From the NCBI GenBank assembly GCA_027621915.1, contig JAQCAD010000021.1:1-50563 (forward strand): a stretch of 50,563 bases of DNA. Reading direction: 5' to 3'. This stretch comes from Pseudomonadota bacterium. GTDB taxonomy: Bacteria; Pseudomonadota; Gammaproteobacteria; Steroidobacterales; Woeseiaceae. The notes below the pieces were generated by a model. It made no database searches. It had not been told where the DNA came from and was given only the letters and a program-made list of their open reading frames with translations. The translations under genes were made by a program, and so were the position numbers. Every line of letters starts with the position of its first letter. The first letter of the stretch is position 1. Below, one piece after another: positions 1 through 50,563 of this stretch.

Positions 1-1
1 A

Positions 2-529
2 ACAAACCATTTCAACCTGATACGCCGCCTTTTTCAATTCAGCCAAACACTACTTTCGAGCATAGCTCGGCTGAACGACGAGCTAAACACGACCTATGTA
101 GCTTTCGGGAAAGACGGTGATGACTACAAAGCCAATCAGGTCGCACAGGATGTGAATGCTGCAGAGATGAGTATGCCGTCTGTTGCGAGTCGAACTGTCG
201 CCAAAGCAGGCCGACTCTATCGCAATTCGGACTGGGATCTTCTGGATGCGCTGGAGTCGGGCGCAGACCTTGGGGAAATGGATCCTGCCGATCTGCCGGA
301 GCCGATGAAATCGTTAAGCGAGGAAGAACGTGAGGAATACGTCGGCCAATTGGCGGCCAAGCGAGAATCCGTCAGCAGGGAAATCGAGGAACTCGGCAAA
401 AAGCGCCAGGTGTTCATCGCCGAAGAGCGAGCCAGGTTGTCGGGTATTGGTGAAACAGGCCTGGACAAGGCGATCCTGAATGGCGTCCGCACACTGGCAG
501 AGCAGAAAGGATTCGAGTTCAGCCAGTAG
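2..529 (+). CDS. C-terminal part of a VWA-like protein (5' cut by window edge)
   Basis: The frame is open from the second base of the window to a TAG at 527-529, so this is the last 175 residues of a longer protein. The start is outside. The early part reads LNDELNTTYVAFG, then a KANQVAQDVNAAEM stretch. This resembles what follows a von Willebrand factor A fold in a family of bacterial VWA proteins. The rest is charged and probably helical (SLSEEEREEYVGQLAAKRES and onward), consistent with a coiled-coil tail. A GTG at 152 could be called as a start, but the upstream frame continues without a stop and matches in style. An intrinsic terminator follows directly. The family assignment is inference from a fragment; the metal-binding VWA motif itself would lie outside the window. 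Confidence 0.6.
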   Translation, partial: TNHFNLIRRLFQFSQTLLSSIARLNDELNTTYVAFGKDGDDYKANQVAQDVNAAEMSMPSVASRTVAKAGRLYRNSDWDLLDALESGADLGEMDPADLPEPMKSLSEEEREEYVGQLAAKRESVSREIEELGKKRQVFIAEERARLSGIGETGLDKAILNGVRTLAEQKGFEFSQ

Positions 530-545
530 TTATTCACAAACAAGA

Positions 546-574
546 GGCCGGGTCAGACGGCCCGGCTTTTTTTT
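546..574 (+). terminator. Rho-independent terminator
   Basis: A six-base G+C stem (gccggg at 547-552 with cccggc at 561-566) closes an eight-base loop and is followed by eight T residues. It lies 17 bases after the stop of the upstream VWA-like gene and ends that transcript before the convergent gene at 599. Confidence 0.9.
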
Positions 575-598
575 GCGACGTGTATTCGTCATCGTAAC

Positions 599-1555
599 TT
601 AATAGGCGCGTGCTTCGAGATTGAGCAATGCCGGCACATCGCTCGCCTTGTACAGGTCGATTTGCGATAGGGCTATCGGTGAATTGGGTTTTGCGGTAAT
701 TGTTATCCGTTCCTTTCCATTAAGGAACTGAAGATATGGCGTCAACATGTACTCGTCGAATTCAATTCCGTACATTTCCCCGACGAATTTGAACGTGTCC
801 ATCTGTGCTGTGACGATCTCTTCTTCAGACAACCCCATTTGTTTGCAATATTTTCTGACACGATCATTTAACGAGCGGTCGGTGTAATCAATCGTAAGAT
901 CACTCAGGCGGGGGCGAGATGCGCTGCCTTTGTACACTTCGGTCATCAAATCGCCAGCCAGAGTGACGTTGGCGTTTATGTCAAACATTTCATCGACGCG
1001 CGAGTCCAGCTCGATGGAAAACTTTCCTGCCGTATTGCGAACTGACATCGCCATTGAAAATACCTGCTCTTGGTAGCCGAGCGCGGACAGCGCATCCGGG
1101 GAAAAGCCGAACTTTCCGGTGCACGTGGCTGCTGCGTCGCCAGGATCATTTGCACCACGGAACTGAGCGTTAAACTGGTAAATTTCGTCGAAGTAGTCTG
1201 CGTCAGTCGGAATGTGCATTCCTTCGACCAGGAATCCAAAGTAATCGGGTACGCCTTTTCCCTGCATCGTCACGAAATCGCTTATTTCCAGAAGCGAGAG
1301 AAAAGAAGGCGTATCGATACCGAGTCGATCAATCCTGAGCTCGTCGCGAAAGTCGTGGACCTTCACGCGGATTCCCTCGATAGTTAGCTCGCCGGACATG
1401 GTTGAGCGCACGCCATCGTACTCGACGTCAGCATAGGGCGACATCATAAGCACCGCTTTGTCCATCGTGTCCGCAACTTCATGGTGCAAGTAGAACTTTG
1501 CACCGCCATAACCCACACCACCCAGAATTAACGCCCAAATAACGAGTTGCTTCAT
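599..1555 (-). CDS. membrane-anchored protein of unknown function
   Basis: 318 residues. The N-terminus is one hydrophobic segment (LVIWALILGGVGYGGAKFYL, residues 4-23), which looks like an uncleaved anchor or a signal sequence. The rest is soluble and probably periplasmic, with alternating short strands (for example YADVEYDGVRSTMSGELTIE). That style recalls DUF945/YdgA-type or AsmA-like envelope proteins, but I do not recognise a family. Four cysteines or fewer and no catalytic motif are visible. An AGGA sequence sits about seven bases before the ATG, supporting this start. The gene converges on the VWA-like gene and is divergent from the CBS gene, so it is probably a single-gene unit. No function is assigned. 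Confidence 0.75.
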   Translation of the reverse strand: MKQLVIWALILGGVGYGGAKFYLHHEVADTMDKAVLMMSPYADVEYDGVRSTMSGELTIEGIRVKVHDFRDELRIDRLGIDTPSFLSLLEISDFVTMQGKGVPDYFGFLVEGMHIPTDADYFDEIYQFNAQFRGANDPGDAAATCTGKFGFSPDALSALGYQEQVFSMAMSVRNTAGKFSIELDSRVDEMFDINANVTLAGDLMTEVYKGSASRPRLSDLTIDYTDRSLNDRVRKYCKQMGLSEEEIVTAQMDTFKFVGEMYGIEFDEYMLTPYLQFLNGKERITITAKPNSPIALSQIDLYKASDVPALLNLEARAY

Positions 1556-1760
1556 TAGAAATCCTGCCCATTTGGTAAACCACTGATTTAGCTATCAATT
1601 GTTGACAGCCTGAACCCGGAATGAAACATAACGTGTCACATTTTCCGCAATCGTCTGGGCCAGAGTGGTGAGTTTCGGGCTTTCGGCGGCCCCTGTAGCT
1701 ATTTGCACCCATTGCCCGGCGGCGCCGACTAACCGACTATTGCCGTGGTAAGTCCTTATC

Positions 1761-1768
1761 AGGAGGTG
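1761..1768 (+). promoter_or_regulatory. strong ribosome binding site that fixes the CBS gene start
   Basis: AGGAGGTG sits six bases before the ATG at 1775. An in-frame upstream start at 1745 has no such site, so the shorter protein is preferred. Confidence 0.8.
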
Positions 1769-1774
1769 CAATCA

Positions 1775-2203
1775 ATGAACGCAGTTAAAGACATTCTCAG
1801 ATCCAAAGGCCACGAGATCTGGTTCGTCCATCCTGACAGTACCGTTTTTGACGCAGTAAAAATGATGGCAGAAAAGGGGATCGGCTCTCTCCTGGTTATG
1901 GATGATGGCAAACTGGTCGGCATTGTCACCGAGCGCGACTACGCCCGAAAAATGATCTTGGAGGGGAAAGCGTCAAGGGAGACCCCGGTCAAAGACATCA
2001 TGACAAAACAGGTACTTTGCGTGACGCCGGAGCGGACCCTCGATGAATGTATGGCCCTCATGACGGACAAGCGTGCCAGGCATCTTCCGGTTGTCGAGAA
2101 CAAGAAAGTTATCGGCGTGATTTCTATCGGCGACCTGGTCAAGGCGGTCATCAGCGAACAGAAGATCCTGATCGACCAGTTGCAAAACTATATCTCCGGG
2201 TAA
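1775..2203 (+). CDS. CBS-pair domain protein
   Basis: 142 residues made almost entirely of two CBS motifs in tandem. The first is about residues 8-65 (HPDSTVFDAVKMMAEKGIGS, then LLVMDDGKLVGIVTERDYAR). The second is about 72-130 (VKDIMTKQVLCVTPERTLDE, then HLPVVENKKVIGVISIGDLV). Such stand-alone CBS pairs bind adenine nucleotides or similar ligands and usually act as cytoplasmic energy or nucleotide sensors for a partner; the partner is not identifiable here. The GIVTERDYARK element is common in this small family. The PuuB-like oxidoreductase begins 35 bases downstream on the same strand and could share the transcript, but I see no functional link. Confidence 0.9.
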   Translation: MNAVKDILRSKGHEIWFVHPDSTVFDAVKMMAEKGIGSLLVMDDGKLVGIVTERDYARKMILEGKASRETPVKDIMTKQVLCVTPERTLDECMALMTDKRARHLPVVENKKVIGVISIGDLVKAVISEQKILIDQLQNYISG

Positions 2204-2238
2204 TTGTTTGAATCGAAATTGCACCGCGACCGCAATAC

Positions 2239-3522
2239 ATGAAAGTACCGGGCTACCCCGATAGCTATTACGCGGCAACTGCGATCGGAGTACATGATCA
2301 TCCGACGCTGTGCGGCAACCAAAGAGCGGACGTCTGCGTTATTGGCGGCGGATTTACCGGCTTATCTGCTGCACTGAATCTAGCTGAGCAGGGCTTCAGT
2401 GTGATTCTGCTGGAGGCGCAGCGAATCGGCTTCGGCGCGTCGGGGCGATGCGGCGGACTGATTGGCAGTGGCCAGCGCAGGGATGTGCTGGAGATGGAAG
2501 AACAGTTCGGATTCGATCTATCGCGACAATTCTGGGACTTTGCTGAAGAGGCTAAGGCAGAAATCCGAAAGAGGGTAGCCATGCACGACATCGCATGCGA
2601 TCTGCAGCGCGGTCAGCTGGTTGGCTTGCATAACAAAAGCTATACGGGTTGGGCGAAGGAACTCGCCGGCGCGCTGCGCGACCGATACGACTATCCGCAT
2701 GCCAGTGTACTGACTCGGGACGAAACCTACAGCCTGGTATCGACCCATACCTTTCATGGCGGGTTTCTGGATACCGAAGCGGCTCACCTGCATCCATTAA
2801 ATCTTGCACTTGGCCTCGCTCGGGCAGCACGAGAGGCGGGTGTCCGGATTTTTGAGTACTCGAGAGTGACGAGCTACACCGATAGCGAACCTGCAATCAT
2901 TCGCACAGCAGATGGCATTGTAGATGCGGAATTTATCGTTCTGGCCTGCAATGGTTATCTTGAAAAACTGGATCGGCGCCTGGCGACCAGGATGATGCCG
3001 ATCAACAATTTCATGATCGCAACCGAACCGTTAGGCGAAGACCGTGCACGTAGCCTGATCGGGCAGCGAATCGGCATACACGACTCACGATTTGTAGTCG
3101 ATTACTTCCGTCTTTCGGACGATCACCGGCTGTTGTTCGGTGGTGGTGAAAACTATCGTCGTGGCTACCCACGGGACGTCAAGTCATTTGTCCGGAAATA
3201 CATGCTCAGGCTATTCCCGCAATTGGCCGATGTGTCCATTGACTACGCCTGGGGTGGCGTCGTTGCTGTAACCGTCAACAGGTTGCCTCATGTCGGTCGT
3301 TTGGCGCCAAACCTGTATTTCGCACAGGGATACTCGGGTCACGGCATATCGACAGCAAACTTTGCCGGCAAAGTCATAGCAGAAGCGATCGGCGGCACCG
3401 CGAGCCGTTTCGACGTCTTCGGTCGCTTGCCGATTCACAATTTTCCGGGCGGTACGTTGTTACGGTATCCCGGCATGGTGTTGGGAATGTTGTACTACTC
3501 GATGAAGGACAGGTTGGGTTGA
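2239..3522 (+). CDS. puuB: FAD-dependent oxidoreductase, gamma-glutamylputrescine oxidase-like
   Basis: 427 residues of the DAO (D-amino acid oxidase-like) family. The FAD-binding Rossmann motif is VCVIGGGFTGLSAALNLAEQ near residue 33, followed by the family signature GFGASGRCGG. The C-terminal part has a GGVVAVTVNRLPHVGRL strand and a YFAQGYSGHGI flavin-contact motif, both typical of PuuB/OrdL enzymes. In the Puu route PuuB oxidises gamma-glutamylputrescine to the aldehyde, giving ammonia and hydrogen peroxide. No puuA, puuC or puuD is nearby, so the substrate may be a different amine or N-methyl amino acid, and the symbol is by similarity only. The length fits the family. It is downstream of the CBS gene on the same strand and converges on a broken transporter. 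Confidence 0.8.
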   Translation: MKVPGYPDSYYAATAIGVHDHPTLCGNQRADVCVIGGGFTGLSAALNLAEQGFSVILLEAQRIGFGASGRCGGLIGSGQRRDVLEMEEQFGFDLSRQFWDFAEEAKAEIRKRVAMHDIACDLQRGQLVGLHNKSYTGWAKELAGALRDRYDYPHASVLTRDETYSLVSTHTFHGGFLDTEAAHLHPLNLALGLARAAREAGVRIFEYSRVTSYTDSEPAIIRTADGIVDAEFIVLACNGYLEKLDRRLATRMMPINNFMIATEPLGEDRARSLIGQRIGIHDSRFVVDYFRLSDDHRLLFGGGENYRRGYPRDVKSFVRKYMLRLFPQLADVSIDYAWGGVVAVTVNRLPHVGRLAPNLYFAQGYSGHGISTANFAGKVIAEAIGGTASRFDVFGRLPIHNFPGGTLLRYPGMVLGMLYYSMKDRLG

Positions 3523-3541
3523 GTATGTGGCGGGCGGTGCG

Positions 3542-4124
3542 CTAACCCGTCACCAGGAGAACCACGTCTGCCAGTATCACCGTTGCCCAGCCGAGGCGAC
3601 GCCCCGATTGCCCCTCGCGCAATAGAACCGACCCCATTATCACGCTTAACAGCACACTGACTTCACGCGTCGGCGCAACATATACGACCGGTGTGAACGT
3701 CAGCGCATAGAGCACAAGGATGTAGGCTAATGGATTAAGTACAGCGATAACGATCACAGCCTGGCGATGGCTTTTCCATTGCTCACGAATCAGGTTGCGC
3801 CGCCGGTTGGCGTAAGGCGCGAGAAGCAGAGTCCGACCGACGCTCGAAGCGTAATCAAGCAACAGGGGTGGAATCGCCATCACAGTTACGGCATACGCAT
3901 CCCAGACCGTATAGCTGCCAATCAACGTCCCGACACCCAAACCAAGAAAAAGCGATGCGAGAACGTGCTGCGCACGCCGATTGAAGCCACCGGTAAAGCA
4001 CGACTGAGACGACTGAAAAGAGCCAGACCAGCTCCGGCCCGCCATTGACTCGTTTAACGAAGAAGTTCCAGGTGGCATGACAAAATGCAGCGGTAAGTAC
4101 CAACGCCAGGGCAAGCAGTGACAA
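3542..4124 (-). pseudogene. EamA/DMT-type transporter with internal deletion and frame change
   Basis: The 5' part (from ATG at 4124 to about 3993) gives a convincing EamA N-terminus: MSLLALALVLTAAFCHATWN, then FFVKRVNGGPELVW. The 3' part in another frame (from about 3982) gives the second EamA half, with IGSYTVWDAYAVTVMAIPP and LNPLAYILVLYALTFTPVVY. Between them roughly 100 residues (the rest of the first repeat) are missing. The joined product would be about 190 residues against about 280-300 for the family. Both an internal loss and a frame change are needed to explain this, so I call it a pseudogene; a simple sequencing indel would not remove a third of the protein. Intact relatives export metabolites through ten membrane helices. 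Confidence 0.75.
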
Positions 4125-4269
4125 GACAATCCTAGAGGCCCCTCGACGGGGCGCGATTCAATTCGATCGCATCTTCCCATGCCACGCCACAATTTGTCAT
4201 TTTCTGGGCGGCGCTTCGACAGAATTCATTGTTACAAATGCTCCCAACCAATAGCGATGGAGCAACTTT

Positions 4270-5094
4270 GTGCAAAACACGAATACCAACTGGCACAAAT
4301 GGCAGCAATTTTTCGCGAGCCGGAGCGACCGACAGCTGCCCGATCTTAAATCATCCGATGATTATGAAAGCGTGCCACGTTCAGTCGCCCGGTCTTTGGC
4401 GATCTTTCAACTGGGTGAGTCAGGCGGCGGCACTGTCGTGGAGCAGGCAAGGCAAAGCACTATTCCGGGCATTGATGAACACTATGCCGATGCAATGAAA
4501 CTATTCGTTGCTGAAGAAAACCGGCACGCGGCACTCCTTGCAATATGTGTGAGAAATCTCGGGGGATCACTAATCTCAAGCAACTGGACTGCCCGGCTGT
4601 TTGTCTATGCGAGGCGGCTGGTTGGACTTCGCCTGAAAGTGCTCGTGCTTCTGGCTGCCGAAGTCGTGGGTATTTGCTATTACCACCTGATCGCAACCCA
4701 ACTGCCACAGTCCAGGCTCAGGTCCATACTGACCCAAATCGTTAACGATGAGCGGGCGCACCTGCATTTTCATTGCAGCTTTCTGAGAACTCAGACAAAT
4801 AGTCAATGGCGTCGGAAAGTGTTCACTGTCATTTGGCGAATCACGATGGTTACCGCGGCGACGGCTGTGCTAATCGATCACCGCTATACGCTGCGGGATC
4901 TGAATCTGACCATAGGAATAATGTGGCGGCGCTGGACGATTTACAGCCGCCAAGCTGAAAAACTGGTTACGAATTGCCCGGCCTTGCCGCGCGACGTCTC
5001 GCCAGAATCGGAACCCTCAAATGCCAGGAAAACGTCGCACGATGCCATGCGGGGACGCTATCAGACAGCATTCCTTGCTGGGTCAGTGGAGTAG
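4270..5094 (+). CDS. ferritin-like di-iron protein
   Basis: 274 residues starting at GTG (4270). The four-helix ferritin-like ligand set is complete by eye: E50 (FQLGESGGG), E83-x2-H86 (AEENRHAALL), E131 (LAAEVVGICYYH) and E161-x2-H164 (NDERAHLHFH). That E / ExxH / E / ExxH pattern is what di-iron carboxylate proteins use to bind two irons, so an oxidase, oxygenase or iron-handling role is likely. The third helix is unusually hydrophobic (LKVLVLLAAEVVGICYYHLI), suggesting membrane contact. The last 60 residues are polar and look disordered. I do not recognise a named subfamily. The neighbours (broken EamA gene, small membrane protein) give no functional clue. Confidence 0.75.
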   Translation: MQNTNTNWHKWQQFFASRSDRQLPDLKSSDDYESVPRSVARSLAIFQLGESGGGTVVEQARQSTIPGIDEHYADAMKLFVAEENRHAALLAICVRNLGGSLISSNWTARLFVYARRLVGLRLKVLVLLAAEVVGICYYHLIATQLPQSRLRSILTQIVNDERAHLHFHCSFLRTQTNSQWRRKVFTVIWRITMVTAATAVLIDHRYTLRDLNLTIGIMWRRWTIYSRQAEKLVTNCPALPRDVSPESEPSNARKTSHDAMRGRYQTAFLAGSVE

Positions 5095-5098
5095 GGCG

Positions 5099-5266
5099 CT
5101 ACTGCCTGTTCCTTTCACCGAGCATGCCTACGACACCCTTTCCAATGAAGAAAATGCCCAAGCCATCGAAAAAGAAATTGAACAATGTGAACTCGCCGAG
5201 AAAAACCGAACCGCCCATGGCCAGTCCGATACCAATAATTGCGACACCCCAGAAAACGTCCTGCAT
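5099..5266 (-). CDS. small two-helix membrane protein
   Basis: A 55-residue ORF: MQDVFWGVAIIGIGLAMGGS, then VFLGEFTLFNFFFDGLGIFF and IGKGVVGMLGERNRQ. Two hydrophobic helices, rich in glycine, are joined by a short FLGEF turn, so it should sit in the inner membrane. A GAGGTG ribosome binding site lies four bases before the ATG at 5266, strong support for a gene this short. It converges on the ferritin-like gene with a four-base gap. The function is unknown. Small membrane proteins of this layout often modify a larger membrane complex, but nothing here says which. Confidence 0.7.
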   Translation of the reverse strand: MQDVFWGVAIIGIGLAMGGSVFLGEFTLFNFFFDGLGIFFIGKGVVGMLGERNRQ

Positions 5267-5421
5267 GATTCACCTCACATATTGTCTCAGAGATTCAAGG
5301 ACATACATTCTCCGTTAGTCCGTCGCGGCGTGTCCGGGCACGCTTCACGAATTCGCAGGTACTGTGCAGAATCCGGGGCATATATAGTGCAGATTCCCAA
5401 AAGCACGAGCATTCCTCGCAA

Positions 5422-6006
5422 ATGACGCCGAAAATCATCGATAAGACCATGTTCCGCGAGATGCCCTGGGCAAATGGCGGCGGCACCACGACAGAACTGA
5501 TCGCTCACCATTCGGAACAATCCGGCCGCATGCTTTGGCGTTTAAGCATGGCTGGTGTGTCCTCCGACGGGCCGTTTTCACGCTTCTCCGGTTACGACAG
5601 AGTTTTGGTACTCATGAGCGGGCAAGGGCTCAGGCTGTGCCATCAAAATGGGACGGAACAGTCCCTGTCCAGCGTTTACGATCTGGTGGTTTTCCCGGGT
5701 GATGTCGGGACCCATGCCACGCTCGTCGACGGACCCATTCAGGACTTCAATGTCATTACAGATCGAACCGCATTTGTACCTGCAGTCGTCGCAACCAAGA
5801 ACGGCGACGGCGGACACGTCAAGGTAAACGGGCATGTCCTGGCGGTATTTGCAGTGGATAACGACCTTTTGATTGTTGATCCCGGCGAGGTCCATCACCG
5901 TATCCCGACAGGCGACCTACTCGTGGTCGATTTACCGCAACACGGTGACTGGACTGTCGAAGGCGCAACAGCAATCGTCACTCAGCTTAGGCAGGTCGAA
6001 GGCTGA
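5422..6006 (+). CDS. HutD/Ves family cupin protein
   Basis: 194 residues. The N-terminal signature FREMPWANGGGTTTEL and the following LWRLSMAGVSSDGPFSRFSGYDR are diagnostic of the HutD/Ves family (bicupin fold). The second half (DDLVVFPGD-like and DFNVITDR elements, then a strand-rich C-terminus) also fits. HutD is found with histidine-utilisation genes in pseudomonads and Ves is a cold- or stress-linked protein in Escherichia coli; the biochemical activity is not settled. No hut genes are nearby, so its role here is open. The start codon is an ATG preceded by a weak purine run. It stands alone. Confidence 0.85.
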   Translation: MTPKIIDKTMFREMPWANGGGTTTELIAHHSEQSGRMLWRLSMAGVSSDGPFSRFSGYDRVLVLMSGQGLRLCHQNGTEQSLSSVYDLVVFPGDVGTHATLVDGPIQDFNVITDRTAFVPAVVATKNGDGGHVKVNGHVLAVFAVDNDLLIVDPGEVHHRIPTGDLLVVDLPQHGDWTVEGATAIVTQLRQVEG

Positions 6007-6401
6007 ATGAGAGCGCTGTCCCGGTACCCTGTTGCGTGTGATGGGATCAAACTAACTTAATTCGCACCTTGGGACGCCCGCATTTCGCCTGACAGCAACC
6101 ATAGAATTAAGCAAATCGTTGCGCCATCGGAAAAAGATTCGTTTGCCATCAGGTCGCCGATGTAGATTTCATTGTCCTGCTCGGCGCAGCGGCAGTGTAT
6201 ATGACGCTGGAAGGAGACGATTGTGGTGATTCTCTATGGCAAGAAGCGTGCCCCTACGAATAGGCGGCACCCGGAAAGCGCGGCAGCATTTCGCTACAAG
6301 CGGGAGCCGACGGTGAGGGGTATATCGGCAAGATCCCAATGTGCCTATTGCGTCACTGTATGGACGGCGTCCAGCGCCTACAGTGGCGGTAAGAGACTTC
6401 T
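6007..6401. other. gene-poor interval without a supportable gene
   Basis: I see no tRNA, repeat or clear coding sequence. A GGAG-like site at about 6211-6214 precedes a GTG ORF at 6223-6453, but its product is basic, low in hydrophobic periodicity and unlike a folded protein. Another frame ending with a TAG near 6262 has protein-like composition but no start. This may be eroded coding DNA. Confidence 0.4.
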
Positions 6402-6608
6402 TTGGAGTACGACTTGTCGGACCAAACGCTGGAAAGAATTGAACAGGAATTGAGGTTAATGAATGTCAATATGGCTGACGCGAACGACATCGCAACGCTG
6501 GCAGCCTTTCCGACAATGCCCGCCGACCTTGATAATGACAGCAGAAAAGCATTGCAGATGCTTCGTCACAAAGTAATGAAACGAGCGAGAACCAGCGCCG
6601 GCAGTTGA
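6402..6608 (+). CDS. possible small hypothetical protein
   Basis: An ORF of up to 68 residues with a TTG at 6402, or 49 residues from an ATG at 6459 that has a GAGG only three bases before it. The sequence (SDQTLERIEQELRLMNVNMA, then DANDIATLAAFPTMPADLDN) is acidic then basic and probably helical, which is more protein-like than its alternatives. I recognise no family. It could be a genuine small gene or the tail of a decayed one. Confidence 0.3.
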   Translation: MEYDLSDQTLERIEQELRLMNVNMADANDIATLAAFPTMPADLDNDSRKALQMLRHKVMKRARTSAGS

Positions 6609-6746
6609 ATGCTTTGGAATTGGCAGTTGGGCAAACGGCTGACACAAGTGAACATCCTGCGATACGATAATTCGCCGTAGATTTAGGTCGCATTTTGTCT
6701 ACGACGCGAATATCGTCGACCAACCGTTAACAGATGCTGTAACGAT

Positions 6747-6983
6747 ATGATGATTAAAAATATATCCTGTTCCACGAGCGCCGATGACGACGGCAAGGGC
6801 AGGGGCTATTTCTACGCGATCATGACTGCTGTTCTCTGTCCCTGCCACTTGCCAGTGGTGGGATTATTTCTCGGTACGGGTGCGGCCGGAGCGTTTTTCG
6901 CGGAGAATTTTATTTTTCTCGCAATAGCCTTGGGTGTTTTATCATTGATTTCGTTTGCTGCAGCAGTTCGCCTGCTGCTGTAA
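6747..6983 (+). CDS. merE: MerE-like small mercury/organomercurial transport protein
   Basis: 78 residues with two membrane helices. The first carries the MerE hallmark CPCHLPVVGLFLGTGAAGAF: a CPCHLP motif, then L-x-GT-x-AGAF and a downstream FFAENF equivalent to the MerE 'E' position. MerE proteins of Tn21-type operons are inner-membrane proteins that move Hg(II) and methylmercury, with the paired cysteines as ligands. Length and helix spacing match. No merR, merA, merT, merP or MerR-type operator is visible nearby, so it is an orphan and its true cargo may differ. A second ATG follows immediately at 6750; either could start the protein. Confidence 0.75.
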   Translation: MMIKNISCSTSADDDGKGRGYFYAIMTAVLCPCHLPVVGLFLGTGAAGAFFAENFIFLAIALGVLSLISFAAAVRLLL

Positions 6984-7125
6984 ATTGAGACTCAAACTTC
7001 GCCAATCCCTCAACTGATTCTTTGGTCTAGTTATTCCTGTTTTTTCCCGGCTTGCGTAACGCGCGATCGGTAAGAAAAAAATCGACGAGTCTTGCGTCAG
7101 TGGTTCGGGTGTACCCGCGAAACTG

Positions 7126-7517
7126 TTACGACTCAGACCGACCCGTTGCGTCACGATCGCGGTCGTATCGTCTTGTGAACGGAAACAGCGGCAACCAGGA
7201 TTCGCGACGGACGATCCAGCTTTCGTAGGTTGGCATCAGTTGATCTGGGGCATCCAGGGATCCCAGGTTCACCTCGATTTCGTTTGCGCTACGTCCGAAA
7301 ATAGTCGAGCCGCAGCGCGGACAAAAAAACCGCCCGGCGTAGTCGCGAGTTTCGCCATCGATCGTCACCGCATCCTGAGGGAACACCGCGGAAGCGTGAA
7401 AAAGGGCCCCATGATGCTTGCGGCAGTCGAGGCAGTGACAAAGGCCGACGCGGTATGGGAGCCAGGCGCCGCAATTCGGACTTTGCCGCACAGACAACCG
7501 CCGGCGAATCGGTCCAT
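7126..7517 (-). pseudogene. GFA/CENP-V family protein with a single-base frameshift
   Basis: From an ATG at 7517 with an AAGGAG site seven bases upstream, the frame gives MDRFAGGCLCGKVRIAAPGS, the start of a GFA-domain protein. The rest of the domain (YRVGLCHCLDCRKHHG, then FFCPRCGSTIFG) continues in the next frame to the stop at 7126. The switch lies at the CCC run (GGG on the plus strand, 7457-7459); one more C would fuse the two frames into a normal 130-residue protein. All expected zinc cysteines are present across the two frames: C8, C10, the C-x-C-x2-C group and CPRC. Relatives include glutathione-dependent formaldehyde-activating enzymes. It is either a recent pseudogene or a homopolymer sequencing error. 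The downstream frame also contains a TTG-start ORF of 123 residues. Confidence 0.8.
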
Positions 7518-8126
7518 GCTAAGTCTCCTTTAAAATCAAGCGGTCGGAACGATTACAACAAACAGCACTGTCATTGCTATTGCCCGCTGCGGGCGTAGAG
7601 GACCATAGTGATTATCGCTTCTGGGCGAACACAGCCTAACAAATGATACTCCTGCCCGGCAGCGTGATCTGTTTGGTCCGTATCGAACCGAGGTGCGTGA
7701 TTGTATGCGTATAATGTATATTATGTTAAATTACTTAAATACGTCTGATTGAGCACCGAGGGGCAAGTCCCCCTTTCTTAGTCAGAACGGCCTATCAATA
7801 ATGTCTCTTTTCGGCGCGTATACGACGGTACGTACGAAACACACCCATTGCGGTATTGAGGACGGCGATTCCTGCATGGGCGATCGTGTCAATTAAACCC
7901 CAATTGTGTGGGGCTCGCCATTACTCGTTCCGCCCTCTGCCCATACAAATCCCCAGGTAAAAAAACGCACCAGGAAAGCATCGACTGGTAAGTCACGCCC
8001 ATTCGGGCTGTCGCGTACGTAGTAGCCGAACCTTTTTGAGCGGGTTACTGATATCAGAAAAAATTCACAGATCGTAAGGTAATTAAGCCGAGGAAGTCCG
8101 ATTAAACTTGGATTGCAAGCTGACTC
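7518..8126. other. 609-base interval without a supportable gene
   Basis: AT-rich around 7700-7740, including a TATAAT at about 7711 that could be a -10 element, although no good -35 is present. A short GGGG/CCCC hairpin with three T residues lies at 7760-7776. A ten-base palindrome (ctgatatcag) lies at 8048-8057, about 70 bases before the universal stress gene. Minus-strand frames at 7800-8060 contain protein-like fragments but stops interrupt them. I see no tRNA or repeat. Confidence 0.4.
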
Positions 8127-9068
8127 ATGACCGGGGAAATGAAGGTGGGAAAGCAAAAATTGATTCTGGTTGTAATCGAACCCGACAACAAACCTCATGT
8201 CGTAATCGAGCGCGCAACATGGCTCGCGAAATTGATGAATTACAAGATTGAGCTGCTACTTTGCGACCCGATGTCAAACCCGCTATTGATTGGCATAATT
8301 CCCTCTGCAAAATCCAGTGAACTCGAAAGGGCCGTTGCTCAGGTCCAGCTCGGATTCGTCAATGAACTTGCGGAAATTGCACGTGATCAGGGAGTTGTCG
8401 TTAACACGGAGGTGGCAAACGAACGCCCAATTGCAGAGGCCGTGATGTCACGAGCCCGTGCGTACTGCCCAGCGTTCGTAATGAAGGGAACTCATTACCA
8501 TAGCGATGCCGAACGTGGAATCATTGTTGATACAGACTGGCAACTTGTGCGCACCTGCCGGTACCCCATCTGGCTGGTCAAAGCGGAAAAGTTCTCCGGC
8601 GCGCCGGTGATCGTCGCTTCAGTTGACCCGACACACAGCCACGACAAGCCCGCAGCCCTCGACGATGCGATCGTCCGGATGGCGAAATCGGTGGCCAGCC
8701 CGACTGGCGGAGAGGTGCACCTGTTTCATACCTACGAACGATTTTCCGGCGTCGGCGACAAAGCAATGAAAGTGTTCAGGCCAGTCAAGCTGGACGTTGA
8801 AAAAATTGAAAAAGCAATTAAGGAAGAACATCGAATGGCATTAGATGCTCTGGCGCTGAAGAACGAGATTGGCGAGAAGTTCGTCCATCAACTTCCTGGG
8901 CGGACGCGCGACCTGCTGCCGGCTTTTGTTCGAAGCAAAAAGGCTCAACTTGTTGTGATGGGCGCCCTGGCACGATGGGGTTTCAAACGGATGATTATTG
9001 GAAGCACCGCTGAGCGGGTAATGGATCATTTGCCCTGCGATATCATAATCGTGAGGTCGGGCCGATAA
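8127..9068 (+). CDS. uspE: tandem universal stress protein (UspE-like)
   Basis: 313 residues made of two Usp domains, the architecture of UspE. Domain 1 (about 1-145) begins KQKLILVVIEPDNKPHVVIE and ends with DTDWQLVRTCRYPIWLVKAE, where the usual nucleotide-binding loop is degenerate. Domain 2 (about 150-313) begins APVIVASVDPTHSHD and ends MGALARWGFKRMIIGSTAER, VMDHLPCDIIIVR. That is close to the G-x2-G-x9-G(S/T) ATP-binding loop but with altered spacing. Such proteins are cytoplasmic and induced by growth arrest or stress. Several in-frame starts exist (ATG 8127, ATG 8139, GTG 8145); no strong ribosome binding site decides. The gene stands alone and converges on a lipoprotein gene. Confidence 0.85.
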   Translation: MTGEMKVGKQKLILVVIEPDNKPHVVIERATWLAKLMNYKIELLLCDPMSNPLLIGIIPSAKSSELERAVAQVQLGFVNELAEIARDQGVVVNTEVANERPIAEAVMSRARAYCPAFVMKGTHYHSDAERGIIVDTDWQLVRTCRYPIWLVKAEKFSGAPVIVASVDPTHSHDKPAALDDAIVRMAKSVASPTGGEVHLFHTYERFSGVGDKAMKVFRPVKLDVEKIEKAIKEEHRMALDALALKNEIGEKFVHQLPGRTRDLLPAFVRSKKAQLVVMGALARWGFKRMIIGSTAERVMDHLPCDIIIVRSGR

Positions 9069-9083
9069 AGGGGCAGTTGTTGA

Positions 9084-9707
9084 CTAAATCAGCTTATCGA
9101 TGCGCAGCTGTCGGACAATCGCATCAGCCTCGTCCAGCAGCACATCAGCGATACTCTCCTTTTCAAAACACGTCGATTGAATTGTCCAGACCCGCTCCCG
9201 AGTCCTGGAATCGTATAGATTGGTAATTACGACTACCGTGTGTGCGACTTTGATCGAATCGGGTTCCGCAAGTATTTCACGATCGTAAAGAAAGTAGTCG
9301 ACCGGACTACCACCGCGACAGGTTGACAAAACTTCTTCCCGACCTTCCTCAAACTCGACCGTCGTAGCAAGGCTCGCAATATGAGTGATAAGAATGCTGT
9401 CGGCGCCAGTCTCATCACTCAAACGGTTGATATCATCCTGAAGTATTCCGTTGCTGGCATCGAGGTTGTGGTGACTTGGGATCGCTTCGACACCGACACG
9501 GCGCAACCCGGACATTATTTCGTTCTCGAACCGTATCTGCATTTCTCTGTCTGGGGATACGTCGACGACCAGCATTTTCTGGTAAGCCTTTGGCGCCCGC
9601 GACAGATCTTCATAAAGTTTGACCGTCTCGTTCTGCTGCAGCGCGCAAGCCGAAGCGATAGCGATGGTCACCGCCGCAACGACAAGCATTCTGATTGATG
9701 TCCTCAT
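9084..9707 (-). CDS. putative outer-membrane lipoprotein
   Basis: 207 residues from ATG 9707 (a GTG nine bases earlier is possible). MRTSIRMLVVAAVTIAIASA precedes C21, a lipobox-type signal sequence, so it should be acylated and exported. The mature part has strand-helix alternation: YQKMLVVDVSPDREMQIRFE, then GADSILITHIASLATTVEFE, and VAHTVVVITNLYDSRTRERV. The final piece, in which a strand is followed by VWTIQSTCFEKESIADVLLD, resembles small lipoproteins with a DUF4136-like or TPR-free alpha/beta fold, but I cannot name the family. It converges on uspE with a 15-base gap. Confidence 0.8.
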   Translation of the reverse strand: MRTSIRMLVVAAVTIAIASACALQQNETVKLYEDLSRAPKAYQKMLVVDVSPDREMQIRFENEIMSGLRRVGVEAIPSHHNLDASNGILQDDINRLSDETGADSILITHIASLATTVEFEEGREEVLSTCRGGSPVDYFLYDREILAEPDSIKVAHTVVVITNLYDSRTRERVWTIQSTCFEKESIADVLLDEADAIVRQLRIDKLI

Positions 9708-9850
9708 TTGCCCCACCCGAAAGCTCGCTATCCTTCATTGACAATACTACGACGAATTGCCGAATGGGCCATTGGTAGTTACCCCTAAATACGCCACAAA
9801 TACGGCTATGGAATGCGGACCAGTCAGTCCGCGAATTGAGACTGTTCGGC

Positions 9851-10552
9851 ATGGGGCCGGAAAACACGCAAGAATGGAAACGTCAGCCTGTTCAGAAAGA
9901 GCCTGCACATGCAGTAACTGACGTGGCCTTTACGGTTGGATACGAAACGTCACAGGCGCTGGCCAAGGCCTTGCGCGAACTGACCGGGCGGAGTGCAACC
10001 GAGCTTCGTGCCAATCCGTCGCAAATGGACAAAATTATTGCGGCCCTGTCGACACCCAGGCAGCAACCGGAGATCAAACCACTGGAGGTGAAATTGGTAA
10101 CCATAGAGCCGTTCAAGGTCATCGCATCGCGCCATTCAGGCGCACAAAAAGGATTGTTCGAGGCCTATGGAAAACTTTTCGCGTGGGCGGAAATCGGCGG
10201 CATCGCTGAGAACCTGCGTGGAATCTATGGGGTTCCGATAGACGAAGTTGGCCCGGATGCCGACGAGGACTGTCAGTTTGATTGCTGCTTCGACTTCGGC
10301 GCCGCGGCGAAACCCGACCACACGCACATTGCGCGCGAACTTGGGGGTGGACTCTATGCGGTCGCCCGGCATATCGGGCACTATGATGGTCTGCACGACG
10401 TCTATGACTCGCTGTACGGATCCTGGCTGACATCTACGCGCTACGAACTACGGGATAGCGCGCTGTTCCATCACTATCTCGCCGATCCAGAATCCCTGCC
10501 ACCCGAAGAATGGGAGACCGATGTCTACCTTCCGGTTATCGCCGGAGCCTGA
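9851..10552 (+). CDS. N-terminally truncated AraC-type / GyrI-like effector-binding protein
   Basis: 233 residues from ATG 9851 (a TTG at 9836 is possible). Residues about 20-55 (VTDVAFTVGYETSQALAKAL, then RELTGRSATELRA) are the second helix-turn-helix of an AraC/XylS DNA-binding domain. About 75-233 is a GyrI-like effector-binding domain (VKLVTIEPFKVIASRHSG, later YDSLYGSWLTSTRYELRDS). In intact relatives about 60 more residues forming the first helix-turn-helix precede this. Here the upstream DNA does not encode them in any frame I checked, and the remaining start is improvised. It may be a decaying regulator, or a shortened protein that binds ligand but not its full operator. Confidence 0.65.
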   Translation: MGPENTQEWKRQPVQKEPAHAVTDVAFTVGYETSQALAKALRELTGRSATELRANPSQMDKIIAALSTPRQQPEIKPLEVKLVTIEPFKVIASRHSGAQKGLFEAYGKLFAWAEIGGIAENLRGIYGVPIDEVGPDADEDCQFDCCFDFGAAAKPDHTHIARELGGGLYAVARHIGHYDGLHDVYDSLYGSWLTSTRYELRDSALFHHYLADPESLPPEEWETDVYLPVIAGA

Positions 10553-10702
10553 AGTCGTTTACGAGTTACACGATAGCTTTTCGGTTCAAAGGTTCATCAA
10601 GTCAATCACATCGACGCTGACAGGACGCCCAGTCACGTCGAATCGACTTTTGCGTCGCCCAATTGCTATCGGTGTAAAGCTCCGGTATCTTTGCCCTTGA
10701 TT

Positions 10703-10897
10703 TCGACTGGTGGATATCCGGATTCTCAAGCTGGATATTAAACGGGAAGACGGTCAGTCAGCGATGACGAACCCGCCACTGCCCCCGCAACGGTATATGA
10801 GTATGTCGGTCTATTGAGCCACTGCGTAATTTCGTGGGAAGGCGATCGATGTAGGCACAAATCGTGTCACTCATGAGTCCGGAGACCGGCCCGTCGA
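10703..10897 (+). promoter_or_regulatory. cobalamin (B12) riboswitch
   Basis: The conserved elements occur in the right order: AAACGGGAAGACGGT at about 10740-10754, CCGCCACTGCCCCCGCAACGG at about 10773-10793, GAGCCACTGCG near 10816, the B12-box start GTGGGAAGGCG at about 10834-10844, and GAGTCCGGAGACCGGCC at about 10875-10891. The outer P1 stem can be TCGAC (10703-10707) with GTCGA (10893-10897). The element lies 112 bases before the start of a BtuB-type receptor, the classic target. Adenosylcobalamin binding represses btuB in characterised cases. Confidence 0.93.
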
Positions 10898-10954
10898 TTG
10901 GTCCACAATTCAATCGCGGCGGGCGATTTAGTGGAGATCCCGGATCTCTATCCC

Positions 10955-10989
10955 CTCCCCGACTGACTTTACACGTAAAGCGCGGGGAG
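10955..10989 (+). promoter_or_regulatory. hairpin in the btuB leader, probable expression platform
   Basis: ctccccg (10955-10961) pairs with cggggag (10983-10989), and inside it ctttac (10967-10972) pairs with gtaaag (10975-10980). No T-run follows, so it is not an intrinsic terminator. It ends 7 bases before the GGGAGA ribosome binding site at about 10996-11001, and its 3' arm itself contains GGGGAG. Control of ribosome access at the GTG start is the likely use; this is inference. Confidence 0.55.
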
Positions 10990-11008
10990 CTTTGCGGGAG
11001 AGATTCAC

Positions 11009-12928
11009 GTGTCTATTCGTCAGCAATACCTGAACCTATTCGTTTGTGCATTTATGTCCGCGCCGTTGCAGGCTCAATCCCTATCGCCAGATGCTGCTAT
11101 CGATACAATCATTGTGTCGGCCTCCCGATCGCCGCTTGAGCGCGCAGCGGTGGGAAGCGCCACTACCGTCATTTCCCGTGACCAGATCGAAATGCGCCAG
11201 TCTCGCTACGTAACAGACGTATTAAGGTCGGTTCCAGGTTTTTCTGTCTCGCAGTCTGGTGCTGTTGGTTCGCAAACTCAGGTAAGAGTTCGCGGCGCCG
11301 AAGCCAACCATGTCCTCGTTCTTATAGATGGAATTCGTGCAAACGATCCGGCAACCGGAGATGAATTTCGTTGGGAATACCTGACGACCGGCAACGTTGA
11401 GCGCATCGAAATTGTACGCGGCCCGCAAAGTTCATTGTGGGGCAGCGACGCGATTGCCGCGGTCGTCAACGTTATAACTCGAACCGGAAACGGGCCACCC
11501 CGCCCTGGTGTGTACGCAGAAGGCGGCTCGAACGAAACGCTGAACGCGGGGCTAAACGGCGGCACTAGAGGCGACAACTGGTCTATGGGATTTGGCGTTG
11601 AGCGCCTCAAAACCGCCGGCACAAATATATCGCGAAGCGGAAACGAAGACGACGGCTCCGACGTGTTAACAGCTTCGGTCTCCGGCAGCATCCAGGCATC
11701 TGAACGGATGTCATTCAATTTCGGAATGCGTGCAGTTGATGCCCATTCCGAAGTCGACCCAACGGACTACTTCACGACGGGATTGCCCATCGATGCGGAT
11801 CATGTAAATGAGGGAGCACAAACCTATGCTCAGGTTGGCGCGATGTTGCAGGGCAGATTCACACACCAGCTGAATGCCCGTTACCTGGCGACAAATAGCG
11901 ACAACTTTGTTGATGATCTCAAGGACTCATCGACAAAGGCCGACAGAATCACTTTTTCGTATCAGGCCGATATCTCATTGGCGGACGACCTGCTCTCACT
12001 CGCGGTGGAGCAAGAAGAAACCGATTTCGCACAACGCGGAGCAATAATTTTTGGCGACCCGAATCAGGATCAGAGCATGTCGGTATCAAGCGTTATTGCC
12101 GATTATCGGCGCCGCGCGAGCGATGATCTGACCTGGCTTTTCAGCATTCGCTACGACGACAATAGCGATTTCGACAGCGTAACCACCGGCAGGGCTTCGG
12201 TTTCATGGCAGGCAACTTCGGCCACCCGATTAAGGGTCAATCTGGGAACCGGCCAAAAAGCCCCTACTTTTGTCGAGCGATTCGGTTATTTCCCCGGACA
12301 ATTCGTTGGCAACCCCGGCCTGGAGCCGGAGACATCAACATCATTTGATGTCGGCATTGATCATCAATTTGGCAGCGAGATACTGTCCGTAGGACTGACT
12401 TTATTTCGCCAGGATTTGCAGAATGAGATTGACGGGTTCGTCTTCGACCCGAATACATTTCTTTCAACAGCCGAAAACAGGACGGAGGATAGCGAGCGAA
12501 ACGGCATTGAACTGGAAGCCAAATTGACGCCTTCTGACTGGTTCGAATTCAACGCCTCGTACACCTACACCGATTCCAACGAAACCAATCTCGGCATTGA
12601 CACTAATGAGCTGCGTCGACCGAAACATTCCGGTCACCTGGCCGTCATGTATCGCCTCCCTGCTCACAAAGCCAATGTGATGCTTGCTGCTGACTACGGC
12701 GGCACACGATCAGATATATTTTTCCCGCCATTTCCGAATCCGTCTGAAATCGTCACATTGGACAATTTCTGGCTGGTTGACCTGACGACCGCGTACGATC
12801 TATCTGCAACGATGAGTATTTTCGCCCGCATCAACAATCTCCTGGACGAAAACTATGAGCAGGTGTTTGGTTTCGCGACGCCTGGCCGATCCGCTTTCGT
12901 CGGATTTCGCACTAGCTTCGGACATTAA
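11009..12928 (+). CDS. btuB: TonB-dependent vitamin B12 receptor BtuB
   Basis: 639 residues starting with GTG at 11009 behind GGGAGA. A signal peptide (about residues 1-23, ending APLQAQS) is followed by a TonB-box region (DTIIVSASRSPLE), a plug domain to about residue 160 (DVLRSVPGFSVSQSGAVGSQ, then RIEIVRGPQSSLWGSDAIAA) and a 22-strand-type barrel ending NNLLDENYEQVFGFATPGRS. The last residues are FVGFRTSFGH, one short of the usual terminal aromatic. The upstream cobalamin riboswitch makes corrinoid uptake across the outer membrane the most likely role. No btuCDF genes follow. It needs a TonB-ExbB-ExbD complex, and one is encoded at 44.5-49 kb in this window. Confidence 0.92.
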   Translation: MSIRQQYLNLFVCAFMSAPLQAQSLSPDAAIDTIIVSASRSPLERAAVGSATTVISRDQIEMRQSRYVTDVLRSVPGFSVSQSGAVGSQTQVRVRGAEANHVLVLIDGIRANDPATGDEFRWEYLTTGNVERIEIVRGPQSSLWGSDAIAAVVNVITRTGNGPPRPGVYAEGGSNETLNAGLNGGTRGDNWSMGFGVERLKTAGTNISRSGNEDDGSDVLTASVSGSIQASERMSFNFGMRAVDAHSEVDPTDYFTTGLPIDADHVNEGAQTYAQVGAMLQGRFTHQLNARYLATNSDNFVDDLKDSSTKADRITFSYQADISLADDLLSLAVEQEETDFAQRGAIIFGDPNQDQSMSVSSVIADYRRRASDDLTWLFSIRYDDNSDFDSVTTGRASVSWQATSATRLRVNLGTGQKAPTFVERFGYFPGQFVGNPGLEPETSTSFDVGIDHQFGSEILSVGLTLFRQDLQNEIDGFVFDPNTFLSTAENRTEDSERNGIELEAKLTPSDWFEFNASYTYTDSNETNLGIDTNELRRPKHSGHLAVMYRLPAHKANVMLAADYGGTRSDIFFPPFPNPSEIVTLDNFWLVDLTTAYDLSATMSIFARINNLLDENYEQVFGFATPGRSAFVGFRTSFGH

Positions 12929-13073
12929 GGGGAATCGGCATGAAAAATCATCCCTTCGTCCTGGCATCAGCGCTACATCGGGTACCGCATCCTTCGGTTC
13001 ACAAAAAATGCCACCGGTTAATCGACTAAACCATTACGACAACTGAGTTCAAGTCAGATTCCGGAAAGTCGCC

Positions 13074-13796
13074 GTGTTGGCTATGATGCACAGCATGCCA
13101 TTTCGATTTTTGCCACTGGCGACCGGTTTGCTGCCTATTATTGCAATTCATGCCAGCCTGCTGCTCGCCATCGTTGCTGGTGCGATCGCACCTTGTATTC
13201 CCTACCTGGATGGATGCGCGTCTATTAGCGCAACCGGGCGCTACGAGCCCGCGGTGTTCCTTTTCAAACCAGCGATGACCGTTGAGGCAGTCCTGATGGT
13301 TTGCTACTGGATTTCCAATGCTATCTGGCTCAGAGCTTTGTCCCGCGTCACCGGCCAACATGCAGGGCCCTCGACGGCGTTAATGTCAATTCTGGGCGTC
13401 GTCAGCGCGCTTGCACTGATCGTATACGTGACATTCCTTGGCACCCAGACCCCGATTTATGAGTTCATGCGAAAATTCGGCATCTATTTCTATTTTTTGT
13501 TTTCAGTGATCGCGCAGATCATGCTTGCAGGAAAAGTACTGGGATTGAGCAAACAACTCGAACTGGTGTCAGTCGCTACGATCTCCCGAATGCAATTGTG
13601 GCTTGCCGCCATGCCGCTCGCACTCGGAGCGCTTAATCTGGCGCTCAAGTCGACTTTGGATGACGCAGACTCTGCTGAAAATATGATCGAGTGGGCTTCG
13701 GCGTTGTTGATGCACGTCTACTATGTGCTGACGTACTTCAGCTGGCGGGATACAGCGTTCGGCTTCAATTGGACAGTCGAACTGCGACGGGGGTGA
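13074..13796 (+). CDS. Frag1/DRAM/Sfk1-like integral membrane protein
   Basis: 240 residues, GTG at 13074 with a GGAAAG about six bases upstream; ATGs at 13083, 13086 and 13095 are alternatives. Five or six hydrophobic helices are visible: LPLATGLLPIIAIHASLLLA, then AVLMVCYWISNAIWL, ALMSILGVVSALALIVYVTF, FGIYFYFLFSVIAQIMLAGK, and LWLAAMPLALGALNLAL. The loop CIPYLDGCASISATGRYEPA resembles the conserved first extracytoplasmic loop of Frag1/DRAM/Sfk1 proteins, with two cysteines that could pair. The function of the bacterial members is unknown. It is not obviously linked to btuB, 145 bases upstream. Confidence 0.7.
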   Translation: MLAMMHSMPFRFLPLATGLLPIIAIHASLLLAIVAGAIAPCIPYLDGCASISATGRYEPAVFLFKPAMTVEAVLMVCYWISNAIWLRALSRVTGQHAGPSTALMSILGVVSALALIVYVTFLGTQTPIYEFMRKFGIYFYFLFSVIAQIMLAGKVLGLSKQLELVSVATISRMQLWLAAMPLALGALNLALKSTLDDADSAENMIEWASALLMHVYYVLTYFSWRDTAFGFNWTVELRRG

Positions 13797-13835
13797 TTTG
13801 TTATCAAAAAAAGCTTATGACGCGTACTTCCGGCC

Positions 13836-14360
13836 TCAGGTAACGACCTTCATTCTTGAGGAGATCTGTGCCGCATCCTCGTCGTCGGGTGCCATTGAGT
13901 AATCGAGAACGCCGGTAGCAATCATATCGGTCGATGCCTGGGCGACCGACAACTCCGTCTCAACTTCGCGTAGTTTGACTTCGGATTTTACACTTTCGGC
14001 CGCACGGTTCGACAATTCGGCCCGGAGTTCGCGAGTCTTCAGTACGGACCCCTTCAGATCAGCACGGAGCTCGGAAATCGTCTTTTGGTGACCGACAATC
14101 ACCGTATCGCGGCTCTCGGTTCGCTCCTTTTCCTCGGCCAGTTCTTCCTTCAGTCTGGCTGCCTCTTCCCTGGATTTCTCTGCTTCGGATTGAGCGATAC
14201 GCAGCTCGGCATCCAGATTTCTGATTCGATCATCCCTGGGGTCGCGTTTTCGGGCATGGAACTGGCCGCCGAGATACGCACCGAGTTTGCCCACAAACCA
14301 CCCCAGCAGGAATGCGGCACCTGCTATATAAAGTAGGGTGTTGGGGGTCTCCATAAACAT
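13836..14360 (-). CDS. membrane-anchored coiled-coil protein
   Basis: 174 residues from ATG 14360 (an ATG at 14354 and a longer frame to 14414 are alternatives). One N-terminal membrane helix (TLLYIAGAAFLLGWFVGKLG, about residues 6-25) is followed by a basic patch (HARKRDPRDDR) and a long heptad-like coiled coil from about residue 42 to 145 (ELRIAQSEAEKSREEAARLK, then EELAEEKERTESRD). The tail is acidic (PDDEDAAQ). The layout resembles small envelope or cell-division accessory proteins but no family is recognised. It is convergent with the Frag1-like gene and appears to be monocistronic. Confidence 0.7.
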   Translation of the reverse strand: MFMETPNTLLYIAGAAFLLGWFVGKLGAYLGGQFHARKRDPRDDRIRNLDAELRIAQSEAEKSREEAARLKEELAEEKERTESRDTVIVGHQKTISELRADLKGSVLKTRELRAELSNRAAESVKSEVKLREVETELSVAQASTDMIATGVLDYSMAPDDEDAAQISSRMKVVT

Positions 14361-14557
14361 TGCCTGATCCTTAAGCTGGTGCTGGCAACGGCCTAGATTA
14401 TGCACTTTTGGCATCTATAGAAGGACCGAGTTCTCACTACCAAAGCGTCGCAGCCGTCGGAATTCATCGTTGCAGTTCTGAATCCCTTACATGCAAATTA
14501 ATTATCACTTTTAAAACAACCCCTTAGAAGTGACTTTTAACGTAATATCGGAATTAG

Positions 14558-15511
14558 TTACCCGGTCCGAACGGCCTCCAGCGCGATGTCAGGAAAATCG
14601 GTGAATACACCGTCAATTTTGATTTCGTCGGCAAACCAGCGAATCATTTCCAGCAGTGACTTGAAGCCTGGAGCCAGTTGATCGGCCCGGAAAGTCCAGG
14701 GGTGAACCAGCAAGCCCAGTTCATGGGCCATCGATACCAATCCGGTAGACACGAGTCGCCCGTCAACGCTGGCAGGATTCACGATATGACCAATATTCGG
14801 CCCGATGGCATCAACTGATCTCGCAATGTCGACAAGACCGTCGCGTGTTTTGAGCCGTGGGTAATCCGTATCTGACTCCAATGAGTCATTGTCGTCGATC
14901 AGTTGAGCGAGTTTTAACTGGCAGCCAAGTTCGTGCCTGATGCGGCGCATTTCCGTGGCGTCGAAACATTCCACAAATATCGGGTCCTTCTTCGAGTGAT
15001 AGCCGAGGTCATCCAACAGCTGGAGGGTAAGCAGACTGATATCAACTCCATCTCCCTTGTGGAATGCCGGACTTTTGATCTCTGTATAGATACCCACGTC
15101 CCTGCCTGTCGATTTGTTCATTCCCTGGATGAACCTGATCTCCTCGCGAAGCGTTGATACGCGAAATTTGCCGACTGTTGTCGGAAATCGATTCGGGAAC
15201 ACAGCCGTTATCCCATCGCTTTGCCGTCGCTCGTGAACATTCAGGGATCTAATCTCGGCGAGATCAAAGTCACGAACGTAATAACGGCCGTTTTCCCGTT
15301 GCCGGCCCGTAAAACGCTCCGCGACATCTGTGACACGGTCCAGGTGAATGTCGTGCAGGACGATGAGCTCGTTGTCTCGTGTGGCAACTACGTCCTGCTC
15401 GATGTAGTCCGCGCCCAGCGCATGGGCATAGGCTTTCGCCTCCAGCGTATGTTCTGGCAAATAACCGCTGGCCCCGCGGTGTGCAATTACCAGAAAGTCA
15501 TTACCAGCCAT
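14558..15511 (-). CDS. glpQ: glycerophosphodiester phosphodiesterase (GlpQ-like, no signal peptide)
   Basis: 317 residues. The GDPD catalytic set is visible: H in IAHRGASGYLPEHTLEA (about residue 11), E-x-D in YIEQDVVATRDNEL and H in IVLHDIHLDRVTD. The insertion NGRYYVRDFDLAEIRSLNVH and the PFRADQ-like ending (HPWTFRADQ, DGVFTDFPDIALEA) match the GlpQ rather than the UgpQ branch. GDPDs hydrolyse deacylated phospholipids to glycerol 3-phosphate and an alcohol. Periplasmic GlpQ carries a signal peptide; this one starts right at the fold, so it is probably cytoplasmic. It lies 14 bases downstream of the TIR-like gene on the same strand and is probably co-transcribed with it. Confidence 0.9.
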   Translation of the reverse strand: MAGNDFLVIAHRGASGYLPEHTLEAKAYAHALGADYIEQDVVATRDNELIVLHDIHLDRVTDVAERFTGRQRENGRYYVRDFDLAEIRSLNVHERRQSDGITAVFPNRFPTTVGKFRVSTLREEIRFIQGMNKSTGRDVGIYTEIKSPAFHKGDGVDISLLTLQLLDDLGYHSKKDPIFVECFDATEMRRIRHELGCQLKLAQLIDDNDSLESDTDYPRLKTRDGLVDIARSVDAIGPNIGHIVNPASVDGRLVSTGLVSMAHELGLLVHPWTFRADQLAPGFKSLLEMIRWFADEIKIDGVFTDFPDIALEAVRTG

Positions 15512-15525
15512 TTCTTAAGCCTTTG

Positions 15526-15981
15526 TTATTCAAGAGTAAACTCGATAGTTTCCCATCGCGAAGTATCTTCAAGACGAGCATGCTTCTTCAGCGCGTCGAC
15601 CATTTCCCGCTCGTTCCATTCAATGTTCGCATCGGCCCGTTCCGTCAGGTCTTTCGGCGTTTCAGCGACGCCGCCAAAGGGCCGGATCGCAATCACCGGC
15701 TTGTCGTTCGCCTCTGCAACATCTATCTGGTATCGCGTCAGGTCTTTCTGTTCAAGGTAAAGTGATGCGAGCACAATGACGGCCTCACATTCCTTGATCT
15801 GCCTGATCAACTCATCCTTGATCGACTCCAGCCCGCCGGTCTCAGGCATGTTTTCCGGCTTACTGCAGTTCAGGTAAAAAAACCGATCCACGCTTTCGAG
15901 AAACTCGAACACGCGAAGATAATCATCGTGTTGCTGAAACGTGTGGGTAACAAATACCCGGATCGGATTCTTTTCAGACAC
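15526..15981 (-). CDS. TIR-like (MTH538/ThsB-type) domain protein
   Basis: 151 residues, GTG start at 15981 with GGAGA six bases upstream. The whole protein is one flavodoxin-like TIR-type fold: IRVFVTHTFQQHDDYLRVFE (first strand and helix), CEAVIVLASLYLEQKDLTRY (central strand), KPVIAIRPFGGVAETPKDL, then IEWNEREMVDALKKHARLED. This matches the PF08937 group that includes ThsB of the Thoeris system and many stand-alone proteins. Catalytic TIRs usually show an aromatic-x3-E in the third helix. Here the region reads LTRYQIDVAEAN, so NAD-cleaving activity is uncertain. It is co-oriented with the GDPD gene and divergent from the EEP gene, 53 bases away. Confidence 0.75.
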   Translation of the reverse strand: MSEKNPIRVFVTHTFQQHDDYLRVFEFLESVDRFFYLNCSKPENMPETGGLESIKDELIRQIKECEAVIVLASLYLEQKDLTRYQIDVAEANDKPVIAIRPFGGVAETPKDLTERADANIEWNEREMVDALKKHARLEDTSRWETIEFTLE

Positions 15982-16034
15982 TGGTTTCTCCGTCTGCCAT
16001 CTCGTTGGGTACTAGTGTATCTTAGCGTCCGATC

Positions 16035-16769
16035 ATGAGACTACTCCTGTACAACATTCGATACGGCGTTGGGGATGGCGCCTCGATGCATATGCCACTG
16101 CCAGGCGCCGGATATATTCTTGGGAATCAAAATGTTCTCCCCGATATTTCGAAATTCATCAAATCGACCGATCCGGATATCGTGGGTCTGATCGAGGTCG
16201 ATACCGGGTCGATTCGCAGCAGAAAAATCAATCAGGCGGAGATGATAGCGACTGAGTTGGGAATGAATTCGTCATACGAAATCAAGTACGGCGCAAGGTC
16301 GATCAATCAATTGCTACCGATCATTCGCAAACAGGGAAACGCTTTTCTGGCGGCACAGCGAATTCACGGGGAAACGTTTCATTATTTCGATACTGGCATA
16401 AAGCGACTGATAATCGAGCTGGAGATGGACGCGTTTTCTGTTTTCCTCGTGCACCTGTCACTCAAATACCGGCATCGCCACCTGCAACTTCGAAAGCTCT
16501 ACGACCTGATCGAAGTCACGAAAAAACCTGTAATCGTCGCCGGAGACTTCAATACGTTTTGGGGCGAAAACGAAATCTACCTTTTCATGCGTGCTGCGGG
16601 ACTCAGGAGCGCAAATACAAAAAGCCTGCCCTCTTATCCGAGCCGCTCTCCTCGCAAAGAACTTGATTTTGTCCTCTATCAGGATGGGATAACGGTGACG
16701 AATTTCGAAATTCCGCAAGTGAGATATTCCGATCATTTGCCATTGATCTGCGACTTCGAGGTCAGGTAG
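16035..16769 (+). CDS. endonuclease/exonuclease/phosphatase (EEP) family protein
   Basis: 244 residues. EEP-fold motifs in order: LLLYNIRYGVGDG (first strand with Asn), DIVGLIEVDTGS (metal-binding Glu at about residue 54), FLVHLSLKYRHRHLQ (catalytic His), VIVAGDFNTFWGENE (the GDFN motif) and VRYSDHLPLICDFEV (final SDH-type His). All are needed for Mg-dependent phosphodiester or phosphomonoester hydrolysis. There is no signal peptide, so it should act in the cytoplasm. The substrate could be nucleic acid, an inositol-type lipid or a nucleotide. It is divergent from the TIR-like/GDPD pair and 4 bases from the fadJ-like gene, so probably an operon with the latter. Confidence 0.85.
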   Translation: MRLLLYNIRYGVGDGASMHMPLPGAGYILGNQNVLPDISKFIKSTDPDIVGLIEVDTGSIRSRKINQAEMIATELGMNSSYEIKYGARSINQLLPIIRKQGNAFLAAQRIHGETFHYFDTGIKRLIIELEMDAFSVFLVHLSLKYRHRHLQLRKLYDLIEVTKKPVIVAGDFNTFWGENEIYLFMRAAGLRSANTKSLPSYPSRSPRKELDFVLYQDGITVTNFEIPQVRYSDHLPLICDFEVR

Positions 16770-16773
16770 GACT

Positions 16774-18813
16774 ATGGACAAACTCAAAAACTGGCGTAGA
16801 GAGACCGATGCCGACGGAATTATCTGGCTTTGTCTCGATAAAGCCGACAGCAACGTCAACGTATTGTCATCAACGGTGCTTTTGGAGTTTGACGACATCC
16901 TGGGTGACATTGAGTCCGACCCGCCTCCTGGTCTTGTTATCTACTCGGGCAAACCAAGCGGATTTGTCATGGGGGCGGATATCAAAGAGTTTACGGAAAT
17001 CCGATCTGCGGACCAGGGATTCGAACTGATCAGGCTGGGGCAGAAACTGTTCGATCGGCTGGAAGCGCTGCGATGTCCAACGGTTGCCGCGTTGAATGGC
17101 TTGTGCCTGGGCGGTGGTTTCGAGCTGGCATTAGCCTGCACCTATCGGGTCGCCCTGGAAAACAAGAAGGCCGTCATTGGCTTTCCGGAAGTTCAGCTTG
17201 GACTTCATCCAGGTTTTGGCGGCACGGTGCGATCCGTAAGAATGGGTGGCGTTCGCAACGCGATGCCACTGATGTTAACGGGCAAACCGATAACGGTCGA
17301 CAAAGCGCGTCATCAGGGCTTCATCGACCGCGTTGCGACACCTGCAAACTGGAAGCAGGCTGCGAAGAAACTGATCGGGTCCGGGAAGCCAAAGTCGTCG
17401 GCGCCGCTTCTCGACAAATTGCTGAGTTTTTCATTGTTGCGCCCGATTGTCGTGCGCACATTGAAATCGCAGGTTGCCGGCAAAGCGCGCCAGGAGCACT
17501 ACCCGTCTCCCTACGCGATGATCGATCTCTGGGCGCGTCACGGCGCGTCGGGAGACGCCGCGTACGAAGCGGAAGCGCGATCATTCGCGGAACTAATGGT
17601 TGGCAGTACATCTCGCAACCTCGTTCGTGTGTTTTTTTTGCAAAACAGGCTCAAGTCGCAGGGCAGCAAACCGGCGACAGCCATCGAACGGGTACATGTT
17701 GTTGGTGCCGGCGTTATGGGTGGCGATATCGCGGCCTGGTGCGCATTGAGTGGCCTGCACGTTACGTTGCAGGACCGCGCCTTGGAATACGTCGAACCAG
17801 CACTGCTACGGGCAGCCAGGCTTTTCAGCAAACGCATACACGATTCAAATGACCGAGCGCGGGCTACTGACCGGTTGGTGCCAGACATCGAAGGCGACGG
17901 TGTTGCGAATGCAGATTTGATCATCGAAGCGATATTCGAAGACCGCGAGGCCAAGCAAGCGCTTTACCGAACACTACAAGTGGCGATGAAACCAGGAGCC
18001 ATCCTTGCTACGAATACATCGAGCATCCGCCTCGAGGAACTGCGAACGGTACTCGACCATCCGGACCGTTTTATAGGGCTGCATTTCTTTAATCCTGTTG
18101 CGCAGCTGCCGCTTGTCGAAGTCATTCGATGTGACGACACTCAACAGGATGTTTTGAACGCCGGATTTTCGTTTGTCAAGACCATTGGCAAATTCCCTCT
18201 TGAGTGTGCAAGCTCGCCGGGTTTCGTCGTCAACCGGGTGCTGGCACCTTACATGGCTGAAGCGATGCGTTTGGCCGAGTCCGGTGTTCCACTTTCGGCA
18301 ATTGATCGTGCCGCCGAGGCTTTTGGCATGCCGATGGGCCCGATTGAGCTGATCGATAGCGTCGGAATCGATGTGGCGATGCATGTTTCGCGAGTACTGG
18401 GTGCGGCATTCGATCGCGAAGTGCCGACCACACTCTCCGAGATGGTCGAGAAAGGCCTGCTTGGCCGAAAATCCGGCCAGGGCTTTTATGCGTGGCAGAA
18501 CGGCAAGGCCGTCAAAACCAATGCCGACGAAGCTGGCGTTCCCGAGAATCTGGGCGACATGCTTATTTTGCCAATGGTGAACGAGGCAGTTGCCTGCCTG
18601 GTCGAGGGTGTAGTCAAGGATGCCGAGCTCCTCGATGCCGGCGTAATTTTCGGTACCGGGTTTGCCCCATTTCGAGGTGGACCGTTGCAGTACGCCCGTG
18701 ATCGGGGAGTGGACGATGTCGTTCAGACGCTTCAGAATTTGTCCATCGAGTCAGGCGCCCACTTTCAACCGCATAAGGGTTGGGAAGTGTTTCGCGGGAA
18801 CAACGAAGAATGA
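16774..18813 (+). CDS. fadJ: FadJ-like bifunctional enoyl-CoA hydratase / 3-hydroxyacyl-CoA dehydrogenase
   Basis: 679 residues. The N-terminal crotonase part (about 1-200) has the oxyanion region LNGLCLGGGFELALACTYR near residue 106 and the second catalytic Glu in IGFPEVQLGLHPGFGG. The NAD-binding Rossmann part begins at about residue 306 (VHVVGAGVMGGDIAAWCALS), followed by ATNTSSIRLEELR and the HFFNPVAQLPLVEVI dehydrogenase motif near 436. A C-terminal 3HCDH domain ends in GLLGRKSGQGFYAWQ. It carries out hydration and oxidation in fatty-acid beta-oxidation. No thiolase (fadI/fadA) follows, so the partner is elsewhere. It is tightly spaced behind the EEP gene. The symbol separates FadJ from FadB by similarity only. 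Confidence 0.87.
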   Translation: MDKLKNWRRETDADGIIWLCLDKADSNVNVLSSTVLLEFDDILGDIESDPPPGLVIYSGKPSGFVMGADIKEFTEIRSADQGFELIRLGQKLFDRLEALRCPTVAALNGLCLGGGFELALACTYRVALENKKAVIGFPEVQLGLHPGFGGTVRSVRMGGVRNAMPLMLTGKPITVDKARHQGFIDRVATPANWKQAAKKLIGSGKPKSSAPLLDKLLSFSLLRPIVVRTLKSQVAGKARQEHYPSPYAMIDLWARHGASGDAAYEAEARSFAELMVGSTSRNLVRVFFLQNRLKSQGSKPATAIERVHVVGAGVMGGDIAAWCALSGLHVTLQDRALEYVEPALLRAARLFSKRIHDSNDRARATDRLVPDIEGDGVANADLIIEAIFEDREAKQALYRTLQVAMKPGAILATNTSSIRLEELRTVLDHPDRFIGLHFFNPVAQLPLVEVIRCDDTQQDVLNAGFSFVKTIGKFPLECASSPGFVVNRVLAPYMAEAMRLAESGVPLSAIDRAAEAFGMPMGPIELIDSVGIDVAMHVSRVLGAAFDREVPTTLSEMVEKGLLGRKSGQGFYAWQNGKAVKTNADEAGVPENLGDMLILPMVNEAVACLVEGVVKDAELLDAGVIFGTGFAPFRGGPLQYARDRGVDDVVQTLQNLSIESGAHFQPHKGWEVFRGNNEE

Positions 18814-18979
18814 CTGTTCAGACCGCACGATCTTGTTAAACTGTGCGCCGCTTCACGCTAGCGCGCTCTAATGGGGTATCGGATATCAACAAATTGAAGT
18901 TAGAATAAGGGCTTATGCGTGTTCACAAGTGAAAAATGCGTCCGTGAACTCGCCCCAAAGAGCGATAACTGGATGAACA

Positions 18980-20023
18980 ATGACGGGTGAGCAGCTAAGC
19001 ATCGATCTGCTCAAGAAATTCTCTCCTCTGAATGGACTGAAGCGGGACAATCTGACTGCCCTTGCCAAAAAGGTGCAGATCCGCGAGCTATCGCCGCAAC
19101 AACTGTTGTTTAAAGAGGGCGACACCGAAAAACGGACCATTTACATTATTTCGGGCGCGCTGGAACTGCTTGATCAGGGAAAGCTCTCTGAAGTCATTGA
19201 GGGTGGCACCGACAGCGCCCGAAATCCCGTATCACCCTTGTTCCCACGACGAGTAACCGCCAGGGCGCACGACAGGGTGCAGTACATCTCTATAGACAGT
19301 GACTTGCTCGATGTCATGCTCACCTGGGACCAGACGGGCTCGTATGAAGTCTCCGAGCTTCAAGGCTCAGTTGATGACGGCGGCGGCGATGACTGGATGA
19401 CGATGCTTCTCCAGGCTAAAGCTTTTCATAAGATTCCTCCCGCCAATATCCAGGCGATTTTCATGCGGATGCAGCAGATCAACTATAAGCGCGGGGATGT
19501 TGTCCTGAAGCAAGGATCGGAGGGCGATTATTTTTACGTGCTGACCCGTGGCAAGAGTCTCGTCACTCGGGAAACCCCATTGAATAAGGAAGGGATCAAA
19601 CTCGCCGAACTGTCCGTTGGTGACACATTCGGTGAGGAAGCCTTGATCTCGGACGCCAAGCGCAATGCCACCGTTACCATGACGTCGGATGGGGCGGTAA
19701 TGCGTCTGGGCAAAGAAGATTTCAAGCGTTTGCTGAATGAACCCATGCTGGATTGGGTCACGCCGAGCGAAGCGGACGCCATCGTACAAAATGGCGGTCA
19801 ATGGCTCGATGTTCGACTTCCAAGCGAATTCGAAAATCACCATAAAGATGGCGCAATAAATATTCCGCTCTACTTTATTCGACTGAAGATCAATACGCTC
19901 GACAGGAGCAAGAAATATGTCGTCTGCTGCGATACGGGTCGGCGAAGTTCGGCGGGCGCGTATATCCTGAGTGAGCGCGGCTATCCCGCATACGTGCTGA
20001 AGGGTGGAATCAATACGATGTAG
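18980..20023 (+). CDS. double cyclic-nucleotide-binding plus rhodanese domain protein
   Basis: 347 residues. The first cNMP-binding-like domain (about 8-115) has ELSPQQLLFKEGDTEKRTIY and IISGALELLDQGK but a poor phosphate-binding cassette. The second (about 135-245) is better: YKRGDVVLKQGSEGDYFYVL, then AELSVGDTFGEEALISDAKR, NATVTM, with FGEEAL and RNAT in the cassette positions. The rhodanese domain (about 260-345) ends in VVCCDTGRRSSAGAYILS, an active-site loop C-D-T-G-R-R with Cys317. There is no helix-turn-helix, so it is not a transcription factor. Cyclic nucleotide control of a sulfurtransferase or redox function is suggested. It converges on the minus-strand operon with a six-base gap to pilZ. 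Confidence 0.85.
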   Translation: MTGEQLSIDLLKKFSPLNGLKRDNLTALAKKVQIRELSPQQLLFKEGDTEKRTIYIISGALELLDQGKLSEVIEGGTDSARNPVSPLFPRRVTARAHDRVQYISIDSDLLDVMLTWDQTGSYEVSELQGSVDDGGGDDWMTMLLQAKAFHKIPPANIQAIFMRMQQINYKRGDVVLKQGSEGDYFYVLTRGKSLVTRETPLNKEGIKLAELSVGDTFGEEALISDAKRNATVTMTSDGAVMRLGKEDFKRLLNEPMLDWVTPSEADAIVQNGGQWLDVRLPSEFENHHKDGAINIPLYFIRLKINTLDRSKKYVVCCDTGRRSSAGAYILSERGYPAYVLKGGINTM

Positions 20024-20029
20024 CGATTG

Positions 20030-20368
20030 CTACATTGTATGGGTTGGCTTATCTCCACCAAGCGCGCCGGCCAGATAATTCTCAATCTTCTTCTGTGTAT
20101 TACCCTGATCCTGGTCGCTAAACTGGACGCCAATACCAGCCGTCCGTTTGCCCTGCGCGCCTTTGGGCGTCATCCAGATCACGGTGCCCGCCACCGGGAT
20201 CTTCTCCTCCTCACCCATCAGGTTCAGGAGCATGAAAACCTCGTCTCCCAAACGATAGGAACTATTGGTGGGAATAAACAATCCGCCATTGACGACAAAA
20301 GGCATATACGCGAGATATAGCGCGCTTTTGTCCTTAATCGTCAGCGTTAAGAGTCCGGGTTTTCCCAT
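20030..20368 (-). CDS. pilZ: PilZ-domain protein, type IV pilus type
   Basis: 112 residues. The PilZ core is visible as VNGGLFIPTNSSYRLGDEVF, then MLLNLMGEEEKIPVAGTVIW and GIGVQFSDQDQGNTQKKIEN. The usual c-di-GMP motif (R-x3-R followed by D/N-x-S-x2-G) is not complete, as is known for the pilus-assembly PilZ of pseudomonads and xanthomonads, which acts through PilB and FimX. It is the last gene of the fab-mltG-tmk-holB operon, 5 bases after holB, its standard neighbour in gammaproteobacteria. A role in twitching or pilus biogenesis is inferred from family and position. Confidence 0.88.
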   Translation of the reverse strand: MGKPGLLTLTIKDKSALYLAYMPFVVNGGLFIPTNSSYRLGDEVFMLLNLMGEEEKIPVAGTVIWMTPKGAQGKRTAGIGVQFSDQDQGNTQKKIENYLAGALGGDKPTHTM

Positions 20369-20373
20369 TATTG

Positions 20374-21324
20374 CTACTTAGCTCCAAATACAGTCTGCAA
20401 TCCGCCCGACCAGTCAATCAGCAGGCACTCAAATGTCAATTGAACGTTGAAAGAGCCCGCTGGCTGGGCTCGCAGCCTGTTGATTATGTCTAGATAACAG
20501 AACAAATTTCGCCTGTCTATGCGCCCCAGCACAGAATCGCCGAGCACTGCCGAAACTCCCATGGATTCGCCCCCAGCAGCCCTTGTAATGCAGGATTGAA
20601 CCTGCCGTCCCAGCCAGACCAGAACAAACTCGGGCTCGTACTTGGCCCATTTCGCCGCGACGGCGAGCGGCGCCGCCTGCCCGAGTGCCACCGCCGCGAA
20701 ATCGCCGGCCATCAGGTTGGTGTCATCAATCCGATCCTGGCCCCTGAGGGCGGCCAGAGGCGCATTTCCCGCCTCCGCCAATACTTTGGACCAGGTAACA
20801 CCAGGTCGCGCATGGCTTAGCCACGCCAGCCCGTCACTCCGCGACGGCAGGCGAACGCTCATTCGCTGACAGCGACTGTATACCGTTGCCGGCAATCGTC
20901 CCGGCCGATCAGCAACCAGAATCAGCAAAGCATCGCCGGGTGGTTCCTCCAGGGTTTTCAGCAAGCTGTTAGCCGCGTTCGTGGTCATGGCGTCCGCCGG
21001 TTCGATGACCGCGACTTTGCCGCCGCCCACATAACTGGTCAGGCCAAGATCGCCAACCAGCGCCCTGATTTGGTCGATTCCGATCGACTGTTTACCCTCA
21101 GGCGTCGTAATCCACCTCAGATCAGCGTGTTGTGGAATAACCAGAGGAAACTGCGGCAGCGAATCCGATGGAATCAGGTCGAGGTGCTGCCCGGCAAGCC
21201 ATGCCGCCGCGGAACGTTTGCCGGTACCGGCCGCGCCAGTGATCATCAGCGCGTGTGGCGAGCGCCCCTGAGCCAGGCTCGATTGCCAAGCTTCTCTAAC
21301 TGATTCTAACCATGGGATATTCAT
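20374..21324 (-). CDS. holB: DNA polymerase III delta-prime subunit
   Basis: 316 residues. Clamp-loader AAA+ fold with Walker A ITGAAGTGKRSAAAWL, the helix DAMTTNAANSLLKTLEEPPG and the sensor region LPATVYSRCQRMSVRLP with the SRC motif. Delta-prime is the rigid stator of the clamp loader. The C4 zinc module that normally lies between the P-loop helix and the second strand is absent: after AAWLAGQHLDLIPSDSLPQ the sequence goes straight to HADLRWITTPEGKQSIG without its four cysteines. Its operon neighbours tmk (36 bases upstream) and pilZ are the standard ones. Confidence 0.9.
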   Translation of the reverse strand: MNIPWLESVREAWQSSLAQGRSPHALMITGAAGTGKRSAAAWLAGQHLDLIPSDSLPQFPLVIPQHADLRWITTPEGKQSIGIDQIRALVGDLGLTSYVGGGKVAVIEPADAMTTNAANSLLKTLEEPPGDALLILVADRPGRLPATVYSRCQRMSVRLPSRSDGLAWLSHARPGVTWSKVLAEAGNAPLAALRGQDRIDDTNLMAGDFAAVALGQAAPLAVAAKWAKYEPEFVLVWLGRQVQSCITRAAGGESMGVSAVLGDSVLGRIDRRNLFCYLDIINRLRAQPAGSFNVQLTFECLLIDWSGGLQTVFGAK

Positions 21325-21360
21325 TATAAATAAATAAGTTATGCGCTATATCTAAAGTGA

Positions 21361-21987
21361 TTAATGATTGAAAAACCGGCCGACCGCCGTCGCAATCGAC
21401 TCCTGGACCTGCGTTAACGGCTGACTCGCATCAACGACCGAGAACCTGCCTGGATGATTGTCCGCCAGTGCGAGGTAACCCTCTCGCACCCGCCGATAGA
21501 ATGACAATTCCTGACTGTCCATTCGATCAGCGTTACCACGCTTTGCCGCTCGCTGCAGGCCGACCTCTGCCGGCGCATCCAGGAGTATTGTCATGTCGGG
21601 CTCGAGGCCCTCCTGAACCCACTCAGCGAGGCGTTCTATTCGATCTGGGGATATTTCCCTGCCACTCCCCTGGTAGGCTCTGCTGGCGTCCGTGAAGCGA
21701 TCGCAGACCACCCATTTGCCGGCATTGAGCGCCGGCACAATAGTATTTCGCAAATGGAGCGATCTGGCCGCAAAAAAAAGTAACAGTTCTGCGATCTCGG
21801 GCAGCGGTTCCTGACCGTGATCAAGCAGCAACTGGCGAATTTTTTCCGCCATTGGCGTGCCACCGGGCTCACGCGTACAGATGACATCAAATCCGTTGGA
21901 TTTGATCAACAGGGTCAGAAATTCGATATTGGTCGATTTCCCGGTACCCTCGATGCCCTCAACTGTTATGAATTTACCGCGCATCAT
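21361..21987 (-). CDS. tmk: thymidylate kinase
   Basis: 208 residues from the first of two adjacent ATGs (21987, 21984); a longer frame upstream overlaps mltG and is not supported. P-loop FITVEGIEGTGKSTNIEF, the DRY-equivalent CDRFTDASRAYQGSGRE and the lid region QRAAKRGNADRMDSQELSFY are standard. It phosphorylates dTMP to dTDP. In the Escherichia coli-type enzymes the lid supplies arginines, as here. It begins 10 bases after mltG stops and is followed by holB. Its length matches the family. Confidence 0.95.
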   Translation of the reverse strand: MMRGKFITVEGIEGTGKSTNIEFLTLLIKSNGFDVICTREPGGTPMAEKIRQLLLDHGQEPLPEIAELLLFFAARSLHLRNTIVPALNAGKWVVCDRFTDASRAYQGSGREISPDRIERLAEWVQEGLEPDMTILLDAPAEVGLQRAAKRGNADRMDSQELSFYRRVREGYLALADNHPGRFSVVDASQPLTQVQESIATAVGRFFNH

Positions 21988-21997
21988 ATAGGGGCCA

Positions 21998-23026
21998 CTA
22001 CTGAATGCCTGCTTTGCGCCGGCGCGCCAGGAATTCCTGAACCGCAGCATCATGCTCAGCCTTGGTGTCTGAAAATTTGTGACTGCCATCGCCCAGTCCT
22101 GTCGCGACAAAATACAACTCCGAGCCGGGTGTCGGATGGAGTGCCGCGCGAATGGCGGCCTGGCCCGGCATCGCAATAGGCGTTGGCGGTAACCCGCCTC
22201 GCGTATAGGTGTTGTATGGCGAATCGGTACGCAGATCACGTCGCGTCAGGTTGCCGTCAAAATCAACCCCAATGCCGTAAATGACGGTCGGGTCCGTCTG
22301 TAATCTCATACGCTGTTGCAAGCGGCGCACAAAGACTCCGGAGATACGGGGTCGTTCTGACGCCAGCGCTGTTTCTTTCTCGATTATGGACGCCAGAATC
22401 AGCGCCTCGTACGGGGTCGTAAGCGGCAAACTTTCATCACGATCACTCCATTCACTTGCGAGCGTTGCCTGCATTAGTTCATTGGCCTGGCGAAGCACAT
22501 CGACATCACGGGTTCCTTTTGGGAATCGGTATGTCTCGGGAAAAAAGAGACCTTCAGGGTGAGTCGCATCAGACTGCAAAGACTCAAGAAGCGCGGGCCA
22601 GTCCTCGAATTCCATGCTCTTTTCAACGACCGGGTCTTTTGCAAGTGCCGTGACTAGTTCACGAAAAGTCCAGCCTTCAATAATTGTGAACGAGTAAAGC
22701 TGCACCGAGCCCTTGACGAAGACATCAAGCAGTTCGCGGGGCGTGATACCCGCCTGAATCTCATATTCACCGGCCTGAATGTTGCCCGCTTTCCCGACAA
22801 GCCTTGCATAAGCTCGAAAGAAAGTCGGGCTATCGATAACACGCCTGGCGGCCAGCTCATCGCTGACCTGTCGAAAAGCCATGCCTGGCCGAATCTCGAA
22901 GGACGATCCTGAATCCTGCACGGAGACCGGGGTCTTTAAAAACTGATTAAATTGCACTACCAACAACAGCCCGACAATACCTGCCAAAGCTGTTAAAGCG
23001 AGAATGCATCTGAGGAGACGGCTCAT
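21998..23026 (-). CDS. mltG: endolytic peptidoglycan transglycosylase MltG
   Basis: 342 residues. One N-terminal membrane helix (LALTALAGIVGLLLVVQFNQ) anchors the periplasmic part, which has a LysM-like region and the YceG/MltG core. The catalytic Glu lies in LILASIIEKETALASERPRI, then FVRRLQQRMRLQTDPTVIYG and DSPYNTYTRGGLPPTPIAMP are family signatures. It cuts nascent glycan strands near the membrane. It lies between fabF and tmk; the pabC gene usually found between fabF and mltG is missing. Length is as expected. Confidence 0.95.
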   Translation of the reverse strand: MSRLLRCILALTALAGIVGLLLVVQFNQFLKTPVSVQDSGSSFEIRPGMAFRQVSDELAARRVIDSPTFFRAYARLVGKAGNIQAGEYEIQAGITPRELLDVFVKGSVQLYSFTIIEGWTFRELVTALAKDPVVEKSMEFEDWPALLESLQSDATHPEGLFFPETYRFPKGTRDVDVLRQANELMQATLASEWSDRDESLPLTTPYEALILASIIEKETALASERPRISGVFVRRLQQRMRLQTDPTVIYGIGVDFDGNLTRRDLRTDSPYNTYTRGGLPPTPIAMPGQAAIRAALHPTPGSELYFVATGLGDGSHKFSDTKAEHDAAVQEFLARRRKAGIQ

Positions 23027-23054
23027 TCGCCAAGTATATGGTAGTGATCTGAAA

Positions 23055-24290
23055 TCAGTCGAACGCCTTGAATATCAGACTGGCGTTAGTTCCACCGAAA
23101 CCGAAGGAATTCGACATGACGGTCTTTATTTTTGCCTTGCGCGCGACATGTGGCACGTAGTCCAGATCACAGCCTTCGTCCGGGTTGTCGAGGTTGATTG
23201 TTGGCGGAATCACCGAATCGCGTATAGCGAGGATTGAAAAAATCGCCTCAACGACACCCGCCGCTCCCAGCAGGTGCCCGGTGCAAGATTTCGTGGAACT
23301 CACAGCGAGCTGATTAACGGCGTCACCGAAGGTTCGCTTGATCGCAATCGTCTCACCCTTGTCCCCCACCGGGGTCGAGGTGCCGTGCGCGTTCAAATAG
23401 TCGATATCGGCGGGATCGAGCCCGGCATCCCTCATTGCTGCGCTCATGCACTTTCGGGCCCCCTCGCCGTCTTCCGGCGGCGACGTGATGTGGTGTGCAT
23501 CTGCGCTCATGCCAAAACCGATCAGCTCCGCATAAATAGTGGCGCCGCGGGCCTTGGCGTGCACAAGCTCCTCAAGAACAAGGCAACCTGACCCATTGCT
23601 TAAAACGAAACCGTCGCGGTCCCTGTCGAACGGCCTGCTGGCTCGCTGGGGATCGTCGTTTCGGGTCGACATCGCCCGGGCCGAGCAAAATCCGCCCATG
23701 GCAAGCGGTGTCGTCGCATACTCGGATCCCCCGGCCAGCATCACGTCGGCATCTCCGTGCATGACACTGCGCGCGGCAATTCCTATGCTATGAGTCGACG
23801 TGGCGCACGCCGTAACAATGGACAGGTTAGGCCCGGTCATCCCGTACATGATGCTCACGTTTCCTGACGTCATGTTGATAATGCTGCCAGGTATAAAAAA
23901 CGGTGAGACCTTACGTGCCCCGCCAGCCAGATATTTGTTGTGATTGTCCTCGATCGTGGCCAGTCCACCGATACCTGCGCCCATTGCGACGCCAATCCGA
24001 TGGCCATTCTCTTCGGTGACTTCCAGACCCGAGTCCTTAAACGCATCAACGCACGAAGCAATACCGTAATGCATGAACACGTCCATCCGCCGGGCATCCC
24101 GAGCCGGAATATAGTCCGCAATATCGAAATTCTTGATCGTCCCCGCAATTTGGGTCGAGAATGCGGTGACGTCGAAATCCTCTAAACGGTCGATGCCAGA
24201 CCGTCCTTCGCAGACGCTTGTCCAGGCCGTACAGACACTGTTGCCAACAGGGGACAACAATCCCATGCCAGTCACTACGACGCGTCGCAT
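23055..24290 (-). CDS. fabF: beta-ketoacyl-ACP synthase II
   Basis: 411 residues from ATG 24290; a TTG six bases upstream is less likely. The condensing-enzyme triad is visible: Cys in [15 protein letters not shown], His in [13 protein letters not shown] and His in [16 protein letters not shown]. It elongates acyl-ACP with malonyl-ACP in the cytoplasm. It is 97 bases downstream of acpP on the same strand, with a strong hairpin in the gap that may set its level relative to acpP. Confidence 0.96.
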
Positions 24291-24356
24291 GCTCAAAGAA
24301 TTATCCGGAAAAGTACGGCAGAACTGCCAATCGTAATATTCAGGCGATGATGGAAA

Positions 24357-24378
24357 GCGCGATGGCTATCCATCGCGC
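24357..24378 (-). promoter_or_regulatory. perfect hairpin between acpP and fabF
   Basis: A nine-base perfect stem (gcgcgatgg at 24357-24365 with ccatcgcgc at 24370-24378) closes a four-base loop. On the minus strand only three T residues follow, so it is at best a weak terminator. It lies just after the acpP stop and could allow partial read-through or protect the abundant acpP transcript. Confidence 0.6.
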
Positions 24379-24387
24379 CCATCGCGC

Positions 24388-24630
24388 CTACTTTGCGCTT
24401 TTGCGAGCGTTTATAAAGTCGATCGCTTGCTGGACCGTCGTTATTTTTTCGGCGTCTTCATCAGGAATCTCTGTTTCGAATTCCTCTTCAAGTGCCATAA
24501 CCAACTCAACGGTATCCAGCGAGTCAGCACCAAGATCGTCCACAAAAGATGCATCGTTTGTGACTTCGTCTTCTTTGACACCGAGTTGCTCGGCAACGAT
24601 GGCCTTTACCTGTTCTTCAATACTGCTCAT
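24388..24630 (-). CDS. acpP: acyl carrier protein
   Basis: 80 residues starting at ATG 24630 ([20 protein letters not shown]). The phosphopantetheine site is Ser37 in [20 protein letters not shown], the universal ACP motif. It carries growing acyl chains in fatty-acid and lipid A synthesis. A GTG nine bases upstream is possible but would add three residues that ACPs lack; the GGGAGA at about 24645 lies 13-14 bases from the ATG. A 226-base gap separates it from fabG and probably holds a promoter. Confidence 0.96.
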
Positions 24631-24856
24631 TGTTATCACTTCTCCCTAAGAAGAGACTTCGAAAATCTGCCCGGTATGAATCAGCAGGTGCCCAGTGGCG
24701 TCTCTTGTCACTGCTATTTGTAACTAATTAAGGTCAGAATTGCCTGCCTTGTGACGGCTATCGGCGCCTAAGTTATTGATATTTCAAGCCCGCCCTGCTC
24801 CGGGACGGTATTGTATGTGAATCCGAATTCGCAATCTACCGCCAATTGAGACCCCG

Positions 24857-25612
24857 TTAGTCCATCAGCATGCCACCGTTGACATGCAATGTTTCACCCG
24901 TGATGTAGCCGCCGGCGTCCGACGCCAGAAACGCTACGGCAGACGCGATATCCTGCGCTTCGCCCAGCCTGCCAAGCGGGATCTGCGTCATCAGGGACGC
25001 ACGCTGCTCCGCTGGAAGTACGCGTGTCATATCCGTATCGATAAATCCCGGGGCAACCACATTTACCGTTATGTTTCGTGAGCCAATTTCCTTCGCAAGT
25101 GACTTGGAGAAGCCGATCAACCCGGCTTTGGCAGCAGCATAGTTGGCTTGCCCGGCGTTGCCGGTTAGACCGATCACTGATGCGATATTGATTATCCGCC
25201 CGTGTTTCACTTTCATCATGCCGCGCAATACCGCTTTGCAGACACGAAACGCACCCGACAGATTCGTCGAGAGCACCTCGTCCCATTCATCCTCTTTCAT
25301 TCGCATCAACAGGTTGTCCCTGGTAATGCCTGCATTATTGACAACAATAGTCGGCGCGCCCTCCCGATCCTGGATATTTTTAATGGCTGTCTGAACGGAC
25401 TCATCGCTCGCCACATCCAACACGATGCCTCGCCCCTTTTCGCCAAGTGCTGCTGATATTCCAGCGGCACCCGTTTCACTTGTGGCAGTACCGACAACCG
25501 TCGCGCCCGCGTCGGCCAGGGTCTTCGCGATTGCTGCACCTATGCCACGCGATGCGCCGGTAACCAGTGCAACCTGCCCATTCAGACTGTCGTTCGATGT
25601 CATTCCACTCAT
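24857..25612 (-). CDS. fabG: 3-oxoacyl-ACP reductase
   Basis: 251 residues. Its ATG at 25612 overlaps the TGA of fabD (ATGA), which fixes the start. Short-chain dehydrogenase features: NADPH loop VALVTGASRGIGAAIAKTL, NNAG motif VVNNAGITRDNLLMR and the catalytic Y-x3-K in GQANYAAAKAGLIGFSKSLA, with the conserved ending GGYITGETLHVNGGMLMD. It reduces 3-oxoacyl-ACP in the elongation cycle. Translational coupling with fabD is likely. Confidence 0.96.
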   Translation of the reverse strand: MSGMTSNDSLNGQVALVTGASRGIGAAIAKTLADAGATVVGTATSETGAAGISAALGEKGRGIVLDVASDESVQTAIKNIQDREGAPTIVVNNAGITRDNLLMRMKEDEWDEVLSTNLSGAFRVCKAVLRGMMKVKHGRIINIASVIGLTGNAGQANYAAAKAGLIGFSKSLAKEIGSRNITVNVVAPGFIDTDMTRVLPAEQRASLMTQIPLGRLGEAQDIASAVAFLASDAGGYITGETLHVNGGMLMD

Positions 25613-26544
25613 CCATTCGCTCCAGCTAACAATGAAGATATTGCTTCCGGTGAATCGATGCATGTCGTAGCAAGATCGCGATTAATTCGCCGATTCAGCG
25701 CGGTTAATACTTTCCCTGGTCCACATTCAGCAACGGTTGTGACGCCACGCCGAGTGAAATAGTTTATGACGTCGACCCATCGGACGGGACTAGAAACCTG
25801 CCTGGTCAATTGCCCACGGATATCGTCTTCGCCACCGTAGGCCGCCGCATTCGACGCATTGACAACCGGAATTTCCGGGCTGGAGAATGTTGCTTCGGAT
25901 AATGCTTCGGCCAGCGCGTCCCCAACCGGACGCATCAAAGACGAATGTGCCGGAACGCTGACTGGCAACATGATGGCGCGTTTGGCTCCCGCTGCCTTGG
26001 CGAGCTCCATCACCTTTTCGACCGCAGCCCGGTTCCCCGCGACAACTACCTGTCCCGGCGAATTAAAGTTCACCGGCTCGACAACCCCAGTACCGGACGC
26101 CCGCTTGCATACCTCAATGATTGCCTGATCTTCGAGACCGAGCACAGCGGCCATCGCACCCTCGCCCGCAGGGACTGCGTTTTGCATCAGTTCCGCCCGG
26201 CGGCGAACCAGGCGAAGGGCGTCGTCAAACGCCAGGGAACCCGCGCACACCAACGCAGAATATTCCCCCAGACTATGACCGGCCATCATTGCCGGCAGAG
26301 CGCCGCCTGCGATCTTCCACGCGCGCCACGCTGCCACACCTGCAGTCACCATCACCGGCTGAGTATTGATAGTCTCGTTCAACCTATCCTCGGGGCCACT
26401 TTGAATGAGCTCACGTACGTCGAAGCCAAGAACGTCACTGGCTTCGGCGTAGGTTTCCAGTACTTGTGGAAATGCGGTAACAATGTCGGCCTGCATACCG
26501 ACTGACTGAGACCCCTGACCGGGAAAAACAAATGCGAGTGTCAA
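25609..26544 (-). CDS. fabD: malonyl-CoA:ACP transacylase
   Basis: 311 residues starting with TTG at 26544, which the conserved N-terminus (LAFVFPGQGSQSVGMQAD) and a GGAG site justify. The catalytic Ser is in MMAGHSLGEYSALVCAGSLA, and the His region is VSVPAHSSLMRPVGDALAEA. It loads malonyl groups onto ACP. The gene upstream is the rhombosortase rather than fabH, so the usual plsX-fabH pair is not attached here. Confidence 0.95.
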   Translation of the reverse strand: MTLAFVFPGQGSQSVGMQADIVTAFPQVLETYAEASDVLGFDVRELIQSGPEDRLNETINTQPVMVTAGVAAWRAWKIAGGALPAMMAGHSLGEYSALVCAGSLAFDDALRLVRRRAELMQNAVPAGEGAMAAVLGLEDQAIIEVCKRASGTGVVEPVNFNSPGQVVVAGNRAAVEKVMELAKAAGAKRAIMLPVSVPAHSSLMRPVGDALAEALSEATFSSPEIPVVNASNAAAYGGEDDIRGQLTRQVSSPVRWVDVINYFTRRGVTTVAECGPGKVLTALNRRINRDLATTCIDSPEAISSLLAGANG

Positions 26545-26582
26545 AATTGGTCTCCATCGACCAGCTATTCAATGGGCCGGAA

Positions 26583-27206
26583 TTATATAGGGCTGCCAGT
26601 CCCGACTCTACGCCAAAAAAAGCCCGCAGAAATTAAGCCGCCAATCGCCCCGAAAAAATGTGCGTTGACCACCACGTCACCGCCAGAGGTTGATTCGGAT
26701 CCTGGTAACGGCCCTACCAACTGCTCATAGGTCAGCTTGCCGATCACCAGTACGCATATCACCACGGATTCCGCTGGAAGACTTTTCAGGCCTTCAATAG
26801 CGCCGGCCAGGAGCAGTCCGTGAAGTACCCCGGATAGTCCAACATACCAGAGCAAATTTTTGTCCACGAACCAGAATCCCGCCGAAATTATCAGCACGGA
26901 AATCAGAAAAACCACGAGCCACCGTGATATCGAATAATTTCGCCCGACGAGAAGCCATGTCAGCACCAGGCCTGCGAGATTCAGCGTCAGATGACTGAAT
27001 CCCAGGTGTGCTAAATGTCCGGTAAACAGCCGCCAGTACTCTCCATGAGAGATCGCCAGGCGATCGTATTTCAATACCTCTCGACCGCCATCCCCGAATG
27101 CTGCAATCGTTGCACAAATGAGGATCAGGACGAGCGCTACATACCAATGGTCGACCCTCTCAGGCCTGCCGCCCTTGCCAGAATCATGCCGTTTGAGTAA
27201 CCCCAT
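26583..27206 (-). CDS. rrtA: rhombosortase, GlyGly-CTERM-processing intramembrane protease
   Basis: 207 residues, six membrane helices, rhomboid fold. Family features: EYWRLFTGHLAHLGFSHLTL and NLAGL (membrane-loop histidines), the catalytic Ser in YVGLSGVLHGLLLAGAIE (G-x-S-G-x-x-H), and the catalytic His in VNAHFFGAIGGLISAGFF. Rhombosortases cleave the GlyGly-CTERM tail of proteins secreted by the type II system, then allow lipid attachment or release. It is divergent from gspG (97 bases between starts), a telling neighbour. No GlyGly-CTERM substrate is encoded in this window. Confidence 0.85.
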   Translation of the reverse strand: MGLLKRHDSGKGGRPERVDHWYVALVLILICATIAAFGDGGREVLKYDRLAISHGEYWRLFTGHLAHLGFSHLTLNLAGLVLTWLLVGRNYSISRWLVVFLISVLIISAGFWFVDKNLLWYVGLSGVLHGLLLAGAIEGLKSLPAESVVICVLVIGKLTYEQLVGPLPGSESTSGGDVVVNAHFFGAIGGLISAGFFWRRVGTGSPI

Positions 27207-27232
27207 GTTTGATATACTGACGTTTAATCAGA

Positions 27233-27275
27233 TTGACAGTCAACGCGTTAATTTAATTGCGCAGTTTACTGTCAA
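27233..27275. promoter_or_regulatory. inverted repeat in the rrtA-gspG intergenic region
   Basis: ttgacagt (27233-27240) is mirrored by actgtcaa (27268-27275), extending to eleven bases with one mismatch. The left arm contains TTGACA, a perfect -35 for the plus strand, and the right arm the reverse of it for the minus strand. The repeat could be a regulator site or two overlapping divergent promoters. Confidence 0.4.
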
Positions 27276-27303
27276 ACGACGAACAGAAAACGGAGCAGAA
27301 CCA

Positions 27304-27738
27304 GTGGGCAGCAAAACCAGCGTAAACCAGCACGGATTCACACTCATAGAGATAATGGTGGTCGTGATAATCCTCGGCATTCTGGCTGCGATCGTGGCTC
27401 CCAATGTCATTGGCCGAATCGACGACGCCCAGATCAGTCGGGTGCAACAGGACTTGCGCGGAATTGAAAATGCGCTCAAGTTTTATCGCCTCGATAATTT
27501 CGCATACCCCTCAAGCGAACAGGGCCTGGAAGCGTTGGTTTCCAAACCAGCAGACCCGAACATTCGGAACTGGAAAGCCGGCGGGTACCTTGATCGATTG
27601 CCGAAGGATCCCTGGGGCAATAACTATGAATACCTGAACCCCGGCCAAAATGGTGAGATCGACATTTTTTCCTATGGCCGGGACGGCCGACCAGGCGGCG
27701 AAGGTCTGGATGCCGATATGGGAAACTGGACACTCTGA
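27304..27738 (+). CDS. gspG: type II secretion major pseudopilin
   Basis: 144 residues from GTG 27304, with GGAG eight bases upstream. The prepilin peptidase site and helix are HGFTLIEIMVVVIILGILAA with Glu at +5, preceded by a short leader. The C-terminal part (YRLDNFAYPSSEQGLEALV, then YLDRLPKDPWGNNYEYLNPG) is diagnostic of GspG, including the calcium-loop region near DIFSYGRDGRPGG. It polymerises into the pseudopilus that pushes substrates through the outer-membrane secretin. A longer upstream frame to 27118 is not needed. Confidence 0.95.
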   Translation: MGSKTSVNQHGFTLIEIMVVVIILGILAAIVAPNVIGRIDDAQISRVQQDLRGIENALKFYRLDNFAYPSSEQGLEALVSKPADPNIRNWKAGGYLDRLPKDPWGNNYEYLNPGQNGEIDIFSYGRDGRPGGEGLDADMGNWTL

Positions 27739-27770
27739 AATTCGAGAGTCTGACCCGGGCGGTTCATTAA

Positions 27771-28370
27771 GTGTCAATTCGCACCGACCACAATAGTGAG
27801 AATGATATTTCGGACCAGCTGGGGTTTACGCTGGTCGAGATACTTGTAGTCGTCGTTATCGTAGGGATTATCAGCGCAGTTGCGCTGCTGTCATTCGGCC
27901 TTCTTGGCGGTAATGATCGAGATCTCGAGCGCGACGCACGCCGACTTTCGTCATTGATCGAGGTTGTGAATGATGATGCGGTCATCCAGGGAAGAGACTT
28001 TGGCCTGGAGGTAATGCGCTCGGGTTACCGATGGGTTGAATACGATCCTTTTCTGGATCAGTGGTTCGAAGTAACCGATGACGATGTCATGCGCGGGCGA
28101 CAGCTCGCAGACGGCACGGAATTCGAGCTCTATATCGAAGAACACCGTGTCTTGCTGCAAGACGAAGCCAAAAATACCAAAGACGATGAGGAGCAATCGG
28201 GTCGGAACCTGACCGAAGATTATTTGCCACACATCCTGGTGCTTTCGAGTGGTGATATCACACCATTTGAATTGCGACTGTTCAGAATTTCGGATCGAGC
28301 CGAGCTCACTTTAACCATGTCGCTTACAGGCGAAATGAAGATTGAGGATGATGATCCGACAACCTTCTAA
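27771..28370 (+). CDS. gspH: type II secretion minor pseudopilin
   Basis: 199 residues, GTG 27771, 32 bases after gspG. The prepilin motif is LGFTLVEILVVVVIVGIISA. The rest is a strand-rich GspH domain with FGLEVMRSGYRWVEYDPFLD and a C-terminal FELRLFRISDRAELTLTMSL. The middle contains a very acidic stretch (QDEAKNTKDDEEQSGRNLTE) that is unusual. It forms part of the pseudopilus tip with I, J and K. It is a long member of the family, and its 3' end overlaps gspI in another frame. Confidence 0.9.
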   Translation: MSIRTDHNSENDISDQLGFTLVEILVVVVIVGIISAVALLSFGLLGGNDRDLERDARRLSSLIEVVNDDAVIQGRDFGLEVMRSGYRWVEYDPFLDQWFEVTDDDVMRGRQLADGTEFELYIEEHRVLLQDEAKNTKDDEEQSGRNLTEDYLPHILVLSSGDITPFELRLFRISDRAELTLTMSLTGEMKIEDDDPTTF

Positions 28371-28791
28371 TACCTGCGCAGGGTTTACGCTGATCGAAGT
28401 GATGGTTGCGATGGCGATCGCAGTTCTGGCATTGACAGGTGTTTTGGCGGCTGTGTCGCAGATGGTCGATTCCGGATTCGCCATGCGCGAGCGCACCTAT
28501 GCCAGCTGGATCGCCCAGAACAAAATAACCGAACTGCGACTCGCAAACGTGGTTCCGGAAGTTAGTGTGACCAACGGCGAAATTGAATATGCCGGCCTGG
28601 AATGGGCATGGTCCGCAACAATTTCGGAAACCGGAGTGGAAAATTTGTTTCGGGTTGACGTCGTCGTACGGCACGCAGGCAGTGCCGACAGTATTCGCAG
28701 CGTTACTGGCTTCATCGGCGAGCCTGGTATTCCCGGAGAGAGTAATCGCGCCTGGCAACAAAGCGGACAGGCTCTTGGTGAAGAGCAATGA
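28348..28791 (+). CDS. gspI: type II secretion minor pseudopilin
   Basis: 147 residues from ATG 28348 (ATG 28351 or TTG 28342 possible). The prepilin site is AGFTLIEVMVAMAIAVLALT. The GspI domain follows with ASWIAQNKITELRLANV and EWAWSATISETGVENLFRVD. It overlaps gspH by 23 bases and its stop overlaps the gspJ start by four (ATGA), so translation is coupled. It nucleates the pseudopilus tip. Confidence 0.92.
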   Translation: MMIRQPSNTCAGFTLIEVMVAMAIAVLALTGVLAAVSQMVDSGFAMRERTYASWIAQNKITELRLANVVPEVSVTNGEIEYAGLEWAWSATISETGVENLFRVDVVVRHAGSADSIRSVTGFIGEPGIPGESNRAWQQSGQALGEEQ

Positions 28792-29405
28792 TCAGGCGAA
28801 ACGCACAAAAAGGATTCACGCTGATCGAAGTGCTCGTTGCAATGGCAATTTTTGCCATTCTCTCTGCACTTGCTTACGGCACACTCAACCAGACTCTGTT
28901 AAGCGCCGATATACTCAGTAGCCGCATGGACAGGTTGCAGGCATTGCAGCGAACTATGCGTATGCTAACTGATGATCTGTATCAGCTTTCCCCACGACCG
29001 GTGCGTGACGAGCTCGGCGACAATTATGCGCCCGCGCTTTCGACCGGATTTCAATCCGGCTTTGCCATTGAGCTGACGCGCAGTGGCTGGAACAATCCGA
29101 TGGTTCTGCCGCGCAGCACAATGCAACGTGCCGCGTATCGCATCGAAGATGAGGAACTGGTCCGATATCACTGGATGGTGCTTGATCGAACATTAAGCAA
29201 TGATCCCGTATCCGTTGTGCTTCTCGACGGTATAGAAAGCATTCAATTTCGGTTTGTTCAGGCGAACGGCGAATTCACCGACCAGTGGCCACCCTTGTCC
29301 CAGTCCGGACCCACTAATTTACGGATGCGACCTCGTGCCGTTGAAATAACGCTGCGTCTTGCTGACGAAGGTGAAATTGTCCGGCTCGTCGAGGTGGCCC
29401 CGTGA
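28788..29405 (+). CDS. gspJ: type II secretion minor pseudopilin
   Basis: 205 residues. Prepilin site KGFTLIEVLVAMAIFAILSA, then the GspJ-specific DRLQALQRTMRMLTDDLYQL and SGFAIELTRSGWNNPM, with EDEELVRYHWMVLDRTL and IESIQFRFVQANGEF. It joins I and K in the pseudopilus tip. Starts by ATGA overlap with gspI and ends overlapping gspK by four bases. Confidence 0.93.
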   Translation: MIRRNAQKGFTLIEVLVAMAIFAILSALAYGTLNQTLLSADILSSRMDRLQALQRTMRMLTDDLYQLSPRPVRDELGDNYAPALSTGFQSGFAIELTRSGWNNPMVLPRSTMQRAAYRIEDEELVRYHWMVLDRTLSNDPVSVVLLDGIESIQFRFVQANGEFTDQWPPLSQSGPTNLRMRPRAVEITLRLADEGEIVRLVEVAP

Positions 29406-30325
29406 GAAAATTGCTGAACGATCGGGGCGTGGCGTTGATTACCGCAATGCTTATTTCTGCGCTGGCAGCGATGGTCGCCGCAAATCTCGCGTGGGACAAC
29501 GCACTGGACGTAAGGCGCACGATTGTGCTCCTGAATCGGGACCAGGCGGTACAGGTCGCTTTGGGCGCAGAGAGCTGGATTATCAATATTCTCCACCAGG
29601 ACCTGGAAGAGAGCCAGTCAGACCACCTGGCCGAGTTGTGGGCATCTGATCTGCCGCCGTTACCGATCGACAATGGCGAGGTGTTCGGCGCGATTGAAGA
29701 CCTCCAGGGACGATTCAACGTAAATAATCTGATCGATTCCGATGGACAGATTGATCAGGAATCACTCGAACAATTCAGGCGTCTGCTCAACGCCCTCGGT
29801 CTGGATCCGAGATTTGCCGGAATTACCGCCGACTGGATTGACTCTGATCAGGATGCATCTTTTCCCGACGGCGCGGAGGACTCGATTTACACCGGCTTCA
29901 TCCCGCCATACCGAAGCCCGAATCAGGCAATTAATGCCGTGAGCGAGCTGGCGGCTATCGAGGCTATGGACAGGGCAACATTTACCCTATTGGAACCTCA
30001 TATCACGGCATTACCCGGAAGAACCGCCATAAATGCAAATACCGCGACTCCGGCTGTATTGTTGTCCCTTGACGAAAATATGACCACGGCCGATGTCGAG
30101 AGTCTCGTCACAGAGCGTGAATCCGGAGGATTCGCGGACATAGAGACCTCGTTCGCGTCACTTGTGACACCGGATGTGTTAAACAGGCTCGATGAATCCA
30201 CTCAATTTTTTCGTTTGAAGGTCATCGTCCGGATTGATACCGTTCGGATTACCTTATACAGCATTTTACAACGTGGCCCTCGTGGTGATGTGACACCAAT
30301 TTTGCGGAGCCTGGGAACAACCTGA
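29402..30325 (+). CDS. gspK: type II secretion pseudopilin GspK
   Basis: 307 residues, GTG 29402 overlapping the gspJ stop. The leader-helix is DRGVALITAMLISALAAMVA, with Thr instead of Glu at +5, the known GspK exception that leaves it at the very tip. A large domain is inserted after the helix: FGAIEDLQGRFNVNNLI, then DSDGQIDQESLEQFRRL and DWIDSDQDASFPDGAEDSIY (acidic, calcium-binding region in homologues), with NTATPAVLLSLDENMTTADV. Length is as expected. Confidence 0.93.
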   Translation: MRKLLNDRGVALITAMLISALAAMVAANLAWDNALDVRRTIVLLNRDQAVQVALGAESWIINILHQDLEESQSDHLAELWASDLPPLPIDNGEVFGAIEDLQGRFNVNNLIDSDGQIDQESLEQFRRLLNALGLDPRFAGITADWIDSDQDASFPDGAEDSIYTGFIPPYRSPNQAINAVSELAAIEAMDRATFTLLEPHITALPGRTAINANTATPAVLLSLDENMTTADVESLVTERESGGFADIETSFASLVTPDVLNRLDESTQFFRLKVIVRIDTVRITLYSILQRGPRGDVTPILRSLGTT

Positions 30326-30326
30326 T

Positions 30327-31595
30327 ATGTCGGAATACCTGGTCATACGTCTTGGCGACGAGCCCCACAAACCGGCGCAGTGGATCGCGGTCGATTCGAC
30401 TGGCGCGCGACTCGGCCAGCCCATCACCGGCACACTGCAAGAAGCCAGCACGGAGGCAGATCATCGCGAGGTAATAGCGCTGGTACCGAGCTCGGAAGTG
30501 CTGACCACCAGCGTGGATATACCGGTCAAGGGCAGCAAGCTGCTCGCAGCTTTACCGTACGCGCTGGAGGAGTTTCTGGCTGAGGATGTGGAGGCTTTGC
30601 ATTTTGCGGCCGGTACCAAGCGATCCAGCGGCAGGACACCTGTCAGCGTGGTGAGCCGCGAGAAAATGGATGAATGGCTCAGCCAACTTGGCGATGCAGG
30701 TATCAAGGTAACTTCTGTTATCCCTGACAGTTATGGGCTTGCACGAATTCCGGGCACAATCAGCATGCTTCTCACCGACGACCATGTCTATGTCAACGAC
30801 GGGGGAGAAATCGAGCTCGTCATGCAAGGCGTCAGTCCAGGAGATGCCCTGACCGCGATAGGTGCGCTGGACGATGGCTCCGATCGAGGAGACGAAGAAG
30901 CGTCCGAGGCCGGCATGTCTCATCATGTACTCATCTATTGCAGTACCGAAGACGACGAACGGTATCAGCACGATTGGGTTGCCATGCGCCATGAGCTGGA
31001 CAGCCTCGACGTAAAATTATTGCCCGATGGGGCGATGCCGCGCCTGGCGGTCACGGTCGCGACAGGGGCCGGTATAAATCTTTTACAGAACACGTACGCG
31101 CCCAGAAAAGAGTATTCGGGCCTGTTTCGACCATGGAAATATGCGGCGATTCTTCTGATTTCATTTTGTCTCATTGGCCTGATGGCGAAAACTGCCGATG
31201 TCTACACATTGTCGAGGCAGGAAGCCGAACTGCACCGGTTGTTCAACACCGAGTATCAACAGGTTTCCCCGGGAGCTCCGGAAACGGACAACCCTGTTGC
31301 AGTTATCGAATCGCTAAGACGACTCATCGGAAACGTTGAATCGCCACCCATTTTCCTGCAATCCATGGAACAGCTGAGTCGTGCAATTCAACAGAACGCA
31401 AACGCCCAAATTCAAGCGATCAGCTTCCGCGCCGGAGTTGTAGATCTGAGAGTTTCGGCTCCGGATGTAGCGACGCTTGATGGCGTCCAGCGAGCGATTG
31501 CACAGAGCGGGCAATTTCGGGCAGCAATTCAGTCGACGGATCAGGATGGCGAAAAGGTCAGTAGTCGAATTCAAATACAGGCGGCCGGCACATGA
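30327..31595 (+). CDS. gspL: type II secretion inner-membrane protein GspL
   Basis: 422 residues. The cytoplasmic actin-like part (about 1-260) has VIALVPSSEVLTTSVDIPVK and ALPYALEEFLAEDVEALHFA, the GspE-binding region. One membrane helix follows (WKYAAILLISFCLIGLMAKT, about residues 270-289), then a periplasmic ferredoxin-like domain with VIESLRRLIGNVE and LRVSAPDVATLDGVQRAIA. It links the GspE ATPase to the inner-membrane platform. It begins one base after the gspK stop and overlaps gspM by four bases. Confidence 0.93.
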   Translation: MSEYLVIRLGDEPHKPAQWIAVDSTGARLGQPITGTLQEASTEADHREVIALVPSSEVLTTSVDIPVKGSKLLAALPYALEEFLAEDVEALHFAAGTKRSSGRTPVSVVSREKMDEWLSQLGDAGIKVTSVIPDSYGLARIPGTISMLLTDDHVYVNDGGEIELVMQGVSPGDALTAIGALDDGSDRGDEEASEAGMSHHVLIYCSTEDDERYQHDWVAMRHELDSLDVKLLPDGAMPRLAVTVATGAGINLLQNTYAPRKEYSGLFRPWKYAAILLISFCLIGLMAKTADVYTLSRQEAELHRLFNTEYQQVSPGAPETDNPVAVIESLRRLIGNVESPPIFLQSMEQLSRAIQQNANAQIQAISFRAGVVDLRVSAPDVATLDGVQRAIAQSGQFRAAIQSTDQDGEKVSSRIQIQAAGT

Positions 31596-32077
31596 GAAGC
31601 TGGTTCATGTCACTGGAAGCGCGCGAACGGGTGTTCGTATTAACTGCAGCCGTATTCAGCCTATCTGCGTTGGGTTGGGTTGGCATCTGGACTCCGCTCG
31701 ATTCGAAACACAAAGCATCGGTTGAAAAAGTAGAAGCCTGGCGGCTTTCGTTGTCGGCACTGCGGCCGCTACGCGGCCAGGTTCAGGCGTTAGCAAACTC
31801 GGCGCCGATAGACCCCGCATCTAATTTGTCGCTTGTTGTGATTGTAGACAACAGTTTGCGACAAAGAGGGCTGTATAACTCCCTGCAACGCAGTCAACCG
31901 ACGCCTGCGGGAAATGGCATTCGAGTGGAATTCGAAGCGGCGGTGTTTGATGACCTGGTGTTGTGGCTCGGGGATCTGCATCGGCAGTACGGACTTCGAG
32001 TCGAAGCTGGCAGTTTTTCGCTTGCGTCCGGCAATATTCCGGGTCGAGTAAATTCCAGCGTTACGCTGGAACGTTGA
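31592..32077 (+). CDS. gspM: type II secretion inner-membrane protein GspM
   Basis: 161 residues, ATGA overlap with gspL. MRSWFMSLEARERVFVLTAA and VFSLSALGWVGIW give a short cytoplasmic tail plus one membrane helix. The periplasmic part has the family ending AAVFDDLVLWLGDLHRQYGL, RVEAGSFSLAS and VNSSVTLER. It stabilises GspL. Length fits. Confidence 0.92.
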   Translation: MRSWFMSLEARERVFVLTAAVFSLSALGWVGIWTPLDSKHKASVEKVEAWRLSLSALRPLRGQVQALANSAPIDPASNLSLVVIVDNSLRQRGLYNSLQRSQPTPAGNGIRVEFEAAVFDDLVLWLGDLHRQYGLRVEAGSFSLASGNIPGRVNSSVTLER

Positions 32078-32114
32078 CCGACAAAAATCTGACGGCACTA
32101 TTGAATCAATTGCT

Positions 32115-32843
32115 ATGAAACGTTATATCCTTGCCGGCCTTTTGGTTTTCCTTGGTGTTTTGGTTAGCACCTTTCCCGCCAGGGTCGCTTACAACTGGTT
32201 CGCGCCTGCAGATATGCATTTGACCGGCATTTCGGGATCCATATGGAACGGAAACGCTGTCGAAGCTCTTGCTGCCGGTGCGTATATCGAGGACATTTCC
32301 TGGCGGCTGAAGCCAGCGTCGATTTTCTCGGGCCAACTCGAATTTTCAACATCCGCCAAGCCGGCGGCGGGTACGGTGACCACCGACGTTGGCGTTTCGC
32401 TCAGCGGCGTCATAACGCTTTCCATGTTATCCGGCAGATTGCCTTTAAACCTGGTACATCCGGCGATTCAGCAGAACGGAATCAGTGGCGACGTGAATTT
32501 GGACTTTAACAGGCTCGTAATCAGGGATGGCCTGCCAATCGATGCGAACGGCACGATCACAGTTTCCAATTTCTTCATGCCGGACCTGTCGTCTGCGCGC
32601 CTCGGCGACTACACGCTCAAATTTTCGCGTACGGATGCAGGCATCGTGGCCAACCTTGATGACGTCTCCGGCGTCCTGGATGTATCTGGCACGATTACGC
32701 TCTCGGCAGAGAAAGATTACCAGTTGATCGGGGAAGTCGCGGCGCGTACGGATGCCCCGCCTTCAGTTCAGCAGCAGCTCCAGTTTCTTGGCACACCCGA
32801 TGAACGCGGCTTCAGGGCATTCCGTTTCGAGGGCAGCCTCTAG
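32115..32843 (+). CDS. gspN: type II secretion protein GspN
   Basis: 242 residues. One N-terminal membrane helix (YILAGLLVFLGVLVSTFPAR), then a periplasmic GspN domain: YNWFAPADMHLTGISGSIWN, GNAVEALAAGAYIEDISWRL and LSMLSGRLPLNLVHPAIQ. GspN occurs in part of T2SS systems with an unclear role. It ends the operon, starts 37 bases after gspM and converges on addA with a seven-base gap. Confidence 0.9.
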   Translation: MKRYILAGLLVFLGVLVSTFPARVAYNWFAPADMHLTGISGSIWNGNAVEALAAGAYIEDISWRLKPASIFSGQLEFSTSAKPAAGTVTTDVGVSLSGVITLSMLSGRLPLNLVHPAIQQNGISGDVNLDFNRLVIRDGLPIDANGTITVSNFFMPDLSSARLGDYTLKFSRTDAGIVANLDDVSGVLDVSGTITLSAEKDYQLIGEVAARTDAPPSVQQQLQFLGTPDERGFRAFRFEGSL

Positions 32844-32850
32844 CTGCCAA

Positions 32851-35800
32851 TTATCGCGAAACTTCATGGAACACCTGTAGTAGCGGGAAATATAGCGCAG
32901 TACGAACACGTTCCCCTGACAGACTTTCGTACAATGACGCGTATTTATCGAGTTGCGGGCGGTATCGATCTGCCTCCTGACGCAGGAAACCATCGAGGTC
33001 GCCGCCTTCATGAGTGCTGGTCTTGTAGTCCACGATCCAGTGCAACCCGTCCTCATCGATACGCACGCGGTCAATGACGACGGACTCTTTACACCCACCA
33101 ACCAAACCGGTCACCGCGAGTTCTGTATCCCCTTCACCATACAAAATCCATCGACCTTTTTCGTCATTCAGGATTCCGGCTAGGGCAGATTGTGTCCGAT
33201 GACATACCTCGTCAATTTCATTGCCACTGACGCCCAAATCAATTGCCCAACGCCGCGTGATCGGCTGCAATTCGTCCAGGTGGCCCGCGTCGGGTGTGAC
33301 CTGTCGATCGCTTATTTTCTGCAGCCACCGATGCACAATCGTACCCGCGTGCCGCGCGGCACTTCCGACCCAATAGAAATCGACTTTTTTCTCGCCCGGT
33401 TGGGCGCCGCCACCGCTATCCGCAACGATCGGGGGCAACGCTGCAGGGACCGGTGCTTCCCAGGGTTCGCCGAATCGCCGCAATACCGGATTCACAAGAA
33501 AGTCCTTGTTACCAGAAAACGAATCAGTCTCTGATGCATCATGCCACTCAAGGAACGCGCGATCGAAATCAGTTCCTATTGCCGGCCATAATCGATGTAG
33601 CAATGACCCGCTGTTCGGGCTGCGAAAGGCATCACCTTCCGCTGTCACTGCGACATTACCAATCAGGTGTAGTGACTTGATCGCCCTGGTGCAGGCCACA
33701 TACAGCAGTCGATCAAGCTCCATTTTGCTTTTTTCTTTCTCCGTCGCTTCGATGAACTGATGAAGCGGATCATGTTCCATCTCCGATTTTGGACCGACGG
33801 GGCTGATTAACATTTCGCCACCACCCTGCTCGGACGGAACAGTAAGCCAGCTCAATACGTCTTTATCCCCCCGCCTTGTTGCTCGCCCAAGCCCCGGCAG
33901 CACGACGTGGTCAAACTGCAATCCTTTCGCTTTGTGCATAGTCATGACCTGGACACGGCATGAAGGACTGGCCGGACTGGAAACTCGCTCATCATCAAGC
34001 CTTTGCTCGAGTTCTCGCGCATCCTGTAACGATCCGGCAACTTCGATCTTTTCAAGTGCCGAAAAATACCGATAAACATTGTCAACTTCGGCCGCGTCTC
34101 GCAGCACCGAAGGCCCGCCAAATGCAAACCATGCCAGCTCAACACGATCGCGCAACGATAGTGTTCCGGCGCGCCTTGTGAACGGCTGAATTGTTCTCAC
34201 GAAACGCCGAACTCGTTCGACGCCATCTACCGATAGGTCCGCAACCCGATTTGAATCAGCACACAGCTCCAAAACCGCTCGATTAGAGTCATTTCGAACC
34301 AAAGCGTGCAGATCGCACCACGTAAGTCCGACGCACGGTCCGCGAAGAAGAGCGAGCCAGGCGACACGGTCACCGAAGTGAACGAGTGCACGCGTGAGCG
34401 CAAGGACGTCGATAATTTCAGGCAAATCCGTCAGCCGATCAATTTCGATCGCCTGATATTCAACCGCTGCATGGCGTAATGCGGCGAGTAGTTCGCCCAG
34501 TTGCGTACGACTACGAACGAGTACCGCTACATTTCCAGCGCCAGACAAGCACCGCTGTATGACAGCGAGGGTCCGCGCCGCCTCCGCCGATTCATCGGCA
34601 TCGAACAGCGGGTGGATTTCGATTTCCCCTCGCCCGGCAAGTTGAGCGACGGGCGCAGAATCGGAATAGGATATCGCTCCGACAGACAGGTCGTCTTGTA
34701 TAGGCATTACTTGCGAAAACACGGTATTGAACCAGTGCACAAGATTCTCACCCGACCGAAAATTTTGCCGAAGCAGCAGCGACTCAAGCTCGACGCCTCC
34801 GATGCCGTATTTTCTTGCCAGGAGAAACTCGCCTACTTCGGCGTCTCTGAATCGGTAAATTGACTGCATTGGGTCCCCAACGCAAAATACAGTTCGACCG
34901 TCGCCGGGAATCCAACCTGCCGTAATCTTCTTAATCAACTGGTATTGAGCAATCGATGTGTCTTGCATTTCGTCGACAAGCAAGTGCCGAATCTTGTAGT
35001 CAAGCGTCATGGCAATATCACCAGGATTTTCGGGATCGCCAAACGCGCGATCGGCAGCTTGCGCGACTTCGCTGTGATCGGTAACGCCTCGTTCACCAAA
35101 CAGGCGGCGCAACTCCCCGGCTGCACGCGGCAGGAGATTGAAAAGGGCGAGTAACACTTTCCACTGCACGTCTGTGTATTCCGGGGCCGGCAACGACATG
35201 ATTTTTGCTACGTTGTCCCGCGAAACGCCCCGCTTCTGCAATTCCTCAATGAGATCATAAAGTCGTTGTTTTTGGATCGCCTGCCCGGCAGGGAAACCGT
35301 CATTTTTATTGACGCTCTTTCGCCAGTCGCCGGACTTTACGAGGAGCAGACTAACTATCGCCTGCCAGGAGTTTCGTTCACGAGCGACCGGTGCAGGCAG
35401 ATCTTTGCAATCGACGAAAATGGCTAATGGATGATCCACGTTTTCGTCGTTCCTCAGGTTAGCCGCCGCGTATTTCAATAGTTCGATCAACTCCCGACGG
35501 CATTCCTCGGGAAATTGCGAATGCAACGCGGTCAGCTGCCTGTCGATTACGCCACCGATATTGCGTTCGAGTCGCCTGCGCATGGCGATCGCATCAACGC
35601 CGCCCCCAAGCCCCGACCCGGTGATGGAGAGCCACTGTTCCCTGGAAGACAGCATGCGAGACAAATAGGCAATGTAGAGCGCTATATTGTTATCAAGATG
35701 GTCCAAAACACACTCTACTGACGTGCCTGCCTCGTCATTGGCAGTCAGGTAGTCCAGAGTCGCTGCCGCGGCATCTCGATAAATCGACTTCATTCCAGCG

Positions 35801-36249
35801 TCCGCGAGCGTCGCACCAGCGCCGCCAAGACCGGAACTCAGTGGCAAGGACCTTGCTATGCCGGCACCGAACGCGTCAACCGTTTGAATTCGCATACGAC
35901 TCGGTGAATCGATCAAGCACCAGTTATGTTCGGCATCTCTTGCCAGGACTTCGGCTGCAATTGCACTAGTCAAAATCTCGTGACCCGATTCCGAATTCGC
36001 ACCGTCCCGCGCCAGTTTGAGTGCCCTGATCACGCGAAATTGCATTTCAGTTGCCGCTTTGTTGGTGAAGGTAATCGCCAGAATCTCTTCAGGTTGATGG
36101 ACGATCGTCAGCAGGCGTAAATATCGCTGAATCAAAAGTTCGGTTTTCCCGGATCCAGCTGGTGCCTGCACAATAAAGGATTTCGAGATATCGAGCGCAC
36201 GCGCACGCGCGTGTTCATCCGCCTGAATCAGTTCAGCGTCGGTAGTCAC
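32851..36249 (-). CDS. addA: AddA-type UvrD-family helicase-nuclease
   Basis: 1132 residues. Superfamily 1 helicase motifs: Walker A VQAPAGSGKTELLIQRYLRL near residue 28, Ia EEILAITFTNKAATEMQFRV, II HLLVDEMQDTSIAQYQLIKK, III FCVGDPMQSIYRFRDAEVGE, IV LLRQNFRSGENLVHWFNTVF, V VQVMTMHKAKGLQFDHVVLP and VI LLYVACTRAIKSLHLIGN. The C-terminal nuclease motif is IVDYKTSTHEGGDLDGFL (PD-(D/E)xK). AddAB resects double-strand breaks as RecBCD does elsewhere. Its start overlaps the end of addB by 17 bases, so they are translated from one transcript. Confidence 0.93.
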   Translation of the reverse strand: MTTDAELIQADEHARARALDISKSFIVQAPAGSGKTELLIQRYLRLLTIVHQPEEILAITFTNKAATEMQFRVIRALKLARDGANSESGHEILTSAIAAEVLARDAEHNWCLIDSPSRMRIQTVDAFGAGIARSLPLSSGLGGAGATLADAGMKSIYRDAAAATLDYLTANDEAGTSVECVLDHLDNNIALYIAYLSRMLSSREQWLSITGSGLGGGVDAIAMRRRLERNIGGVIDRQLTALHSQFPEECRRELIELLKYAAANLRNDENVDHPLAIFVDCKDLPAPVARERNSWQAIVSLLLVKSGDWRKSVNKNDGFPAGQAIQKQRLYDLIEELQKRGVSRDNVAKIMSLPAPEYTDVQWKVLLALFNLLPRAAGELRRLFGERGVTDHSEVAQAADRAFGDPENPGDIAMTLDYKIRHLLVDEMQDTSIAQYQLIKKITAGWIPGDGRTVFCVGDPMQSIYRFRDAEVGEFLLARKYGIGGVELESLLLRQNFRSGENLVHWFNTVFSQVMPIQDDLSVGAISYSDSAPVAQLAGRGEIEIHPLFDADESAEAARTLAVIQRCLSGAGNVAVLVRSRTQLGELLAALRHAAVEYQAIEIDRLTDLPEIIDVLALTRALVHFGDRVAWLALLRGPCVGLTWCDLHALVRNDSNRAVLELCADSNRVADLSVDGVERVRRFVRTIQPFTRRAGTLSLRDRVELAWFAFGGPSVLRDAAEVDNVYRYFSALEKIEVAGSLQDARELEQRLDDERVSSPASPSCRVQVMTMHKAKGLQFDHVVLPGLGRATRRGDKDVLSWLTVPSEQGGGEMLISPVGPKSEMEHDPLHQFIEATEKEKSKMELDRLLYVACTRAIKSLHLIGNVAVTAEGDAFRSPNSGSLLHRLWPAIGTDFDRAFLEWHDASETDSFSGNKDFLVNPVLRRFGEPWEAPVPAALPPIVADSGGGAQPGEKKVDFYWVGSAARHAGTIVHRWLQKISDRQVTPDAGHLDELQPITRRWAIDLGVSGNEIDEVCHRTQSALAGILNDEKGRWILYGEGDTELAVTGLVGGCKESVVIDRVRIDEDGLHWIVDYKTSTHEGGDLDGFLRQEADRYRPQLDKYASLYESLSGERVRTALYFPLLQVFHEVSR

Positions 36250-38845
36250 GCTTCTGCTCTTCTTTGCGACTCAGGAGATTGAGTGGCCGCCCTTCACTTG
36301 CGGAATGCAAGAGATTAATACGCACGTCGCCTTCAGCAATTTCCCGCATTGCGCTGCGAACACGAGATACCCAGGAGCCCAACGCGATTTTCCAGTCTTG
36401 CGCGTCTCTGACTTTCCAGGGTCCGCCCTCTACACCCGCGCCCTTGTAGCTGATGATCCGGCTATCGACGTTGACCAGAGCAAGACCACCGATGTCCGCA
36501 TTCAGCGCATCTGCATAGACGACGAGTTGCAAGTCAGTTGGCTCATTATTTCGACCGAGAAAAGATTTCGAAAGTCCGGTCTTGTAGTCGATCACCAACA
36601 ATTTTCCGTCGGTTAATAGATCTACCCTGTCGATTCGGAGACCGAGGCGCAATCCGAACAACTCATAGTCGATTCTTTTTTCCACATCCAGCACGGCGAA
36701 ACGTTGCCGCACCGATTCCGCCTCAATAAACGTGACCAATAATCTCCGTAACCGCCGCCGCTCAAGACCAATAATGTGGCTAGTCACCTGATCCGCGTTA
36801 ATCACGTGTTCCGCCAGCGCAATGTCAATCGCACTGCCGATGCGTTGCTCGCGACTTTCAGTTGTCCACTCCAATATATCTGTCTGGCTCGGCTTAGCGG
36901 ACAGAAGATTGTGCAGTGCGTTATGAATAATATTCCCGCGAACACCTGGCGATAAACCGACCATGATCGGATCCGGCAACCGCACTCCCAGCCGGCCATG
37001 GACGAAGGCACCGAAAGGCTCGACGGCCTGCCGCTGTACCGTATAGGCGCCACCACGTACGTGTTCATCAGCCATTACTGGCGGCGCCCCGTCTTTGTCA
37101 GGCGTCTCGAAAGACACTCGCCCGACCAGTTCGTCGGCGTACCAGCCAGGATCAACCGCAGCCACTCGCCCGCTGCCGCCAAATGCATCCAGCAGGCTAC
37201 TGGCAGTGAGTTCAGCTCCGTCGCGTGTTGTGGCCCAGCTGAGCACGCAATTTTTGGCCGATGATGTCAGTCGACCCAGTACGTCTCGAGCAAATTCGAA
37301 TGTCTCTGCCGGCGTCGCATCTGGCATTCCAAGTTCCCGCTGCAGGGAATTCGAAATGAATAGTGCAGGACGCGAAGATGGCGGCCATTGAGACGAGTCG
37401 AGCCCACCAATCCAGACGTTGTCGAATTCCAGTCCAGCCGCTTCGAGCGTACCGAGTACCTGCACAAAACCACGGCCGGATTCAACCTGATAGAGCGTCT
37501 CCGCCGCCAGGGTAGTCAGATGCTGGCAGGCAATCTGGAGATCGACCCGCGGCTTGACGACCTCGATGCCCGCGAACTCATTAAGCAATTCCCTCCAACG
37601 ATTGATAAGCTGAAACTCACTGCTGTCCAGCGCCTCGTCACCAGGCCAGTTCGCCGACATCAACGCCGCATCAATTCTTTTCGCCCACTCCGCAGGACTC
37701 GTCAATTCATGCTGTGACTTACGGATCATCGCAATTGCGGAAACACTATCCAGAAAGACAATGGAATCATGACTCTTGTCACTGCCAGCAAAGAATCGCA
37801 GGAAGTCCTCCGGTGACCAGACGCGGTCGGGGCATTTCCTCAACTTCAACTCGACGCGACTTCGACCGCTACTCTCCGACCCCCCAATACAGCGACTTCG
37901 CAACAGCAAACTGATCTCTCGACTGGTCAATCCCTGATGCGCCCATCGAAGCAGCAATAATGCAATCGCGATTGCCGGATACTCCGCAAGCTTGCGCCCA
38001 TAGGACACGTCCACCGAGGCCGCATAAGCGTCCCGCCCGTACTGCCAACCCGGTACAAGACCTTCACGAACCAGTCGCGCGATCCTCGGTGCGTTCATTT
38101 CAAGTGTTGGGCTGACTATTGCAATTATTGCGCGTGGGTTTTCATGCAGCCTTTCTCTCGCCCACGCACCGGCTGCACGCCACTCGGATTCCATATCTGG
38201 AAACGTCATGACGTCAGGATCTGTGATTCGATCTTTCATTCCAGCGGTCGTGATCGCGCAGCCGGCACCTTCAAGCGCCCGCAAAATACTTCGCACGGCA
38301 GGACTTTTCCGGTCAAATCCGGCCAGAACCATTTTTCCCGGGACGTCGATTGCCTTTTTCGCGATCAGGTCGGCGACCAGATCCGCCATGCCAGCGCCGT
38401 CGACCCAATCCTGGGCGTTCAGCGCTCGCGCGTAATCAGCTACCGCAAGAGCATAAACCCGTTCATCCTGGCTTCCTGCTGATGAATGAAGATCTTCGAG
38501 TGAAACCTGCCAGTCTCTTACCCGCTGCCATGAATGAATCGATTGGCGCACGATTCCCGCCACGCCCGGCGTGCTCTCCGGCAGAAACTTTCGCAGGCTG
38601 CGCTCCATTATCAAGGCGGCGGAGAGGCCGTTGAGGCGTTTTGGAACGGTGTTCGGGTCGTAGACGCCTGACGACTGCCGATTCAACCAGTCTCTCCACG
38701 ACTGGATGGTCGGAGTCAGCCAGGAGCTTCGTCCGGAAGCGAGCTGTTGTTGGTCGAATGCAAGGCGCAATTCTCGGGCAAGTCGCCTGTTAGCCGTTAC
38801 AACTACCGCATTGTCAGCGATCGCTTCTTGTAACCATGAGTACAT
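36233..38845 (-). CDS. addB: AddB-like PD-(D/E)xK nuclease, second subunit
   Basis: 870 residues from ATG 38845; a TTG at 38866 would add seven. The N-terminus AVVVTANRRLARELRLAFDQ and the middle LEFDNVWIGGLDSSQWPPSS match the 'probable DNA repair protein' group that accompanies AddA in gammaproteobacteria. The C-terminal nuclease has RIDRVDLLTDGKLLVIDYKT then GLSKSFLG, the PD-(D/E)xK motif with D-Y-K. The helicase half is inactive in such subunits, and no complete Walker motif is visible here. No iron-sulfur cysteine cluster like that of Bacillus AddB is seen. It is upstream of addA and probably follows the CoA-transferase gene in the same unit. Confidence 0.87.
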   Translation of the reverse strand: MYSWLQEAIADNAVVVTANRRLARELRLAFDQQQLASGRSSWLTPTIQSWRDWLNRQSSGVYDPNTVPKRLNGLSAALIMERSLRKFLPESTPGVAGIVRQSIHSWQRVRDWQVSLEDLHSSAGSQDERVYALAVADYARALNAQDWVDGAGMADLVADLIAKKAIDVPGKMVLAGFDRKSPAVRSILRALEGAGCAITTAGMKDRITDPDVMTFPDMESEWRAAGAWARERLHENPRAIIAIVSPTLEMNAPRIARLVREGLVPGWQYGRDAYAASVDVSYGRKLAEYPAIAIALLLLRWAHQGLTSREISLLLRSRCIGGSESSGRSRVELKLRKCPDRVWSPEDFLRFFAGSDKSHDSIVFLDSVSAIAMIRKSQHELTSPAEWAKRIDAALMSANWPGDEALDSSEFQLINRWRELLNEFAGIEVVKPRVDLQIACQHLTTLAAETLYQVESGRGFVQVLGTLEAAGLEFDNVWIGGLDSSQWPPSSRPALFISNSLQRELGMPDATPAETFEFARDVLGRLTSSAKNCVLSWATTRDGAELTASSLLDAFGGSGRVAAVDPGWYADELVGRVSFETPDKDGAPPVMADEHVRGGAYTVQRQAVEPFGAFVHGRLGVRLPDPIMVGLSPGVRGNIIHNALHNLLSAKPSQTDILEWTTESREQRIGSAIDIALAEHVINADQVTSHIIGLERRRLRRLLVTFIEAESVRQRFAVLDVEKRIDYELFGLRLGLRIDRVDLLTDGKLLVIDYKTGLSKSFLGRNNEPTDLQLVVYADALNADIGGLALVNVDSRIISYKGAGVEGGPWKVRDAQDWKIALGSWVSRVRSAMREIAEGDVRINLLHSASEGRPLNLLSRKEEQKRDYRR

Positions 38846-38920
38846 TAAGTCAGACAATCTGCTCAAGTAGTGTGTTGACGCCCTCGAACACGTTGCTCAT
38901 AACATCCTGGATTGGCGCAA

Positions 38921-40165
38921 TCATATGGCACCCGAACTGAACAGGTCTTCGATCTCGTCGTCCGAGTAGCCGAGTTCGGCTGACAGAATATCCGCAGTAT
39001 GTTGGCCCAGTCGAGGCGGCGCATTTCGGTAACTGACAGGTGTCGATGAGAACCTGACAGGATTGGCGACCGTAGGAATATCACCGGCATCCTCTCGGTA
39101 AACCTGCCTCACCAGTTGTCTTTCTTTGGCGTAGTTTTCAGAAAAGATATCTTCAATCGTGTTAATAGGGCCCACCGGCACGTTTTCACCTTGAAGTTTG
39201 TCCAGCCACTCGGCCGTGGACAACTCTTTGAATTTTTCAGCCAGCAAAGGCACAAGTACATGTCGGTTCGCAACACGTGACGCATTGCTCGCAAATCTTG
39301 CATCGGCAGCCAATTCCACAAGTCCAAGGCACGTCAGGCAAGCGCCGAATTGCCGATCATTCCCCACTGCAAGCGAGATGTGACCGTCGACGGTCGCAAA
39401 AGTCTGATAAGGGACGATATTTGGGTGAGCGGTTCCCTGTCGCTCCGGCACCTTGCCTCCGATCAGGTAATTCATATTTTGATTGGCTAGCCACGCCACC
39501 TGGGTGTCGTAAAGCGGGACGTCAATGTGCTGACCTTCGCCTGTCTCATTACGTGCGATCAGGGCAGCCAGGATAGCCGTCGTGGCATACATGCCAGCCA
39601 TGATGTCAGCGATCGCTACACCGGCCTTTTGCGGCGTGCCACCCTCCGCGTCTGACGCGCCGGTAATGCTCATCAGACCGCCCGACGCCTGGATCATGGC
39701 GTCATAGCCAGGCCGATCAGCTCTTGACCCAGTTTGTCCGTAAGCCGTAATGGAGCAGTAGACAAGCGCTGGATTGATTTCGCGAAGACTTATGTAGTCC
39801 AATCCGTAGCGTTTTAACGTACCTACCCTGAAATTCTCAACGAGCACGTCGGAGGCCCGGGCCAACTCCTGAACGACGCGGCGCCCGTCTGGATGGCCAA
39901 GATTCGCCAACAAAGAGCGCTTGTTTCTGTTTGTCGACAGAAAATAGGCAGAATCGTCAGTGTCGTTTTGATCCCGGTCCTTCAGCCATGGTGGGCCCCA
40001 CGAGCGAGTATCGTCGCCTGAACCAGGCCTTTCGACTTTGATAACCTCGGCGCCATAATCAGCAAGAAGCTGGGTCGCCCACGGCCCGGCCAGAACCCGA
40101 CTCAGGTCCAACACTTTGATACCTTTCAGCGCCGGCCACTGCTCGTGTGAGGAAGCGTCTTTCAT
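38921..40165 (-). CDS. CaiB/BaiF family CoA-transferase
   Basis: 414 residues from ATG 40165. A TTG at 40207 would place its start inside the T-tract of the upstream terminator, so it is rejected. Class III CoA-transferase features: IKVLDLSRVLAGPWATQLLA, DYGAEVIKVERPGSGDDTRS, and the catalytic-Asp region DRPGYDAMIQASGGLMSITG. Such enzymes move CoA between carboxylic acids (formyl-, succinyl- or carnitine-type); the substrate is not predictable. The gene is co-oriented with addB, 54-75 bases upstream. Confidence 0.9.
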   Translation of the reverse strand: MKDASSHEQWPALKGIKVLDLSRVLAGPWATQLLADYGAEVIKVERPGSGDDTRSWGPPWLKDRDQNDTDDSAYFLSTNRNKRSLLANLGHPDGRRVVQELARASDVLVENFRVGTLKRYGLDYISLREINPALVYCSITAYGQTGSRADRPGYDAMIQASGGLMSITGASDAEGGTPQKAGVAIADIMAGMYATTAILAALIARNETGEGQHIDVPLYDTQVAWLANQNMNYLIGGKVPERQGTAHPNIVPYQTFATVDGHISLAVGNDRQFGACLTCLGLVELAADARFASNASRVANRHVLVPLLAEKFKELSTAEWLDKLQGENVPVGPINTIEDIFSENYAKERQLVRQVYREDAGDIPTVANPVRFSSTPVSYRNAPPRLGQHTADILSAELGYSDDEIEDLFSSGAI

Positions 40166-40204
40166 AGGCGGACGATTGTCGAGCGCGAAACCCCGCACAG
40201 CAAG

Positions 40205-40240
40205 CAAAATAAAACCCGACCATCCCTTAGGATGGTCGGG
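40205..40240 (-). terminator. Rho-independent terminator of the DUF6491 gene
   Basis: An eleven-base perfect stem (cccgaccatcc 40215-40225 with ggatggtcggg 40230-40240) with a four-base loop. On the minus strand it is followed by ttttatttt. It ends the transcript coming from the lipoprotein gene at 40306. Confidence 0.93.
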
Positions 40241-40305
40241 CGGGTCCGCACGGAGATTGCGGATTGCGTGGCTGTGCCGGAGTCTTTCGGTCGTTAAACC
40301 GGAAA

Positions 40306-40791
40306 CTATCCGATCTGGCCTAGCTCTTCGACGTCAGCACCTTTCAATTCCGGCGGCACTGCGTCCTGTTGTTCTTCCGGCTCTTTAATGCCGTAGCGTA
40401 TGAGTAACTCATCTGCCTGCTCGGGAGTCACTCTACTAATGCCCCTGATCGTTCCGTAATCCGGAGAAATTCCGCCAAAAATAATGCGGTCGCCACCAAA
40501 CGGACATAGCCAGTCATCCCTTGACGAAAAACTCAGGCGGAATGAAGACCTGAGCTCCATGGATGGAGAAACGAGGGTCACCAGGTAATTTCGCTTCCCG
40601 CTGCCCTCCATGAGAAGGGTGCTCCTGTCCAACGGGGTATAGTCTCGGATAGTCCGGATCGAGATGCAATCTGAACCATTGAAGTCAATATCACGGCCGA
40701 GCTCAGAATTAGGTTCGACTGACGCACATCCTGTTAACATTAAGGATGAACTAAGTACTATAACCAGTTGTTTAATATATTTTTTCATCAT
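40306..40791 (-). CDS. DUF6491 family lipoprotein
   Basis: 161 residues from ATG 40791 (ATG 40788 and 40803 are alternatives). A signal peptide with lipobox (QLVIVLSSSLMLTGC) is followed by a DUF6491-type domain: the segment CISIRTIRDYTPLDRSTLLM, then LVSPSMELRSSFRLSFSS and FGGISPDYGTIRGISRVTPE. Two cysteines in DWLCPFGG and CISIRTIR may pair. The tail (EEQQDAVPPELKGADVEEL) is acidic. The function of the family is unknown. It is followed by a strong terminator and lies 123 bases downstream of sseA. Confidence 0.82.
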   Translation of the reverse strand: MMKKYIKQLVIVLSSSLMLTGCASVEPNSELGRDIDFNGSDCISIRTIRDYTPLDRSTLLMEGSGKRNYLVTLVSPSMELRSSFRLSFSSRDDWLCPFGGDRIIFGGISPDYGTIRGISRVTPEQADELLIRYGIKEPEEQQDAVPPELKGADVEELGQIG

Positions 40792-40914
40792 CCACAAATC
40801 CATCTAATTCCCGCAATTTCGAGTCCCTGATAATGGCTGAGCTTATTGTGTTTGACCGCCGGATTTCGCGTTAAGTTCACCTCAAATCCGCAGCCCCAGC
40901 TGCCGCTGACCGGC

Positions 40915-41769
40915 CTATTTTCCAGTGGCCAGGGGTCGCCTGGCGTCCCTGATCCACTCACTCCAGGAGCCGACATACAATCTGGGCTCAGGACGTCCTG
41001 ACAGCCGGGCTGATATCAGTAGATGGCATGCGGTAACACCAGAGCCACACATCGCGATCACCGGCTTGTCAGGGCGATCTGCCAGCAGGTTCGCCCATGC
41101 ACGGCGATGGTCGTCTGCGCTGCGCCAGGTTCCGTCGAAATTGACGCCGCTCTGAAAGGGTAAGTTCATCGCACCAGGAATGTGTCCGGCGACGGCGTCA
41201 ATGGGTTCAGTTTCGCCGCTGAAACGCGCCGCATCGCGCGCATCGACCAGATTTATGACCTCTCCCCTAGCTACGGCGGCCACAATTTCCTCGGTCGTTG
41301 CAATCATGCTCTCGTCAGGCGAAGGAGAAAAAGTTACTCGCGAAATTTTTGGCACTTCTTTTTCGAGTCGTTGTCCGGCAGCAATCCAGGCCGAAATTCC
41401 GCCATCAAGAACTGCGACCTTGCTATGGCCAAGCCACCTCAGCATCCACCATAGACGTGCTGCCACCGAGCCGTTCGCGTGGTCATACGCGATGACCTGT
41501 GTGTCATTGTCGATTCCCCAGTCACCGAGCGCCCGCACAAAGTTTTCCAGCTCCGGTAACGGATGCCGCCCGCTTCCTGGGTCAATCGGGCCCGCTAGAT
41601 CGTCATCGAGGTGCGCGTACGTCGCGCCTGGAATATGTGCCTCGAAATACTCCCGTCTCCCATAGTCAGGCTGCATCAAATTAAAGCGGCAGTCGACGAT
41701 TCTGCATCTGCCAGACTCCATGGTCGACTTTAGCTCCGGCACACTGATGAGATTGGTGAAGGTTTTCAT
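40915..41769 (-). CDS. sseA: sulfurtransferase, SseA-type (3-mercaptopyruvate/thiosulfate)
   Basis: 284 residues from ATG 41769 (MKTFTNLISVPELKSTM); an ATG at 41790 is less likely. Two rhodanese domains: the first with AHIPGATYAHLDDDLAG, the second with HIPGAMNLPFQS and the active loop VIAMCGSGVTACHLL. The CGSGVTA loop is the one of 3-mercaptopyruvate sulfurtransferases. It transfers sulfane sulfur to cyanide or thiol acceptors. It is divergent from etfBA. Confidence 0.9.
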   Translation of the reverse strand: MKTFTNLISVPELKSTMESGRCRIVDCRFNLMQPDYGRREYFEAHIPGATYAHLDDDLAGPIDPGSGRHPLPELENFVRALGDWGIDNDTQVIAYDHANGSVAARLWWMLRWLGHSKVAVLDGGISAWIAAGQRLEKEVPKISRVTFSPSPDESMIATTEEIVAAVARGEVINLVDARDAARFSGETEPIDAVAGHIPGAMNLPFQSGVNFDGTWRSADDHRRAWANLLADRPDKPVIAMCGSGVTACHLLISARLSGRPEPRLYVGSWSEWIRDARRPLATGK

Positions 41770-41814
41770 TGTCGCAATATCACAACGCATAACGGGTAAT
41801 TTCAGTTATCAGCC

Positions 41815-41843
41815 TTGTACACGGGAAAAGTGTCGGACACAAT
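41815..41843 (+). promoter_or_regulatory. possible sigma-70 promoter for etfBA
   Basis: TTGTAC (41815-41820) and CACAAT (41838-41843) are separated by 17 bases, 62 bases before the etfB start. Both boxes are only partial matches, so this is a weak call. Confidence 0.3.
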
Positions 41844-41904
41844 AAGCGCCGGCGGCGTTGCCCGCCTGCCTAATACTCAATGAAACTACATCGGGAGTCG
41901 GTTC

Positions 41905-42654
41905 GTGGACAAAATCCTTGTGGGCCTGAAGCGTGTCGTCGACTACAACGTTAGGGTCCGCGTCAAGTCGGATGGAAGTGGCGTCGAAACAGACGGCGTA
42001 AAGATGAGCATCAACCCATTCGATGAAATCGCCCTCGAGGAAGCCTTGCGAATCAAGGAGCGCGGCGATGCGAACGAGGTCATCGTAGTCTCAATCGGGA
42101 ACAACGATGCCCAACAGCAACTCCGAACAGGACTGGCAATGGGCGCTGATCGGGCAATACTGGTCGAGACCGCTAATCATGTTGATTCGCTGACAGGCGC
42201 CCGAGTTTTCAAGGCACTAATTGATCGGGAAAACCCCGATCTGGTAATTCTTGGCAAACAAGCCATAGACGACGACAACAGTCAGACTGGCCAAATGCTA
42301 GCCGCTCTTTGGAACAGGCCACAGGCGACGTTCGCCTCCAATCTTTCTATCGTTGGACAAAAAGCAACGGTGACCCGTGAGGTTGACGTTGGACTCGAAA
42401 TTGTCGAAGTCGATCTACCGGCTGTAATAACGGTCGATCTTCGCATGAACGAACCAAGGTACGTCAAACTGCCGGATATCATGAAAGCAAAGAAAAAGCC
42501 GCTAGATCAAGTGCTGCTTGGCGACTTGAACATCGAAGAGGCAACGGGAATCAAGCAAGTTGTTTTCGAGCCGCCTTCGGAACGGCAGAAAGGCGCAATG
42601 GTTGACGATGTTGCCGGCTTGGTAGCAGCATTAAAAGACAAGGGGCTGATCTGA
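41905..42654 (+). CDS. etfB: electron transfer flavoprotein beta subunit
   Basis: 249 residues, GTG 41905 behind GGGAG. KILVGLKRVVDYNVRVRVKS and MSINPFDEIALEEALRIKER are family signatures; DLVILGKQAIDDDNSQTGQM is the AMP/FAD contact region and LRMNEPRYVKLPDIMKAKKK the conserved loop contacting dehydrogenases. With EtfA it passes electrons from acyl-CoA dehydrogenases to the quinone pool. Its TGA overlaps the etfA ATG by one base. Confidence 0.96.
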   Translation: MDKILVGLKRVVDYNVRVRVKSDGSGVETDGVKMSINPFDEIALEEALRIKERGDANEVIVVSIGNNDAQQQLRTGLAMGADRAILVETANHVDSLTGARVFKALIDRENPDLVILGKQAIDDDNSQTGQMLAALWNRPQATFASNLSIVGQKATVTREVDVGLEIVEVDLPAVITVDLRMNEPRYVKLPDIMKAKKKPLDQVLLGDLNIEEATGIKQVVFEPPSERQKGAMVDDVAGLVAALKDKGLI

Positions 42655-43598
42655 TGTCGAAAATTCTTCTCATCGCCGAGCATGCTAACGGTGAGCTTAA
42701 TTCCAGCACGGCGAAGTGCGTCGCATGTGCCGCCGATTTGCCGGATGCTGAGATTCACGTGGTCGTATTCGCCGAAAATGGCGAGTCCGTCGCTGCTCAG
42801 GCCGCTGCTCTGGCGTCTGTAGTAAGTGTTATTCGAATTGACAATCCTGCCAACGCACACCAGCTGGCAGTGATTGTCGCGCCGCAAATTGTGGCGATTG
42901 CCGATGGATATACGCACATTTTCGGGCCGTCCACTACGTTCGGCAGGGACCTGATGCCGCGAGTCGCTGCGCTGCTAGGCGTTAACCAGATCAGTGACAT
43001 CATGGAGGTTCAGAACGAGTATCGCTTTAAACGCCTGATATACGCAGGCAATGCCGTCGTGACGGTCGAAGCGCCCGCTGATAAAGTCGTTATTGCGACT
43101 GTCAGGGTGGCCTCCTATCGCGTCGTAACGGGTGACGGCTCTGCAACCATTCAGACACTGGCACCGGAATTTATGATGCCAGAACACACTCGATTTATTG
43201 AGCTAAAAGCGGGCAAGTCCGATCGACCGGATCTGCAAACAGCGGCGAAAGTAGTGTCGGGCGGGCGCGCGCTGGGCAGCGCCGAGAATTTCAAGATTAT
43301 TTTCAGTCTCGCCGATGTACTTGGCGCCGGTGTCGGCGCTTCCCGGGCAGCGGTAGATGCCGGCTATGTATCGAACGAGATGCAGGTCGGTCAAACAGGC
43401 AAGATTATCGCGCCCGAACTGTACATCGCCATCGGAATATCCGGAGCGATCCAGCACCTGACCGGGATCAAGGACGCGGGCACAATTGTGGCCATCAATA
43501 AAGACCCGGATGCTCCGATATTCGAGGTCGCCGATATCGGGCTCGTAGGAGACTTGTTTACGCTTGTTCCGGAGTTCCAGGCTGCTCTAAGTAACTGA
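42654..43598 (+). CDS. etfA: electron transfer flavoprotein alpha subunit
   Basis: 314 residues. The C-terminal FAD-binding domain shows [39 protein letters not shown] and [20 protein letters not shown], then [20 protein letters not shown]. Translationally coupled with etfB. It converges on the peroxiredoxin gene with 11 bases between stops. Confidence 0.96.
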
Positions 43599-43609
43599 AC
43601 TTGTTTGGG

Positions 43610-44092
43610 TCAGATCGCCGAGAGAACGGATTCCGCCTTGCTGACCTCAAACTTGCCAGGGTCTTCGACCGCGACATGTGTAGCTACGCCATCGTCAATG
43701 ACGATCGCAAAACGCTTGCCCCGTTTACCCATACCGAAGGCCGTACCATCCATTACGAGGCCGAGGGCTTCTGCGTACTCGCCATTGCCGTCTGCGAGCA
43801 TCATTATCTGATCGCCGACACCCTGATCTTTGCCCCATGCGTGCATCACATGCACGTCGTTTACGGCCATACATGCAATTGAATCAATACCTTTCGCACG
43901 AATCGCGCCTGCATTTTCAAGAAATCCTGGCAGGTGCTTCGCTGAACAGGTTGGCGTAAATGCTCCCGGCACAGAAACCAGCACAACTTTCTTACCGGCA
44001 AACAATTCGTCAGTCGAGATCGCTCCTGGACCCGCTTCGGTCATGACACCAAACACGCCTGATGGCATTTTTTCTCCTGTCTTAATCGACAT
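43610..44092 (-). CDS. peroxiredoxin, Prx5 type
   Basis: 160 residues. Peroxidatic Cys49 is in VPGAFTPTCSAKHLPGF; a second cysteine, Cys74 (DSIACMAVND), may resolve. The later ADGNGEYAEALGLVMDG and KRGKRFAIVIDDGVATHVAV match the Prx5/AhpC-TSA 'redoxin' group, which reduces peroxides with glutathione or thioredoxin. It lies 16 bases downstream of a ferredoxin gene on the same strand, so a shared transcript is likely. Confidence 0.92.
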   Translation of the reverse strand: MSIKTGEKMPSGVFGVMTEAGPGAISTDELFAGKKVVLVSVPGAFTPTCSAKHLPGFLENAGAIRAKGIDSIACMAVNDVHVMHAWGKDQGVGDQIMMLADGNGEYAEALGLVMDGTAFGMGKRGKRFAIVIDDGVATHVAVEDPGKFEVSKAESVLSAI

Positions 44093-44108
44093 ATGTTATT
44101 TCTCCCGA

Positions 44109-44429
44109 TCAGTATTCATTTTCCGCGACATGGATGACGAGACCGTCCCATTCGTCGTTCATTTCCAGTTGGCATGTAAGCCGACTATTATCCTTTCGAT
44201 CATACGCAGCGTCGAGCATGCTATCTTCCATGTCGTCCATCGGCGGCATTTTGGCAAGCCACTCATCGTCGACGTACGAATGGCAGGTCGCGCAAGCGCA
44301 GGCTCCACCACATTCGGCAACAATTCCGTCAATGTTATTGTTAATAGCGGCTTCCATCACGGAATAGCCATTTTCAACCTGAACTTCGCGACGTTCGCCG
44401 TTGGGCGACACGAATATTACTTTTGGCAT
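44109..44429 (-). CDS. 2Fe-2S ferredoxin, adrenodoxin/Isc type
   Basis: 106 residues. The cluster ligands are Cys40, Cys46, Cys49 and Cys86 (GIVAECGGACACATCHSYVD and DNSRLTCQLEMNDEWDGLVI), the C-x5-C-x2-C-x36-C spacing of adrenodoxin-type ferredoxins. The acidic patch MPPMDDMEDSMLDAAYD is the partner-docking region. It is not in an isc cluster, so it more likely serves a monooxygenase or an oxidative-stress partner. It leads the ferredoxin-peroxiredoxin pair. Confidence 0.94.
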   Translation of the reverse strand: MPKVIFVSPNGERREVQVENGYSVMEAAINNNIDGIVAECGGACACATCHSYVDDEWLAKMPPMDDMEDSMLDAAYDRKDNSRLTCQLEMNDEWDGLVIHVAENEY

Positions 44430-44516
44430 TTTTCATACCTTGCCGAAAATTTTCAGCGCGATTGTAAGGACGCCAACCGTCCAGGGTCAATTTAAAAAAT
44501 TGCCGGTTGACTGACA

Positions 44517-44543
44517 TAAAAAACGGGCGCATTTCGGCGCCCG
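44517..44543 (-). terminator. Rho-independent terminator of the TonB operon
   Basis: A seven-base G+C stem (cgggcgc 44524-44530 with gcgcccg 44537-44543) and, on the minus strand, a six-T tail. It lies 23 bases after the stop of the TPR gene, ending the operon that starts at 49797. Confidence 0.93.
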
Positions 44544-44565
44544 CTACCTAATCATTTATTAGCTT

Positions 44566-45924
44566 CTAAATTCGCTCAGCGGCTTTACGTCGTTCTTCCA
44601 GCTCGCGTATTTGTCGTTGAGCCGCAACCTCAGCCAGGCGAATTTGCTCGTTTCTCTCAATGTCACTTTCAATAACACTGATCCATTGATTTGAAATCCT
44701 GCGTGATCGCTGCGTTTCGGCAGCCTTACGGAACGACGCGATAGCATCCCGGTAATCTGCTTCGTTATACTGACACATGCCCATCGAGATATGTGCGTTG
44801 TCCGGACTCTTGATCTTCCCTTTCTCAATGCCCTTTTTAATCGCAGACACGCACTCACCGTACTTTCCAAGATTCAAATAAGCATTTCCCAGCCGCAGGT
44901 CAAGCTCGCCCTCATCGCTCAGTCTCGCGGCTTCCTGTAGCGCGGGAATGGCCATTTCGTCTTCGGCGGCCAACGTCAATGCTTGCGACAACATTCGATA
45001 GTTCTTGTCATTCTTGGCCATCCGACCGCCTTTCATCTCCGCGTCCAGCAACGTCGCCGCCTTCCAGGGCACCTCGTGCTGCATATATAGCTGGGCCATC
45101 GTCGAGAGCTCGGATTCTTTCTCCAGGAGGCCCTGCGTGTGAGCGGCTTCATAAGCAGCCATCAGGTTGTCGTCTTCCCCAAGTTCCGTATAGGCCCCTG
45201 CCAGCGAGAACCAGTAAGCTTTCTTGGGCCAGCTGGCCAACAATATTTTTTGGATGTCGCGGACTTTCTTGTAATTCTCCTGCTGAAAATAGGCAAAATT
45301 CAACAATACATACCAGTCTTCCTTGATCGCCGTGTCCCGAGATGTGGCAATTCCCATTGCCGTCTCAATCGGTTTAATCATGTCAGGATAGCGGTTCACC
45401 TGATACAGATTCTGTGCATAGAGGATGTATGGCTCCGGACCAGGATTACTCTCCAATGCAAACCATTGATCAAGGAGACCCAGCGCTTTCGTGTAATTTT
45501 CTTGCATTGTCGTCAGCTGCGCCATCGTATAAAGCGTCTGTTTACGAATTTGCTCTTCAACGCTCGGTATTCTGAGCAATTCTTCGTAGGCCTGCAGAGC
45601 CCCGTTAACGTTATCCATATTGTAGTGAACGAAGCCGATATAGTTGAGAACGTTCTGCAACTCATACTCAGTAAGACCTTTCTTGGTCTTAAGTCCGTTC
45701 AGAACGTCCAGCGCTTCTTTCTGACGGTCGGCATCGATCAGCTCCTGCGCACTTTGAATTCGATCATAGACTTCTTTGCTAACCGCCTGAGCCTGTTTGG
45801 TCTTCTGGTTATCGCGCTCGTCTCGCTCATCCTCGCGGTCCTGAGCATGAATCGTAACGCTAGCAAATACGCTGCAAATCATTAGAAGGCCAAGCTTAGC
45901 CAAAGACAGGTTTTTCATTTTCAT
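44566..45924 (-). CDS. tetratricopeptide-repeat protein of the TonB cluster
   Basis: 452 residues from ATG 45924, with GAGGGA about eight bases upstream. A signal peptide (LAKLGLLMICSVFASVTIHA) is followed by a charged linker (DREDERDERDNQKTKQ) and a series of TPR-like helix pairs: EALDVLNGLKTKKGLTEYEL, VNGALQAYEELLRIP, YTKALGLLDQWFALE, EVPWKAATLLDAEMKGGRM, GECVSAIKKGIEKGKI and YRDAIASFRKAAETQ. A final charged helix (LAEVAAQRQIRELEERRKAA) closes it. It is probably periplasmic and may hold or tune the energy-transducing complex. It is the last gene of the operon, 35 bases after tonB. Confidence 0.88.
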   Translation of the reverse strand: MKMKNLSLAKLGLLMICSVFASVTIHAQDREDERDERDNQKTKQAQAVSKEVYDRIQSAQELIDADRQKEALDVLNGLKTKKGLTEYELQNVLNYIGFVHYNMDNVNGALQAYEELLRIPSVEEQIRKQTLYTMAQLTTMQENYTKALGLLDQWFALESNPGPEPYILYAQNLYQVNRYPDMIKPIETAMGIATSRDTAIKEDWYVLLNFAYFQQENYKKVRDIQKILLASWPKKAYWFSLAGAYTELGEDDNLMAAYEAAHTQGLLEKESELSTMAQLYMQHEVPWKAATLLDAEMKGGRMAKNDKNYRMLSQALTLAAEDEMAIPALQEAARLSDEGELDLRLGNAYLNLGKYGECVSAIKKGIEKGKIKSPDNAHISMGMCQYNEADYRDAIASFRKAAETQRSRRISNQWISVIESDIERNEQIRLAEVAAQRQIRELEERRKAAERI

Positions 45925-45959
45925 AACCAAAATCCCTCAGTTGAGTCCTGCTCTACCGC

Positions 45960-46565
45960 CTATTCTTCAAGTTCGAACCGGATGCGTGTCGTGACGCCCG
46001 CCACTTCCACGGGTACGCCGTCGACAACACGTGGTTTGTATTTAAATTTCAACACTGCCTGCGTCGCCGAACGGTCAAACAGACTACTGGTCGAAAATGT
46101 CACGATCGGATCCTTGACCGTGCCGGTGGTGGTCACCGTGAACGACATATCCACATAGCCCTCAACGCCGCGGGAAAGTGCTCTTGCCGGATAGACGGGA
46201 GCAACCCTCACGATTGGAAGATAATCGCCTTCCGCAATGTTCATGCCACCTGGACCTCCAATGTCCATATTCGTACTCACGTCGGGCGCAGGAATATTGA
46301 TTGTAGGTGCGTTCGGATCCACTACATCCGAATCCTGTGGCGGCGTCACCGGCGGAATCTCGGGTGGTTTCGGCGGTTTCTCAGGCGTGTAGTCCTCTGT
46401 ATTGAGCGTCTCATTTTTCTTAATGCGCACGAAGTCCAGCTGATGCTTAGTGCCTTCCTTACTAATTGCGTCCTCGGCGTGCTCGATCAGCAGATGCATG
46501 ACGAATATAAGTGACAACGTGATGATCGAACCGACAACGATCGAGAAAATGTAACGACCTATCAT
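45960..46565 (-). CDS. tonB: TonB-family energy transducer
   Basis: 201 residues. One N-terminal membrane helix (IFSIVVGSIITLSLIFVMHL) is followed by a short Pro-rich spacer (PEKPPKPPEIPPVTPPQD) and the TonB C-terminal domain (YPARALSRGVEGYVDMSFTV, then FDRSATQAVLKFKYKPRVVD). The spacer is much shorter than in Escherichia coli TonB, as in TonB2-type proteins. It contacts TonB-dependent receptors such as BtuB. Confidence 0.93.
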   Translation of the reverse strand: MIGRYIFSIVVGSIITLSLIFVMHLLIEHAEDAISKEGTKHQLDFVRIKKNETLNTEDYTPEKPPKPPEIPPVTPPQDSDVVDPNAPTINIPAPDVSTNMDIGGPGGMNIAEGDYLPIVRVAPVYPARALSRGVEGYVDMSFTVTTTGTVKDPIVTFSTSSLFDRSATQAVLKFKYKPRVVDGVPVEVAGVTTRIRFELEE

Positions 46566-46666
46566 GGTTAGCGCTCCTGTGCGGCGCTCGTCCGCTTCGC
46601 TAAAGCTTCCGAAAATCGGAGCCAGTCAAATAACTGACTCCGGCTTTCTCGTTCCGTTCCCGACTA

Positions 46667-47074
46667 CTACTGATTTGCCGCCAAAGAAACGTTAAAGACT
46701 CCGGCTTGACGGGCAGCGTCCATCACAGTAACCAGCATTTCATTGGTTGATTTTTTGTCGGCCTGAATCACAACGGACCCTTTCGGATTCTCCGCGTGCA
46801 ATCGCTCGATATTCGGGCGAACTGCCCGTGGATCAACCATACGCTTATCAATCCAGATCTCATCGTTCGCGCTGATGGCGATCAAAATGTTGGCATCAGC
46901 AATCGATTCAGAGGTCGGCGCGTCCGGGCGATTCACATCGATTCCGGCTTCTTTAATAAAAGAGGCCGTCACAATGAAAAAAATCAGCATAATAAATACT
47001 ACATCGAGCATCGGCGTGAGGTTGATTTCATTGTCTTCCTCTTCGCCGCCCATTCCTGCTTGCGCTCTACGCAT
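46667..47074 (-). CDS. exbD: biopolymer transport protein ExbD
   Basis: 135 residues. NEINLTPMLDVVFIMLIFFI contains the TM helix with the proton-carrying Asp24; the periplasmic part is VIQADKKSTNEMLVTVMDAA. The N-terminal MGGEEEDNE stretch is acidic. It forms the proton channel with ExbB. Separated from tonB by 101 bases and from exbB by 12. Confidence 0.95.
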   Translation of the reverse strand: MRRAQAGMGGEEEDNEINLTPMLDVVFIMLIFFIVTASFIKEAGIDVNRPDAPTSESIADANILIAISANDEIWIDKRMVDPRAVRPNIERLHAENPKGSVVIQADKKSTNEMLVTVMDAARQAGVFNVSLAANQ

Positions 47075-47086
47075 TTTAGAGTCCTT

Positions 47087-47614
47087 TTAGTGATCCATCG
47101 TGAGCGAGTCCTCAAGAAACTCGACCTCACGTCCCGCACGGCGGCTAAGCAATGTAACAAGGAGCACTCCAGAGAGGGCCCCCACCATTCCCGCCATAGT
47201 CGGCACAGTTGCCTGAGAAACGCCAGCGGCCATTGCGCGAACGTTGCCCGAGCCAGAGACAGCCATGACCTCGAATACCTTGATCATGCCCGTTACGGTA
47301 CCCATTAGACCAAGCAGCGGACACAGTGCCACCATGGTCTGAATCATTGGAATGGAGCCGCTGATTGACTGAGAGAATTGCGAGATCATCCCTTCGCGAA
47401 TCATATGTGCATTCCACGAGCGGCGCTCCGGTCGCGCTTCCCATCGATCATGAATATTCTCTAACATCTGTTTCATCGTTGAGCGGAAATACAGTAACCG
47501 CTCGATGATCAAAACCCACATCAGAAAAATTGTGATCGCAATCCAGGTCAATACAGAACCGCCCAACTCCATAAAGTCGCGAATGGCTTCAATACTGTCA
47601 AATAACCAATGCAT
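47087..47614 (-). CDS. exbB: ExbB/TolQ/MotA family proton channel
   Basis: 175 residues, three membrane helices. WIAITIFLMWVLIIERLLYF is the first; the MotA/TolQ/ExbB core is IPMIQTMVALCPLLGLMGTV then TGMIKVFEVMAVSGSGNVRA and MAAGVSQATVPTMAGMVGAL. Shorter than TolQ, as in TonB2-system ExbB proteins. It is 20 bases downstream of the large ExbB-like gene. Confidence 0.94.
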   Translation of the reverse strand: MHWLFDSIEAIRDFMELGGSVLTWIAITIFLMWVLIIERLLYFRSTMKQMLENIHDRWEARPERRSWNAHMIREGMISQFSQSISGSIPMIQTMVALCPLLGLMGTVTGMIKVFEVMAVSGSGNVRAMAAGVSQATVPTMAGMVGALSGVLLVTLLSRRAGREVEFLEDSLTMDH

Positions 47615-47634
47615 CGCCTCTCCTCAGCCGTGCT

Positions 47635-48990
47635 TTAGCCGTGCTTTTCAGAATGCGTGGCGACAATACCAGCACTCTGAGACTGAAGAATATTGATGAT
47701 CTTGCGGCTCTGCCCACTAACCAATGTGTGAATCAATACCATTGGAATAGCTACGACCAGACCCAACACGGTCGTCATTAGTGCTTGCGAGATACCGCCG
47801 GCCATCATCTTCGGATCACCAGCACCAAACAGCGTAATTACCTGGAAGGTTTTGATCATACCGGTAACCGTACCGAGCAACCCCATAAGTGGTGCAACTA
47901 CAGAGATCACCTTGATAAACAACAACCCTTTCGTCAGGTCAGGCATCTCTTTCAATGCTGCTTCACTTAGTTTGAGTTCGATCGTTTCGGTATCAGCATT
48001 TGTGTTGGCTTCGTACGCTGCCAGCACTCTGCCAAGCGGATTATCTGTGCTCGCCGTGTCACTCTTAAGCTGTGCACTCACCTTTCGAGCCGCTGACGAC
48101 AGTCCGATCCAACGAACGAATGCAATCAACAATCCGAATATTCCGAGACCAATAATGCAGTAACCGACAATGCCGCCCTGGTGAATTCGATCCATAACGG
48201 TTGGTGATTCGACCAGTAATGCAAGAATACCGCCGCGCGTTCCGTCAATTCCGAAAGTCACCGGACTGCTGGTCGCGTTCACCATGTCCCCGGCAGAGTT
48301 CGTATATCGGCCCTGCTCAGGCTGGCGCTGCAGTTCTGCAACGGTTCCGGAATCCGTAACTCGCAGATACCCACCGTCGAAAACAAGATTGAACGTGCCA
48401 ACACGCACGATATCTGTCGTAACAACCTCACCATCGGCTTTGGTTATTTCGAAAGGTAACTTGACGATCTTGCCGGACTCAGAAACTTCGCGCTGAAGTT
48501 CGGCCCAAAGCTGCTCGATTTCTGCAATCGAGGCCAGAGAACTTGCCCCCGCCATTTTGGCACCGAGTTTTGCGAGAAACGCTTCACGATCCGGAAACTG
48601 GATGTTGGTCAGCGACGTATTGAACCGACCCTGCGCGTCGCCGGATACTGTCTGCAAAACCCCGAACAATTCCTTCAAAGCGCCAAGGCGCTCATCCAGT
48701 TGCCCACGGGCCAGAACAATCTGCTCCTGATTGGAATTGAACAAAGCCTCCAATCGTTCAGAATTTCGTTCCTGTCGCGTCCGCTCGGCGCGGGCCTCAT
48801 TTACCATCGACTGCTGTTCAGTACGTGACTGCGCGAATCTAGCTTCACGCTGTTGCGCCTCGGCGTTGTCTCGTGCCTGCCCACGCTGAATCTGATTCAG
48901 GAGTTCGTCCATTGTGCTGGCGTTATCCTGTGCTTGCACAGCGCCCACAGTGATAAATACGCTGGCGATAAGTATAGCTATACGTTTCAT
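47635..48990 (-). CDS. TtpC-like protein, MotA/TolQ/ExbB proton channel with periplasmic extension
   Basis: 451 residues. A signal-like N-terminus (ILIASVFITVGAVQAQDNAS) and a long coiled coil (NAEAQQREARFAQSRTEQQS, then VNEARAERTRQERNSERLEA) precede a beta-rich region near 180-255. The ExbB-type core (IIGLGIFGLLIAFVRWIGLS, then PLMGLLGTVTGMIKTFQVIT and ISQALMTTVLGLVVAIPMVL) occupies about 270-445. That layout is that of TtpC, the fourth component of the Vibrio TonB2 system. It follows DUF3450 by 3 bases and precedes exbB. Confidence 0.92.
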   Translation of the reverse strand: MKRIAILIASVFITVGAVQAQDNASTMDELLNQIQRGQARDNAEAQQREARFAQSRTEQQSMVNEARAERTRQERNSERLEALFNSNQEQIVLARGQLDERLGALKELFGVLQTVSGDAQGRFNTSLTNIQFPDREAFLAKLGAKMAGASSLASIAEIEQLWAELQREVSESGKIVKLPFEITKADGEVVTTDIVRVGTFNLVFDGGYLRVTDSGTVAELQRQPEQGRYTNSAGDMVNATSSPVTFGIDGTRGGILALLVESPTVMDRIHQGGIVGYCIIGLGIFGLLIAFVRWIGLSSAARKVSAQLKSDTASTDNPLGRVLAAYEANTNADTETIELKLSEAALKEMPDLTKGLLFIKVISVVAPLMGLLGTVTGMIKTFQVITLFGAGDPKMMAGGISQALMTTVLGLVVAIPMVLIHTLVSGQSRKIINILQSQSAGIVATHSEKHG

Positions 48991-48993
48991 GGA

Positions 48994-49797
48994 TCAAGCT
49001 CCCCCAACGGATTTTGGTGCAGGCATCGGCAGCAGCATCAGCTCCGGCGCAATTAGCTGCCGTGCTACGCGAATGCCCTTGCGGACTTCACTACGATACT
49101 CACTGCCGAGCAGTTCATAGCCGCCCGTTTCAGCATTCCACCAGCCCGTAATGTTTGTATCGTCTGACTGAAAAAACAGACCAATCCGTCCGACTCGCAA
49201 CATGTTGTACTCACGAACGGCTCCGTCAACATTTAGCGATTCGGTATACCACTCGTTAGAAGTGCCGTAGTCCATTTCAATCTGGTAGGCCTCCATCACC
49301 TTGCGGAATTTTTCAGCAACACTGACGTCCGACCGCTCCATGATATCCTTCAGATCAGAAATTCGATTCGAACGCTCCGTCATCAGAAAAGGTATATCAA
49401 GACCGATGGACTGTTCGAGCGCATCGATCATCTTCTCCATGAGCGGAAAAATCTGCCGGTTTATGACGTCGACCTGCTCCATCGACAGCGCGATATCATC
49501 GAGCGTTGCCTTCTGGCCGTCGGTCTGTGCCGTCATCAAACGGTTGTAGACCTTGAGTCCGTCAATTTCTTTATTAATTGCACGGAAATCGTTAGCAAGA
49601 GTACGTGTCCCCTCGACTACCCTGTTAATGCGTTCCTGCGACTCTTGTGCGAGGGCAAGTCGTCGCATATCCGCCGCAAGAACCTGGTCTACGCTCGCGG
49701 ACTGGGCGAAGACGCTGCCAGCGGCAACGACAACTACTGCAATCACTGCACTTGCTGCGCCTGTCATCTGCCGGCTGCTGTATTTGCACCGTTTCAT
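48994..49797 (-). CDS. DUF3450 family periplasmic protein
   Basis: 267 residues, AAGGAG six bases before the ATG. A signal peptide (AASAVIAVVVVAAGSVFAQS) is followed by a long coiled coil (AQESQERINRVVEGTRTLAN, then DFRAINKEIDGLKVYNRLMT) and a conserved tail (VEAYQIEMDYGTSNEWYTES-type region, then LRVGRIGLFFQSDDTNITGW and WNAETGGYELL). DUF3450 proteins open TonB2-type operons and probably join the periplasmic face of the complex. This is the first gene; its promoter should lie in 49798-49990. Confidence 0.92.
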   Translation of the reverse strand: MKRCKYSSRQMTGAASAVIAVVVVAAGSVFAQSASVDQVLAADMRRLALAQESQERINRVVEGTRTLANDFRAINKEIDGLKVYNRLMTAQTDGQKATLDDIALSMEQVDVINRQIFPLMEKMIDALEQSIGLDIPFLMTERSNRISDLKDIMERSDVSVAEKFRKVMEAYQIEMDYGTSNEWYTESLNVDGAVREYNMLRVGRIGLFFQSDDTNITGWWNAETGGYELLGSEYRSEVRKGIRVARQLIAPELMLLPMPAPKSVGGA

Positions 49798-50517
49798 TGA
49801 TACTCCTTACTACAACGAGTTTTTAGTAATTATTGGATGTCGGGAGAGGGATGCGTAGCAATCACTTGACGACTCGCATAAACAAAAGGATGGACTGCAC
49901 CGACATGCAACAATCCCCCCTGCGCTCGCGACCCTCTCCACTACCGCCGCGGCGTTTAATTTTAGTTTTAACCCTTCGTGCTTAATTTACTGGACCGCCC
50001 GACCGGTTTTACACCTCGCGCCACCAGTCTACTTAAAGGGTCCCGCCTTGTAGGGCGACAAGAATACCATAAGCATCATAGATCGCCAGCCTTTGAACAA
50101 CATAACATCATCCGGCCTCTGATACGTCTGAAACGTGTCGTATGGCGAGCCTCAGCTGGCCTGACAGTCGCGGTACTCGTCCTGTCAACGGAAACACCAC
50201 GTAGCTTACAGACCGTAACGACCATCAAGCGAATTGGGGATGTAGCGCGTTGTATCGAACCGGATTCGGCCTACGTTCACGAATGCAATGAAGCGTCATT
50301 GACGAATCGTCAAAGACTGCCGCCATCACTAATACATCGCGATATGTTAAGACCTTTTAAATCATATATTTGCTGACGTAAGCTAAACCATTTTCATATC
50401 GACCGGAGTGAGCTTCTTGATGGTCAGGACCAAATGGTCGTCCCACTCATGTGACCGACAAATCGGTTTCCCGGGATCAAATGATCAATTAATTTGAGCT
50501 ATGGTCAAATCTGGTGT
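49798..50517. other. 720-base interval with no supportable gene
   Basis: Contains the leader of the DUF3450 operon (minus strand). A 132-residue plus-strand frame at 49978-50376 has a hydrophobic patch (SAGLTVAVLVLSTETPRSLQ) but no start codon near it and no recognisable family; I do not call it. No tRNA, repeat or terminator was seen. Confidence 0.4.
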
Positions 50518-50563
50518 ATGCCGATGAAATCAAGCGGCGACCTGGTTGGGTTGTTCGATCTCT
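50518..50563 (+). CDS. possible start of an ORF cut by the window end
   Basis: ATG at 50518 opens MPMKSSGDLVGLFDL and remains open to the edge. Fifteen residues are too few to assign; no clear ribosome binding site precedes it. Confidence 0.22.
   Translation, partial: MPMKSSGDLVGLFDL

What the first reader, a model, noticed from the sequence alone, without database searches (positions are those of the whole stretch)
14558..16769. GDPD, TIR-like and EEP phosphohydrolase genes side by side
A GlpQ-like phosphodiesterase without a signal peptide follows a stand-alone MTH538/ThsB-type TIR-like protein by 14 bases, and an EEP-family hydrolase starts 53 bases away on the other strand. TIR-like proteins of this group are known as NAD-consuming signal makers in Thoeris, and the two flanking enzymes both cut phosphodiesters. 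The trio could handle a nucleotide- or lipid-derived signal. The expected catalytic aromatic-x3-E is not obvious in the TIR-like protein, so it may be a binding module instead. The unit is not a known defence system as far as I can see.
Basis: partly seen in the sequence, partly recalled or inferred. Interest (0 to 1): 0.55.

Follow-up and report, generated by a model that had tools for sequence, protein, structure and literature searches.

The report
Core TIR-like pseudoenzyme between phosphodiester-cutting genes
A protein shaped like bacterial immune TIR enzymes, but without their catalytic residue, is kept as a core gene in a family of marine bacteria, fixed between two phosphodiester-cutting enzymes and a fatty-acid oxidation gene, so it looks like a housekeeping helper and not a defence system.

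Summary
The three genes are real and correctly placed. The window belongs to a Woeseiaceae-like gammaproteobacterium. The order GDPD < TIR-like | EEP > FadJ is a fixed chromosomal neighbourhood. In the 80 best named relative loci, TIR-like and EEP are head-to-head in 79, GDPD closely follows TIR in 77, and FadJ directly follows EEP in 75; most exceptions sit at contig ends. ThsB-type TIRs in general are patchy in the class (26 of 232 genomes, three of this order).

The TIR-like protein has the MTH538/ThsB fold, but the NADase glutamate position is Gln85 here. It is not Glu in 90 of 92 orthologues examined, mostly Met or Gln. ThsB E85Q is described as lacking TIR catalytic activity (PMC10022894, passages). 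A lineage-specific invariant set (R23, E66, R125, R136, C-terminal tail) suggests a binding role. GDPD is a GlpQ-type enzyme without signal peptide. EEP keeps its catalytic set. Where EEP has no TIR beside it, a cardiolipin-synthase-like gene faces it in 6 of 13 loci.

Best reading: a domesticated, non-catalytic TIR-like binding protein in a phosphodiester/lipid-turnover locus, not Thoeris or defence. Substrate and ligand are unproven. TIR is missing or decayed in two relatives that keep the enzymes, so it is accessory.

The parts
14558..15511 (-). GDPD: GlpQ-type glycerophosphodiester phosphodiesterase without signal peptide, probably cytoplasmic
   Evidence: PF03009 E 2.2e-51; NF008354 370.4 bits, above its cut-off of 254; E. 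coli GlpQ 1t8q E 1.2e-80 with the HRG, EQD, LHD and EIK motifs aligned; the frame has no room for a signal peptide
15526..15981 (-). TIR-like protein (MTH538/ThsB_TIR fold), NADase Glu replaced by Gln85, lineage-specific conserved C-terminal tail
   Evidence: PF08937 27.1 bits; MTH538 1eiw E 2.7e-8 by profile; model pLDDT 88.7; VIA Z 13.7, rmsd 2.2, 111 aligned to 1eiw; column 85 counts; dN 0.13-0.19 with pS above 0.7
15982..16034 (.). 53-base divergent spacer between TIR-like and EEP; -10-like TATCTT at 16018-16023 on + strand
   Evidence: Sequence; 8-mer GTATCGTA, either strand, in 49 of 79 spacers of relatives (no control run); promoter scan found nothing above shuffles
16035..16769 (+). 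EEP-superfamily hydrolase with intact catalytic residues (N7, E54, H140, D171, N173, D211, D233, H234)
   Evidence: PF03372 E 2.2e-12; residues invariant in 32 sequences; model pLDDT 80.4; VIA Z 24.8 (rmsd 2.5, 224 aligned) to 4ruw, 23.2 (2.4, 213) to neutral sphingomyelinase 8j2f, 22.8 (3.1, 219) to Nocturnin 6bt2
16774..18813 (+). FadJ-like beta-oxidation multifunctional protein, 4 bases after EEP
   Evidence: 3HCDH_N, 3HCDH and ECH_1; FadJ directly follows EEP in 75 of 80 relative loci
18980..20023 (+). cNMP-binding plus rhodanese protein, next gene in the conserved block; relation to the trio unknown
   Evidence: PF00027 and PF00581; conserved order

Best explanation
This is a vertically inherited housekeeping-type locus of Woeseiaceae and near relatives for phosphodiester, probably phospholipid, turnover. 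EEP (active, cytoplasmic) is expressed with FadJ. On the other strand a TIR-like protein that has lost NADase/deoxyribosyltransferase chemistry is expressed with a cytoplasmic GlpQ-type phosphodiesterase. The TIR-like protein most likely acts as a non-catalytic ligand- or partner-binding accessory: conserved H13/Y21/W122, a lineage-specific charged set R23/E66/R125/R136, and a conserved flexible C-terminal tail that could dock on a partner. Shown: genes, synteny, selection, missing Glu, intact EEP and GDPD catalytic motifs. Inferred: co-expression, lipid substrate, binding role. Unknown: ligand and partner.
For: Synteny 79/80, 77/80 and 75/80. TIR orthologue in 43 of 60 relatives, against 26 of 232 class genomes with any ThsB_TIR (different samples). 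Purifying selection. Glu missing in 90 of 92 orthologues while H13, Y21, R23, E66, A89, W122, R125 and R136 are kept in 92 of 92; R23, E66, R125, R136 and the tail are absent from the two remote Glu-bearing relatives. Tail residues 143-148 are the only ones under pLDDT 50, yet T140, R142, W143 and F148 are invariant in 81 of 81 (window and 80 loci). EEP and GDPD catalytic motifs are intact. In 13 EEP loci without TIR beside EEP, a ClsB-like PLD gene stands head-to-head with EEP in 6 (4 of 9 families) and FadJ lies downstream in 8 (5 of 9 families) (PLD domain checked for three). E. coli clsB is adjacent to the EEP gene ybhP.
Against: No experiment. EEP is only 24% identical to YbhP, and its best sequence profile match in PDB is Nocturnin, an NADP(H) phosphatase (activity recalled, one listed entry is titled with NADPH substrate), so a nucleotide substrate is as possible as a lipid. 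Gene order may be conserved without shared function: the genes labelled HolB, PilZ and coil are conserved too. TIR is not next to EEP in 5 of 17 TIR-bearing wider-order genomes. Two orthologues, L053 and L040, have Glu at the position. The own genome has no close ClsB-type partner among the PLD loci compared.
Confidence: 0.42

Rival explanations
1. The TIR-like protein is an active Thoeris-type sensor/NADase and the trio is a defence or NAD-signal system.
For: PF08937 and weak PADLOC ThsB hits; fold match to ThsB 6lhy, Z 11.5, rmsd 2.6, 113 aligned; Glu present in 2 of 92 orthologues.
Against: Catalytic Glu absent in 90 of 92 orthologues, Gln in the window; ThsB E85Q lacks activity (PMC10022894, passages); core-gene distribution and fixed locus; no defence hit for the two neighbours. 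A STALD search of the genome found none, but its control did not ring either, so it says nothing.
Confidence: 0.04
2. EEP is a Nocturnin-like NADP(H) 2'-phosphatase and the TIR-like protein an NAD(P)-nucleotide-binding regulator; the locus tunes NAD/NADP supply for FadJ beta-oxidation.
For: Best PDB profile match of EEP is Nocturnin E 1.6e-7, highest identity (24%) among the listed VIA rows; TIR/NDT-fold relatives bind nucleotides (matches, function by their titles); FadJ is NAD-dependent (recalled).
Against: The best-scoring stretch covers only profile positions 148-242, and a Bacteroides EEP protein of unknown function, 3g6s, is close behind (E 1.5e-6); many EEPs score about equally in structure; ClsB adjacency in relatives points to lipids.
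Confidence: 0.15
3. The trio is only a conserved gene order; the TIR-like protein has a function unrelated to EEP and GDPD.
For: TIR not next to EEP in 5 of 17 TIR-bearing wider-order genomes, two of them without any EEP match; TIR not found in G005 and only a remnant in G001, with EEP and GDPD kept; neighbouring genes are conserved too.
Against: TIR-EEP head-to-head in 37 of 43 TIR-bearing relatives, in many families; TIR-GDPD spacing 11-135 bases in 77 of 80 loci, with stop/start overlap in 12 of 80.
Confidence: 0.32

Closest known systems
MTH538 (PDB 1eiw), TIR-like protein of unknown function
   Same: Closest solved relative by sequence and fold; it also lacks Glu at the aligned position (Ala, read from the alignments)
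   Different: Archaeal, 111 aa, too short for the C-terminal tail; its gene context was not studied here
Thoeris ThsB (PF08937)
   Same: Same Pfam domain and fold; shared H13, Y21 and W122 with two Glu-bearing PF08937 proteins
   Different: No catalytic Glu, core-gene distribution, no defence context, extra C-terminal tail
E. coli GlpQ
   Same: Full-length homology above the equivalog cut-off, catalytic motifs aligned
   Different: No signal peptide, so probably cytoplasmic
E. coli YbhP of the ybhP-clsB-ybhN gene group
   Same: EEP family, next to cardiolipin synthase B; relatives of the window EEP also face ClsB-like genes
   Different: 24% identity; the window EEP faces TIR and pairs with FadJ. 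No paper on YbhP's own activity stood out in the listings
Nocturnin / neutral sphingomyelinase / TDP2 (EEP superfamily)
   Same: Fold; Nocturnin also by profile
   Different: Substrate unknown; the structural matches are nearly tied, so they do not tell the class

Membership tests
Thoeris (ThsB) | ThsB_TIR domain | tested here: met
   27.1 bits against cut-off 21.2
Thoeris (ThsB) | Catalytic Glu of the TIR NADase | tested here: not met
   Gln85 in the window; Glu in 2 of 92 orthologues
Thoeris (ThsB) | ThsA effector nearby | tested here: inconclusive
   None among the seven neighbouring genes given to Pfam; other window genes were not scanned; STALD search negative but its control did not ring
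Thoeris (ThsB) | Phage protection | not testable with these tools
   needs an experiment
TIR NADase / 2'-deoxyribosyltransferase superfamily | Fold | tested here: met
   Z 13.7 (rmsd 2.2, 111 aligned) to MTH538; Z about 11-13 to deoxyribosyltransferases and DNPH1
TIR NADase / 2'-deoxyribosyltransferase superfamily | Nucleophile Glu | tested here: not met
   the equivalence with the deoxyribosyltransferase Glu is recalled
GlpQ glycerophosphodiester phosphodiesterase | Sequence above equivalog cut-off and catalytic motifs | tested here: met
   370.4 bits against 254; alignment
GlpQ glycerophosphodiester phosphodiesterase | Periplasmic signal peptide | tested here: not met
   window frame opens one codon before the ATG; 61 of 79 relatives have at most 21 codons there
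EEP superfamily | Metal-binding and catalytic N, E, H, D-N, D, S-D-H set | tested here: met
   invariant in 32 sequences; residue roles recalled from the family
YbhP (clsB-linked EEP) | Adjacent cardiolipin synthase | tested here: not met
   TIR and FadJ stand beside EEP in the window; 6 of 13 loci without TIR beside EEP have a ClsB-like gene
Nocturnin | NADP(H) 2'-phosphatase activity | not testable with these tools
   Only a partial profile match

The most novel reading that the evidence does not exclude
A TIR protein of the immune ThsB family was domesticated in Woeseiaceae and near relatives as a non-catalytic metabolic sensor or adaptor. It lost its NADase residue, gained a conserved charged site and a docking tail, and now controls an EEP hydrolase and a cytoplasmic GlpQ that work with fatty-acid oxidation in membrane-lipid turnover.
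Probability: 0.2. Interest if true: 0.7.

Novelty: new variant of a known kind. Interest (0 to 1): 0.42.

Why it matters
Bacterial TIR proteins are studied mostly as immune NADases (recalled). A widely conserved, fixed-locus TIR-like gene without the catalytic residue, in a family of marine sediment bacteria, would be a clear case of a TIR fold working in ordinary metabolism. It comes with two testable enzyme partners and with natural losses for comparison. It is also a caution for defence-gene annotation: a ThsB_TIR domain hit here does not mean defence.

Tried and rejected
Thoeris/NADase reading: rejected on the Glu position and the distribution. PADLOC gave only weak ThsB models for TIR and nothing for GDPD or EEP. 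The STALD search is uninformative because its controls did not ring.

Exact PsrA-, CRP- and FNR-type patterns were found in 0 of 79 TIR-EEP spacers. The promoter and terminator scan was no better than shuffles.

A close cardiolipin-synthase partner elsewhere in the own genome: among the four PLD loci compared (genes on C82 and C58) the best is about 30% identical to the L138 protein. The weak seventh place on C1 was not compared.

The 12 class loci with EEP at about 30% identity (L159-L170) showed no ClsB-, TIR- or GDPD-like hit at E 1e-5; one (L169) had a weak FadJ-like hit. They look like another EEP group.

The context of TIR where it is moved (L043, L046, L048, L155, L157) gave a class-III aminotransferase, PepQ, PrkA and others, without a shared lipid theme. 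The TIR tree is weakly resolved, with long branches, so I draw no conclusion on when the Glu was lost.

Papers: PMC10022894 and PMC9241728 passages only; all others as search listings. No paper holds both 'Woeseiaceae' and 'TIR domain' in the library searched.

Full report
Observation. Domain assignments hold. FadJ begins 4 bases after EEP, and a cNMP-binding/rhodanese gene follows. The genome is an assembly of 3.56 Mb in 101 contigs. Its named relatives are titled Woeseiaceae, Woeseia, Gammaproteobacteria or Proteobacteria, a few Chromatiales or Rhodospirillaceae/Rhodospirillales. The labels HolB, PilZ, TonB and coil used for flanking genes are my reading of the translations (recalled); they come from no search.

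Conservation. The TIR-like gene has an orthologue in 43 of 60 relatives. EEP matches in 47 of 60 and GDPD in 48 of 60, some of the latter weak paralogues. From the coordinates of those calls: in the family, 26 genomes have TIR; in 25 it is head-to-head with EEP and in 25 GDPD directly follows. The exceptions are at contig ends (G016 for EEP, G003 for GDPD). In the wider order, 17 genomes have TIR. In 12 it is head-to-head with EEP; in 3 it lies elsewhere (G043, G051, G056) and in 2 no EEP was found (G040, G054). GDPD is near TIR in 3 of the 17 (G038 directly; G037 and G052 with about 1.1 kb between). In the 80 best named loci (251 stretches encoded a relative, 80 kept) TIR-EEP is head-to-head in 79, GDPD lies within 135 bases of TIR in 77, and FadJ directly follows EEP in 75. 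Exceptions: contig ends (L058, L059, L078, L084, L123), L063 (EEP in two pieces), and L128/L129 (one inserted flavoprotein gene). These sets overlap: several G genomes and named loci are the same assemblies.

Outside the order the full-length family is rare. 7 of 370 class genomes match: 5 are of the order, 2 are remote 139-aa proteins with Glu; how many of the 370 belong to the order is not shown. 7 of 299 phylum genomes match; apart from the own genome, no match goes past model position 144 of 149. Any ThsB_TIR protein is found in 26 of 232 class genomes, three of which (G000, G021, G058) are of this order. Six small genomes of one genus lack both TIR and EEP; four of them have a GDPD match.

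TIR-like protein. Profile search finds MTH538 at E 2.7e-8 and a Bacillus TIR (8fz9) at 0.71, not significant on its own. In that second alignment the family's Gln column meets the Glu of W-V-P-H-E. The model (pLDDT 88.7) matches MTH538 with Z 13.7 (rmsd 2.2, 111 aligned); deoxyribosyltransferases, DNPH1 and ThsB score about Z 11-13. Column 85: in the window plus 80 loci Met 41, Gln 27, Ile 8, Leu 4, Glu 1; in 11 wider-order proteins Gln 7, Thr 2, Met 1, Glu 1; the two remote proteins have Glu. ThsB E85Q is described as lacking TIR catalytic activity in PMC10022894 (passages read). Invariant in 92 of 92 are H13, Y21, R23, E66, A89, W122, R125 and R136. The two remote Glu-bearing proteins share H13, Y21, A89 and W122 but not R23, E66, R125 or R136, and lack the tail. 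The tail (T140, R142, W143, F148 invariant in 81 of 81; less so in the 11 wider-order proteins) includes 143-148, the only residues under pLDDT 50. This is what a docking tail would look like; that is inference. Against six relatives dN is 0.13-0.19 for TIR, 0.06-0.15 for EEP, 0.23-0.40 for GDPD and 0.20-0.27 for FadJ, with dS mostly saturated.

GDPD. GlpQ-type above its equivalog cut-off, catalytic motifs aligned with E. coli GlpQ, no signal peptide in the window. Among relatives 61 of 79 have no room for one; in 18 the frame is open back into the preceding gene, so a longer product is not formally excluded.

EEP. N7, E54, H140, D171, N173, D211, S232, D233 and H234 are invariant in 32 sequences down to 49% identity. 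The model matches many EEP enzymes about equally: Z 24.8 (rmsd 2.5, 224 aligned) to a Beutenbergia protein, 23.2 (2.4, 213) to neutral sphingomyelinase, 22.8 (3.1, 219) to Nocturnin. Profile search puts Nocturnin first, E 1.6e-7, then 3g6s, E 1.5e-6; single-sequence search found nothing significant. Residues 11-30 have pLDDT under 50 and carry a conserved proline/glycine-rich hydrophobic stretch; a membrane-contact loop is possible but speculative. Of 13 examined EEP loci without TIR beside them, 6 have a ClsB-like PLD gene head-to-head with EEP (L047, L138, L139, L140, L142, L156), and 8 have FadJ downstream on the same strand, at 0.06 to 2.8 kb (PLD domain confirmed for three). Several of the 13 are of the same family: counted by family, 4 of 9 have the PLD gene and 5 of 9 have FadJ. 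One more such locus, L044, was not given; it has FadJ downstream. E. coli ybhP is directly upstream of clsB but only 24% identical to EEP.

Results against a tight functional unit. In G005 (L154) no TIR is found between GDPD and EEP. In G001 (L153) only a remnant of the TIR C-terminus is left, while GDPD, EEP and FadJ persist. Both are draft assemblies. In the two f5 genomes TIR exists without a detected EEP. So the TIR-like protein is accessory to the enzymes, or partly independent of them.

Verdict. Not Thoeris and probably not an NADase. It is a core, fixed-locus TIR-like protein without the catalytic residue, in a phosphodiester and probably lipid-turnover neighbourhood. Steps shown: anatomy, conservation, missing Glu, intact partner motifs. 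Steps inferred: co-expression, partner docking, lipid theme. The NADP(H) alternative for EEP stays open.

Noticed in passing
L070, L087, L089, L092, L097, L106, L107, L111, L112, L113, L116, L117 (TIR-GDPD junction, about 8480 in most): In 12 of 80 relatives the TIR stop overlaps the GDPD start as GATTAG, and the homologous start codon (ATG in others such as L060, MRPVVIAHRG) reads ATT (IRPV[VI]IAHRG): possible conserved AUU start with termination-reinitiation coupling.
   Followed up: partly
window 16017-16024: An 8-mer GTATCGTA (GTATCTTA in the window), resembling a -10 box, occurs on either strand in 49 of 79 TIR-EEP spacers of relatives; in the window it lies about 11 nt before the EEP ATG and could give a nearly leaderless mRNA. 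No control was run.
   Followed up: partly
L128 8591-9622, L129 8519-9550, L038 8948-9979: A pyridine-nucleotide-disulphide oxidoreductase-like gene lies between TIR and GDPD in three sister loci (Pfam for the L128 protein only).
   Followed up: partly
G000:C100:15196-15477 (L194): A second ThsB_TIR domain in the own genome, in a 510-aa open frame, scores above the window protein (34.5 against 27.3 bits).
   Followed up: no
L048, L157, L043: Where TIR is away from EEP in f5 and f16 genomes, it stands head-to-head with a gene of one cluster in three genomes; the L048 member is a class-III aminotransferase.
   Followed up: partly
L138 9004-9726, L140 8958-9719, L142 10331-11029: A protein of about 230-250 aa follows EEP in three ClsB-paired loci; no Pfam hit for the two tested, L138 and L140.
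   Followed up: partly
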